Positions 1-64,000 of a DNA stretch of 64,000 nucleotides are shown one piece after another. The notes under the pieces are model-generated. The model made no database searches, was not told the origin of the DNA, and worked only from the letters and a program-made list of their open reading frames with translations. The position numbers and the translations under genes were made by a program. Location: contig NC_087380.1 of NCBI RefSeq assembly GCF_963675165.1, positions 7,326,517 through 7,390,516 of the forward strand. Reading direction: 5' to 3'. The stretch is from Halichondria panicea (lineage: Eukaryota; Porifera; Demospongiae; Suberitida; Halichondriidae). Positions within the stretch are counted from its first letter, which is position 1. Each line of letters opens with the position of its first letter.

Positions 1-3000
1 CCCTCGTACAGACAGGGGGTGGGCTGACACAGGTCACATGACAGTGAGGGACAGACAACAGAGCAGTTCTTGCCGATTGTTTCAGGAGGGCACTCGCAGT
101 GATAGTCCAGCACATTGTCTGTACATACACCCCCGAAATAACATGGGGAGGGGTCACAAAGGTCAACTGGCGTAGTACAAAGGTCGTATCTATTGTAGCC
201 GTACGGACAGTGACAAGTGTGGCCCATATGAAATGGCTGGGATATGTATACGTTCCTTCCAAGGTACAAAGTTCGATATGGGATCCCAGATGGCCTGTAA
301 GTAGTCATTGTAATCACAGGTCGGCAGAGTTGTAGATTGGGGCAAGGTTCGTCTGCACACACGTTATTCGTGTACCCAACCAGAGTGGAGAGTCTAGAAT
401 TATGTTGATTAGACGATAGCCGGTCAATAACAACATCTTGTTCGATATACCCGAGGCCAGTGGTGTCCCGTACGGCAAAGGCTAGCACTATAGTGTCCCT
501 CTCTCCAGCCTCCATTAATCCAAACGTCTCAATCTTCTCTCGACCGCACGATAAAGATGCGGCAACAAAACTTGCAAACTGTTCGAGTTGCAAAGACACA
601 AAACTTGCCTCGGTCACACCGACAAATGATGCAACCACTCCATTACTCAGCGTGAGATTAGACAACACATTAACGTACACCAAAACCAGCCCATGTCCTG
701 TAGCATTGCCCCAGGCCGACACACTCACGTTGAGACTGTACACACTCGACACTACTCCACGACTAACAATAATCTCCCCACCGTCCTCAGATATAGAGAA
801 ATAACGACGAACACAAGGGTCAGAGTTCGCTAATGAGAATACGTATGGTACCCCCTCCTCTTGTTCTGTAATAGCCACTCGGCCAATAAAGTTCAGTTTG
901 CTAATTTGAGATTCAAATACATTGAAATAAATAGTGAGTGGTTCCAATCTTGGAATTCCATCGTCTCTTATAATCGCTATGACAACCGGTACCGCCCTCG
1001 ACAGGTGAAAATGCTGAGCTGTGACTTGTAACACGTATTCTCGTTCATCCCGTATGGGGTCCAGCGTTGTCGTGGTAACTATCACCCCCGTTTCCTGGTT
1101 GATACTAAACAAAGTTCGATCTCCGCTTGTGATGTCATAGAGAATAGAAGATTCAAGGTCACTGGAGGTCGCTTGGACCGTTAAAAGTTCAGAGTTTGCT
1201 GGTGTTTCCACGGTAACACGTACATTGTATATAAGTTCGCTGAATATTGGAGGATAGTCTATTTCATCACCGACGGCAACGCTGATGGTTATATCGTTAC
1301 CAAGAGGCTCCTCCCCTCTGTCGGACACATGCACCACCACCTATAAGGGGGGTGAGAGTACAAAGGTCAATTACAGAGGTCAATACGTACTAACACTATA
1401 GTTACCTCATAATGGTCTCTCCTCTCGCGATCCAGAGAGGTCAAAGTGTAAACAAGTCCATTATCGTACACTCCAAACACGCCCACAGCCGCACTCTCGC
1501 CCACCACACCCCACACAAGGTCAGAGTTCGATCCAGTGTCAGCATCACATGCAGACAGTTGCAATACAGACGTGTGAGATGCTTGATTCTCCAAAACAGT
1601 CACTGAAGATAAGCTCCCCTCAAAAATCGGGCGATTGTCGTTTTCATCCGTCACTGCAATTTCCACACGAGCACTTGAGCTAAGTGGGGGCTGTCCCCCG
1701 TCACTGGCCTCTATTGTAAATGCGTATATATTAGGAGGAGTCTCATAGTCGAGTGTGCGCGCTATACTGATGGTACCAGTCATGAGGTCAATAGTGAAGG
1801 ACGAGTGGATATCAGGTGAGGTGTAGCTGATAAGGGCATTGCTACCGATATCGCGATCTGTTGCTAGCACTGTGAGTAGTTGGGTTCCAACCGGAGCTGC
1901 CTCTGACACAGGAAGCGGTGTATAGAAGGTATTATGAAACAATGGCCTCTCATCGTTTTCGTCCGTCACATTGATGTATACTAGTGTTGGAAGGCTCTCG
2001 AATTGTAGATCCGTTGCTATGACGACCAGCGTGTATTCCGATCTCTGCTCCCGATCGAGACGAATTCTACTCGTTATTAAACCATTAAATGTTCCCATAG
2101 CGAACGCATTGCCATGGTTACCAGACTGAATGTAATATTCTATGGAGGATGATCCCGAGTCACTGTCACTGGCAAGCACTTGGGTGACCTCTGACCCCGC
2201 GGGCTCGTTCTCTAGTATAAGCCCAGTGTACGCTGACTGGTTAAACACGGGATGCTCGTCGTTCACATCTGTCACACGTATCACAACTGTAACACGACTC
2301 ACACGAGGGGACGCTCCACCATCACGAGCCTCCACAGTGAACGTGTATACGTCTCTCACCTCTCTATCCAATGTTGTCCGTGTAGAAACAACTCCAGTGA
2401 CAGAATCGATGGCAAACATAGTCAGTATACTAGGCTCTGCGGTAGAGTTAAGAGAATATGATATATGGCCGAATTCTCCAAGGTCTAAATCGTCCGCTGT
2501 TACCGTGACAACTTGGGACGGTACGGCAACACTCTCGAGGACTGATACGGTATATTGTGAGCGGCTAAACAAAGGGGCGTGGTCGTTTACGTTGCCGACG
2601 GTAACATGTACGCTGACAAATGAGCGCAGAGATGGGTTGACAGTTGAATGTGCTTGCACTATGAGGCTGTAGACTTGAGTAGTCTCATAGTCCAGTGTGG
2701 CCACTAGTGACAAGTGGCCAGTCGTCTGATCAATACTGAACCTAAGAGGATAATGTGATGGAATACCGTATATAGCGGGTATATTTGGAGGGTATAAATG
2801 TTCGTGGTTTTCGCTGATGAAGCATCTACTGCGAACATTTATACCCACGAATTTAATATCGCATGCATGCATGCTGCTATTCAGCGAAAATAAAATCCGC
2901 GAAAACCTTCGAACGGTCATTCTGCAAAAATGTACCCTCGAAATATACCCGCTGTACGGTACATATACCCACACATGCATGCATACAGCTATTGAGGTGT

Positions 3001-6000
3001 GTGTGTACGTACGTGTCATGCATGGTCGTATCTAGTTAAAAACAAACCGAAAAGATATTTTATACATAATTTAACTATTTCTGTTATTAATACTGTTATA
3101 GGTTATTGGGGTTGATCGATACGAAATTCAAGTTATGGAAGCTGCCTTGAACAATTGATTAAACGGATAGGGGATTGCAGTTGAATATCTTTCAACAACC
3201 GTAACTTTAGTGTTGGTGATCTAGGGTCGAAATTGGCAAATTCTATCATCTTCCAAATATGAACATGATGATTCCATTTGTCTTTTTAAGTGAAGCTTTA
3301 ACTAATATCTCACCTCCCGTCGTAATCCCCATCCACTATGAAGTACTCCAATGCAGCCAGCGGAGGTGAGTCATTGCTAACAGCTTCCACGGTAACCAGG
3401 TACGCAATAGGGGGCGTGTCTTCAGGCAGTGTGACAGAGTACGAGGAGGCATTGAACACAGGGAGGGAGTCGGCTTCATCAGTTACTCGTATCTCTACCG
3501 TTGCTGAGCTACTCAGTACAGGATTGCCGCCATCATGAGCTAGAATAGTCAGTTGATAGTGGGGGGTCGTCTCATAGTCTAGTTGTGCTCTTAGTGTGAG
3601 TGTAGCCTGGTTGCCAGTCTGGAGAAGACTAAACGTGTTGTCAGGGTCGTTGAGAATGGTGAAAGTGACTTGACCATTGGACCCACTGTCTTCATCAATC
3701 ACCAACATCTGGAGAATATCCGACGACACCTTCGAAAGAAAAGAAGGAAATATTAAATTAGAATAGTCATCAATCAGTGATGTGCCCACGTACACTGGTC
3801 GGTGGTGGTGGCTGGTACTAACCACCTCTAGACAACAATAACCACCTCTGAGACCTAGCCTACTACATAAAAGAGTGTGCCTGAATTGAGATTGTAATTG
3901 CTGATTAAAATGGCCATACACCACTTGGCAGATTCTAGGCACATTATGATTACGCAATAGTATACAGTGGCTTTAGCCGTGATTCTGTAGATACCCTCAG
4001 AGTCAATTACTATAACGGTATTATAGTGAATACCTGAGTGTTTTCACTGACTGGCTGGATGAAGTAGGTGCCCTGTTGGAAGGTGGGTGGATTGTCGTTC
4101 AGATCTTGGACGGTTAGAGTGAACGTGGACACGGCACTCTTCCCACCACCGTCTTCTGCTCGTACTCGGAAGGTTAAGACGGAGGTGGTCTCGTGATCCA
4201 ACATCGCTGTGAGGGGAGGTACACATAACCAACCAACCAACCAACACCATGCAGTAGTGGATACCAGAGGAGGTCCGACATGTGTGCACGAATCACTACA
4301 AGTTCAGTGCATTGATGTCATTGCGGTCACGTGATAACATCCAGGCCACAATGCACTGAACTTGTAGTGATTCGTGCACGCATGTCGGACCTCCTCTGAG
4401 TGGATAGTAAAGGGACTCTTTGGGCTATCATTGTTGGAGGTTATGTTGTTTATAAGTCGGGTGAAAAATCAGCTTGACTATCTGATAATATACTTTATTA
4501 CTCTATATATAATTATAGCAACAAAGCAAGTGATATTACCAGGAGTGCATGACTCCTGATATTACACACAATGGAAGGTTGAACAATGGATGATGTCATA
4601 AACTTAACCCGTCGTCATGATGATGGGATATATACATTGTGTACACAGTGTCTGCATGTCTGGAGAGTGTGGTGTTTATAAATGGATGACTAATTTCATG
4701 GAATGCCTCGATCGCAATACTCAATCGCACCAACAACTGTCAGCCAAATTAAGTCAGGGCAAGTCTTTAATACTAGGAACATCCCTGGGGATAAACATCC
4801 ATTATCTACCACAAACATCCAATAAATAACAAATTGACTCGGTAATTAAGACACCGAGACAGCTCATAAATCACTTACAACAATACCGTGCCAACAACAA
4901 TTAATCTGCCATGCTATTGACTTAGCTACCTTCACAAGGCCTCAGAAAGTTCGAAGGATCTTCAGTGAAGGACCTTCAGTAAAGGATCTTGTGAAGGACG
5001 TTCAGTGCGGTCTGGGATCGAGACTAGCTATTGACTAACTATTGACTATGGTCTCTCACTTGGTGACTAGATAATTAAGACACGATCGAGACAACTATAA
5101 AAATCACTCTGGCAATAGCTTACGAATGTCATGCCAACAATTAATAATTATCGTATAGCGCGTGTATTTTTTCGTATCATAGAGCATCATACGAAAATTA
5201 AATTATTCTACCACAAATTAACACACTCAACGTCACTATCCTGAGCTGCACGAATATTTAAAATACGAAATGTTTAATTGGACAGTTCATACAAAAATTT
5301 GCACCAACGAAAATTACTACCATATTACAAGAATATTTTGCAGGTGAAAAACCTTTGCGAATGAGCCAAATCAGTAGACCTTTTGCTATCTAACTATTGC
5401 AATCTGACAAGGATCGTGTGCATTCACTAATAATTTAAGGTTTTGCGATTTTATTGTTGCGAATTTATCAACTCTCGCAAAGTTCGCATAATCATGTTTG
5501 ATGCTAGTAATACTAGTAGATCTCAGTGATAAGATAACTCACCGGTCACTGTAATGTCTCCATGTTGAGAGTGGATCTCAAACAGTGACAGTACGCTCTC
5601 ATCGCCGCTAGCAACCAGCGAGTATGTAACTTCACCTTCAATTCCCACGTCTGGATCATTAGCGATGACCGTTCCCACGGTAACACCAGGCTCGTTATTC
5701 TCGTACAGTAGCTCCGAGTAAAAAAGTGTATTAAATCGAGGGGGGGTGTTGGATACTTGACGAAGCGTCCGTAAGTGACCATGGCTAATTTGAGATGTGG
5801 CAGGTGAGGTCAACAGAGGGGAGTCAACAATATGGTCATGAATATCATTAGTGGGCTTAGCCAAAGAGGACAAAGGCCTGACAGACAGTACAAGAGAGTT
5901 GCCTGGGGCAGCACTCAAACACGACGCTCGATCAAAAGCCAAGGAGTGTGTCGTATTAATCAACAGACTCTTTGTGTGATTAGCAGACATTGAAACTGTT

Positions 6001-6452
6001 ATATTAACCCATTCTTCATGTTTGTCCACTCCTTGGCCACCTCCTTTGTCGATGGTATGTACACGAACAAATCCATCGTATTGGGCATGCTCGAATAGCC
6101 CTCCTCCTTGTAGTGTAGCCCCTGAGGGCAGAGTCAAGTACTCCAATGGGTTCCACCAACATCCAATCTTGCTGCACACTCCAAAAAGATTTAGATCAAT
6201 TTCCTCAGTCTCTTGAGCAGGTCCAGTCAGTAATAGATGAGCAGTCTTGTCTCTGTTCCCCTGAGGGCAGACACATTGTAGCATAGATCTCTTGTTGCTT
6301 GTTTGCACTATCTTGAGCCATGGAGTATTCGTTGTGTGGACCATGTGGCCTTCTGGGTGGTCGAGGTAGCCACAGGGGGTCCATGAGATGGCTTCTCCAG
6401 ACCACCACAGAATTAGAACAAGCTGCAGGCAGAGAGGGGGGAGGGTCTGCAT
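1..6452 (-). CDS. Cadherin with EGF modules (3' end beyond window)
   Basis: Cell-surface calcium-dependent adhesion protein, read on the minus strand. Exons by phase: 5543-6452, 4034-4206, 3314-3729, 1406-2751 and <1-1340, giving about 1395 residues in one frame. The start is the ATG at 6452 (MQTLPPLCLQLVLILWWSG), which begins a signal peptide; the open frame extends to 6470 only through a TTG. About 200 Cys-containing residues that I do not recognise follow. Then come roughly eight to nine extracellular cadherin repeats, marked by LNDNPPTF, NVNDHAPLF, DVNDEHPVF, DENDERPLF and DENDNRPIF. Two linkers are degenerate (DEADSLPVF, DEIDYPPIF). The last visible part has Cys-rich and EGF-like modules (CDPSPCYFGGVCTDN...CECPPETIGKNC). 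Membrane and cytoplasmic parts lie left of base 1, so a classical or FAT-like type cannot be decided. It is divergent from the EPS15 gene. Confidence 0.9.
2764..2961. repeat. Palindromic MITE-like element (TATAGCGGG family) in cadherin intron
   Basis: Lies in the cadherin intron between 2752 and 3313. The ends are complementary: ACCGTATATAGCGGGTAT on the left and its near-complement ATACCCGCTGTACGGT on the right. The interior carries the arms AAATGTTCGTGGTTTTCGC and matching complement. A related copy sits at about 27280-27480. It extends an open frame into the intron, which must not be read as coding. Confidence 0.75.
4266..4397. repeat. Long hairpin (inverted repeat) in cadherin intron
   Basis: Arms of about 48 bases (4266-4314 and 4349-4397) are almost perfectly complementary around a roughly 35-base loop. 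The left arm contains GTGCACGAATCACTACAAGT and the right arm its complement. It lies in the 4207-5542 intron. Likely a non-autonomous transposon relic. Confidence 0.8.
5318..5518. repeat. MITE copy 1, terminal repeat like CCGTATTACTAGAATATTTT
   Basis: About 200 bases with degenerate terminal inverted repeats and an interior (TTTGCGAATGAGCCAAATCA, GATCGTGTG, GTTTGATGCT) that recurs at 11353-11554 and 34224-34425. It lies in the first cadherin intron, and this copy is the most eroded at its left end. The rest of this intron (4398-5317) is AT-rich with no coding signal. Confidence 0.75.
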
Positions 6453-7025
6453 GCTGTGAAACTGCAGCAAGCTAGCTAGCGCGATTAATCTAGGTCCTAC
6501 CTAGCTTAATGGGTAGAACGTGTATAGCTCATTGTTAAGAGAAGTATGCATCCTAGACTATGACTTCACTTTGCATGTAACTTACCAATAAATAAATCTG
6601 TCTTCTTTGGATATCAAGAGCCATTTTGCAACTGAAAGCAATAGTTCTTGTTGCACAAACTCCTCTAGTTATCTTGATGAGTGATCTGCCTTACCATCAT
6701 CTCTGCATCAGTAGTACTCTTAGCTACTAGTAGGAGTATGTGCTAATAAAGAGTGGTGTGTCAAGTTATCAACAATCTGAGCTCAGCTATGAATATCATT
6801 AAAACTAACAGATAATGAATATGCTGAGTTGACAATCTTTAAGTGGAGGCAATAAAGAAAACGAAGAAGATTCCAACTATGCAATTAAAAAACTATGAAT
6901 TTTAAACAGATCATTATGAAAATGCAATCGTTGATCACGTGATCCCAACTATAAAGTTTTATAACTTTTAGTAACACTGGAAAGAGGACCTTTCTTCGCT
7001 TGGCGCCTATCTAAGCTCTGACAAG
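6453..7025. promoter_or_regulatory. Shared intergenic (candidate bidirectional promoter) between cadherin and EPS15 genes
   Basis: Only 573 bases separate the two divergent start codons. It is AT-rich with no ORF of note. Both 5' UTRs and both promoters must fit here unless there are untranslated upstream exons. I see no convincing TATA box. Co-regulation is inference from spacing only. Confidence 0.45.
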
Positions 7026-10000
7026 ATGGCTGGACTGCCTCCCATTACACAGGTAGGCAGTACTGTCAAAGTCTCAAGGCTCAGTTTGACTTTGTTTTGT
7101 CCTAGTTGGCTGGCAACCATCGAGTTTTATTTGAGGGTTTCTGGGCCCTTGTGGATCAGGCTGGTAGTGGCAGTGTGCCAGCCAGCATCGCTGCTGAGTT
7201 CCTCAAGAAGAGCCAACTGAGAGAGTCTGTCCTACACAAGGTACTCCATCATAGTACGCTAACGTACCATAATTATAACCAACACGATCGCCCCAATGTA
7301 CGTGTAGAGTATATATAATTATACTGTAGTTGATGTACTACAGCGCCAGAAGAAAATCATGTACAAAAAACAAATTTATGTAAGAGTGGCGCTGTAATTA
7401 CATCGACTACGGTATTATCATTCGTTTAAGACATGTACATGTACATGTCCATATATTCCTCAGATCTGGGATTTGAGTGACCCAACGTCAACAGGAAGTC
7501 TTGACAAGCAAGGCTTCTTCATGGCTCTCCGTCTGGTGGCCGCCTGCCAGAAGGGCAAGGAAGCGAATGTTACCAACATAGCTCTCACTGACCCCCCTCC
7601 AAGGTTTAACGGCATAGACCACGCCTCCCTGGATGGACGGAGCAAGTGGAGCATTGACAAAGACGAGCAGACCAGATACGAGCATCTCTTTCAAGTGAGG
7701 GAATGGTCTACTACACTAATTACATACCAGGGACATGCCCACACTGCACTGATCGTGGTACCAAACCGATAGACAAGAATAACCACCACTGTAGGCCTAG
7801 TTTAACACATGAAAGAGGCAATTTATGTATTAAATTGGAGGATTAAAAATAGTCACCACTTCGAAATTTTGTGAACACTATTATAGAAGCTGTACGAACC
7901 CCCCCCCCTCTGTGTAATAGATGTGTTGCCTCTCACTGTAGAGCCTGATTCCGACCAATGGGTTACTCTCAGGGGACAAGGCAAGACCCTTCATGCTCTC
8001 ATCCAAACTACCCATGGATGTCCTGGGGAAGGTGTGGAATCTTTCTGACATTGACAAAGATGGTAGCCTGGACAAGGATGAATTTTCAGTGGTGAGAAAA
8101 CACACTATTAACTTAATGTACATTTTAAAAATTTTCCAATGACTGATTATCCTATTGTCCCCTCCTGCAGGCTATGAAGTTGATCTCTCTTGCCCAGGGT
8201 GGTGAGACTCTACCCCCATCCCTCCCCTCCACGCTTATACCCCCCTCTAAGACCAAGGGGGGCGTGTCCTTCCCCCCTACGTCCATGGGGGCCATGTCTT
8301 TCCCCCCTACGTCCATGGAGGCTCCTCTGAATACCAGCATCCTGAATACCAGCATCCCAGAATCTCCTATTACAAGAACCCAGGCCACTAGTGTAAGCGT
8401 GTTGTGTCTTTAATGGCTCAACTACAATGTGTGTACATGTATACACTGTAGTTCCATTACCGGCCTTGTACATGTGTGTGGGTGTGTGAGGGTGTGTGTG
8501 TGTGGGTGTGTGAGGGTGTGTGTGTGTGTACAAAAGTATAGGTGAGAGGTAGTCATAATTACTGACTCAGCCTAGGAGTGGAAAAGGCTATCTAATTTCA
8601 CGTACAAAAATTTCACGTACTAATCCAATGTTAGTACTGTTCTGGTATACTGGAGTGTGTGTGTGTGTGTGCATCAGCAAAGCCCCTCCCCTTGCAGACA
8701 GAGTGGGTGGTTCCCCCTGAGGCTAAGGCAAAGTACGACACCTACTTCCAGGGTATTGACAAGGATCACGATGGAATAGTGTCGGGAGATGAGGCTCGAA
8801 CTCTCTTTATGGCCTCCAACCTGCCACCCAAACTACTAGCCCACGTCTGGTGAGTGGGAGCCATGCTCTCTGTATTATAGTAGCTTTAGAAACATGTAGC
8901 AGACTACAGTAGCCTAAGTATAGCATTGTTTAGATTCCCAGCAATACTGGGCGCCTTATTTAGAAGAAGTACGGTGACTGTTTGTAGAAGATGACAGAGG
9001 CTTTTTATAATTATGTTTGCAAAACAAGAAAACACAAATGAATTTATATGGTGCTACATAGGGGAAATGTCCTGGTGGGCGCATAATTAGAAGGAGCCTT
9101 ATTTCGAAGAAGTGCGGTAGTTAAACTATAACATCTCTCTGCTCCTGCAGGCATCTGTGTGATATTGACAAGACAGGCAAGCTCAACGGTGATCAGTTTG
9201 CGCTGGCCATGTTCTTAATAGCAGAGAAGGTTCGAGGGAAGGAAGTACCCACTGAGCTCACACCTGCCATGATACCACCGGCACTACGGAAACAGACCAC
9301 ACCCCCTAACAACACGCCCACACACAGCTCTGCCGCTTCTAGTTGGGCATCCCCGGCTTGGAGCGCACCTGGAGTCGCTATGGCAACGTCTGTAGCCATA
9401 GCTACATCAGCTTCAAGTACATCGACAGCATGGTCTACTACGCCCACCAGTTTAATGGGGGAACCCATGGCAACAACTGGCGAGGAGGGGGATGGGTTTG
9501 GGAGTGACTTCTCATCCATCATGGAACTAGACACCATCTCGAAAGAAGTGGACACCATTCGAAAGTAAGTACATGTGTTCAGTTGAATGCTCCATAAATA
9601 ACTAGTCTACTGTACATGGATTCAACTAGCAATTTTATGGCTTAGAATATTGTAACATAGGAGAGCAAGCAAAGCATGATGTTGGTAGATTTGGTAGATT
9701 TATATATAACAAAGTCTGTTGTTGTACACTGTCTGTACAGACTGTCACACCATTTACTCATGGTAATACTCCCTCCAGAGAGAAGTCTCAGCTGTCAGAG
9801 GAAATAAAGAGCAAGCAGGAGTTGATCCTGTCCCGTCAGTCTGAGGTGGAGGGACTACAGAATGAGGCTGAGGCCAGTGCTGGGCAGAGAGAGAGACTGG
9901 AGAAAGAGAGGGCGGAGGCTCAGGAACGTTTGGAAGAGTTAGACAGAGATAAGGGACGTGTGGACAGGGAGATTGCTGAGATGAGACGCAAGTGTGAGGA

Positions 10001-10242
10001 GGAACAAAAAGAGGTACTTTGTGTGTGTATCAACACTAGCTATTCATTCATTACGTTGTAACAGGTTGGAGTTATGCTCTCGCCAGATTTCTTGTTTCCA
10101 CGCTTTTTAGTTATGAGTCCAGGTAACCTTGTGTCAGCCGCTCTTTACCAAATTAATTTAGAATTAGAATCACCCCCCTACACACGCACACGCACACACG
10201 CACACACTCACACACACACACACTCACACACGCACGCACACG

Positions 10243-10324
<82 letters not shown>

Positions 10325-12927
10325 TCGATCGTCTCAAAGAGACATTATCAGCTCAGCAAGTGAGTAAGGCAAGTCAGACAGAAGAATTGGAAAAGCTGAG
10401 GGTTCAACTGGAGGCACTAAGGAAAGAAGAGAAAGAGTACAAAGACAATGTACACATGATAATCATTATGTTGAGCAATAATTCATTCTCATACTGTCCC
10501 TAGGTTGAAGCCAGTGCAGGGGAGCTGGACAAGCTACAGAAGGCCCACCAGAACATCCAAACCCAAATATCACAGGTACAAGAAATCTGAAAAATGTATG
10601 ATCTCATAACAAAGATTTTTCATTCACTCCCCCCCCCCCCCCATAGACTCGTCAGAAGATAGACTTGTACAAGGAGGAGCATCAGAGTCTCTCTGGGGCA
10701 CTGGCCATGTACCCTCCCATCTCAACCCCCTCCTCCACACGTTCATCCAGTGTTGTCAATATCAGTGACATGGCTCTCTCCCACTTGCCCTCTGAGTTAA
10801 ACGTACCGCACATTTCAGAGCCCGATGCCATCTCAGCCAGAGCCACTGTGAGTGTGTGTGGGGTGTGTGGAGGGGGTGGGTTGTTTTTGTGGGTTCGGCC
10901 CCTTCCTATCACACTACTGTTGAGATAGTCTTGTACTGGCTTATGAATTTCATCTGTAGCTCATTGTGTGTTTTTAGTCCTCACTTTGATCTTGTAGCCT
11001 ATATAATTATAGTAAAGTTCACCATGTGTCTGCTACGTATACAGGCTGGGTCCAGTAGTCCCGTGTCAAGCATCAGCGGGTTCAGCACTAACTCTCATAT
11101 GGACGATGGGGGCGAGGATTCAAGCGGCAAGGGAGACGACAAACGAACAGGGGCAGACCCCTTCACCTCCACACACACTGGGAGTGACCCTTTCGCTGCA
11201 TTCTCACTGCCTCCTGATGACCCCTTTGCCGTCAACAGAGGAGGAGGTGCAGCTTTCAAACCATCAGACTTGTCTGCATTTGATCCATTTGGAACCTCGG
11301 ATCCTTTTAAGGTAATTGTTTTGGACCTGTGTACATGTATATAAACTACATGTACCGTATTACTAGAATATTTTGCGAGTGAAAAACTTTTGCAAATGAC
11401 AAATCAGCGGAAAATGTACGTCTTGCGATCTAACTATTGCGTTCTGGCAAGAATCGTGTGTCATTACCAGTACTTAGTTTTGCAATTTTATTTTTGCCAA
11501 GTGATCAAATTTCACATATGTTTGATGCTCGCAAAACATTCTAGTAATACTGTAGAAGTGATTACGTATACATGTACGTGTAGTCATAGTGACATGCTGT
11601 ACAGCTGTTGACATGTTAATTTCTTGTAGGCTACAAGTTCTGCTCCTCCTGGTGACAATCTTTTTAAGAGTGATCCATTCGCTAGTAGTTCAGCGGGCAT
11701 GGTCAAGGCATCTGCCCCGCCCACCATGTCTGGTGGTAGCACCGACCCCTTCAGTGGACAAGACCCATTCAGTAGCGACCCCTTCGCTAGCATAGAGAGG
11801 AAAGACGGGGAACAGGTACATGTAATGTTACTACTTGCATGATGTACATGTACTGTCTTTATCGTATAGCGGGTAATGTTCTAGCAGCATATTTCACAGA
11901 TTGCGAATTTTGCGATTTATTTTCGAGGATAGAGGATCAAATGACCACACCCCTATATACAGTAGAGAGGTCTTTCAATACCGAGAGTAAAGTACCGGGA
12001 GTAAAGTACCGGGAGTAAACAATGATTCCCAATTTTCAGGGTTCGAGGTTAATTTGCAAATATCTCGAAAATAAAGCGCTTATAGTGTGTGCGTGTGTGC
12101 TACTACAGAATAGAGCAAGCTTATAATTCAGTTCATTGAGGTTTTCAGACTGCCTGCTCACTGTCACTGTCTACGCACTGTCACTGTCTACTCACTGTCA
12201 CTGTCTACCCTCTCCTTACAGCTGTCTGGTTGGTCCTCTAATGCTTTCTCTATGGACCCATTTGCCAGTCAAGGCTCCACCTCTGACCCCTTCTCCAGTG
12301 ATCCATTTGGGGATGACCCCTTCAGTCGCCAGGGCAACGCTGGAGAGGACAACCCCTTTAATCAACCAGCCCCATCAGCTAATAATGTCACAGTACCAGA
12401 ACCACTTCCTCAGGTACGAATGTCTGTGTGTACATGTTCATGTTGTTATTTGTGTAGATTCACTCACATGATTGTAACCTTACTGGCCACAGGGCTCTTA
12501 AAAACATTTTTAATACTAGTTTGGGTGACTAAGATCAATGCCTGCCTCCCCCCGGTTACTGGTGGCCAGTGGGTAAAGCACTCAACTCAAGAGCGGTCCA
12601 TGGTTGAGAGTTCGAGTCCCATCAGTAGCAGAAGTGTTTTCTAAGTATAGCTTTGCCCCGAGTAGGAGCATGTTCACCCCACATGCTAACAGGATGTAAA
12701 GCCGGAGGTCCCGATATTGATAGAGAAAGAAAAAAGTACCCTCCTCACACACACACACACTTGCCTCCCCTCCCCTCCTGCAGCCTGGTCCCCATGCCTC
12801 CAACACTGAGCGTCTACGTTGGGCACAGAGAGAGAGCGAGCGAGAACAAGCTCTGAGGAACAAAAGACAAGTAGAAGAGGAAGACGCCATTGCCAAAGCC
12901 ATCAGAGAGTCTATGAAGAAATCGTGA
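7026..12927 (+). CDS. EPS15: EPS15/EPS15L1-like endocytic adaptor
   Basis: Clathrin-coated-pit scaffold. Fifteen exons: 7026-7052, 7106-7240, 7464-7694, 7942-8091, 8171-8392, 8698-8849, 9151-9564, 9779-10013, 10324-10449, 10504-10575, 10647-10847, 11045-11311, 11630-11815, 12222-12413, 12784-12927; 917 residues, close to human EPS15 (about 900). Three EH domains bind NPF partners: [15 protein letters not shown]...[15 protein letters not shown], then YEHLFQSL...[18 protein letters not shown], then [18 protein letters not shown]...[17 protein letters not shown]. The last two keep calcium-loop acidic residues. A heptad-rich coiled coil (exons 8-11) precedes many DPF motifs for AP-2 binding. The end, [16 protein letters not shown], is a ubiquitin-interacting motif. 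The start ATG is followed by MAGLPPITQ, a normal short first exon. Whether it corresponds to EPS15 or EPS15L1 cannot be told. Confidence 0.95.
7322..7414. repeat. Short terminal-inverted-repeat element in EPS15 intron 2
   Basis: About 93 bases with imperfect inverted ends: ACTGTAGTTGATGTACTACA at the left, with GCGCCA at its inner border, answered by TGGCGCTGTAATTACATCGA and CTACGGT at the right. No coding content. Typical of a small MITE. Confidence 0.7.
10183..10322. repeat. (CA)n microsatellite forming a splice acceptor
   Basis: About 140 bases of CA repeat with a few CG and CT interruptions at the left. The terminal ...CACACAG serves as the acceptor of EPS15 exon 9, which starts at 10324 ([12 protein letters not shown]). 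It is therefore also the polypyrimidine-poor 3' splice region of that intron. Confidence 0.9.
11353..11554. repeat. MITE copy 2 (CCGTATTACTAGAATATTTT family), EPS15 intron 12
   Basis: Best-preserved copy. The left end CCGTATTACTAGAATATTTT and right end AAACATTCTAGTAATACTGT are complementary with few mismatches. The interior shares GATCTAACTATTGCGTTCTG-type sequence with copies 1 and 3. It sits between exons 12 and 13 and is not coding. Confidence 0.85.
12555..12635 (+). repeat. tRNA-derived SINE-like fragment
   Basis: Contains an A-box-like TGGCCAGTGGGTAAAGCACT followed at normal spacing by a B-box-like AGTTCGAGTCCC, with ACTCAAG between them as in a leucine-type anticodon loop. The acceptor stem does not pair and there is no 5'/3' tRNA symmetry, so it is a SINE head rather than a working tRNA gene. 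It lies in the last EPS15 intron. Confidence 0.55.
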
Positions 12928-13077
12928 GAAGAATCACTCAGAACTATATATTATAGTAGAGACTGATTATTAGCCCCTGTGTGTGCGTTGATATTCATCA
13001 TTATTTTTTGTGAGGTGCATTAAAAATTCACTACATGTAGATCTGCTTTTTGTCTCAAAGACCATCATTGCGGCCCG

Positions 13078-13201
13078 TACTCGAGGCAGAGCATGTTGGC
13101 AAGGTCCACGCCGATTTTTCTTTAATAGAACAACATCTTTAATCTCTGTTCTATTCAAGAAAAATCGGCGTGGGAAATGCCCTCGGCGTTTACTCGAGGA
13201 T
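13078..13201. repeat. Long hairpin between EPS15 and the R3H gene
   Basis: Arms such as CCACGCCGATTTTTCTT / AAGAAAAATCGGCGTGG and the outer TACTCGAGGC / TACTCGAGGA-type ends fold into one extended stem with a loop at about 13130. Related CCGATTTTTCTCTTTTA sequence occurs at 56730 and 62605. It lies within the 376-base gap 12928-13303, which holds no other feature apart from the EPS15 3' end. Confidence 0.75.
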
Positions 13202-13303
13202 GTTTGGTAAACAATGTGGCCCTCTTTACCATATCTGATGTTTGTTTTGTTGATGGTGTGAGCCAGAGTCTGGGTGTGAGCTAGCTAGTAAGCCTGTAAG
13301 GAG

Positions 13304-15126
13304 ATGGTGAAAAGAGGTTCTCGTATCAGGAACCTCATCAACATCAGTGAGGATGGCGTGAGCCCCAATCAGATCCTATCTTCGGAAGAGTCCTCTGGTA
13401 CTGAATATATTGAAGAGGAGAAACCATGGCCGCCATTGGATCACCAGCCTCGTTGTAAGACCCTCTGTCGACAGGTGACAAGACGTGACCCCCGGCCACA
13501 GTCCCATCTCTTCAGGAGGGGTCCTGGAGATGGACACGAGCGGAGGAGTCGTCACTCACGACGATGGGAGAATTGTGAGATAGTATAAAGTAATGGCCGG
13601 CCGGCTAGGTTCTGAATCTAGTCAGTTAATTGTAATTAGTCTCGGGCCATACTTTGAGGTAGTATCCCCCTTCAAAGTATGGCCTACGAGACTAGATATA
13701 GTACAGTACAATAGTACAATATAGTGTTTAACTAGTACTACTAGTGTTTATTGTATTTGTATTGTTTCTGTAGCTGCTTTTCTGAGTTCTCTGATGGTGG
13801 TGATGGAGGACGAGAGTGCCACGCCTCTCCCCGAGCACCATTCCCCCCTCACACAGCTGCACAGCTCAGAGAAGCACATGCAGGTACCCACTGACATGCT
13901 CACTGTGGAAATCCTATACACAACATATCTAGTTATTGATTAAAATGTTTTTTCATCCCTAGCTGAGCTTATTGATATATTGCCTTTTCTTTTTCTCTCT
14001 CAGGTTTGGACCAGTTTCTCGTCACGAACAGAGGAGGAGCAGCGTCTGATCTTGGAGGGTGTGAGGGGTGGAGAGTGTGATCCCGCCTCTCCTCATGCTG
14101 ACACAACGACGACCACGGCTCAGGACAGCTTCAGAAAGATTGATCGACGTATTCGCTCAGTGCTGCAACACAACAGACATCTTCCTATGGTAATCTCAGC
14201 AGATCATAGCGTCTAATGTGTTAGTATAAATACAGCCACCCCCTCTCTCTCTATAGGAGCTGTTGTCTTCTTTGGAGGAGGAGCTTCGCTTCTTGTTCAC
14301 GGTTGACCACGGATCAGTGGTGTTGTCAACACACTCCCACGCCTACTCACGCCTCCTGCTGCACGGCCTGTGTCAATACATGGGGCTCAACTCAACTAGT
14401 AAGTGATAGTGTGTGTTGTGTGACTCCTGTGACTCCTGCCCACTCAGCTGTGAATGCTGAGGGTGTGAGTGTTGTCATGGTGACTGGGGACGGCTTTTCC
14501 CCACCTAGGACCTGGCTAACTAGCTACCTCAAGAATTGAGCTGTATAATAACTGAACCTTAGTATAGTTGCATTGTATATTGTATCGTTATATTTTTGTA
14601 CAAAATCAAGCTGTGCAGAATACCACAAATAATCTTATCTCAAGATTAGGCAGCACATAAAAGAGAGTGTTAGTTCTTTGATTGAGTTAGTTTACTTCCT
14701 GAGAGACACACCTCCAAAACATGATAACATTTGAGGCATGTTATTTGACACATGTGACATCACTTCCTTTATTGCCTGTGTTACATTTTGCGACCAAGCC
14801 AGTAACGTTCTTTTGGAACCTACTATACCGTTAGCCAGATAGCCTAGTACCAAGAATTCATTTACTGTACATGCTATTCCTTATAGTATAAATTATATGA
14901 AGCTAAAACTGTCGATGAACCCACTCTTTCCCTCCTCCCCTCAGGAGACCGGCTGGTGCTCCCAGTCTCAGACCAGTTCCCCCACGACCCCACGTGCCAC
15001 AGAGGCCCACGTGCCACAGAGGCCCAAGTGCCACAGAGGCCCACGTGCCACAGAGGCCCAAGTGCCACAGAGGCCCACGTGCCACAGAGGCCCAAGTGCC
15101 ACAGAGGCCCAAGTGAACTGATCTAG
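13304..15126 (+). CDS. R3HDM4: R3HDM4-like R3H-domain protein
   Basis: Five exons: 13304-13574, 13774-13883, 14004-14189, 14257-14398 and 14945-15126; 296 residues against about 268 in human R3HDM4. Phase fixes the first donor at 13575 (AAT T|GT). The family pattern is clear: AFLSSLMVVMEDE, then VWTSFSSRTEEEQR, DSFRKIDRRIRSVLQHNRHL, ELRFLFTVDH, then HSHAYSRLLLHGLCQYMGLNST and RDRLVLPVSDQFPHD. These parallel human segments around the R3H region, a predicted single-stranded nucleic-acid-binding fold with no settled role. If the last intron is retained, translation ends at 14406. The C-terminal 40 or so residues are encoded by a 17-bp tandem repeat and are unlikely to be conserved. Confidence 0.8.
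14992..15110 (+). repeat. 17-bp minisatellite, seven units, inside coding sequence
   Basis: Unit ACGTGCCACAGAGGCCC or AAGTGCCACAGAGGCCC, seven copies end to end. Because 17 is not a multiple of 3, each unit shifts the frame, so the encoded peptide repeats every 17 residues (three units). All forward frames stay open through it. Confidence 0.95.
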
Positions 15127-15745
15127 TGATTAGCTAAAATTAGGATTAGTTGAAGCTGCTATATAAGTATAGATGTTGTTATTTATGTATAGTTGTTTAC
15201 AAGCCTCCGTTCCGTTTGTGTGAAACTGTCACTGTATGTGTTCACTTTTTATTGTGTTGTTGATTATTATTGTGGACAATTAATTAAACTGTGCTACCTA
15301 GCTTCTGTGATGTAATGTGGTTTTCTATAATTATATAGATATATTTCCTACTTTGACCTCTGAGTGTGATCAATAACAAAATTAATGATGTCTATATTGC
15401 AAATGTATAGTTAACGATCTTTACCTATAAATCTACTGGCCTGCCGTCATGATCAAATACCCTTCAGTTAAGTGATGCAAGCAACGTATAATATGATGTA
15501 TGTCATACACTACGTACATGTACATTGTTTATAATTATGCATGCCATAATTATGCATGCCAGCATCGAAGATGTAAGTCAAAGTGGTTAGCTAGTCGATC
15601 TGCCCAGGACCATTTAAATTATCATTTCACTTCAGTTCACTCCAAAATCTCAACAAATATAGTAGAATTATACATTTCTAAGGGTGAGTTTTAATTTGAA
15701 AGGCAGTAGATACATTAGAGTTATAGAGTTAGTCTACCATTGACG
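15127..15745. other. Convergent intergenic region
   Basis: Between the R3H gene (+) and the kinase-like gene (-). AT-rich with TAATTATGCATGCCA direct repeats near 15536-15560. No coding or RNA feature seen beyond presumed 3' UTRs of both genes. Confidence 0.5.
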
Positions 15746-18700
15746 TCAACATAAGTCAGCAATATCCTTCAACGGTTCGCTGGACCGAATTTTGCTGATA
15801 ACTGCTTTAGAATCTGGGTAGTACTTCTCCACTATGATTGCCAGGGAGTGCCTGTCATGGCTCGGTTGCATCGGCCTGAATGCCATCGCATCTGGATGGC
15901 GTATCGAATCGCAATAATTATACCCCTTTGGGTACAAGGGCCGTTTCCCCTTCCCACAAAAGCGAGCAAGGTCATAGTCAATCAGGTACCCATCACGGCC
16001 GTCTTTGTCAAACACCAAGTTGTTTTGTCTGATGTCCCCGTGAACGTACTCCTTCTTGTGCAGTTTGTGCAGCATACACAAGATGTTACGGAACTGTGAA
16101 AGAGAAACTGGTTCGTGACCCCCATCATAGTACTTGTACTCTATGTATGAAAGCCTTTTGTCCATAGTGAGGAATTTCTCTTTCACCACCACACCAGCAA
16201 TTTTCATGACGTCAACATTGCTCAACAGTGCTGATTCATGCGTATCGAAGAATTTGACTACTGTCTTGTGACCATCTTCAGTATTCAGATACGTTCTGTT
16301 GTTTTCGTTTGCCTTCAGTGGAGTGACTGATATGTCCTTGAATGGTATGGCACATTCCAAAGCATTGTAGAATATAGGCGTCTCTGCTAAGAACTGAATT
16401 CCGATGGATAGTGTGGCCAAGAAGGACGGATTGAAAGCCAATACTTCCGTGATAATCGGTACAGCCCAAATTTTTTTGTTGCCTATCAAATAAGCCCACA
16501 ATGTGGCTGAGAGGGGGGTTCCTGACAGCCCAAGAACTATCATGCATCGATCATCTGAAAGAACTGATTGATTGATGGCAGCATATTTTGCATACAGTGC
16601 AGTCTCATTATCAGCGGTATGCATGTCAAACATCTTTAGGTCCGATACAAAGATACTCTCGGCAAAATCGGATTCTGTTATGCGAACACCCAATATATCT
16701 GCTGCTTCAGGGTTGCCTGGGTTTTTAGGTCTCGTTCGGACAGGCCCTTGATGAATGATCGTTACGTTAGGACAGGAGCACAGTAGCATATTGAGGCCTG
16801 CAGAGAAAATTGCAGAAAAACACAATTCACTTATCCGCAGTGACCTGGTTGAACGGATGCTAAAAGGTACATTTTCCTCATCCTTGCTCGTTCTACAAGC
16901 CATTTTGATATGGGCAGAGGCTTTGGTTAGGGATTGTAAGTCCAGTGTGAGCTGTTGCCCTTCAAAATCCACACTCCAAGGAGAAGGAGAAGGAGAAGGA
17001 GAAGCGGAAGCTTTCTGGAATTTTAAATAAACGTCATACAGGGACATCGCAAACCAGTGCGTCTGTAGTGGCATCCGCTGGAACACAACATTCTTCGTTT
17101 TGGCAGTGTGGCTGATGCTCTCCATATCCCATTTTGGCCCTAAAAGCAGTGTGCATTACAATGGGGATCGTTACATATAATTATTGTCATCCAATTCATA
17201 CATTGCATGTGTGTATCTGAGTCACTACACAGACGTATATGTGACAGGCTCTGGGAAAAGGGCCTAATTGATATTAGTATTGAGCAATAGCCACATTTAT
17301 AAAAAAAAATGTCTTGAACTTATAAGCTATCTACAGTCATTCTACTACCTTTACACCGAAGCGCTTTGTCTAATCTTTGAGTGGGTATTTTCTCAATACA
17401 AATATTTGATACAGCTTTCGAGTTTCCAACACGCATAACTCAGGCATGAAACGAGGTTATGTGTACACTATGCATATCATTGCTCTATCATCTGGTATAG
17501 ATTGTGAAAAATCATAGCTTGCGCCAATTAGGCCCTTTTCCCAGAGCCTGTAACATATATGTACTAGTTAATGCACTGTTGCGAGTTGGCCAAGCGGAAG
17601 CTCATGTAGCTCGAGAACTTCCGCGAGGCCAATAATATCCATAGAGACGAGCGTAAAACAGTGCATTAACTGGTTTGTAGTTTTTAGCTTCTTGCAGCTA
17701 CCAATAGCTATCGCTCTAGTATAGAGCTAACTACTAAGTAGAATAGCAACCTTCTACAAACAGATTTTGCTATTACAATGGCCTTCAATGTACTGGTAAG
17801 CAAAACTAACCTTTACTCGAGAACAAAGCCTTTGTTTGCAAGATAGCATTGATTCAGTGACAGCAAAAAAATTATTGTCTCATAAATTAGCCGGCCTTTA
17901 TTACATACACTTGGGATTAGGCCGTCCAACTTTTAGAGGGCAGCTAAAAGATGAGACTAGCAAAGCACAGTAAATGCTACTGCTGAGTCAGCAAAAACGA
18001 AAAGCAATTTGGCCTGGAATGTCATTAAAAGGTCATAATTAGTGAAAGTTCAAGTGATGTCCGACCTCCCCTCCTATGGCATTGTTAGCATACATGTAGA
18101 TTTTCCTTTAAATTTCTGTGCAAAAAACTACGAGTTATACTGTATAGCGCGAAATTTTCGTGGATTTTGTGGGTTAGCAATCCTACACGAAAATTAAGTC
18201 CGCAAAAATTGTTCTTTAATTAGAATTATCTGCTATAACGTGCAAAGATTAAAGGCGTGGCTTCCGGTAAGCAGTCATTCCACGAACATTGTGCAACGAA
18301 ATGCTTTTAGAGGCCATTCCACGAAATATAAGTGCCTCGAAAATTTCGCGCTATGGGCTCAAGGCTTGTACTATACGTTTAGCTTATCGATATCAATGAA
18401 TATAATTATGCTTATTACTGTTTGACGGTACTGTCACTATAATATTGTAAGAACGATGGCCTATTATTATGCCTCGGTGCACATGCACAAGCGAGGTATA
18501 CGGTAGTGTGTTTGTGTGTCTGTGTGTGTGTGTGTGTAGACTGCTACAGCTGCTCAAGGATCAATGAAGTGCAAGTAAGAGTTTCTATAGGCTTCTAGTC
18601 ATGTTTTCTTGGATTTTAATTCGTGGATTTGCAAAATAAAGCTTCGTTCTCGAGTTATGCCTAGTTTTGCTTACTTGGAATGCCATTGCAGCCTTTTCAG

Positions 18701-19960
18701 AAGAGTCCGTAGCAAAACCTGTTCAAACTTTTGGCATCGATCGTTTTTAACAACAATCCTCGTCGATCATTACCCACTCTTTGAGATTCTGGATTCTGCA
18801 TGCAGTCAGCAAAATATCATAATCAAGCTATTAGTCGAGCTAGCTATTAGTAGCTTTATGTTATGTAGCTTTGGCACCTCCACCGAGGCATCAGCACCCG
18901 CGGTGCTTTCATTCAAGCAAGTGATTGTAAAGGCTGTCTTTCTACATCTTTATTGAAGGCACTTTAAGTGAACTTGTCTATAGTGCAAATACTCACTGTT
19001 GCCAACAGAGATTGCTAAGGTCTGGTTCTCGGAGACGGACGGCATATCGGAGATCTCGGAGACGGATGGGGACAGGTCCACTGCAGGATAATAGAAAAGA
19101 ACGAGTTACGGGCAACCCGTGACATTCAACTGCTGCTATCAACATGGTATCAATTACTAGTACAGCCAGCAAACATCATACACTCATTTCGTATGTGTAC
19201 AGAGCAACTGCAGGTCTACTTTCCTTGGTTAACTGTGTAGTTATGAAGCAATGATTTTATGACCACACTGTCACAAGTGCGAGTGCTCATGAAGTGTTAA
19301 TTTACCTACACCACTGCACTGACTTGTTTGTGTAGGCCGCTTAATTTTCTTTTGTTTACGCTCAAATTCTATTTGTTGCTCGAGTTCCTCTCGTTCACAC
19401 TTAGCTCTCTTCTTGAAGTCTGTGTAGTCGATAATAATAAAGCAATGAGTCACAATAATTATGACTGAGTTGTGAAGTGCTTATGAAGGGAAGTGCTTAT
19501 AAAGTGTTGAAATTTACCTTTAAAGGTCTTCTCCAATTCTCTTAACTCAGCATTGACATCTTGATGGCGAAGAGACGACATATTTTTCCAAAATACCGTA
19601 CCCTCGCGAAAATACGCCCACCCTTTTCTGCAAGAAGTCTAGGCTTTATCATAGATAGTGTAATAAAAGGGATTGGAAACGGGATCACGTGGGCTTATCA
19701 ATGCAATGTAATGAACTTGGGGCCTTGTGGACAATCCAGGCTGCGCGTAACGCAGCTATAAGCGCTAAATTACGTCCGTCCAGAGATACAAAGACAAGGT
19801 TTTCTCCTGTTCTAGGACAAAGGTAAAGCACTAAAACTAGTAGCAGTATATTTATTAGAGCCTCTCTTACCATGTAGATACTTATTATTTATTGGGACCT
19901 TATTTACCAGTCCTATATCAGAAATTGGCAGCATTTTCAAACTGGAATGACTTTCTGTAC
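15746..19960 (-). CDS. Coiled-coil / divergent protein-kinase-like protein
   Basis: The large 3' exon (15746-17139) carries a kinase-like fold: VVKFFD (candidate ATP-binding Lys), HGDIRQNN in place of HRDLKPEN (Asp and Asn kept) and DYDLAR in place of DFG. An acceptor at 17140 and matching phase join it to exons 18997-19080, 19306-19419 and 19518-19559, which encode a charged coiled coil (ELRELEKTFKDFKKRAK...EELEQQIEFERKQKK). A further exon at about 19871-19960 fits in phase, with a possible ATG at 19934 (565 residues in all). The 5' end is uncertain, and the kinase exon could alternatively be an intronless gene starting at the ATG at 17125 (459 residues). Such kinase-like tails are reminiscent of Crinkler or FunK1-type families; substrate unknown. 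Confidence 0.65.
17241..17553. repeat. Terminal-inverted-repeat element, perfect arms of about 26 bp
   Basis: Left end CAGGCTCTGGGAAAAGGGCC is exactly complementary to the right end GGCCCTTTTCCCAGAGCCTG, and the match extends a further six bases inward (TAATTG / CAATTA). The interior (ATAACTCAGGCATGAAACGA, TGCTCTATCATCTGGTATA) recurs without the ends at about 53990-54145. It lies in the large intron of the kinase-like gene. Confidence 0.85.
17564..17674. repeat. Short TIR element (AGTTAATGCACTGTT)
   Basis: CTAGTTAATGCACTGTT at the left is complementary to AACAGTGCATTAACTGG at the right, with a further internal palindrome (CGGAAGCTC...GAACTTCCG). About 110 bases. Intronic, adjacent to the preceding element. 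Confidence 0.75.
18137..18357. repeat. Interspersed repeat, TATAGCGCGAAATTTTCG family, copy 1
   Basis: About 220 bases with complementary ends (TATAGCGCGAAATTTTCG versus CGAAAATTTCGCGCTA). It contains AAGATTAAAGGCGTGGCTTC and CCGGTAAGCAGTCATTCCAC, repeated almost word for word in copy 2 at 34933-35146. It lies in the intron of the kinase-like gene. Confidence 0.85.
18466..18760. repeat. Interspersed repeat, ATTATGCCTCG family, copy 1
   Basis: Begins ATTATGCCTCGGTGCA, has a (GT)n tract, then GTTTCTATAGGCTTCTAGTC and CTTGGATTTTAATTCGTGGA. The same order of motifs is at 21335-21640, and the start of a third copy meets the right window edge at about 63955-64000. No protein signal. Confidence 0.7.
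19600..19790. repeat. Repeat with inverted partner at 21165-21290
   Basis: CTTTATCATAGATAGTGTAA and GGGATTGGAAACGG are answered on the opposite strand by TTACTACACTATCTATGGCT and CCGTTTCCAATCCC at 21195-21240. Also shared is the CAGGCTGCGC / GCGCAGCCTG pair. It sits in an intron of the kinase-like gene. Confidence 0.65.
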
Positions 19961-19999
19961 CTATATCTTTTTTGTTATACAAGCAATATTAAAGATTGA

Positions 20000-22579
20000 T
20001 GATGTTGTTGATAGAGAATTAGGTAAGGAATGAAATGGTGTTGAGTTGGCCCTGCTAAGTACTAAGAAAAGTTCACAACATGGTGATAAAATGACAAATT
20101 GACCTAAATTTATGTCCACTTTTCCGTACCTCTCTTTGGCATATAATTTGTCGTGAGTATTTCTAAATGCCTTTATATTATAGTGAGTGCTGTATATTGT
20201 GCAATAGACACCTTCATTTGACTGAACAAAGCCTTATTTTGGCAGTAGCTGTGATGTTTAGTCTACATGTATAATTACAAATTGACGTATGTACATGTAT
20301 ATACTGGTCATACGTTATTATGTTACTACCGTCTTGTTTACTTGCCCATGGGTGATATATACTATAGGGTTGGAGAATGAATACCTGGACGACTGGGACA
20401 CTGGGAAAAATCGGTTTCTAGCCGTAAGGAGCTAAGTGCACTGGCTGCAACAAGATGCTGTAGTGATGCCACAAGGACTGAAGTTCACAGCCAGGTACGT
20501 ATATATACAATGTGTATTGTAAACCTAAAACTCCCCTCGCCCCTTTGCAGTCAAATCATTCATTGACATGGTAGGAGACTTGTTCATCCTCCCTGATGCA
20601 AGTGCTTTTCTGAGTGAGCAAATCGGCTAGAACCCTCTCGAAGTGTTTAACTACATTTCTATTTGATGCACATAATTATTTTTTTTACGTGTGATCAAAC
20701 AACCATAATTATAATTATGAATCGAATCAACTATATACACTAAGAGTATAAGAGTGTGAGTACACAATATGCTAAAGTGATAGCTATTAAATTGTATTTC
20801 CCTTGTAAATCATCCATTCATAGCTACAACTTTGTTGCTCAAAGTCAGTGCAGTTACATGATGCTGGCACTAGCTGCTAAATATCTTGAATCCTTCGTCT
20901 TCACAAACAGAGGCTTAGTGGCTTCTCTCGATCTCAGTAGAGTGTTTCTCTGTATTAAAAGGGACAAATATTAAAATGGACAAGCAAGCTAGCTATACAA
21001 ATGTAGACTGGTATTTTGGACTTATACCTTCGATGCTCATCACTGCTCTTTAGCTCTAGCTCTTATCAAGGTCTCATGTGCTGTCTGTCTGCTCTGTAAT
21101 CTGTGCTGCCATCCCAAGGTGATGTGAAGAAACTATTATTAGCTTCCGGTGCAGTGAATTAACTTCCTGCGCAGCCTGGACTGGCCGACAATCGCGGTCC
21201 GTTTCCAATCCCTCTTACTACACTATCTATGGCTTTATTAGGGGACTGGGCGTTTAATCGCGAAAGGCGAGTTTTCATTCGAACATACGCCCACCCGCGG
21301 CCTCAAATCGAGGTTTACACTTGCTCTATGCCAATCTTTATTATGCCTCGAGGCGTAGCCGCACGAGGGATACAGTAAAGCTGACTGTGTGTGTGTGTGT
21401 GTCTGTCTGTCTCTGTGTGTGTGTGTATTCCAGCTATAACTGCTCAACGGTTGCAATGCGACGAAAGCTAACAGCTTCTATAGGCTTCTAGCCACGTTCT
21501 CTTGGATTTTGATTCGTGGATTAGCAAACTAAAGCTTCTTTCTCGAGTTATGGCTAGTTTGACTCACATTGAAGGCTGTTGCAGTCTCTTCAGAATCTTT
21601 CATAGCATCATCTGTCCGCACAAACTTTCTATTCAACATATGAGTTAGCCTTGCACTAAAGCGCTAGCTTTTTGTTAGCTACAATACTCAGAAAATATCT
21701 GTTAAAACAGCTAGCTAGCAGTACAGTAGAGTCTAGCCATTTTGTGAAATTGATCTCTTTGGACACACCCTTTAATTATTCCTGTGGATGTAATGCGCAT
21801 GCGCGCTCATTCCCCAGTGTAAGAAATAATATCCAAGATCCAGATCCAGATCCTCCTGGCAGAATCATCTTTGTCTTGAAGGCCTGGTAAGCCACAAAAC
21901 ACACTACCATATAACAATAATATTATAGATAACAATAATTATGCATGTACACAGGTCTTTTCTTCTTAGATGTTATATATGCTGAACTACAAATCAATTT
22001 TCTTCTTTCTTGAGATCCACATAATACAACAATAGATGCATGTAAATAAGTCTTTTCTTCTCAGTGACTTTATATAGATAAGCTAACTTTATATAAAATT
22101 CATTATAGAAACTAATATAACTTTTCAGCGAAAGCAAAAGCATGGCAAGAGGCATTAGCACAGCGCCAGCTTGAACACTAGTTAATTTATTGTATTTTCA
22201 TTGTATGAACATTTTATTGACAATAACAATGTTATAAACTAATGCATGAGTATGATTAAAGCATGACAAGAGAATGAACATGAAGAAGTGGACTCTGACT
22301 CTATTCGTTGATGTTAGATGTAGCAGAAACTTCTCAAAGGATGGTAGGTCATACTCCTACAGAGTATGACCTATCATCTGGATCATTATGCCGATTCAGC
22401 AAAAAGCTAAAAAGATAAAATTAATGACACACAAAGTATCTACCTTAATTAATTTTGGCAGGCTGCTGAATAAAATGCAATGTGCGCTACAAGTTCTATA
22501 CCAGACACTTCAGTTGACATTGCCATTAATAATGGGGTAAACGTCTCTGTGCTGAACATAGGTGTACAGTTCTGTACAG
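20000..22579. other. Gene-poor, repeat-rich interval
   Basis: No ORF here looks like a real gene. Contents: the inverted partner at 21165-21290, a second ATTATGCCTCG-family copy (21335-21640, including a GT/CT microsatellite at 21388-21425), and a 40-base perfect hairpin near 22343-22378 (GGTAGGTCATACTC / GAGTATGACCTATC). The rest is AT-rich spacer. Confidence 0.6.
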
Positions 22580-23154
22580 AATTCCAAGCTTTTCAATAAT
22601 TGAAGTTGAACTGAGGCAAGGAACATTTCAGTTTGAACATTTAGATGGATCTGTACGTGTGTATGATGGATTCTTGAGATCAGACCAGAGCTTTCCAGAC
22701 CCTTCTAGACCGTCTACCACCCCTTTTGCTATCACTATTAAAGACCATTGTTTTGTTGATGTAAGTTGCTTCCCAATTTTATTGTACTGGCGCATACTCA
22801 AATACTATATGCTTCTCTTACAGGTTGAAGAGTTTTGTAAAGTTGTGTACGTACGACACCTAAAGGCTTTTGACAAGCTTGGTTTTCTAATCGTATGGGA
22901 TTGGCTACTTAATGATGGAAACTGTGATGATGATACTGATAGTAGTGTGTGTGACAGAATATCTAGTGAAGAGTTTGCATCCCAAGAAGAAGACACTCAA
23001 GAGAGCTGTGTTCCATTTAAATGCATAGGTGTCACTCGTGATACGGAGTATCAGAACATTCTCCGTAAAGTTAAGGATATAATTAAAAGTGCATGGTGAG
23101 ATTGTTCCAGTGAAGATGAAACCTGAGCCAGAGAATATTGTTGATCCTGAGTGA
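22580..23154 (+). pseudogene. HIRAN-like domain remnant, frameshifted
   Basis: Two exons can be joined (about 22580-22760 and from 22824). They read IIEVELRQGTFQFEHLDGSV, then VEEFCKVVYVRHLKAFDKLG, an acidic stretch, and VPFKCIGVTRDTEYQNIL. The main frame stops at 23097-23099, but shifting frame continues as HGEIVPVKMKPEPENIVDPE before a second stop at 23152-23154. The order FKCIG...GEIVPVKMKPEPEN resembles the first strands of HIRAN domains (DNA-end-binding fold). Missing the C-terminal half. Either a pseudogene or, less likely, a gene with an unrecognised small intron. Confidence 0.5.
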
Positions 23155-23297
23155 AGCTTTCTACTTGAACCTTACCTCCTCTGCTGAGAGAGCCGTATTG
23201 TCAACGATGACCTGCCTAATACTGTGATCATCTATGACGATGAAGGTACAAGTAGCGACTTCCTTATAATTAATACGTTTTTACACTTTTAATTGCA

Positions 23298-24380
23298 GAT
23301 TTCGATGAGTTGCTTTTCTTCAACAAATCTCCACAGATTGTTGGTACGAGCCTCACTGTGGACTACACCATATCCGGGTGTGCTCGAGTTTTATGTGAAG
23401 TCAGAGCAAGAACAGATGAATTTGATTGTACATCTGATGTTTGTTTGTTCTGTTAGATGATGTCTTGCATGGGCCAAATATATTGTTCAGTGTTTGCCAC
23501 ATAAGAATGTGTGTGCATTACTATATAGAACTATTATCTCTCCCTCCTCCCCCCCCCCCCCCACACACAGGCTCTCCCCCTACTGGTAGCTTCACTGGAC
23601 AATGGTACCAAGAGTCAGTCACAAGCAGGAGGTCTATCAATAGGCTTTTTATAACTGTTGTGCCATATTGCCCCAGTCAAATTGTTCCAATATTTGAAGA
23701 CAGAAAGTTTCGTACAGGTATATGTAAAACACAGTCCATATTTAACTACTCATAACTCATAACAACATGCAGGAGAGATACTCATGATGCATTTCACTTT
23801 CAGCTACCCTATTCTTAAGTGTATGCACTAATATATACTATATGCGTTTACATAGCTCCAGCAGATAACAATAGCAATCCTCTATTGTTTCAACTCTCCT
23901 GCAGACATCCCACAGTGTAGTGTGGTATTCACTGACCAGCAGTACGAGGTTGACCCTGTATCTGGTGATGTGACTGTGGAGTGAGCCGGAACTGGACCAA
24001 CTGCTGAAGTCAATGTCAACAAGTTCATGTGTCATCTGCCTGATGGAACGTCTACAGATTGTGAGTTAACCACCACCGCAAACCACCTCACCAAACACTG
24101 AGACCTTAGTCTGCATGCATGCCTACACTTACACTAATAATCATAATTGTTTGTAATTATTGTCAAGTTTCCGCACCACTTCCCACGCACGCATGCATCA
24201 CTTTACATGCCCCTCCCCTACACTCATGCAGGCACCAGTCCATTTATGCTCCCTGGTCTAGCTCCTGGTGACCACATATTCACAGTAAGGCCTCAACAAG
24301 TCAGTGACTCTAGCGTGACTCAATGTGAGAGTAGTAGGAGGGGGTTGATAGGTCAATCCATTATCATCAGACTGTAACAA
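23298..24380 (+). pseudogene. Decayed extracellular-domain gene
   Basis: Exon-like blocks with splice borders: 23298-23437 (FDELLFFNKSPQIVGTSLTV...), 23571-23717 (GSFTGQWYQESVTSRRSINR...), 23907-24059 (IPQCSVVFTDQQYEVDPVSG...) and 24231-24338 (SPFMLPGLAPGDHIFTVRP). The third block has an in-frame TGA at 23982-23984 after GDVTVE, followed by further sensible frame. The Cys pattern and LPGLAPGDH motif suggest a fibronectin- or HYR-like extracellular repeat, but I cannot name the family. Likely a pseudogene; 23155-23297 may be part of it. Confidence 0.4.
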
Positions 24381-24850
24381 CACAATAATCAGTCGTTAGA
24401 TTCATAGGTAGAAAAACAACAACTAGTTTTTAAATTTAAGAACAAAATAGCATTTCCTAGGCTGTTTTTTTTATTAGCAATGTAGATTTAAATTTAGTGT
24501 TATTTTGATATGGTATCTCAATACAAGTCGAGTTTGTGTACAATAAATCATACTGATTGCGCATGCACAATTTTAGCAACCGTTTCTATTTGAATATCTG
24601 TGTTTCAATAATTTGTCAACAGACGGGTCATCCCCCGAGTCAACTTCTTCCTTGAAGTGATCGTAGTTCAGCAGTAACTGTTTCCAACTGTCCTTGTAGA
24701 CTATACTTTGTCGTTCCATGGTGAGCCAAAAAAACATCATGATGCAATTACAATTATGGTATAAAGTTCACAGTTCGCTTATATAATCTCTGATAACTAA
24801 AATACTGTTTCAGTTTGAATGTTGTTTGGCTAGATTAGTCTCTTCCCATC
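24381..24850. other. AT-rich spacer
   Basis: Between the decayed gene and the 3' end of the proline-rich secreted protein. No coding, RNA or repeat feature recognised. Confidence 0.5.
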
Positions 24851-24851
24851 T

Positions 24852-25410
24852 TTATTGGGGAGGGTCTGTCACAGGAAGTGGTGGTGGTGGTGGTGGGGGT
24901 GGTGGAGGGGGCGGTGGAGGTGGAGGTGCTGTAGTTGTAGGCGGAGGAGGAGGTGGTGGGGGAGGTGGTGGTGGGGGTGGTGGGGGTACTGTAGTTGTAG
25001 GCGGAGGAGGAGGAGGAGGTGGAGGGGGTGGTGGGGGTACTGTAGTTGCAGGCGGAGGTGGTGGCTCACATGCTCCTATGCAGCCTTTATAAAAATCTGC
25101 AATGCTGGTTCGATACAGCTGTAGCCGTGACATGCCGAACTGTTTAATAAACTGCTCCTTCAGCGAAGGCTTTCCACGTCGGGAGAGTCTGAACTCTAGA
25201 GCCAATTTGACACACTGACCCCGACACTCACGAGACTGTCTTCTCTCACGTACTAGACCACCACCTCCTTCATTGCCTTCCTATACCGTACACATTGCTG
25301 ATGAGATACCGTCACATTTTAGTAATGTGTGTGCCTGAGCTTACCTCCAGAGGGATGCTTAGGCAGGTACCTACAGCAGTTGCTAGTAGTAGTAGTATTA
25401 TCAACCTCAT
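24852..25410 (-). CDS. Small secreted proline-rich protein
   Basis: Two exons on the minus strand, 25345-25410 and 24852-25280, joined in phase 0; 164 residues. Exon 1 is a signal peptide (MRLIILLLLATAVGTC, then LSIPLE). The mature part is short and basic with a Cys pair CRGQC and a second pair CIGAC, then three long poly-Pro runs separated by TTV/TTT/TTA spacers, ending LPVTDPPQ. An AATAAA overlaps the stop codon (plus-strand 24851-24856), so the 3' UTR is probably very short. Family not recognised; a matrix or skeletal protein is possible. The opposite-strand poly-Gly frame is a shadow. Confidence 0.7.
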
Positions 25411-27210
25411 TGTAGCAATCCTGGTTTACTTGATTGTGAGTGCATGTTTTGTTTGTTTGTTTTATAGCTACTTCTCTTGGGTGCGAAAATACAATCCTTG
25501 GCTGCCACTGTTTTGGATTTGCAATTATCTAGATTGTTGTAATTTTATGTGTCACTGTGCATGTGGATATTAAACTCCTAACAGCTTCGGTGTCGACATC
25601 TCACCAGTGGCTTTAAATTTAAAGTGGTGTGCATATATACATGCAGTAAGAGTTTCCTTATAGCTGTGCAAGTGTGTGTCAGTGTATAGTAACTGTGTGT
25701 ACAGGCTGCATGCTTTGATGGTGTGCATGGAGTGCTCATACTGCTATAGCCTCTAGCTAGCGTGCTTACAAACATTTATTGATCCTTTGGCATGATGTTA
25801 ATTCTCTAAGTCAATTAATGGTGGCATTCTCATTTGGCTGCAAGTTGACTTGTGTAGGACAACAAGCAATTACTCTTCCTCTGTCAACAATTATGTATCA
25901 ACAACATTTCTAAAAGATTATTTTCTGTTGCCTAGATACAGCAATCCTGTGGAAAGGCCTTATCTCACAATAATGTTTGGAGGTCAAGAATTGAGTGTCA
26001 GGGGTCATAAGCGGTCAGCCCCACCATCATCATGGGGTCAGAGTTTACTGGTTCACGGAACTGGTATGCATGTGTGTGCCAATCCCTTCTATTGTGATAA
26101 TGTACTCTCGCAGCCTGCTCCCCATGCATTAGGTAGCTTGATGAGTTAGGATTGTACAAATGAAGCTATTGTTTTGTAGCTCTGAAAAGCCTCTCATTAT
26201 ATATGGGCATGCAGTATTGACAGGAGCCCATAAATATAGAGAAGGAGTGTCTAACTTCAGCGTACTATATACTCCAGGTTTACGTTTCTTTATTAAGTGC
26301 TTGCAAACTGCAGTGCTGTATTGCGTATAACATGTGTAAGGATTCAACCACTTAGTTTACAACTTTGCTGTTCAACTACAACACCCTCCCCCACCCGTTT
26401 AGCCGTCAATGGGTTAATTTCGTGATCCAATTTCATGATTACTGAAAGCTTATAGAAAGATACGTACCTTTCAAATGGTGCAGTCATCAATTGAATGGTA
26501 AAAATATTTGGACGTATCATGGTCCAAGGGCGAAAATGACAAATTGTGGCCCCCCAAAAAACATGACATTGGGATCAACAATACTAAAGTTATGCATGGC
26601 TGTTGAACTGATGTTCAACTACAACCTTCCTCGTTAATTTATTCAATGGCCATAACTCTCTATTCATGGGCTCCTGATTACAGCATGCATGGGCATAATT
26701 ATAAGTATGGGAAAGTTGCCTGGAGTAAAACTTAATTTTATTGTGTACAATTGTTCGATTGTGCGATGTGTCTTCTTTGATAGTGTAGTTTGAGCCAAGA
26801 CTAACTGTATACAGTAATGGATTCAAATTGGCCCACTTACTTGTTATACCTTTCAGTAATAAGCCTTATACTTTCATCTTGGCATGATTCTGGATATTTA
26901 CAGAAGGTCAATAACTTTTACCTTATAATGAGATGTGTGACAGCCACCACCCATGAACATATAATGCTGTGATGGTTGGCTAGTTCCATATACATACATA
27001 TGATCATGGCAACCACCCCCACCTTGTCTATCATGCAGGACATGACTTTATACTTCTACCCACATCCTATACTGCACTGGCTGGAGCAGTATAAAATCAG
27101 CTCTTATTCCCTCATACTACTATACAGACAAGGAGTTAGTTTCTCAAGAAGCAAGATAAAGTGAGTTTAAAGCTACTATATAGTTGCTACTTCTGTCCTC
27201 TGTATAGGTG
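25411..27210. other. Intergenic region with one dispersed repeat
   Basis: No convincing gene. The block at 26185-26350 (GGAGCCCATAAATA, AAGTGCTTGCAAACTGCAG, TGTATTGCGTATAAC, GGATTCAACCACTTAGT) recurs at about 63160-63330 in the same orientation and is an interspersed repeat. Confidence 0.55.
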
Positions 27211-30200
27211 ATGCTTGTTGGGTTACTCACCACGCTAGCCTTGTTAGGTACTGTACCTCGAGGTGAGTCACTATAGCTACCGTGTATAGCGGGTATACTT
27301 CGATCTAAAGTTTTGCGGAAAGATAGTTAGAAAGATTTTTCGCGGATTTAATTTTCACGAAATAGCAGCTTTTCTGCAGCATGCATGCATGTGATATTAA
27401 ATTCGTGGGTATAAATGTTTGCAGTACATGCTTATAATCAGCGAAAACCACTAACACTTTATACCCTCAAAATATGCTCACTTATTTAATATAATTATGC
27501 AAATCTAAAATGTGCGTTAATTTGTGTGTGATTTCTGCACAGTGTTTGTTGAATGTCAGTTGGAGTGTTTTAGCGAGTGCGGCACTGCTGCCTTCACTCT
27601 GGGTATCAACACTGACATCAGTGACTGCTGTAACAACGGGGGCGGAGCTTTTATTGACCTGCAGAACGAGCAAGTAGGCTGCCAGACATGCATCGACGTA
27701 GGGAGTGAGTTGAAATATAATATTCCACATGACTCTCACAACTATTAACTAGGAAAACTACTCGCTCAATTGTATTTTTCAATGATTAGGATGAACCTCT
27801 TAATTCTATTCACTCGAATGGCTTCCATTTCTCTCCTGCAGCTCTGGGACCTTCCGTGCAAACTTCCGTCGTCGTTACAGGTAGTGATGCTTCACTGACA
27901 TGCACTGCGAACAGTATCACGAGTCCCACTAACTTCAACGCAAACCTGCAATGGGTCGGACCTGATGGGTCAGTCCTCAGGCAGATGGATGCAGTCACTT
28001 CTCTCGTTTTGGAGCTAACACCTGTTACTGACTTTGGTGATTATGTATGTGTAGCCACTCTGACCTCACCTATGTTTCCTGGAATCACTTCCACAGTGTC
28101 GGCTGTTGCCTCCGTCAATGGTAAGCTATAATGGGTATCTAGGGGTGACGTTGCTGGGGTTACTACAACCCCAGCAAACACACTCATGCATGTAAACACA
28201 AAAAATGCAGAAAAATGTTGGCTGTGAAAAATAAGAGGTTGGAGCTGCAACTGCACGAGTACAGAGGTGTAGCTATAAAGCAAAGCACTGTGGTTGTAGC
28301 AAGCTGAGAAACATGAATTAATACAACCAATGTTATATAATTTTTGCAACTGCTGAACTTCTTTGCTTCTATATAGTTTAGCTGATTTGCTGGAAATGGG
28401 TTAATTTACCGAGAACTTATCCAGCTGTCATCATTCTTTCAATATAGGGATGTCTGTATGATTTTGTGCATTGTCATTGACGAAAGCTTTTCAGTTCAAT
28501 GCTAATTATATAATTATCGCTTTTTTTGACCTGATGGTATATATGTAGTTTGCTCTGTGTGACTACTAATAATTATTACGACATCATACGCAATTAAAAG
28601 GGGATGTGGCCTCAAAAATGTTGCAACATGCAAGCGCGCCCTGTTTCACAACCCCACCAATGTAATTTTTCTGGATCCGCCCCTGGGTATATTTTGGATT
28701 TTTGTAAACTAGATTCTACATGCATGTGTTATATCCTATCCCCCCCACAGTGTAGTATATCTCTAATGACCCCCTCCGTTCTTATCCTACCCCCCCACAG
28801 TGTATAGTATATCTCTAATGACCCCCCCTCTTATCCCACCCCCCACGGTGTAGTATATCTCTAATGACCCTCCTCTCTTATCCCACCCCCCACGGTGTAG
28901 TATATCTCTAATGACCCCCCTCTCTTATCCCACCCCCCACGGTGTAGTATGTCTCTAATGACCCCCCTCTCTTATCCCACCCCCCACGGTGTAGTATATC
29001 TCTAATGACCCCCCTCTCTTATCCCACCCCCCACGGTGTAGTATGTCTCTAATGACCCCCCTCTCTTATCCCACCCCCCACGGTGTAGTATGTCTCTAAT
29101 GACCCCCCTCTCTTATCCCACCCCCCACGGTGTAGTATGTCTCTAATGACCATAGTATATATTATCTCTGATGACCCCTCTCTCTTATCCTACCCCCCAC
29201 AGCTGGCGAAGAGACCAGGGAGACCATCCAGGAACCTATGACACCACCCACGGCTGGTTCCCCCTACTCTCTCACCTGCACTATTAATGTGGCCGGGGCA
29301 GACATTGAGTGGACAGGACCCGACGGAAATCCTCTTGTTTCTACTACACGTATTGATGTGGGGGCATCTCAAACTTCCGGCCAGACCACCAACAGTACTG
29401 TGACCTTTAACCCCGTTATTACGGGCGACACGGGTCGTTACACGTGTAGAGACGCCAATGGACAAAGTTCAACCACCGTCATAGTCGACAGTGAGTCCTA
29501 CAATATTGTGGTCATGTGTGCGTGCATGGTTTTTATAGTTCGTTCCCCCAAATTATTGGACCTCTCTTATAATTAGTAGACACAGTTATTCTAAGCTCTA
29601 AAACTGACCAATCATATTGCTACGTTGAATAGACTAAATCCTATAAAACTTTGCTGTTAATTATGACAATAATCACTTACCACTATCCGTGTACCCGTGT
29701 ACTCATGTATCTCTTGTAGTCCCATTGCCACCCATCACCATCTCTGGAGTGGACATGCCACCTGTCATTGGCGAGGACTACAATCCTGTGTGTGAGGCGT
29801 CAGTGCCGGAGGGTCTCACGGGAAGCGTCACTGTGACCTGGTTTAACATGAATGGAATGGCCGTTGCCACTACAACTTCGGATACTACAGCCTCTGCAAC
29901 TTTGCCTCTAATTGGATTTTCAGGATCTGATTTTGGCACTTACAGGTGTATGGTCACGGTTGAATCCACCTCTCTGGCAACACCCATTGGCTCTACCACT
30001 ACTCTGGAGATCAGCCAAGATAGTGTCATTGTATCTCCCCCTGATCGTATGGCCACCCTACCCCCTCCAACTCTACCCATTGAAGGAACTGATGGCACTG
30101 ATGCCCCTGCAACTGACCCAATAACGACTAATCCTCCAACAAACCCTCCAATAACGACTAATCCTCCAACAAACCCCCCAATAACGACTAATCCTCCAAC

Positions 30201-31762
30201 AATTCCCCCAATAACGACTAATCCTCCAACGAACCCCCCAATAACGACTAATCCTCCAACAAACCCCCCAATAACGACTAATCCTCCAACGAACCCCCCA
30301 ATAACGACTAATCCTCCAACGAACCCTCCAATAACGACTAATCCTCCAACGAACCCCCCAACTGACCCTCCAACAAACCCCCCAGTAACTACTCCTCCAA
30401 CGAACCCCCCAACTGACCCTCCAACGAACCCCCCAACTGACCCCCCTGCAACTAATCCCCCTGCGACTACATCCCCTCCAGTAATGACTGCTCCGCCCAC
30501 TACTGCCCCGCCCCCTTGTCCTGGCGGCTGTCATCCTGACGCCAGCTGTGTCAACAATGTGTGCACATGTAACAACAATTTCCTTGGCAACGGTATCGAC
30601 TGCTGCATTCTTGAGACAGAAGTGATAGCAATCGTGGACGCAGGGGTGGGAGCAGGTGAGCTAACCTGTAGTGCAGAGGAGGTTCGACAGGCGCGGTGCA
30701 GCTCAAGTAATTAGCCTCTGATTACTCTCAGCAAAAACATACGACGTGGGCGGTGCGTGGGCGGATAATTACAAAGGCTAATTGCCTGCATGAGCTGCAC
30801 CGCGCCTGTCATACCTCCTCTTCCTGTAGTGTGTGCATGGTAAAGCAGTGTGTGTGCGTGGTTAGCAGTGTGTGTGCATGGTAAAGCAGTGTGTGTGCAT
30901 GGTTAGCAGTGTGTGTGCGTGGTCTGGTTAGCAGTGTGTGTGCGTGGGTTGTAGCAGCAGCTTAGCCAGATTTGCATTGACCTCAGGCCTTGTTTTTTGC
31001 ATACAATAATTATTTGTTTTGTGCCTGACCTTTATAGCGTTGTGTTAATTCATCTTTTTACCACTCACCAGATGCTACTAGATCAGGTTCAAGACGACCT
31101 GGTCGTTCTGCCAAGCATAGCAGGAGCTCCTCTTCTAGTAGCAGCTCTAGTAGCTCTAGTAGCTCTAGTAGCTCTAGTAGCTCTAGTAGCTCTAGTAGCT
31201 CTAGTAGCTCCTCCTCATCCTCATCCTCCTCCTCCTCCTCCGATATTGTCGAAGAGGAGTTACCCACAGTTGGTGAGTATCAGTCGACTAACTACTAACT
31301 TTGATCGCCCAATTCCTATTTTAATATAGTGTCTAGTATGTGTTACAGTATAGCATCTTTGAACAGCCCATAGATACAAAGATTCAATTTCAAAGCTCTC
31401 ATGCAGAACCTTAATTATATTTGTGTCTCCCCACAGACCCGGCCTGTATGGAAGTGTTGACCAACTTTTGTGAGCAATGCCTAGAGAACGGTACCTGTGC
31501 TAGTAAGTTAGCAACTGTCAGTGTGTCTCATTTAATTAATACACTCATTATACTACAGGAATCAGATCTCGGAGAAGAGGGAAATCCCGTCGTAAGAGTA
31601 AAAGTAGAAGCCACTCTCACTCTCGTTCAAAAACCTCAGGTATGTGTGTACATGTATGCATGATATATAGTAGCAACCATCAACTGTGTGCTCTCATATC
31701 CCCTTTCAGACTCCTCCCACTCAGGCTCCCCACTCACAGGCTGTAGAGCCATCCTCGGATAA
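27211..31762 (+). CDS. Secreted Ig/EGF protein with Thr-Pro stalk and Ser/Arg tail (paralogue 1)
   Basis: Nine exons: 27211-27262, 27543-27704, 27842-28120, 29203-29490, 29720-30655, 31072-31272, 31437-31502, 31559-31639, 31710-31762; 705 residues, all joined in phase 1. Order: signal peptide (MLVGLLTTLALLGTV); Cys-rich module ECQLECFSECG...DCCNNGGGAFIDL...GCQTC; three Ig-like domains (LTCTAN...LQWVGPDG...DYVCVA; LTC...IEWTGPDG...YTC; third weaker); a stalk of about ten ITTNPPTNPP units; one EGF-like module (CPGGCHPDASCVNNVCTCNN); then a basic poly-Ser tract, a short Cys segment (PACMEVLTNFCEQCLENGTC) and RSRRRGKSRRKSKSRSHSHS. There is no transmembrane segment, so probably a secreted matrix or recognition protein. 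The next gene is its paralogue. Confidence 0.8.
27280..27480. repeat. TATAGCGGG-family palindromic element in Ig gene intron 1
   Basis: Same family as 2764-2961: starts CCGTGTATAGCGGGTATACT, contains TTAAATTCGTGGGTATAAAT and ends TTTATACCCTCAAAATATGC. Fills nearly all of the first intron (27263-27542). Confidence 0.7.
28671..28685. repeat. Solo terminal repeat CTGGATCCGCCCCTG
   Basis: Identical to the right end of the 742-base element at 61714-62455. A lone end within intron 3 of Ig gene 1, likely a truncated copy. Confidence 0.5.
28735..29165. repeat. Minisatellite of about 47-55 bp, eight to nine units
   Basis: Unit reads roughly CTTATCCCACCCCCCACGG followed by TGTAGTATATCTCTAATGAC and C-rich sequence. 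It ends just before the real acceptor of exon 4 (CCCCCCACAG at 29193-29202). Each unit resembles that acceptor, with CACGG in most copies and CACAG in the first two. Confidence 0.9.
30662..30830. repeat. Imperfect hairpin at start of Ig gene 1 intron 5
   Basis: GACAGGCGCGGTGCAGCTCA at the left is complementary to TGAGCTGCACCGCGCCTGTC at the right. Flanks AGAGGAGG / CCTCCTCT and AATTAGCC / GGCTAATT also pair. It begins a few bases after the donor at 30656 and is followed by a roughly 20-base GTGTGTGCATGG repeat to 30950. Confidence 0.8.
31137..31205 (+). repeat. 9-bp coding repeat AGCTCTAGT (poly-Ser)
   Basis: Seven to eight tandem AGCTCTAGT units inside exon 6 of Ig gene 1, encoding Ser-Ser-Ser per unit. 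The paralogue at 36715-36780 uses mostly TCATCCTCCAGC instead, so the two Ser tracts expanded separately or diverged in codon use. Confidence 0.85.
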
Positions 31763-31794
31763 TTGGTCGGCCAGTTAGGACAAGGACTATTCCT

Positions 31795-31800
31795 AATAAA
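31795..31800 (+). terminator. Polyadenylation signal AATAAA, Ig gene 1
   Basis: AATAAA 33 bases after the stop codon at 31760-31762; the only canonical signal close to the stop. Confidence 0.6.
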
Positions 31801-31959
31801 CTGATGAACCCATAAACTCTAGAAAAAATAGAGTAGATATTGAATTATAGTGCCAAATTTTTGTATGACCCTTTCAACTGTGTGCATTGATCATTACTTC
31901 TCGGCATGTCTGCCAAGTTTGCCCTGTGAGGTTAAGGTCTGATTAGACCACTGACTATT

Positions 31960-32670
31960 CAAATGGGAATATGGAGGAGTAAGAGTGGGTGGTTGAAAAG
32001 TTGTCATGGTTCCACTGCTGCCCCCATTAACTACACTTAAGCATTGTACTTAACTTCCTACCTGTTGCAGATATACGTTTCCCACAAGCTTTGTGTAAGT
32101 ACGTACAACTTCCTGGCTTAATTAGTACTCAAATGGAGGTTTTGGGGTGGTTGAATGTAAGTTGTCATAGTTCCACACTAGCATTGTACTATAAGCTTCC
32201 ACTTATTGCATGTTGCCCACAAGCTTTGTGTAAGTACAACTTCCTGGCTAATTAGTACTCAATGGAGGTTTGAGGGTGGTTGAAATGCACGTTGTCATGG
32301 TTCCACTTGCCATTGGTTGTATTGAAATGTTGTCATGGTCCCACGCTAATTATTATTGCCACACAAACTTGTGCAAGTACAGATATCATTTCCTGGCTAC
32401 TCCAATGAGGTTTAAGAAATGTTGTCATGGTCTCACTTGTATTTGCTAATTATTATTGCCCACAAACTTGTGCAAGCACTGATGTTTAGATCATTTCCTG
32501 GCTACTCAATGGAGGTTTTGGTGGTGGTTGAAATGTTGTCATGGTCCCACTGCTCTCCATAAGAGAAATGTGCTAATTGTGGTGCTTGCAAGTACAGGTG
32601 AATTTTAGATCATTTCCTGGCGAGGTTTGAGATGGTTTACATGTTGTCACTGGTCGTGGTCCACTGCTCC
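31960..32670. repeat. Degenerate tandem repeat, unit about 110-130 bp
   Basis: Five to six diverged units share TTGTCATGGTTCCACT, CCCACAAGCTTTGTGTAAGT, TTCCTGGCTAATTAGTACTC and AATGGAGGTTT in this order. Lies between the two Ig genes. No coding potential; the remaining 32670-33276 is ordinary spacer and promoter for the next gene. Confidence 0.8.
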
Positions 32671-33276
32671 ATGCATAACTATAGTGTACCATGTGTACTT
32701 ACTATTATTCTGAGCTAGCTTTATATTATTATTGCTTGTATGCATGTACGTACAAGCATTGTGTTTGGCAGCAGCTTGTAACATATGTATATGTACTACA
32801 AGCATTGCTGAACACATGTACATATCTCCTGTTACCAGGTCACTGACACCTCCTTAGCAGCTAACTAGAGCTGTCACTGGCTGGTATCCCTTCAGGCATG
32901 CATGCCAAGCCTCTGATGCTTTTAGTTTAAATACTGGCCATGCAAGTTTCCGTGGTGATAATGTGATTCAGTAGAGTACATGCACGCTTTTTTAGGCGGA
33001 CCACTATAGTTAATAGGTAATGTTGGCTAAAAAGGATTGGGATTGGTCCGTGCATGATGCATCTGTCTGAGTACGTAGTGGGCGTGGTGGTGAACACCTG
33101 GGGGAGAACAGTGCCAGCCAAATGGCCAGGCATGTTCAATCTTCTATATTTGCCAACAAGTGTAATAATTCTCCCCCTGCCCACAAACACACGCCCCAGG
33201 GCTATAAAACTGAGGCCCTCAATTGCTCTGACAGTTGCAAGAAGTTCTTCCAGCACTATACAACAAAAGACCGAAA

Positions 33277-36200
33277 ATGATCAGGGGACTGTGTTTTGCA
33301 GTGTTCCTAGCAGCAACTTGTGCAGGTAATTTACTCTATACAACTGTATATAGAGTCTTTCATATGTACCACCTTCTCTCTCACACACACACAGTTACTA
33401 CTGGCCAAACGGTGGAGTGTTTTGATGTGTGTGGAGCGGCTGCCGTTAGTCTTGGAATTAATCCCTCACCTGCCGCATGCTGTAATGGAGGTGGTACTGG
33501 ATTTATCGACCTGAGCAATGAGCCGGCCGGCTGTTTGGAATGCAGCTCTTTGAGCAGTAAGCCCTGTTCAGTTACCTATTTCCCACCTCACCTCCTCCCT
33601 CTAGTACTTTCCTTTCTTTCTCACTCTCTATTATCATTATAGCTCTTGTAACTATTATATTTTTGTTATCCCCTCCCTTATTACACAGGCCTCACGGTAG
33701 CCCTAGGATTGTCCACCTCAGAGCTGGCTGTTGGCATGGACGGCTCCATCACTTGCTCAGTCACGTCCGAGGATACGAATAATCTAGTGGCAAGTATTCA
33801 ACTAGTGGGCCCTGATCGAAACATCATCATGGAAGTTAATGATACTGACAGTCTCACGTTTAATTTCTCGCCGCTCCAAGTGTCAGATATGGGAGAATAC
33901 GAGTGCCTAGCATCTGTGACATCACCTGACTTTCCCAGCCTGCCCCCCATTCCCGTCACCGGGACCATCGACATAAACATACCCAGTGAGTCATGTCATT
34001 CATTAGTGCTGTGCTGTACACATACTGCAGCGTACTTAACTATAGTGCATGCATGTGCATTATGCAGCTAGTATATACATAATTATACATTGAAGTATAG
34101 TGTACACAAAAATTGCATCGTTGTAATTATTATATATTGCCTTGTTCAATTGGTGCATGTACTGCATGTACTGCATATCTGCATGCTTGTTAGACTATAA
34201 GCGTCTGCATGAGGCGCTCACTACCCGTATTACTAGAATATTTTGCTGGTGAAAATCCTTAATTTGCGAATGAGCCAAATCAGCAGAAAAATTGACCCTT
34301 TGCTATCTATCCATTAATTTGCAAGGATCGTGTGTAATTACCAGGTTTTACAATTTTATTTTTTGTGAAGTGATCAACGCTCGCAACGTTCGCATTATAT
34401 TTGATGCTCACTAGTATAATACGGTATATTGATGTTAATTCTCTCCTCCCTATGCAGCACCGTCTGGTGTAGAAGTGACAATTATAGCTAGCTCCAACAC
34501 TCCGCTCGCTGGTCAACCAGTCACCATATCGTGTGCAATCGCTGCCGAAGGGCAGAGCATCCAGTGGGTGGGGCCAGACGGGCAGGTGATAATGACAGGG
34601 GGTGGATTCACTGTGGGGGATACTATCTCAGCAGGGGGTATCACTAGTAGTATCCTCACACTACCGAGTGTAGCCGAGAGTCAAAGTGGACGTTACTCTT
34701 GTGTGAGTGACCTCGGTAACATATCCCAGAGGATCGATGTGATGGGTGAGTGACATACAGAACAATGATGATGTATTATTACCGTGTATATAGCGGGTTG
34801 TTTTCCCGTATTTATAGCATTAATCTGAAAATTAAAACTGCGAAATTATTTACATAAATGTATCAAAATAACGCAGTGGTCCATACGGATTTTATACCTG
34901 CTATATTATATACGGTGTACTAACGTTTAATGTCCTATACTGTATAGCGCAAAATTTTCGCGGACTTCATGGGTTAGCAATTGTCCTACACTAAATTAGT
35001 CCACGAAAATTGTTAAAATTATCTGCTATATATAACGTGCAAAGATTAAAGGCGTGGCTTCCGGTAAGCAGTCATTCCACGAACATTGTGAAACCGAATG
35101 AAATGCTTTTAGAGGCCATTCCACGAAAAAAAGTTCGCGCTATATATATTGCTGCATGTTAATTATTAATTATGCACTCTCTTGCAGTTCGTGGTCCGAT
35201 TATAGACATCGTGGAACCCAGCGAACCTACAATGGTCGGTGAAACATTCATTTCAAAGTGCACAGGGACGGCTCCACCCGATATCGAGGGTGGTATGGTG
35301 TTTGCAACGTGGGTGGATGAAGATGGCTCTATACTGGCTGCCAACTCTTCCGTGGATGAGGTTTGTGTTACCCTCGTCATTAGCCCCTTTGTTCCTGGGA
35401 GTGAGGGAGAGTACCGCTGCGAGGTGAGGAGCTGCTCTGAGTACATCTGATATTGATTTTGATTGCCTGTTTTTCTTCGTGCAGGTATTCTACACTTCAC
35501 CACTGGTCACTGGTAATCCCGGTAGTACTGGGATTTTGAACATCACTCAAATGTTAGTTACTCAACCACCGCTAGTGACCACTCAACCACCCCCAGTGAC
35601 CACTCAACCACCACCTGTGACAACTCAACCACCTCCTGTGACAACTCAACCACCCCCAGTGACCACTCAACCACCACCTGTGACAACTCAACCACCCCCA
35701 GTTACCACTCAACCACCCCCAGTTACCACTCAACCACCACCTGTGGTTACTCGACCCCCTGCACGCAGTGAGTGCTATTATAGCAGTGACAAAGAGAAGT
35801 GTATGTGTACTATGCCAATGGCTAGTTATAGCTATTCAAGTTAAAGCATTAATTTTTACTACTGATGCTATAAATTGATATTGGAGCCGTTGCTAAAGCA
35901 CGTGATTATGGCAATACGTATTATAGTGTTGCCATGACTATAGTGGATACGTAATATCTGGTGCCCTTGTTTTTTTCAGATGAATGTGAGCTGGGAATTG
36001 ACAATTGCAGTAGACGGGAAGTGTGTCGAGAGCATGGCAATGGACGATGGAAAGAATGCACCAGGGTTGCTATGTGTATGGACACAGCTGAGGGATTTAC
36101 GTGTTCTTGTACCCCAGGATTCATGGGGGACGGTGTCACTTGTCAAGGTGGGTGGGGTGGGTGTGGTCATGTACAATAGTTGATTCTCCCAGTGTTAAAT

Positions 36201-36986
36201 TCATTCCTCAGACAAATTTATTCCCTAGACTGTTGTTGTTGCAAATGCCATTATAGTTATTAGTGTTTGGCAATTCTATTGCACTTCGCTAAGGTGGCGG
36301 GTATATGTATATACTATGTATCTATTGTACATGCACAGATGTGAATGAGTGTTCTCTTGGCATTGACAACTGCCACAGAGAAGCAGACTGCATCAACCAA
36401 GAGGGGTTGTTCGATTGTCGTTGCCAGGATGGTTTCCTGGGTGACGGTATCAACTGCTGTGTCAGTGAGCTCTCACTCATAGCCCTGGTGCAGGAAGAGG
36501 AGGGGTCAAAGACAGGATCAAATAAGTCAAGGAAGTCTAGATCTAAGAAGAGAAAGGGGCGTTCCGGTGAGTTAAAGTGTTGTTGATTATTGTAAATGTA
36601 TTTCCCCGCTGACTGAAGCAACTATTATAATATAAGCGCATTCCTAATTCAAACACACGCACGCATGCACACATGTACACACCCCAGCTCGAAAGTCAAA
36701 GTCCAGTAGCTCAAGGTCCAGTAGCTCCTCATCCTCCAGCTCATCATCCAGCTCATCCTCCTCCAGCTCATCGTCCAGCTCTGACAACAACGCAGCAAGT
36801 AATTTAAAGACCATTGTTGTGTTACTGCATCTTGCCCTCCCCACCACCTATACAGGTATTGACATAGAGCCAGCGTGTATGGGGGTGCTCGAGCAGTTCA
36901 GGGCAGACTCTAGCAGTGACACGAGTAGATCTGGAAGTTCCTCTAGCAGCGACACGAGTAGATCTGGAAGTTCCAGTAGTAGCTAA
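33277..36986 (+). CDS. Secreted Ig/EGF protein with Pro stalk and Ser/Arg tail (paralogue 2)
   Basis: Ten exons: 33277-33325, 33395-33556, 33689-33985, 34458-34745, 35188-35423, 35485-35767, 35980-36147, 36339-36566, 36688-36798, 36856-36986; 650 residues. Same order as its neighbour: signal peptide (MIRGLCFAVFLAATCAG); Cys-rich module VECFDVCGAAA...ACCNGGGTGFIDL...GCLEC; three Ig-like domains (IQLVGPDR..YECLAS, IQWVGPDG..YSCVS, FATWVDEDG..YRCE); a VTTQPPP repeat stalk (about nine units); two EGF-like modules, the second DVNECSLGIDNCHREADC of calcium-binding type; then KSRKSRSKKRKGRS, poly-Ser and a tail of SSDTSRSGSS repeats. It has one more EGF than paralogue 1. No membrane segment. Exon phases match paralogue 1, showing tandem duplication. 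Confidence 0.8.
34224..34425. repeat. MITE copy 3 (CCGTATTACTAGAATATTTT family)
   Basis: Left end CCGTATTACTAGAATATTTT; right end CACTAGTATAATACGG is its near-complement. The interior matches copies 1 and 2 (GCGAATGAGCCAAATCAGCA, GGATCGTGTGTAATTACCAG). Located in the intron before exon 4 of Ig gene 2. Confidence 0.85.
34933..35146. repeat. Interspersed repeat, TATAGCGCGAAATTTTCG family, copy 2
   Basis: Shares long nearly identical stretches with 18137-18357 (GTGCAAAGATTAAAGGCGTG, GCTTCCGGTAAGCAGTCATT). A further TATAGCGGG-type palindrome at about 34781-34918 precedes it. Both lie in intron 4 of Ig gene 2. Confidence 0.85.
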
Positions 36987-37071
36987 AACTAAGAGACACC
37001 ATTAAACTGAACAGTTAGGACTAACATTGATTAACGATGAATTGTGATTTGCAATTTTGAGAGAAATAACA

Positions 37072-37077
37072 AATAAA
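37072..37077 (+). terminator. Polyadenylation signal AATAAA, Ig gene 2
   Basis: AATAAA 86 bases after the stop at 36984-36986 and only 32 bases before the stop codon (37109) of the convergent transporter gene, so the two 3' UTRs may overlap. Confidence 0.5.
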
Positions 37078-37108
37078 TATTGCCACAATAATAAACTATC
37101 TATAGTGA

Positions 37109-40100
37109 TCAATCATTGTTCTCAAGGTCAGAGAGTTCATTGCTTGTATTCGGTAGTGTCTTGTAGCCACCGCCCTGTACAGGCCCGGGGGGTGGGCTGG
37201 GGGGTGGGCCTAGCTTCTTGTATAGCAATAGAATCTCCAGGAGCATGGGCACATGGAGGAACAGTAGGATCAGCATCGCCAGGAACATTCTCTTTTGCAT
37301 ACCCTCATAGGCTGCATCCACTGCATGTGCACGCACGCATGTATGGGGAAGATAATCAAAGGACGCTCTACACTAGTACTAAATATACGGTGATGAGAAT
37401 TTTGAATTCTTGCAGCTAATTAAATGCTCTATAGATATGTACACACAATTGACTCACAAATCAGTGGTCCAATTCCACGAGCCGCAGAATTAACAGCGGC
37501 CGTAGCACCTCCAAGTAACCCCTGTAATTATATATATACAGGGCAATACCATAAACACTAGTACTGCAGACGATGTATGTACGCACGCACACACACACAC
37601 ACAGGGCAATACCATGCACATTAACAAAGTTACTGCATACGATGTACGCATACAGTGACACAGGGAAGTACCATAAACAAAGTTACCGTACTATACACAT
37701 GACAACGCACACACACAGGGCAGTACCATAAACACAGTTACTACATGACAAAGCATACACAGGGAGCATACCTGAGACTCCACTCTCACTTGAAACGAGG
37801 CCATTGCCATGAGTGACACCCATAGAATAGGGAGAGACGCCATTATTGTACTAGTACCCAGTACAAACTGCCAGAAAAAAAGTGTTTGGCCCACCCCTCT
37901 GCAAATCGGCTGACAATCTGTGCACTCTTTGTGTGTAACGGACGATGACGGTATCCAATGGCAACTGCTCACGTTAGCGGCCTCACAGTTGTGTTTGGAA
38001 CGGTTATATGTACTACCAGATAGAACGGTTAACTCTTGAACATGAGCCAACTCAGTGGTAGCGGAGGGTTCAGAGTACAATATGCAGAGAGAGAGGGCTA
38101 GGGGGTGGTGTGCTGTAGAGAAGGTGTCTAATCGTGTATTGCACCGGAACTTGAGGGACAGTTCGGTATTAGCCCGCCATGTTTTGGATGGTAAGTGTTC
38201 GGTACTAACAGAATAGTTAAGACAAAGTTGGCTGCTATTGCAATAATCACAACTCTCAGTTAAAGTACAGTTCATTTTGACACCAAACGGAGCGATTTCA
38301 AATCCACTGATGCTCTGATTCAAGGGAACACTATTCTTATTATGAGAAGTGTTTAATATTTCCGGGTGGTGGAATGGACTCAGTTGAGTGCAGGGGTCGT
38401 ATGGAATGGACTGCCAGTCAGCTGATAGTATACAAGCGACGAAGGTCATGATGATACCAATGATGGCTATCAACTGGTTACTAAGGGCCAGTCGCTGAAG
38501 AATCACCCTGCAGGATTGTAGAATTTACGTATTTAAATAATTAATTAACGCTTACAGAGTGAGCACACCCCCCAGGTAGGGGACGGCCAGTGCCAGGAAG
38601 TAGTAGGAGGAGTCCCTCTCATCAAAACCAAACGAGTCACTGAGTACAGGATTGAATAACGTCTCGAAGTAGCCAAACCTCAGAGCAGCTACTACCAGAA
38701 ACAGTAGGAGCGTCACGACTATGTGAGGGGTGGGGTCAAGGAGGAACAAAACACTGAAACATGACTGCAAAACATAAAATTGATGTGCACACACATTGTC
38801 ATGTGATGGTGATAAGTAACACATGTAGCTAAAAGTATTGTTATAGTACATAGATCGAGACCATTTTGCTACATACCAAAACAACTGAAATTTGCATAAA
38901 AGCGCATGCAAGGCTATAGCCTTCAGCTTTTGTTGGAACGGTCATCCTGAGAGCTACATATACGTATATAGCACCGACACCACACCACTATTAATGTAGG
39001 ATATGAATAATCCCATGAGCCCATTGTTCACTCCACTCTTGACTTCCTCCGGACAATGACAAGAAGTTTTGATTTGGCTCCAACCGCGACAGCCCGCCTC
39101 CCCTCGGAAGAGAACCAGTTGCAGCAACAGTAAGACTGTTCCCATGACTATGTTGTACCAGGCTATGGCTCGGAATTGATCGATGGGAAACTGGGCAAAT
39201 ATAACGGCAGCACCTGTACGCAAACATAGGTCAGCTGACGGTATAATAATACCAACAAGCGAGTGAACATTATACAGTACCTTTACTTCCTCTGTACTAC
39301 ATGTACATGCTCTTGTACCTATGACCAACTCTTGTTACGTAGTAATACTGATTGCAGTATAACTCACCTGGACCTACAACGAAGCCAATAGCCACACCCA
39401 CAGCCTGAGAGGAGAACACGTAACGCTTAACCTTCTCCACTGATCCTCTGTCTAGCTCCACCCCCCTCAGTATACCCACATACTCCTCAGCGCTCTTTGC
39501 AGTGTATCCGATACTAAGCGACCATTGTGCTCCAATGAAATAGCCAGAGAGAAACTTTGAGATGAGAATCAACCAGCCCTTATAAGTGACGGCATAGAGC
39601 GTGAAGCCAGTGATGTGCGTGACTAGGCTGATGGCAAACAGGTGCCAATACGGGACACAGTGAACGAGGAACCCACTAACAATGGCTCCAAATACTGAGC
39701 CAAAGTTGAAGACAGCGATGAGCCATGAGTAGAATGACTCGGACTCACCCATACCAAACGCAGTCTGTAAGTAAATGAATGGGCATACGGATGCAATGAT
39801 AATGGTGATATGATGGTATATACTGACAGTCAAGGGTCCTAGGGTACAATACATTATTATAATAGGGCTGTGTTTACATTAACACTGCTTGCTTGCTTGC
39901 ATTAAGTCATTTATATGTAGTACTCATGCACGAGGGATGTAGTACTCATGCACGAGGGACGTAGTACTCATGCACGAGGGACGTAGTACTCATGCACGAG
40001 GGACGTAGTACTCATGCACGAGGGATGTGCACGTTTCTTATTGCTGGTGTAATATTTCAAGGATAAATATTTAAGGTTATAGACCAATCAGATTGCAGGA

Positions 40101-40858
40101 TTCTACCCGACTGCATTGTGATTCGCCACGCATCAGTTTCTTTAATACTAGCATACGTATATATAAGGTGGGAGGCATAATATTTTTATTGACTGCATCC
40201 TGGGTACCGGGTATAATATCAATATCAACCCAGGTAGAATTGCTGCATCTTGGGTAATATCAATATCATTCTAGGTATATGCAATGTACCACATTTCTGA
40301 GTGATATTGATATCACGCAGGCATATGTTACTGTATTTACAATCCTTTGATGTCTGACCACACCGAGCAATCAACACACTTATATTAGTTGACACGTGCA
40401 TGTTAAGTATTCATTAACCACGGACCTCACTCCATGAAGAATGGTTGTCCTTGTCAGCAGGAGGGTTGATGACAAACTGATGGAACGATGACGATATGGA
40501 AGTGTTGCTGGTAGTTGCTAGGACCGACAATGCCGCTACAAACACCCAGTTCATTCGCAGTCGCCATAACTCCCTCACACCACTCTCATCACCACGGACA
40601 CACTCTGAAGGAAATAGACAATTAATTAAGCAGACACACGCAGCATGACGTCCAATATTATAGCTAGCTATTAATAAATGCAGCTCAGAACAGGTATAAT
40701 AAAATCTAGCAACATGCAATAATTAGTTATTACAACACTTTCTCTTTAAATTTGTACTTCTACACAGCCTGGCTATAATTATAGTATTATTAAGAGTTCT
40801 ACTCTTGCTATATTATATATACAGTGACTCTTAACTCACCACATGCCCAGGGTGACAT
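37109..40858 (-). CDS. Major facilitator superfamily transporter, MFSD8-like
   Basis: Eight exons on the minus strand: 40840-40858, 40426-40604, 39368-39764, 38975-39213, 38556-38764, 37772-38507, 37458-37521, 37109-37320; 684 residues. Membrane helices are clear: NWVFVAALSVLATTSNTSIS, FYSWLIAVFNFGSVFGAIVS, LFAISLVTHITGFTLYAVTY, VGVAIGFVVGPGAAVIFAQF, VVTLLLFLVVAALRFGYF, and three more near the C-terminus. SWLIAVFNFGSVFGAIVSG and the following helix resemble the MFSD8/CLN7 lysosomal group. A lumenal loop of about 150 residues with several N-glycosylation sequons and CDYC/CTDCQPIC pairs lies before the last helices. The exon 2 donor is a weak GTCCGT, chosen because it keeps phase. The start could instead be the Met in exon 2. 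Substrate unknown. Confidence 0.75.
39917..40026. repeat. 22-bp tandem repeat, five units
   Basis: GTAGTACTCATGCACGAGGG plus AC or AT, five units in a row, in intron 2 of the transporter gene. Confidence 0.95.
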
Positions 40859-40995
40859 CTTTATATAGAGCTAGGGTTGTTTTGATGATGAGAGCAGAAA
40901 TGTTTTATGAAGTGTTTTGCATAGCTCTCACCTAGTCATGCAGATAGCATATCATTAGCTATAGTGCAGCATGAGTGGGAGGAAGGAAACCCATC
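40242..40995. repeat. Segmental duplication, original (exons 1-2 of transporter)
   Basis: 754 bases almost identical to 47183-47936, including exon 2, intron 1, exon 1 and upstream DNA. The match stops abruptly on both sides (right border at GGAAACCCATC). It overlaps the functional gene's 5' end, so this is taken as the source copy. Confidence 0.9.
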
Positions 40996-41139
40996 GATTA
41001 CCCATATTCTGGGTAATTTGAAGCGCATGCGCACTATCACCCCTGCAATAGGTACCAGGCCGTATTTTAATGCGGCCTGGAATCGAGGCTAGGCTAGTAC
41101 ATACGTATAATACTCTCCGGTGCTGCTTGTGTGACACAC

Positions 41140-41340
41140 CCCCATCCACAGGCTAGGCGTTCCCAGGCAGATTTTTTTCTATTATTACAGAAGCACCAAT
41201 ACGTTATTTTAGAGACAACTCGGCCTGTGGATTGCCAACGTGGGAAATTGCAGAACCTCCATAACGACCATAGATTAAAGAGGTTGTTTTCTCGTTAAAC
41301 ATTGATAGTGCACATATGCCCACTGCACAGAGAAAAAAGA
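41140..41340. repeat. Pogo/Tigger-like remnant
   Basis: Shares GGCGTTCCCAGGC, TATTTTAGAGACAACTCGGC, AACCTCCATAACGACCATAG and AAGAGGTTGTTTTCTCGTTA with 56690-56960 and 62570-62800. The AACCTCC-TTAACGACC end resembles pogo/Tigger terminal repeats. No ORF. Confidence 0.6.
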
Positions 41341-41490
41341 CGTGCTGATTTAGCACAGAAAACCGTGCTAAACGAATGTCTCCAGTTTTAGCACATTTGC
41401 ACATGTGCTAAACAACCTAATGTGCTAAACTGGCACATGTGCTAAATTCTAATGTGCTGAAACATCTGTGCTGATTGTATTGTGCTAAAT
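41340..41490. repeat. Cluster of GTGCTAAA / TTTAGCAC octamers
   Basis: Around eight to ten copies of GTGCTAAA or its complement within about 150 bases, in both orientations and at irregular spacing. Could fold into multiple hairpins or be a protein-binding array. No gene nearby on the left within 280 bases. Confidence 0.7.
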
Positions 41491-44060
41491 TAATTTCAAA
41501 CATTAAAAACAACAATACATCAATTCAGTATTAAAATTGTATCTAAACAAACGATAAGGATTATACAAAAGTGAAAGGTTTCTTTTAACATGCAAGTCTG
41601 CACTCAGTTCACTGCAATTGCAAGATACTGCCTTTGACTTCTCAGCATCACCTGCATGCGTGAAGTAGAAAAATATGTCACATAAAAGCCAGTAGAATTA
41701 TAACCAAGTATAAGAATAACTAAAGTGTGTATAGATTAGGTACATAACATCAGTCATAGCATGCATTGCGATGAAACTTATAATTATTATGGGGTGAAAT
41801 AAGAAAAGTATTTGCTGTGATTCATGACAAATGCCGAGTGCATGAAAAAGTACATGAGCCAAAAGCAAAGAATTCTAGCTACAGAAAGAGTCATATAACA
41901 CAGGTAAGACCAAGAGGAAGAGTACGCAACACTAATAGTCTGTACACAGGAGGCAAACTCACTATTGCATGTAACCACAGTCACTTGAGATACAACAATA
42001 ACAATAACAATGCTGATAAGGAATAGCAATGAATAAAATTAGTGGTAATCATTCATGCAGATTAATTTTAAGATTTTACAGTTTATACAACAGCATGTGG
42101 TTGTGACGTAGTTAGACAGAATGCTTACTACGGTTAGTGGAGTTGCGTACTCTTCCTAATGAACTCTTAGTAAGACATTATAGTCGTTGTTACACACAAT
42201 TAAGTTTGCGAGACTATGATAATGCAAATGAGTTCTTGTTGTGCTATTATAGAGCAGCATCAATATTCGGGCCCATCAATTATCTCGTACAGAGAGCAGA
42301 TTGAGAAGTTGTCTTCTACTGACAATACTCGTTGTAAGGGCTAAACAACAAATATAATCCACTACAAGCCTTCCCTTAATTGTCAGAAAAGAGCTGCATA
42401 TAAAGCTTAACCCGAAACGATATAAAAGTTTAATTAAACTGCGTTGTCCTATAAATTATTATAATCAATAGAACTGTTAGCTTAAGAAGAACAGCTACAG
42501 CTGCAAGGCCGGGCAGACAATGTGCCACCAGTGGCAGTATAGATTTGCATTAATTAGGAGGGTGTGTGGCAATCAAAAATCGTTTTGCGCACAAGGAATT
42601 TGGGATTTCTGTAGCAGCAATTTTTATCAATTATGAACTTACAAAGTGGTAAATATAAAGTCCCCGTTCCGTTTATGTAGTACGTGCATAATACACTGAT
42701 ACAGCGCAAATTAAACACTAAAAAGGACGTTCAAGATAAGAGCTTTTTTCTGTTGTTAAAATTATATTGGTCACCCATGCAGCTATAGTTATCATGACAT
42801 TTTGCAGTTTGCTAGCTTTGTATTATAGCTACATGTAAGATAGCTATAGCAATTATGCTAAGATTAAAATAGTGCGGTGAATGGTGCGTTATATTTCTTT
42901 GTTAGATCTATGTAGAACTATAGGCTTATAGCTAAGCAAAATTTAGCTGGATATTATGTTACTAGAGGATTGTCGCTTTGTATTCAAAAACACAGCACAC
43001 CGCATTTGTAAAGTGCAATGGTATATAGCAATGGTACAGTAAAATACGCTTTTAATACAGTACTTATCAAAATGGAAACACTACGTACTATGCAAACGGA
43101 ATGGGATATTGACCGCTGTATACGTATATAGACAGATAACTAAGTCAGATAAGTATGGTATACTGTTGCAATTGTTTTTTTGGGCGAAGCCACTATACCT
43201 AAAACATTGTGGCAATACAGCAGCATAATAATACATACCTCCAATTGTGTCGATACTTTACAGTGGTCTGGTCATACAAGGGTGTCCAGTATAATGCTCT
43301 CTCCAACACGTGTCACTTTCAACATCATCCTGCAATATGTTTTTCACATCAATTCTTACAACAATAATTAATTATATAGCACCTTCAAAAAAGTACGACC
43401 ACCATTTTGAAAGAACTTTAGACGTGAGAGGGAAGTAGGCATATTTTTGCGAATGGCGTGGTTTCCCTCCGGGCAGTTGGCGTCTCACAACTATAATGTA
43501 TATACACGTGAAAAGCAGTAGATCTAGTATGTACAATAATTATAAATCAATAATTATATTGAAACATAGCATCAAGTATGTACAGCATATAGCTAAGTAA
43601 CTAGTCTAGCTACGATACTCGAGGTGACTAGGATTGTCTCTTTGTTTGTTTTTTTTGCAAAATGTATACTTGCAATGTGCAATGGTAAATTGCAACGCTT
43701 TTAATACAGTGTAAACGTACTGGCGTACTACATAAACGGAACTTATATTGACCGCTTACTGCATCTATACAATAATAGTGCAACGTACGCTATGACAAGT
43801 ACAGTTGAAAACAGCAGTGGTTCTTGGTCAGACATGCATGCAATGAAACTAAGCTTTATGTGTTAACGAATAGCTATAGCGCTCCAGACATTCACCGGGA
43901 CCAGAGTAGTCTCACAGTAAAGAACTGTGAGTTTAAAATCCTGTATGACAACCAGGATTTTAAAGTAGAGCGGGAAAATATAAGGCATTCTTAAAAAAAA
44001 AGTCAACTGCATGTTATTTCAATACCCTGGTTAGTATACAGGCTATGGATACTCAGTCAA
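41491..44060. other. Gene-poor AT-rich interval
   Basis: No ORF with protein-like composition, no splice-supported exon and no RNA gene recognised. Only short palindromes, for example near 43918-43965 (TAAAATCCTG...CAGGATTTTA). Confidence 0.5.
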
Positions 44061-44107
44061 TTACTAATACCTGAATGCAAATTTTAGGGGGGGGGGGGTT
44101 GGAGCCA

Positions 44108-44572
44108 GAGGGGATACTCCCCCTGTGTACTGTATGACACCCGGTACCCTGGTACAATTGGCACAATAATTATTATACAATAGCTGTGCAATTACATTGT
44201 ACAGATGCTCACAGATGCTCCCTTGTGTACTGTATGACACCTGGCACAATACAATAGCTGTGCAATTACATGTACAGATGCTCCCCTGTGTACTGTATGA
44301 CACCTGGTACAATACAATAGCTGTGCAATTACATTGTACAGATGCTCCCCTGTGTACTGTATGACACCTGGTACAATACAATAGCTGTGCAATTACATTG
44401 TACAGATGCTCCCCTGTGTACTGTATGACACCTGGTACAATACAATAGCTGTGCAATTACATTGTACAGATGCTCCCCTGTGTACTGTATGACACCCTGG
44501 TACAATACAATAGCTGTGCAATTACATTGTACAGATGCTCCCCTGTGTACTGTATGACACCTGGTACAATAA
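44108..44572. repeat. 63-bp tandem array, about seven units
   Basis: Unit contains TGTACAGATGCTCCCCTGTG, TACTGTATGACACCTGGTAC and AATACAATAGCTGTGCAATT. Length is divisible by three, so the minus strand stays open; that apparent protein is a repeat artefact. The left units are less regular. Confidence 0.9.
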
Positions 44573-44587
44573 TTATTAATTATTAAT

Positions 44588-44762
44588 TATTACCCGAGGC
44601 GCGTGGGCGGCCACGGGTATAGTAGTCTGTTGGTTTGTTACCCGAGGCGCGTGTGGGCGGCCACGGGTATAGTAGTATGTTGGTCTGTTTGTTACCCGAG
44701 GCGCGCGTGGGCGGCCACGGGTATAGTAGTATGTTGGTCTGTTTGTTTGTTTGTTTGTTTGT
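44588..44762. repeat. Three units of a GC-rich 50-bp repeat and a TTTG tract
   Basis: ACCCGAGGCGCGTGGGCGGC plus CACGGGTATAGTAGT, three times, then (TTTG)n. A single further copy is at 45495-45525, at the junction of the larger repeat array. Confidence 0.85.
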
Positions 44763-47160
44763 TTGTCACAGGTATATCTACTCACCTGGATGCCACAGCG
44801 CTGCGTTTACAGCATAGATAGCCTTCACAGAACAATATCTTGATTTAAATAGTGGCAGATTTTGATGTTAAAGCTTCTTTGTCGAGCAAAAGCTAAGAAG
44901 CTTGAATAAGCTTGTGACTAGGTCTGCTTACCTGGATGTTCTAGCACTGCGTTTACAGCATAAGTAGCCTCCACACAACAAGTTAGTACTTTTGATAGTG
45001 GCAGCTTTCGGTGTTAAAGCTCCTTTGTCTAATAAAAGCGAGCAAAATGTAGCTTGAACAGAACTTGCACATGCGTTACTTATAACTGAAGTGATCCTGT
45101 ACCAAGAACAACGGAACAGGGTCACTAAAGTAGAAAGCTGTATATACCAGGAACAATGGAACAGGGTCACTAAAGTAAAAGCTTGAATTATAGCATAGAT
45201 AGTAGCTCCTGCTGCTGGCTGGGATCCTACTCCATGCAGAACCTGGAGCCATACTTCTCTGAGACTCCAGGCTTCTTTACTGTGATCCTAATCCACAGTG
45301 CTATAGTACCACTACCTGTTCTCAAATGTTTCAGCATGCCTCCAGTCTGGTTTAGTTTTATTGCTCCTGAGTTGCTGTGCAAGTCCTACATGATAACAAC
45401 ATCACTATATGCACTGCATTATATTTCTGGTTTCTTTTTAATCATGTCACCAGCCGAGGGTTTGCACTTTAGTGCTCTAGGTTTGTTTGTTAACCCGATG
45501 CGCGTGGGCGGCCACGGGTTATAGTAGTCTGTCTGTTTGTTTGTTTGTAACGAGTATATCTACTCACCTGGATGCCATAGCGCTGCGTTTGCAGCATAGG
45601 TAGTCTTCACACAACAATATCTTGGTTTAAATAGTGGCAGATTTTGATGTTAAAGCTTCTTTGTCGAGTAAAAGCGAGCAAAAGCTAAGAAGCTTAAACT
45701 TGCCACGTGGCCTTGAGTCAAGGTACGGGATCACTTCAGCTGAAAATACGTAGTCAAGGCTTGATTATGTATTTTCAGCTGAAGTGATCCCGTACCAGGA
45801 ACAATTGTCAAGAAAGTAGAATTGTGACTGGTTGTTGACTGACTCTGGATCCTATACGTACTCCAGCCTGGAAGGAGCCGTGCTTCTCTTAGTCTAAGAC
45901 TCCAGGCTTCTTTGCTGTGATCCCAGTCCATAGTGCATGTCTCATGCATGTACGTTGTTAGTTTAGTTTTATTGCTCTTGAGTTGCGCATGCTAGTCATA
46001 CATGCTACATGCACTTGCATTATCACTCTTCTGGTTTCTTTATTATCACGTCACCAGCCGAGGGTTTGCACTTTAGTGCTCTAGTTTGTTTGTTTGTTTG
46101 TTTGTCACAGGTATATCTACTCACCTGGATGCCACATCACTGCGTTTACAGCATGGATAGCCTTCACACAACAATATCTTGATTTAAATAGTGGCAGATT
46201 TTGCTGTTAAAGCTTCTTTGTCGAGCAAAAGCTAAGAAGCTTGAATAAGCTTGTGACTAGGTCTGCTTACCTGGATGCTCTAGCACTGCGTTTACAGCAT
46301 GAGTAGCCTCCACACAACAAGTTAGTACTTTTGATAGTGACAGCTTTCGGTGTTAAAGCTCCTTTGTCTAATAAAAGCTAGCAAAATGTAGCTTGAACAG
46401 AACTTGCACATGCGTTACATATAACTGAAGTGATCCTGTACCAAGAAAACGATGGAACAGGGTCACTAAAGTAGAAAGCTGTATATACCAGAAACAATGG
46501 AACAGAGTCACTAAAGTAAAAGCTTGAATTATAGCTCCTGCTGCTGACTGGGATCCTACTCCATGCAGAACCTGGAGCCATACTTCTCTGAGACTCCAGG
46601 CTTCTTTACTGTGATCCTAATCCACAGTGCATATTATCTAAAGTACCACTACCTGTTCTCAAATGTTTCAGCATGCCTCCAGTCGAGTCTGGTTTAGTCC
46701 TGAGTTGCTGTGCAAGTCATGGCATGATGATGATAACAACATCACTATATATGCACTGCATTATATCAGTCTTCTGGTTTCTTTATAATCATGTCACCAG
46801 CCGAGGGTTTGCACTTTAGTGCTCTAGTTTGTTTGTTTGTTTGTTTGTCTGTTTGTCACAAGTATATCTACTCACCTGGATGCCATAGCGCTGCGTTTGC
46901 AGCATAGGTAGCCTTCACAGAACAATATCTTGATTTAAATAGTGGCAGATTTTGATGTTAAAGCTTCTTTGTCGAGCAAAAGCTAAGAAGCTTGAATAAG
47001 CTTGTGACTAGGTCTGCTTACCTGGATGTTCTAGCACTGCGTTTACAGCATGAGTAGCCTCCACACAACAAGTTAGTACTTTTGATAGTGGCAGCTTTCG
47101 GTGTTAAAGCTCCTTTGTCTAATAAAAGCGAGCAAAATGTAGCTTGAACAGAACTTGCAC
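44763..47160. repeat. Nested tandem duplication array (four large units, each with two half-units)
   Basis: Large units start at about 44771, 45551, 46110 and 46861, each with ATATCTACTCACCTGGATGC. Within the first, third and fourth units a diverged half-unit (TCTGCTTACCTGGATGTTCT) follows about 157 bases on; the second lacks it. On the minus strand each half-unit presents a 37-40 base exon-like block (translated GYLCCKRSA...S) bounded by an AG and a GTGAGT or GTAAGC donor. I could not connect these to a gene. Confidence 0.8.
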
Positions 47161-47182
47161 ATGAAAAACAAATTTGTTATTG

Positions 47183-47936
47183 GCTGCACCTTGGGTAATA
47201 TCAATATCATTCCAGGTATATGCAATTTATCACATTTCTGAGTGATATTGATATCACGCAGGCATATGTTACTGTATTTACAATCCTTTGATGTCTGACC
47301 ACACTGAGCAATCAACACATTTATATTAGTTCACACGTGCATGTTGAGTATTCATTAATCACGGACCTCACTCCATGAAGAATGGTTGTCCTTGTCAGCA
47401 GGAGGGTTGATGACAAACTGATGGAACGATGACGATATGGAAGTGTTGCTGGTAGTTGCTAGGACCGACAATGCCGCTACAAACACCCAGTTCATTCGCA
47501 GTCGCCATAACTCCCTCACACCACTCTCATCACCACGGACACACTCTGAAGGAAATAGACAATTAATTAAGCAGACACACGCAGCATGACGTCCAATATT
47601 ATAGCTAGCTATTAATAAATGCAGCTCAGAACAGGTATAATAAAATCTAGCAACATGCAATAATTAGTTATTACAATACTTTCTCTTTAAATTTGTACTT
47701 CTACACAGCCTGGCTATAATTATAGTATTATTAAGAGTTCTACTCTTGCTATATTATATATACAGTAACTCTTAACTCACCACATGCCCAGGGTGACATC
47801 TTTATATAGAGCTAGGGTTGTTTTGATGATGAGAGCAGAAATGTTTTATGAAGTGTTTTGCATAGCTCTCACCTAGTCATGCAGATAGCATATCATTAGC
47901 TATAGTGCAGCATGAGTGGGAGGAAGGAAACCCATC
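47183..47936 (-). pseudogene. Duplicated 5' end of the MFS transporter
   Basis: Near-identical copy of 40242-40995, same orientation, including exon 2 (47367-47545) and exon 1 (47780-47798). No downstream transporter exons follow; instead it abuts the tandem array. The few differences are mostly single bases, so the duplication is recent. It cannot encode a transporter, but its promoter may still be active. Confidence 0.85.
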
Positions 47937-48120
47937 ATGCAAGTAATATAACATGTCTTCACTTTACACAACATCCACATAACTGCATGCTTTTTCAAAG
48001 CAGTAAGACAATAGTTATGATCTACTCTATATATAGCGCTACAGAGATACATGAGAAAATAAACTAAATCTAGTCCAACGCAGTTTTTTGTCTCCATATA
48101 AAAATATAAAACTTAACACA

Positions 48121-51100
48121 TCATGTACGTGTTGTCACTGCAGTAAGTACAACAGCAGCCACCACTAGCGCTACAGAAACAAGAGTAAGAAAGTAGAAAC
48201 TAGCCCAACGCAGTTTGTTGTCTCCAGTCACACCACTGGAAATCAAGGGAGTTATTTCTTCCAGCTTCCCCCTCTTCAGACAAGACAAGCCTCCGAGAAG
48301 AGAGCCCGTCTTGAACAGTGCCTGAATGGTTGAGGGGGCTCGTAAGGCTCGCTCTGTGTGTGGGTGTGGGTGTGGGTGGGTTAAGAGAGATGAACGTTAT
48401 GATTCTAAGAGCTAATTATGACTTTGAAATTGTTAAATTACGGGCACTCAAAGATATTGAAACTAAAACACAGTACATGCTCACCTGTTGAGGGCGACCT
48501 TGCTGCTAGGAAAGAGAAGGTGGTCAAGAACGCGAGCACAGTTACCAGGAACACCACCTCCCAAGCCATCACCACCCAGAATACGCGAATGCTCGGGTCC
48601 AGCAAATAAGCCCCCGTGGCTATGTTGACAACTATGTGTGTGTGGGAGGGGGGGCGGAATGAGTTAGGGCAAAGCAGCAAACAGTTAGAACAAAGTATGT
48701 TAATATAGAGATGGGAATTAAGGAAACTAATCTCTCAGCTAATAATTGTCTGTACCTTCCCCCTGACTTACGTGCTAGCAGCAAAGAGATGAGACCCACC
48801 ACCTTCCCATGGAGGAGGTCAAATATCCACCTCCTGGGGTTGTCTGGGTTACATCGCAGGAGACCGATGATTGGCTATGGAGGGGAGGGTATTAGTTGTA
48901 CTATAATTATATGCTAACTCACATTGACCAGGTGCAGGGCCATCACAAGTATTCCCACAGAGAAATGAGCCGTATTTAGTACCTGAAAATAGAGAGAACA
49001 TTACATAAAAATCCATCCTATAAATGCCAGCTGTTTCTGCCCACCCTCAGTCTTCACCCACCTTCCCCTGACCGAGTGGAATAAGCCCGGGAGTGGCTTT
49101 ATGGATATGACCGATAAACACTGAGGCGAAACCAACCGCCCCCACAACCACAGACGTCAGCATCAGAGCACGGTGGATCTGTATAGTCATCATTGTAGCA
49201 CATCAGATAACACTTGACGTTTGCAACACAAGTTATGGCCTCTCAAAGTTAGCTACAAAAAAATTATTATATAGCCCATGCTTTTTCCCCGAAAAATGTC
49301 ACTAATTAAAAAAAAAAGAGCTCAGTAATATTAAAATAATACATAAATTGAAACCGGACGTTCGCAACACAAGTTATGGCTGCTCAAAATTCAAAAACAG
49401 AACCATCAAAGCTTTAAACAACAGTCAGTGGATATCCTATAATCATTACAGCCACTAATTACCTGAAACCATCCTCCACTAGGTAGGGCCGGCTTCATGA
49501 ACACAGGGAAGAAAATGGCCGTCACAACTAACAACGGCCATGTTATTAACATGAGTGAAGCGTGAGTCTTCACAAGAGCATTCTCAAAGTCCTTGTTCTC
49601 TCCAGTTGCTGTTCCGTTGCCATAGGTAATATTTATTTTTTTGTCACTGATCTCAGGGAGATGGGCAAAATCGTGAGCATTGAGAATGTCCAAAGTAGAG
49701 GCGTTCTTTGATCGCTTGCCAAACAGAACATAGAGGTCTTGGTTGAGGTTGATGTCAAACTCGTCTGATGGTAGGATACGCTTGATGACTCTGCGCGTGT
49801 GTGTGGGGGTGTGAGGGGGGTGGGTGGGGTAACAGTGAAATTAAGTTCTGTAGGAGTGTATAAGAGGGCTATGCTTTCATATCTTTGTATATGCATGTAT
49901 AATTATGTATGTGCATTATAATTATTCTTTGATACTACTGTCTACATACATGTATACTTTTTGGTAACGTAGATGCTAGTTATAACACACTGATTACACA
50001 CTCTCATGCATCATCACACAATGGTATACTAGAACTACAGCTTGCACAAGCTATAGGAGTATAGATATAATTAGCCCTCTTCCTCTTACTTGCAAGAAAG
50101 TCGTCCGTCCATGTATTTCCCCTCAAACAGATATACGTCCTGTATCTCGTCAGTGAGGCTAGTATGGGAGGGGCCACCAGGGTTGAACAGGTCTAGCACC
50201 ACCATCTTGTCTCCCAGGCGATTGCAAGCCACTGCATCTGCCTCAAACTAGAGGAGCAAGCAATTATAGAGATTGGAAAAGGTTGCACAATAGGTCATTG
50301 GCCTCCGAGGTGCTCCCCATGAACAAGAATAATCAGAAAATAGAACTATAATTATTATAATAAACAAGTCAATATTCCAATGAAAATGTGTACATTCAAT
50401 ATAAATATTATATTATTCAATTCAAGTACATATACATGAATTCAAATAGCCCATGTATCTCACAGCAACACTTGCTATGATGCATGCAGATGCTCACCAT
50501 GCCCGCAGAGTGAGTGAAGCCAACGCCCACCCATCCTTCCGCTTTACCCTCCATGTAGATATCCAACCAACTGTCGTTACCACGATTAGTATCTATGGCA
50601 ACGTACACATTACAGTCGCCAATGCCACAACCTGATGGATTTTGAAACTGGAGCCGATATTTGTCTGGTGTTTTGATTGGTGGAAGAGTGTTACTAGGGG
50701 CAACGCTAACAGGGGGTGGTCCCTGGGAAGTGATGGTATATAATTAGTGAGAGCGTAGGATGATATCTAACTTACCAGTTGAGCAGCACTGAGCTGGTCA
50801 AAATGGACAGCCTTCTCTCTCATCACAGTATAGCTAAAGGGGGCGGGCGGTGCATGCATGGATATAAAGTATACCTGGAAAATTTGACGGGACGGGTATT
50901 ATTATTTGGCAGATGAACCATTTGATGAACGTATTTGGCGGTTTTTAATTTAACGTCTCAGGCGTGGCTACTACTGCAATGACGTTGTGTCCACCGGATT
51001 TTAAATTTTGCCATCTTCGGTAAATCCGTCAAATCGCCAAATTAAAACACCTACCAAATTTTCCAGTTATACGCTATAGTAAGCTGTGATTTACAGAAAT

Positions 51101-52158
51101 CATAATTATACATGCAGGAATAAGGAATTAACAGTTTCTCCAAACATGCCCAAATGTACAGTGCATTACAATGAACACCCCCTCGGTTCAAGCGAATTGT
51201 CACACACTCACAAGAAGTCCACAGTGCCATTGCTCAGTGGTGCTGTCCAGGTGAGCTGCACTAGGGAGCGGGGGAGAGCGTTGCTATGAGCTACAGTGGC
51301 CTGTGTATAGGGAGTACAATATTCATGACATCACATGTCGTGCATGCCCAAAGAGAGACAAGTATATGTAAGCAATATTCATACACTAAGCAAAGGGGGA
51401 GGAGGTTGGTCATATAGCTTACCAAAAGGATTATGTAAATTATAGACTAATAATTTGATAGAGTATGTAAAACTATGTACATGCACACCATAATTAATTA
51501 ATTATGTGAAGGAAGAATAGTTGGACACAATGCACACAAACTAACCTCAGCAGACACGCCCCCCTGATCACAGCTGAGGGTCTTTGCTCCGTCACTGACG
51601 GCTGTGAACTGGCCAATCAGACGAGGAGCAGCAGGAGGGGGCGTGGCAGGGTCCCGAGCTTGTATTATAAATCCCTTGAAGAAGTGAGTTGTACCAACCA
51701 GCTCAACTGCACGATCGAGAGGAACTTGAGACAGTCATGACGATGCATCCACTCTTCTATAGTGTGCTATCACACTTAGCAGAACAACAGACCAGTATGT
51801 TGCGTACACTATAGATCTAGATTATACATGCAAAACCTCGACCATTGTGCTCGACTATAGATCTGATTATATATATACATGCAAAACCTCGACCATTATA
51901 CTCGTCTAGATTTGATTTATATACATGCAAAACCTCACCATTATACTCGACTCCAGGCTCATAGTGAAAGGCTTTAGTAAGTGGAGGCTGCAACTGAAGC
52001 AGGTATCCACCATGTCCACTGTGTGAGGGTCCATGGGTTTGTAGGCTGGGGCTGAGCTCCTTGCACACTACATTGGGGTAGTCTGCAGCTGGAGGGCCGC
52101 TAGGATAGCCTGATACACTGCACAGCAGCAGCACTACTACTAAAAGAAACTCTTGCAT
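48121..52158 (-). CDS. FRRS1-like protein A: Reeler-DOMON-cytochrome b561
   Basis: Twelve exons on the minus strand: 51939-52158, 51546-51706, 51212-51300, 50776-50833, 50498-50722, 50090-50247, 49463-49790, 49062-49178, 48923-48982, 48772-48874, 48485-48631, 48121-48353; 632 residues against about 590 in human FRRS1. Signal peptide (MQEFLLVVVLLLCSVSG), Reeler domain (HSGHGGYLLQL...FKGFIIQARDP...LTWTAP), DOMON domain (CNVYVAIDTNRGN...EGWVGVGFTHSAGM...AVACNRLGDK), then a six-helix cytochrome b561 with haem-ligand-type histidines in KTHASLM, FQIHRALM, NTAHFSVG and LLHGKVVG. Predicted transmembrane ferric/ascorbate-linked reductase. This is the only cluster member with the standard single-DOMON layout. 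Confidence 0.88.
51820..51965. repeat. Triplicated exon-1/intron-1 border in FRRS1-like A
   Basis: The block ATACATGCAAAACCTCGACC plus ATTATACTCG occurs three times. The copy nearest exon 1 holds the working donor (minus strand ATG|GTGAGG). The two others read GGTCGAGG at the same place, so the donor is altered. Confidence 0.85.
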
Positions 52159-52397
52159 CTTGCACTGCACTACTAGCTGCACTACTAGCACTGCTTCTTA
52201 GGCCGATTTTTTTTAAACATCGTGAGGAAAACCTCGTGACTTGAGCGGCGTAGAAGCGAGGATATTGAGAGGGTAGTTTCTCCTTATTATAGCCGCCCTC
52301 GCCATAATTATAATACAATACTGAACAGTCATCTCGGTAGTTTTATGCTAACTACTCTTTGTTCTAACTGCTACTGTTTGTTTGTTCACAGGTTGCT

Positions 52398-55300
52398 CTA
52401 AGGGAAGGCCACCATGACGATCACAGCCAACAGCATCGGCACAGACACGCCCACGTAGACAATGAACGCTCCCCAACGGAGGGGGGAATCTTTGGAGGGG
52501 GTCTTGCGTTCTGGTTCGCCCTCTACTTCCTTCTCTTTGTCTCCCGGTGAGGTCATCTCCATTGCCTGACTCTTGTCCTCACGGATGAACCCTCTGACAG
52601 AACTGTGAGCACAATCTGTGGGGAAAGGATGTTATACCTGAAACTCCATACTAGCATGGCACTTACTGCTCTGTTTGGTCTTGCAAGCATACACTGAGAA
52701 GAAGATGGCACCGCCGACAAGGATTATAACCTGGAACACAATCCACGCTATAAACACCCAGAGTGGAACTTGGTTGGGGGTGGGGGGACCAAAGGTTGAA
52801 CTGCGGTCTCTTGTGAAGATAGAGAGGCCAAAGGCACAGTTCATAACTGATGGGGGGGTATTCATTGATGAATAGAATTTTTATATTTTATTTTTAAATG
52901 GTACTTACGAGCCAAGGTTTGTGACCAGAACCCAATCATGTGTCCATGTACCATGTTGAAGATCCAACGTCTGATAAAATTTACAAGTACATTTTATATA
53001 AAGTTAGATGTACATACATACCTCTTGTTGTCCGGTTTGCAGCGAAAAAGGGCAAGGATAGGCTGTCATAATAATTATACAGAACATAATAGTTAATAGT
53101 GAAATAATAATGAACTTACATTGGTGATTTGAAAGGCCACTATGACGATGCCAATAATCATGTGAGCTAAGTTCAGATTCTGTGTCGGAGGGAGGGGGTG
53201 GGGTAGGCTAGCATAGTACAATCAGAACATGCAGGCATGGACACTCACCCCACTCGTGTTCACGGGTCCCATCAATCCTACAAAGATGAGAATAAAGCCG
53301 ATTAGCGTTATGACCAGTGAGATCAGCATGAGCACTCGATGGACCTGGATGGGTTCAGTTAATCATTAAACATACACACAGCAATATTTATATTATAGTG
53401 AACTCACTTGAAACCACTCTCCATTAGGCAGAGCCGGGCGCATAAACGTTGCAAAGAAGATGCCAATTGTAGCCAGCAGAGGCCATGCAATAATCATGAA
53501 GATGCCGTGAGCACGGATCAGGTTACCCGTGTGGACAGACTCTCCGACAACTCCCCTGGAGTTAGCAGGAGAGGAACGGGCGTTGGATACGGCACTGGCA
53601 CCATTCCCGGAGTGGGACATAATACCGTTAGCCAAAGTGTTGTCAGCTGTGCGACGAGCAAATATCACATACAGACTGTCATCCAAATTTAAATCCTCTG
53701 AGTTCGATGGAACAATACGCTTGGACACACTGCATGGAGACGAAATAATTATTGTAACGGGTTAGTTTTAGTTTTAACATACGTGCAAGAAATCCTTCCA
53801 TTGACGAAAGAGCCATTGAATAACCCGACGTCCTGTACAGTGTCTATGCTGTTGCTTCTCCCTGGCCCTTGAGGGTTCCAAGCATCCCATGCGCTGATCA
53901 TATCATCCGTGCTGTTTCTCACACAAGTCACCACGTCAGCATTAAACTATTATAGAGGAATTATAATTATAGTACAGGGTTATGACTAGCCATCTTTGAG
54001 TGGGCGTTTTCTCAATACTGCTGTTTTACAGCTTCGAGTTTCCAAATCGCATAACTCAGGCATGGAACGAGGTGTGTGTACACTAAGCATATCATTGCGT
54101 AGGTAATTTTTTGCTCTATCATCTGGTATACAGATCGCAAAAATTATAGCTATATGGCATGGACACATGCAACTCACCATGTTAGCAGAGTCACTGAATC
54201 CCACAGCCACCCATCCTGCAGCTGTGCCCTCCATATAGATATCCAGGAATCCATCATCTCCAGTGTTGGTGTCTATACCAATGAACAGATCACAATCAGC
54301 ACGAGAGCAACCGGTGGGACTGAGTATCTGCAGGCGGTACTCTTCAGGAGCTCTCACAGGAGCCATGGTAGGAATAGCGCTAGTAGAGGCAGTGGTGACA
54401 GTGTAACGGACAGCACTGGGAGCTCTAGTGGATGGCTGAGCAGGATTTACAGCATGACTTTGAAGGGAATCGAGTGATGTCGACACGGTGATACGACGAG
54501 CGTAGAGTACATAGAGGTCAGTTGACAGGTCCAGGTCCTCCCCCGCTCCATTCAGAGCAATCCTCTTGGATACACTAAATGAGAACAGACAAATTAGAAA
54601 ATTAATTGGAATTTCTTAATGGTTCGTGTAATCATGCCTCAGGGTGTAATAAATTGTTACAATGGCGTACGTGCAAGAAAGCCTTGTGTTAGTAGCATTA
54701 TAGCTTGAAGTGTAGAGGGTTACGTCTTGAAGAGTGTCTCGGGTGTTGTTTCTTGTACCAGCGGGGAGGTTCCAACCATCAATGGCCACAATGTCACCAT
54801 CCACTCTGTTGCAGGCCACCACATCCGCTGAAAACTGCCAAAGGTCATGTGGACATGTTATGCAACGGTTGAGTCTATAAAAACAAGTCTAAGCCTGTGA
54901 TAATGTCTAAATAAACAACTTGACCCCACGCAGACAATGTTTTGATTAACACTATTGGTAAGGAGGCCATGCGCAAAGTTATTTGTTCTTGTGCTTGGAA
55001 TTTGGTAGCTTTCCCCAAAAAATTAAATATCATGTGACTCCAATTCAGAGGCACTAAAAGTACGTCACGAATAGCTTTCCCAAAACAGTATTGGTAAAGG
55101 AGGCCATGCAAAGTCAATTTGTTCTTGTGCGCTTGGCTTTCCCAAAAATAGCTTTCCCAAAAAGTTAAATATCATGTGACTCCAATTCAGAGGCACTAAA
55201 AGTACGTCATAAACAATTATAATTATGACTAAAAATTAATTATACTTTCGCTTATTATCGGCTCATTTATAGAAATAGTAGCCTGAGAAACTACAAATTT

Positions 55301-56621
55301 GTTTGGCCTAATAGATTGTAGTGGATTCAATATCTTTGTATATAATTATACCTACCATACTACGAGTTTCACTGAATCCCACAGCCACCCATCCTGCAGC
55401 TGTGCCCTCCATATAGATATCCAGGAATCCATCATCTCCAGTGTTGGTGTCTATACCAATGAACACGTTGCAGTCAGCACGAGAGCAGCCCTCAGGGTGG
55501 GAGCGAACAAATCTGTACTCGTCAGGTGATCGTACGGGAGCAGTGGTTGTCCCAGCAGGGAGGTCGATGGGAGGAGCCATGGTGGTGGGAGGAGGCATGG
55601 TGGTGGGAGCTGGTGTCTGGGGGAGAGGGTGGCAATCAGATTATTGAAGATCCACTGTACTTCAGACTTCATCTGCTGATACATAATCATACGCATGCAT
55701 AATGATTGTGGTTGACAAAGAAAGAGGGCAAGGCCCATGAATCTACTTGAGGCCTCCCCATGGGGGGGGGCTAGGATCATGATTATCCATGAATAAGGTT
55801 ACGGCTACATTGCACATACTGTCACTCCCACTAGACTTGCACTAATGGCATCGTAATGCATGGCCTGAACACGAACAACAGTGTAGCTGTATGGTGGAAA
55901 TGACAATTCAAATATATAAATTGCTATACATAACTCCACTCACTAAAAGTCCACATCCCCTGCAGTCATGGGGGCTGTCCAGGTGAACTGCACTGAGGTG
56001 GCATCAGCTTGATTTTGGGAGTGGGCAATGGTAGCCTGTGGACAAAATAATTATAATTATAGAATGCATTATGTACAGAACACTAAAATTAATGTCATCT
56101 ATTCAGTCAGTTTATCCTAACAGCATTCTCAATAAGTGTTAACATTACCTCATTAGCTGCTCCTGCCATTAGATCACAGGCCAGTGTTTGTTGACCGCTG
56201 ACAGTCTGGAAGGAACCCAGTAGCATTGGATCTACTCCAACACTAGGAGTGTCACCAGGCATTCTGGCTTGGACTAGGAAACCACGGATGCTATTTCCAA
56301 ATAGACGAACTAGAAAAAACAATTATAATTAGATACAGAAAAATAGGTAACTAGATCTACGTATCAATACAACGCACTCGTGTAAACAGTGCCAGTCTCG
56401 TAAGTGAATCCATTGGTAGCTGTTGCCATTGTAGGAGATATCTCCAGTCTGTATCCACCATCTCCAGATTGAGGGTCACCATGGTTGTTACGGTTTGGGG
56501 TCATCTGCTGGCATACCAGGGCTTCATTGGCACTGGGACTGAGAGGTGGACCCGAGGACATGCCAGTCACTGCATGGAGACTGCAGCAGGTTACAAAGAA
56601 CGCTAACAGGAGGACTCGCAT
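52398..56621 (-). CDS. FRRS1-like protein B: Reeler-DOMON-DOMON-cytochrome b561
   Basis: Fifteen exons on the minus strand: 56378-56621, 56149-56309, 55944-56035, 55820-55886, 55356-55616, 54671-54834, 54178-54574, 53783-53946, 53408-53729, 53249-53344, 53120-53179, 53022-53062, 52909-52970, 52667-52846, 52398-52615; 842 residues. Signal peptide MRVLLLAFFVTCCSLHAVTG, Reeler domain, then two DOMON domains (each with GCSRADC..FIGIDTNTGDDGF, EGTAAGWVAVGFS and a DVV.C second half). Linkers are Thr/Ala/Pro-rich. Cytochrome b561 keeps LIRAHGIFM, FQVHRVLM, NLAHMIIG and MVHGHMIG, but not the GHIHK segment of A. It ends with a cytoplasmic acidic stretch and a last helix. Starts 239 bases downstream of gene A. 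Confidence 0.85.
53984..54150. repeat. Second copy of the 17241-17553 element, interior only
   Basis: Shares ATCTTTGAGTGGGCGTTTTC, CGAGTTTCCAAATCGCATAA and GCTCTATCATCTGGTATA with the complete element but lacks the CAGGCTCTGGGAAAAGG ends. Lies in an intron of FRRS1-like B. Confidence 0.75.
54951..55215. repeat. Direct duplication of about 130 bp
   Basis: GGAGGCCATGC, TTTGTTCTTGTGC, AAATATCATGTGACTCCAAT and TCAGAGGCACTAAAAGTACG each occur twice, in tandem, within the intron between the halves of the first DOMON domain of gene B. Confidence 0.85.
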
Positions 56622-56689
56622 CTTGAGAGCAGATCTAGATCACTATAAAAAATAATCCCTTATAAATTTTTGCTGTGACTTTTAGTGAC

Positions 56690-57150
56690 ACACCCATCCA
56701 TAGAAGCTAAGCTATATAGGCGTTCCCAGGCCGATTTTTCTCTTTTATATATTTTACAGAAAGCATCCTGGCGTTATTTTAGAGACAACTCGGCCTGAGG
56801 ATTGTATCTGCATTTCCAGTATTGCGAAATTAATGCATTGGAAATTGCATGCTCAGTTGCAATGCAACAAATCTACAGTGGAACCTCCATTAACGACCAT
56901 ACGTCCATAGATTAAAGAGGTTGTTTTCTCGTTAAACATTGATCTTTATATAGTGCACATCATTACGCTCACTGGGCACTGCAATGACACGATGACGTTA
57001 AACACGACTCTCCATGCATGGCCTGCAACTTGTATTGACATTTTTATTGTTGAATGAACAACAGAAAACACACTAAATCTATCAACACTAAATCTATCTA
57101 ACTACGATAATTAGTACACAATTGTTAATTTTGTTCACGCGTTGGCTGAC
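56690..57150. repeat. Intergenic block duplicated at 62570-62985
   Basis: From upstream of gene B to the 3' flank of gene C. Shared segments: GGCGTTCCCAGGCCGATTTT-type start, CTACAGTGGAACCTCCATTA, TGCACATCATTA, ATGACGTTAAACACGACTCT, CCATGCATGGCCTGCAACTT and AACAACAGAAAACACACTAA. It marks the spacer of the tandem gene unit and holds the pogo-like end. Confidence 0.8.
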
Positions 57151-58696
57151 ATCTAAAGTGAGGTTACCATAACGATCACAGTCAGCAGCATTGTAACAAT
57201 GCCAAACATACTCTCTCGCATCGCACCAGAGGTGGAGGAGGCAGGAGAGAAACGGGCGCTGGATACGCCACGGGCACCATTCCCAGCCCCGGAGTGGGTC
57301 ATAATGCCGTTAGCCAAAGTGTTGTCAGTTGTGCGACGAGCATAATTATATCACCCACAGGTTGTCATTCAAGTTTAAATCCTCCGAGTTCGATGGAACA
57401 ATACGCTTGGACACACTGCACAGAGGATGTATACAATTATTTCTGAGACAATTCGGTTCTAACATACGTGCAAGAAATCCTTCCATTGACGAAAGAGCCA
57501 TTGAATAATCCCACGTCCTGTACAGTGTCTATGCTGTTGCTTCTCCCTTGAGGGTTCCAAGCATCCCATGCGCTGATCCTATCATCCATGCTGTTTCTCA
57601 CACAAGTCACCACGTCAGCATTAAACTAGAGGAATATATAGTACAGGCGGGTAACCGGATACTAACACAATATAGCCGCATGGACACAACTCACCATGTC
57701 AGCAGTTTCACTGAATCCCACAGCCACCCATCCTGCAGCTGTACCCTCCATATAGATATCCAGGAATCCATCATCTCCAGTGTTGGTGTCTATACCAATG
57801 AACAGATCACAACTAGCACGAGAGCAACCGGTGGGACTGAGTATCTGCAGGCGGTAATCTTCAGGAGCTCTCACAGGAGCCATGGTAGGAATAGCGCTAG
57901 TAGAGGCAGTGGTGACAGTGTAACGGACAGCACTGGGAGCTCTAGTGGATGGCTGAGCAGGATTTACAGCATGACTTTGAAGGGAATCGAGTGATGTCGA
58001 CGCGGTGATACGACGAGCGTAGAGTACATAGAGGTCAGTTGACAGGTCCAGGTCCTCCCCCGCTCCATTCAGAGCAATCCTCTTGGATACACTAAATGAG
58101 AACAGACAAATTATAAAATTCTAATGTAAGTGCGTAATCATGACTCAGGATGTAATAAACGGTTACATGCAATGGCGTACGTGCAAGAGAGCCTTGTATT
58201 AGCAGGATCATAGTTTGAAGTGTAGAGGGTTACGTCTTGAAGAGTGTCTGGGATGTTGTCCCGTGTGTTAGCAGGGAGGTTCCAACCATCAATGGCTACA
58301 ATGTCACCATCCACTCTGTTGCAAGCCACCACATCCGCCGAGAACTGCGAAGGTCACGTGCATGCATGGATATGTTACGCAACGTTTTATAAAAACAAAT
58401 CTAAGCAAACCACTTGACCCACAAACAAACAAACAGATTGACTTAGTGGTAATAAAAACGTATACAGTAGATTCAAACATTTACCATATTAGGAGAGTCA
58501 CTGAATCCCACAGCCACCCATCCTTCAGCTGTGCCCTCCATATAGATATCCAGGAACCTATCATCTCCAGCGTTGGTGTCTATACCAATGAACACGTTGC
58601 AGTCAGCACGAGAGCAGCCCTCAGGGTGGGAGCGGACAAATCTGTAGTCATCAGGTGATCGAACAGGAGCAGTCTGGGGGAGGGGGACAATCAGAT

Positions 58697-58815
58697 TACT
58701 ATAGCGGGAAATTTTCGTGGGAGTTTTTATCCCGGTTTTAATTTTCGCGTTAACTGCTCTGCCATCAAAACACGCAAAATGTTGAACCTCACGAAAATGT
58801 CCCGCTATACGGTAT
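58697..58815. repeat. Palindromic element, ATAGCGGGAAATTTTCG type
   Basis: Ends ATAGCGGGAAATTTTCGTGG and GAAAATGTCCCGCTATACGG are complementary. In an intron of gene C, missing from the same intron of gene B, so inserted after duplication. Confidence 0.85.
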
Positions 58816-58853
58816 TGAAGATCCACTGTAGTATTACCATACCAGGACACTAT

Positions 58854-59063
58854 TACCGTATAGAGGGTAATTTTCGGGGGACAAAACATTCGTGGTTCAA
58901 CAATATTGAGACATTTCGTGGGTAATATTTTCGTGGTTGGAGCTTGAACTGCAGGTAAAGGTAGGCAAGGTCGCTTCATTCGTGGGTAAAATATTCGTGG
59001 TCAGAGCTTCAACCACGAAAACCACGAATATTTTGCACCACGAAAATTACCAGCTATACGGTA
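58854..59063. repeat. Second palindromic element, CCGTATAGAGGGTAATTTTCG type
   Basis: Ends ACCGTATAGAGGGTAATTTT and AAAATTACCAGCTATACGGT pair. The interior has repeated ATTCGTGGT / ACCACGAAT. Adjacent to the previous element in the same intron. Confidence 0.85.
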
Positions 59064-59368
59064 TGCAACAGCATGCACCTGTGCATATATACAACCACAA
59101 TTATAGAAAGAAGCCATGTATAATCGTGGGATAAGGTTACGGCTATTGCACATACCGTCACTCCCACTTGACTTGCACTAATGGCGTCGAAATGTGTGGC
59201 CTGAACACGAACAACAGTGTAGCTGGATGGGGGAATGATAATTCAAATATACCAATTGCTACAGAATTCCACTCACTAAAAGTCCACATCCCCTGCAGTC
59301 ATGGGGGCTGTCCAATTGAACTGCACTGAGGTGGCATCAGCTTGATTTTGTGAGTGGGCAATGGTGGC

Positions 59369-60457
59369 CTGTAACAAATTAACATGGTTATAACTGTATA
59401 CAGAACTCTAGTCACCTAACAGTATTCTCAATTAAGGCCATCCAAGCAACCTGTTTCACAGACTTTCATCAGGCTATAGAAGAATGTGATATAGTATAGC
59501 GTCTTTATTTTCGAGGAGCTAATATTTCACAGATCTAAACATTTCGAGAGATTTACTTTCGAGGATAGAGAATATATGGGGTGCCGTTTGTCTCAAAACT
59601 AATAAAGAGTCGATGTTTACCAACAAGGTCGATGTTTACCTACCAGATCGATGTTTAGAGACAAATTTATGCTTATCAGATCGATGTTTAGCAACCAGAT
59701 CGATGTTTAGCATGCAACCAGATCGATGTTTAGCAAAGCTACCAGATCACACAAAGTGCAGATATTAGGGCGTGGTTTCTTGTGATACTTAATTAGAATT
59801 ATGAATTGTGCTAGCTAGTTGCAAGATGTTATAGCCATTGCTCTTACTACTGCTGTTACAAACAGCGGTTTACTTAGTAGATTCTGAAGATGAAAATAGC
59901 ACATATAGAGAAAGCCCTACAGTAAATAGAGAGTTTGATAACTGGATTTTTGAGGCACTAAAATTTCAATTGCGAAAGTTTAGCTCCTGGAAAATAAAGA
60001 GGTTTCCCCAAACCCCTGTATGTTGTGACAAGCCTCATAAGGGTGAGAGTGGGAGTTGTGGTTTCCTTTTTATAGAGTCTAACCAATTACCGGGATGAGT
60101 GGCCACTACATGCATGGCTTCTGTAAATGTGTTAAGGTAACGTTCAAGAGTAACTTTAAACATGAATAGGAGGTACCATTAACTATTTTACTTAAATCGT
60201 TCCATAGAAAACAGCTGTTAATAATATTTGAAACAGTTAACTCTTGTCTGCCTGAACAGGAATGCTTAATTGTGCAATCTATAGTTGCTATGCAGGTTGT
60301 TGGCTTCCCCAAACCGGGTAAGGTGCATTGGTAAATAAGCCTTGTAAGGATGGGAGTTTCCTCTTAGAATTAGGCTTCCCCACCACACTAGTAAGTGTGG
60401 TAACAAATAGAGACCCACTTGTACTCCATGAAACATGTAATTAAGTATTAACATTAC
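59369..60457. other. Enlarged intron 2 of gene C
   Basis: About 1.1 kb against 113 bases in gene B. It contains an ATAGCG-type fragment (59490-59590), an array of six to seven GATCGATGTTTA units (about 59608-59745), and an apparent plus-strand ORF from 59838 that has only a TTG start. Net insertion of unrelated DNA after duplication. Confidence 0.65.
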
Positions 60458-60921
60458 CTCATTAGCTGCTCCTACCATCAGATCACAGTCTAGTGTTTGC
60501 TGACCGTTGCCAGGCTGGAAGGAACCCAGTAGCATTGGATTTACTCCAACACCAGGAGTGTTACCAGGCATTCTGGCTTGGACTAGAAAACCACGGATAC
60601 TATTTCCAGCTAGACGAACTAGAAAAAACAATGATTAGATACAGAAAAATAGGTAACTATGTATCAATACAACGCACTCGTGTAAACAGTGTCAGTCTCG
60701 TAAGTGAATCCATTGGTAGCTGTTGCCATTGTAGGAGATATCTCCAGTCTGTATCCACCATCTCCAGATTGAGGGTCACCATGGTTGTTAGAGTTTGGGG
60801 TCATCTGCTGGCATACCAGGGCTTCATTGGCAGGGGTATCGATAGGTGGACCCGAGGACATGCCAGTCACTGCATGGAGACTGCAGCAGGTTACAAAGAA
60901 CGCTAACAGGAGGGCTCGCAT

Positions 60922-61713
60922 CTTGATATCAAATCTAGATCGTTTATTTACTGCTAACAGTAAAATCATAGATACTATAGAATGGTAGACCGTACAGTAT
61001 TAATTAAAAGGGCTGCATGTTGTGGCCATTATATAGAACAATGAGCATGCGCATTTAGTTTGCCTCGATTCCAAGCCGCCTGGAACTCAGAGATTTTTCC
61101 ACACCTGTTTACCCTGTGCGCGTGCGCAGGGCACAGCAGAGGTGAACAGAAGCTCTGAGTTCAAAGGCCGCTTTGAAATTTACAATCAGGTTGCACAATG
61201 TTAGTCTGTTGTTAGCAGCACTGCTAGCATTGGACTTGGAGGTCTCGGTCCCAAGGACAATGCTAGATCTGTCCCATAGTTCCAGTAGAACTCCAAAATT
61301 TGAAGACAAAAATTAATATGTACTGTAGCACAAGCCACACAGTATTAAAGGAAGTGAAGATACCAGACTATTTTGGTAGACCGAGACGTTGCAGATCTCA
61401 AGGATTGCTTTCACTTGCACAGTACGGCCTGGGAAGTGGTGAAACAAAAAGTGAGATAGTATGAAACGTATCGAGTTGATGGACATAGTGGAAAAGAAGA
61501 AACAAGAGTGGAGGTGGTGGGAAGGGTCTCAGTCTTTACTGATACTAGATATCTACATCAGACATGTATCTATATATACCATGTACCAGCTAGCTATTTA
61601 GACTATCTTACTTGTGCCATAGATAGTACAGGGTACATGGTTCACCACAAGGAGGCTAGCAGCGACTGCAGTCTGCTCCCCCTAGTGCCAGGCCCTAGCT
61701 AGCTAGCTAGCTC
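60922..61713. other. Upstream region of FRRS1-like C
   Basis: No supported gene. Open frames here (for example minus strand 61109-61309) have no family signature. An imperfect inverted repeat near 61080-61150 (TGGAACTCAGAG / CTCTGAGTTCAA) is the only structure noted. Confidence 0.45.
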
Positions 61714-62455
61714 CAGGGGCGGATCCAGAAAGGGGGGGCTAGTAGAAAGGGGCAAAGCCCCATACGAGGGTGGTGGAGCCACCCAGGGGGTGGGTATGGG
61801 AGGGGGAGCATCCCCCTCCCGGCGACATTTTTTGCTTTTTACAATTTGCTCACACTTTACCTTTGAACTGTCATATTAATAAGTGAATACTGAATATGAA
61901 AAAGTTAATACAAAAAACTCGTTCTAATCAACAAAAGGATGTATACTGTAGATGTTACATCTACATTCATGCACTCTTGGTACATGAAAGAATCACAATG
62001 CCTACCCAGACTGCACTGAGAGTGAGAGGAGGTAAGGCTGCTTCCTTGCAACTAGCTGAAAAAGTCTGAGATATGCTCCATGTTGCAGCTCAACAGCATG
62101 CACAATAGCCTCCTTCACAAGGCCTAGGAAGAGAGGCCTGGGATATGAGGCTACAAAACATTGCACAAGGAGCTGACTCAGCAACAGCAATAGGGTCTAG
62201 TTGACCTATGCACTTTATTAGTTCTAGCTAGCTATAGCTAGCTAGTATGTCCAGCTAGCTAGCCTACATCCTTTATACTCTTAGTAGCTAGACTTGGCTG
62301 TTGTCTAGCATCTCTTAAGTCAGTGAGTCTACATGCAGATGCATAAGTAACAAGTTGGTGGCAAAATTGTTGTAACCTCAGACTAGCAATACATAGGTAG
62401 TTTTTCAAAAGGGGGGGCTTCAGCTCCTCAAAACCACCCCCTGGATCCGCCCCTG
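61714..62455. mobile_element. Non-autonomous DNA transposon, ends CAGGGGCGGATCCAG
   Basis: 742 bases bounded by perfect inverted 15-mers CAGGGGCGGATCCAG and CTGGATCCGCCCCTG, with G-run and C-run subterminal DNA (GGGGGGGCT at both sides). No transposase ORF. The same kind of ends are known for hAT-like non-autonomous elements in several animals. A solo end occurs at 28671. Confidence 0.85.
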
Positions 62456-62981
62456 AGTTCGCTCTGAAGAACTTGAAATGATTTTGACAGTTTGCCATTG
62501 TTTTGACGTTGCCGCAAGCCTGCAAGGTTCAAAGGTCGACGTTGGACATATTCCTGATTGTACCTGTATTGACACACCCAATAGAAGAGAAGAGGCGTCC
62601 CAAGCCGATTTTTTCTCTTTTAGATCTACATAATACAGAAAGCCTAGCGTTAATTTTTTTTTGGGAAATTGCATACATGTACTCAGTTACACATGCAACT
62701 ACAGTGGAACCTCCATTAACGACCATAGATTAAACATCAACATTGATGTTTATATTATAGTGCACATCATTATGCTCACTGGGCACTGCAATGACACGAT
62801 GACGTTAAACACGACTCTCCATGCATGGCCTGCAACTTGTATTGACATTTTTATTATTGAATGATTGAGCCACGATTATTTTAGTAAACAACAGAAAACA
62901 CACTAATCTATCAACACACTAAATCTATCCTGAACTACGATATTTAGTACAATTGTTAATTTTGTTCACGTTGGCTAACAT

Positions 62982-63919
62982 CTAAAGTGAGGTTACCATG
63001 ACGATCACAGCCAGCAGCATTGGAACAATGCCAAAGATACTCTCTCGTATTGCACCAGAGGTCTGGGGGGGGGGGGGGCAATCAAATTAATTATTACCAT
63101 ACCAGGACTTTATGCACCTGTGCCAGTGTATATCATGTATATAATAATTATTATAATTATCAGGAGCCCATAAATAAGAGAAGGGGCGGCTAATTTTTCA
63201 ACGTATACTCGGGATGACGTTTCGTAATTGCTGGTGAAACCGCACTTCCTTGTACATGGAAGCAACTAAGTGCTTGCAAACCGCAGCCCTGTATTGCGTA
63301 TAACACGTGTAGGGATTCAACCACTTAGTGACTCTGCATAATAATTATATGGAAATGCGGTCATGCATGCACTTATGAAACGTGATCCCCATTGTCAGCC
63401 GCTCCTTGTCTTATTTATAATTATATAGGCTCCTGATTATATACAAGGTTGGTTAGGGTAATTATGCGTGGTTATTCTATTTTTGTGTCAATTTATAAGA
63501 GCAGTAAGTAAGCGTTATTGGTATCTATAATTATGCCGACTTGTACTAACATAGCGATAATGATTCAATACCTTTCGCGGGGTGAAATACAATACCCTAA
63601 CCTTAAGCCATGCATGTATGAATGATTGTGATCAACATAAACCAATGAACAATGTACCCCTGGGGTAATCTATATATAGGATCAAGACTATATATGGTAT
63701 GGCTACATTGCACATACTTGACTTGCACTAATGGCATCGTAATGTGTGAGCCGAACACGAACAACCGTGTAGCTGTATGGGGAAATGATAATTCAATATA
63801 CAAATTGCTATACAGAATTCCACTCACTAAAAGTCCACATCCCCTGCAGTCATGGGGGCTGTCCAGGTGAACTGCACTGAGGTGGCACCAGCTTGACTTT
63901 GGGAGTGGGCAATGGTAGC
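62982..63919 (-). CDS. FRRS1-like protein D: Reeler with single-helix tail (5' end outside window)
   Basis: Three exons on the minus strand are visible: 63828-63919 (ATIAHSQSQAGATSVQFTWT...), 63718-63772 (YYTVVRVRLTHYDAISASQ) and 62982-63062 (TSGAIRESIFGIVPMLLAVI.., ending VMVTSL). These are the last Reeler-side exons of B and C joined in phase straight to the hydrophobic last exon; both DOMON domains and b561 are missing, with only 655 bases between. The tail could be a membrane anchor or GPI signal. The signal peptide and first Reeler exons should lie to the right of base 64000. Confidence 0.7.
63160..63330. repeat. Dispersed repeat, second copy of 26185-26350
   Basis: Shares GGAGCCCATAAATA, AAGTGCTTGCAAACCGCAG, TGTATTGCGTATAAC and GGGATTCAACCACTTAGT with the copy upstream of Ig gene 1. 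Located in the last intron of gene D. Confidence 0.75.
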
Positions 63920-64000
63920 CTGTGGACAAAATATAATTTTGATACCAAGAGTGCATGGCCTCGAGGCGATCAAGGGATACGGTAAAGCTGATGCATGTGT

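Follow-up and report, generated by a model that had tools for sequence, protein, structure and literature searches.

A tandem array of putative CYBDOM genes in Halichondria panicea with zero to six DOMON modules and two members without a b561 core

Human FRRS1 closes with a final C-terminal helix, as do the array genes described here. Vertebrate FRRS1L has neither Reeler nor b561 and keeps the DOMON, and the plant protein AIR12 has no Reeler. A single CYBDOM each is reported for human, mouse and Drosophila, and AIR12 is described as a GPI-anchored CYBDOM relative with a single DOMON (PMC10784552). The DOMON of CG8399 bears Met286 and His379 (spacing 93), and 19 of 888 insect CYBDOM hits have two DOMONs, no higher number being named in the part of that source dealing with these hits (PMC10691727). 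HYP1 combines a DOMON pair, M90 and H174 (spacing 84), with b561 histidines H211, H245, H278 and H314 (spacing 34/33/36), and plant b561 proteins are described as possibly having one or more DOMONs (PMC10784544). For FRRS1L, which has a hydrophobic C-terminus, a GPI anchor at S317 is described, and both GPI and hydrophobic-domain anchoring are reported (PMC5500892). For Noduler, an arthropod Reeler-domain protein, binding to components of microbial walls is reported (PMC10321396).

The window analysed here is a 64,000-nt stretch of the H. panicea genome. Tandem minus-strand FRRS1-like neighbours, put at four in the preliminary description, were found to belong to a cluster of eight CYBDOM genes of the FRRS1/CG8399 type, named A to H, which spans approximately C4:7374637-7416071. 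Eight Reeler starts lie on one strand of contig C4, and the window ends inside the cluster, with E, F, G and H past its end. The array has in common with human FRRS1/SDR2 and Drosophila CG8399 the order of Reeler, DOMON and putative b561 core, a DOMON Met/His pair of matching spacing and four histidines in that core. It differs from animal CYBDOMs in its eight tandem copies and in a DOMON number that ranges from 0 to 6 (A1, B2, C2, D0, E1, F6, G3, H3). In our literature search, neither a tandem array nor a six-DOMON CYBDOM was described in the titles or abstract openings among the matches listed.

Spliced models of the array have GT-AG borders, except for one GC-AG border each in F and G and one in H proposed by eye. 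Several aligner models were adjusted by hand: before the CDS check, a 12-nt microexon in D and 9-nt leading exons in E and F; in C, two short exons of 3 and 86 nt within intron 4, together with the exon-4 end, set by homology to B; in F, 29- and 10-nt cassette pieces, for which a single 211-nt exon was substituted; and in H, the exon borders. The last exon of H was off frame in the CDS check, and its translated tail suggests a GC-AG intron there. A tRNA scan found no tRNA. The domain orders previously given for A (Reeler-DOMON-b561) and B (Reeler-DOMON-DOMON-b561) were both recovered, B without a frameshift.

Features of genes A to D. Positions are those of the window unless prefixed with C4 (contig coordinates).
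Feature	Position	Strand	Evidence
Gene A, Reeler-DOMON-b561, 12 exons, 632 aa	48121..52158	-	spliced alignment, CDS check, Pfam
Gene A, Reeler exons	52158-51939, 51706-51546, 51300-51212, 50833-50776	-	spliced alignment
Gene A, single DOMON	50722-50498, 50247-50090, start of 49790-49463	-	spliced alignment
Gene A, b561 core	end of 49790-49463 to 48631-48485	-	spliced alignment
Gene A, last exon	48353-48121	-	spliced alignment
Gene B, Reeler-DOMON-DOMON-b561, 15 exons, 842 aa	52398..56621	-	spliced alignment, CDS check, Pfam
Gene B, DOMON cassette exons	54834-54671, 54574-54178	-	spliced alignment
Gene B, final helix exon	52615-52398	-	spliced alignment
Gene C, Reeler + two DOMONs, lesion, downstream b561-derived helix	57156..60921	-	spliced alignment, CDS check
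Gene C, Reeler	60921-59156	-	spliced alignment
Gene C, intron 4, foldback (MITE-like) insertions, two, recognised by their inverted-repeat arms	58700..59063	.	alignment
Gene C, two DOMONs	58673-57346	-	spliced alignment
Gene C, in-frame TAA	57348-57346	-	CDS check
Gene C, +4-nt difference from B exon 9 (place approximate)	57345..57348	-	alignment; aligner frameshift at 57347
Gene C, rest of exon 9 fused to b561 final-helix sequence, untranslated as annotated	57344-57156	-	alignment
Gene C, tail TSGAMRESMFGIVTMLLTVIVMVTSL, then TAG; exon-9 interior fused to final helix of b561 gene	57156..57233	-	alignment
Gene C, 3' flank with AATAAA	56930..57155	-	alignment
Gene D, 3' part	62982..64000	-	spliced alignment, CDS check, Pfam
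Gene D, exons 1-2, outside the window	C4:7391327-7391570, 7391094-7391254	-	spliced alignment
Gene D, Reeler exons in the window	63919-63828, 63772-63718	-	spliced alignment
Gene D, deletion junction: interior of fused exon 9 now preceded by an intron end and acceptor with homology to the exon-5 (DOMON-1) acceptor	63061..63089	-	alignment, shuffle test
Gene D, last exon, TSGAIRESIFGIVPMLLAVIVMVTSL, stop	63062-62982	-	spliced alignment

Profile scans, which the preliminary description had proposed as a check, placed Reeler above its Pfam cut-off in all six proteins examined (A, B, D, E, G and C up to its stop) and DOMON above cut-off in the five that carry it (A, B, C to its stop, E and G). In A, B, E and G, Reeler (PF02014) scored 44.9-59.8 bits against a cut-off of 21, and DOMON (PF03351) 42.8-123.1 bits over the whole protein against 32.7; the Reeler domains of F and H were assigned through exon homology. 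Sixteen of the 18 DOMON modules are readable without a stop, and in each of these 16 a His follows 92-98 residues after a Met that was itself part of the search pattern. Whole-genome Pfam scans for DOMON and b561 did not return the split exons of the cluster among the matches listed.

A putative b561 core is present in six genes (A, B, E, F, G and H), and its four histidines are invariant in all six, with a spacing of 35/36/36. The Cytochrom_B561 profile (PF03188), proposed in the same check, did match the core, but with scores under the 23-bit cut-off (15.6 in B, 13.6 in G): four of the six cores matched at E up to 5, all below cut-off, and neither A nor E matched at E up to 1. Searches of the array core against PDB profiles and NCBIfam returned no b561 match, and hhalign against a b561-like ORF of the same genome (162 of 196 aa supplied) gave a probability of 0.2%.

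The DOMON cassette is a unit of two or three exons. DOMON number would change through duplication of this unit, and since both outer borders are in phase 0, such duplication would keep the reading frame. Two pairs of F cassettes are 99.8-99.9% identical (1203/1206 and 1100/1101), as expected of recent copies, and one F cassette has a 2-nt deletion. Such near-identity in a repeat-rich array could also come from an assembly or haplotype artefact in which alternative alleles were laid end to end. We consider this highly improbable, as all eight genes lie within a single 7.8-Mb contig, B, C and D are built differently and diverge at 2-13% of the bases of their four Reeler exons, and the intron-4 insertions of C are absent from B and were not seen by eye in the intron of D.

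A further family member on contig C5 is a Reeler-DOMON-b561 gene with the structure of gene A, and the ancestral state is therefore likely one DOMON plus b561. This relative, exon borders and phases common to the genes, and deletion junctions still legible in the DNA make in-place gain and loss of domains within this putative haem-reductase family well supported. The stepwise part of the earlier proposal calls for care. A position of D outside the B/C group had been named as a refutation; a tree of the Reeler exons placed D inside the B/C/D group (91/97) and led us to reject a position outside it. Within the group, however, the Reeler exons pair D with B (95/93) and not with C, whereas D groups with C mainly at the start of intron 2 and at the 3' end. 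The copies are thus mosaics whose history is not a clean ladder. Given the Reeler exons and the lack of visible intron-4 insertions in D, we rejected simple descent of D from present-day C; its source is a C-like ancestor or a mosaic.

Gene C had been described as Reeler-DOMON-DOMON plus one helix with a frameshift. Both DOMONs, the lesion and the downstream helix were found, but a +4-nt difference from B, the exact bases of which are ambiguous in the alignment, gives an in-frame TAA, so that the annotated gene ends before the helix. With the stop preceding the tail, an anchored product of C as annotated was rejected, and C is likely either a pseudogene or the source of a truncated, secreted protein. 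That C is a working gene seems rather unlikely, whether as a secreted Reeler-DOMON-DOMON protein up to the stop or through a cryptic 100-nt intron (57358-57259) that would skip the lesion and bring the anchor tail into frame. One of eight frame-compatible GT-AG pairs does score within the range of accepted junctions in A, B, D, E and G (donor 2.0, acceptor 1.5), though under the medians of 58 donors (3.8) and 58 acceptors (2.7) from these genes; one third of GT-AG pairs are frame-compatible anyway, and the spliced product would be without the His of the second DOMON. Furthermore, the dN/dS of 0.45 between the DOMON parts of B and C can stem from the period preceding the lesion or from gene conversion, and beyond the stop the ratio is 0.88 over 50 codons.

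That C and D have nearly the same last exon was confirmed: with the 3' flank, 260 of 272 positions are identical, B being about 60% identical to either, and the tail plus flank of C (57207-56930) is 96% identical to that of D (63036-62735). A genome search found this fused tail in two places only, C and D. The exon appears to combine an inner part of the exon that ends the DOMON with the final helix of the b561 gene. The tail of D aligned with the last exon of B at a score of 34 (shuffle mean 9.7), and none of 500 shuffles scored as high, as was also the case with F, G and H; the match is marginal with E (2/500) and not significant with A (91/500). The end of the D intron matched the exon-5 acceptors of B and C and a stretch further up intron 4 of C (0/500 shuffles each); other acceptors were equalled more often (B exon 9, 42/500; C exon 9, 267/500; B exon 15, 413/500; D exon 3, 43/500).

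Gene D, earlier read as Reeler plus one helix, does have an open frame (210 aa), with its first two exons beyond the window. Reeler is the only domain above the Pfam cut-off; DOMON and the b561 core are absent, and D is best regarded as a derivative of CYBDOM rather than a member. It retains its start, four splice junctions, stop and AATAAA, and its frame holds across a 12-nt shortening of exon 4 and the deletion junction. Could C and D nevertheless both be decaying pseudogenes, the open frame of D having survived recent deletions by chance? Decay would fit the in-frame stop of C, the F cassette as proof that lesions occur in the array, and dN/dS of 0.45-0.91 in the five closest Reeler pairs; among B, C and D, the range of 0.45-0.78 likewise points to weak constraint. 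The intact features of D argue against it, as does the B/D Reeler value of 0.45, which as a point estimate is the lowest of the five pairs, and we regard decay of both genes as possible but less than likely.

The hydrophobic C-terminus of D is preceded by Ser-Gly-Ala and a short polar spacer, and no residue follows the hydrophobic stretch. Judged by eye, it resembles a GPI signal most closely. A conventional type I transmembrane segment is an unlikely but credible alternative: the hydropathy of the tail (2.59) equals that of b561 helix 6 and falls among b561 helices (2.40-2.60), and FRRS1L is reported to be anchored by either GPI or a hydrophobic domain, yet the D protein ends with the stretch, and a GPI anchor at S317 is described for FRRS1L (PMC5500892). 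D is thus predicted to be anchored, by GPI in the preferred reading, and, because DOMON and b561 are missing, to be non-catalytic. Of the non-catalytic anchored or secreted products proposed earlier, D would be such a case, while C is more probably broken or secreted and truncated than anchored.

Presumably expressed, the intact members would most likely be plasma-membrane proteins in which a Reeler and, after it, one to six haem-binding DOMONs, all extracellular, precede a b561 core that would pass electrons from the cytosol to the outside, a ferric reductase by homology. In the C/D ancestor, a first deletion would have taken out helices 1-5 and spared helix 6. Its breakpoints would lie inside exon 9, between the DOMON end and helix 1, and inside the last exon, the remaining parts of the two exons being fused. 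A second deletion, in D only, would have removed both DOMONs without a change of frame, the DOMON-1 acceptor now leading directly into the interior of the fused exon. As helix 6 now comes after an extracellular domain and at the stop codon, it would be expected to cross the membrane in the opposite direction, and with Ser-Gly-Ala before it, it would most likely act as a GPI-attachment signal.

Overall, these patterns suggest that the array probably consists of tandem CYBDOM (FRRS1/SDR2/CG8399-type) genes in which DOMON number shifts by cassette duplication and two deletions removed the enzyme in the C/D line, D being a redox-inactive Reeler protein with a GPI anchor and C a pseudogene or secreted truncated protein. 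Much more tentatively, two frame-keeping deletions within one array (B-like, C, D) may have turned a b561 helix into a GPI-attachment signal and given a working GPI-anchored Reeler protein. In the same reading, copying of DOMON cassettes continues, with as many as six reached, and a single polypeptide could hold eight haems (six DOMON, two b561) and serve as an extracellular electron wire that can be adjusted.

FRRS1L takes part in AMPA-receptor assembly and is mutated in epilepsy and movement disorders. Both FRRS1L and D are FRRS1-like with a hydrophobic C-terminus, which carries GPI in FRRS1L and is predicted to do so in D. D has lost the b561 core, as in FRRS1L and AIR12, but retains the Reeler and has not kept the DOMON, unlike FRRS1L and unlike AIR12 with its haem DOMON. 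We assume a separate origin for D and FRRS1L, and D would work like FRRS1L or AIR12 at most in its anchor, GPI being predicted from a sequence pattern. Reeler is the sole domain in D, as in Noduler and secreted arthropod Reeler proteins; Noduler, however, is a hemolymph protein, and neither a membrane tail nor a connection with a b561 gene is known to us in that group.

The array shows how a redox enzyme gene can become a gene for a plain cell-surface protein. FRRS1L and AIR12 suggest that anchored, b561-less CYBDOM relatives arose more than once. To our knowledge, the route of origin is not visible for FRRS1L or AIR12; here the junctions are still readable, and the predicted anchor would be the enzyme's own last helix. 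Furthermore, the series from zero to six DOMONs in one genome may provide natural length variants for asking whether added haem DOMONs extend or tune electron transfer to the outside.

A search of the genome (131 Mb, 39 contigs) with the B Reeler protein gave 24 matches, 23 on contig NC_087380.1 (C4) and one on contig C5. Together with a tblastn search of the window extended to position 112000, using the 15 exons of B and the last exon of D, this search delineated a minus-strand array of eight genes, A to H; past H, the same exons found no further match up to 112000. A DOMON-b561 query (333 aa) gave 58 matches; two lay on C5 (6116106 and 6117825) and the others were all in the part of C4 that holds the array. 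The cluster of four genes reported in the preliminary description is correct in its main lines but not in its size; E to H lie beyond the window. Gene models were built with a spliced protein-to-DNA aligner, and some borders were changed by hand before the joined exons were checked.

Genes of the array. Window position p corresponds to C4:7326516+p, and positions above 64000 lie in the window extended along C4; start codons of E to H, set by eye, are slightly upstream of the coordinates listed.
Gene	Position	Strand	Structure or product
A	48121-52158	-	12 exons, 632 aa
B	52398-56621	-	15 exons, 842 aa
C	up to 60921	-	513 aa, ending at TAA
D	62982-65054	-	5 exons, 210 aa
E	66162-69847	-	668 aa from first listed codon; 673 aa with upstream start
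F	~70980-80431	-	six DOMON modules
G	~80662-84781	-	~1046 aa
H	~85522-89555	-	three DOMON modules

The Pfam protein scan covered six products: A, B, D, E, G and the part of C that precedes its stop. Reeler exceeded the cut-off in all six and DOMON in all five DOMON-bearing proteins, with two stretches each in B and C and three in G; no DOMON was found in the D protein. Reeler matches off the array, on contigs C17, C14 and C9 (loci L001-L005 and L007), were also over the Pfam cut-off and may represent other relatives. A GC-AG intron is apparently required upstream of the last exon in the 3' part of H (C4:7412038-7412507), and G and F likewise use a GC donor, gcaagt, at the equivalent site. Elsewhere in the window, tandemly repeated open frames with units like QYTGEHLYNVIAQLLYCTRCHTVHRGAS (44064-44586, minus strand) look like a satellite and not a gene, and a 300-nt direct repeat (46071-46370 and 46822-47121) is 94% identical at a distance of 751 nt.

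A further CYBDOM gene with the structure of gene A lies at C5:6112819-6119501 (L037). Modeled with the A protein as template, it is a Reeler-DOMON-b561 gene of 12 exons, 6 of which have the same length as in A. Since this gene, A and E each carry a single DOMON, the starting state was likely one DOMON plus b561, from which B, F, G and H would have gained DOMONs, and C and D would have lost the b561 core.

Four histidines are invariant in all six cores (A, B, E, F, G and H; B-core positions 5, 40, 76 and 112), with a spacing nearly equal to that of the b561 haem ligands reported for Arabidopsis HYP1 (211, 245, 278 and 314; PMC10784544). The Pfam b561 model matched weakly, with 15.6 and 13.6 bits for the whole B and G proteins and 19.5 bits for the B core alone against a cut-off of 23; with E values up to 5 allowed, it hit 4 of the 6 cores. 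Three other b561 tests of the core (a PDB profile search, NCBIfam, and hhalign against the genome's own b561-like ORF) were negative. Because of these results, we call the core a putative FRRS1-type b561 by its gene context, position and histidine pattern, and not by model score.

The DOMON cassette, from the Met of one DOMON to that of the next, consists of a 158-173 nt exon and a 388-421 nt exon, or in F of a 165-173 nt exon and two exons of 211 and 225 nt. Both outer borders are in phase 0, so that duplication or deletion of a cassette keeps the frame. The 18 DOMON modules coincide with 18 second-exon places from tblastn, and 16 are readable without a stop (exceptions, C2 and F2). All 16 have a His at 92-98 residues past the Met, the latter being part of the search pattern; the pairs described for CG8399 and HYP1 are Met286/His379 (PMC10691727) and M90/H174 (PMC10784544), respectively. 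In the tree of these 16 modules, in which 5 of 12 inner forks are open, B1 grouped with C1 (99/98) and F with E (100/99), and B2 formed a loose group with the modules of G and H (87/94), shown as an open fork. Among F units u0-u5, u1 and u3 are identical at 1203/1206 positions and u2 and u4 at 1100/1101, near-identity that points to very recent copying of a two-unit block. A frame-breaking 2-nt deletion in u1 is either real or an assembly error. This array (C4:7398989-7405164, extended window 72473-78648), in which units of 1.2 kb alternate with units of 1.1 kb and two pairs of units share 99.8-99.9% of their bases, is a candidate for copy-number polymorphism. A genome-wide Pfam scan, in which the array's own exons are unlisted, gave two other groups of DOMON exons (C1:14858864-14920232 and C12:175860-180749).

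Exon 9 of B encodes the end of the DOMON and helix 1, separated by a linker rich in Ser, Gly and Ala. In the alignment, exon 9 of C tracks it as far as the linker and then diverges, and the C and D sequence past this point matches the end of B's last exon. The D tail scored 34 against that exon (shuffle mean, 9.7; 0/500 shuffles as high), 27-28 against the last exons of F, G and H (0/500), 15 against E (2/500) and 12 against A (91/500), and the C tail scored 27 against B (0/500); tblastn revealed 11 identical residues in B and D (VPMLLAVIVMV). These matches indicate that a first deletion of ~1.1 kb (B coordinates) fused the exon 9 linker to the final helix. A genome search with the fused tail (341-base query) located at least two copies, one in D and one in C.

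In D, the C-rich stretch 63089-63061, running into the last exon, matches the acceptor of B exon 5 (DOMON-1) at 25/29 bases; past the acceptor, the exon continues within the fused exon 9, and by eye two bases (AC) are common to both sides. With dinucleotide-preserving shuffles, 0/500 in each case equaled the match to the exon-5 acceptors of B and C and to a segment lying further upstream within intron 4 of C, compared with 42, 267, 413 and 43 of 500 for the acceptors of B exon 9, C exon 9, B exon 15 and D exon 3, respectively. This junction indicates that a second deletion of ~1.4 kb (C coordinates) took both DOMONs from D, keeping phase 0. The earlier proposal of domain gain and loss in place is supported, and sharpened.

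The Reeler tree of the eight genes placed D inside the B/C group (B, C and D, 91/97; B with D, 95/93), not outside it. Identity varied by segment: exon 1 (BC 0.96, BD 0.93, CD 0.91), exon 2 (BC 0.91, BD 0.96, CD 0.93), exon 3 (BD 0.98), the start of intron 2 (CD 0.87 vs BC 0.56 and BD 0.52) and intron 3 (CD 0.94, BD 0.93, BC 0.87), with 260/272 positions identical between C and D in the last exon and 3' flank. We attribute this pattern to unequal exchange between the copies or to gene conversion. Descent of D as a plain daughter of C is ruled out by the mosaic of segments and by the pairing of B with D in the Reeler tree. Intron 4 of C contains two foldback MITE-like elements (58700-59063) with related ends, TACCGTATAG and CTATACGGTA (inverted-repeat arms); by eye, neither insertion was seen in D.

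Exon 9 of C has 4 additional nt at one place relative to B, and a TAA (57348-57346) ahead of the second DOMON's His; downstream of this stop the old frame is open as far as the tail. The lesion could in principle be bypassed in frame by one cryptic intron of 100 nt, with donor and acceptor scores of 2.0 and 1.5 (medians 3.8 and 2.7 for 58 junctions each in A, B, D, E and G). By default, we regard C as a pseudogene. In D, all four splice junctions are GT-AG, exon 4 is shortened by 12 nt with the frame kept, and AATAAA is present in the 3' flank. The pairwise Reeler dN/dS (small-sample values) was 0.45 for B/D (dN 0.046, dS 0.103), 0.78 for B/C, 0.61 for C/D, 0.70 for E/F and 0.91 for G/H; the C/D tail gave 0.73 on 26 codons, a value of little weight.

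Full-length members would expose the Reeler and DOMONs outside the cell, followed by six helices (counted by eye), the sixth directed from inside to outside. Because the former helix 6 of D now follows an extracellular domain, it should run the opposite way, with no residue behind it. At the D C-terminus, Ser-Gly-Ala is followed by a few polar residues as a spacer and then by a hydrophobic stretch of 18 residues, an arrangement that fits a GPI signal. If GPI-anchored, D would display its Reeler at the cell surface. The extra DOMONs of F, G and H could take electrons further out from the membrane, and further electron carriage by a DOMON on b561 is suggested in PMC10784552. This kind of change is already known from vertebrate FRRS1L, described as having a GPI anchor at S317 with A318 and A319 next and as held by lipid or by its hydrophobic C-terminus (PMC5500892), and from plant AIR12, a DOMON protein with a GPI anchor (PMC10784552). 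What seems new is that the series can still be read, that the last helix of the enzyme has been reused, and that DOMON number ranges from zero to six in one array.
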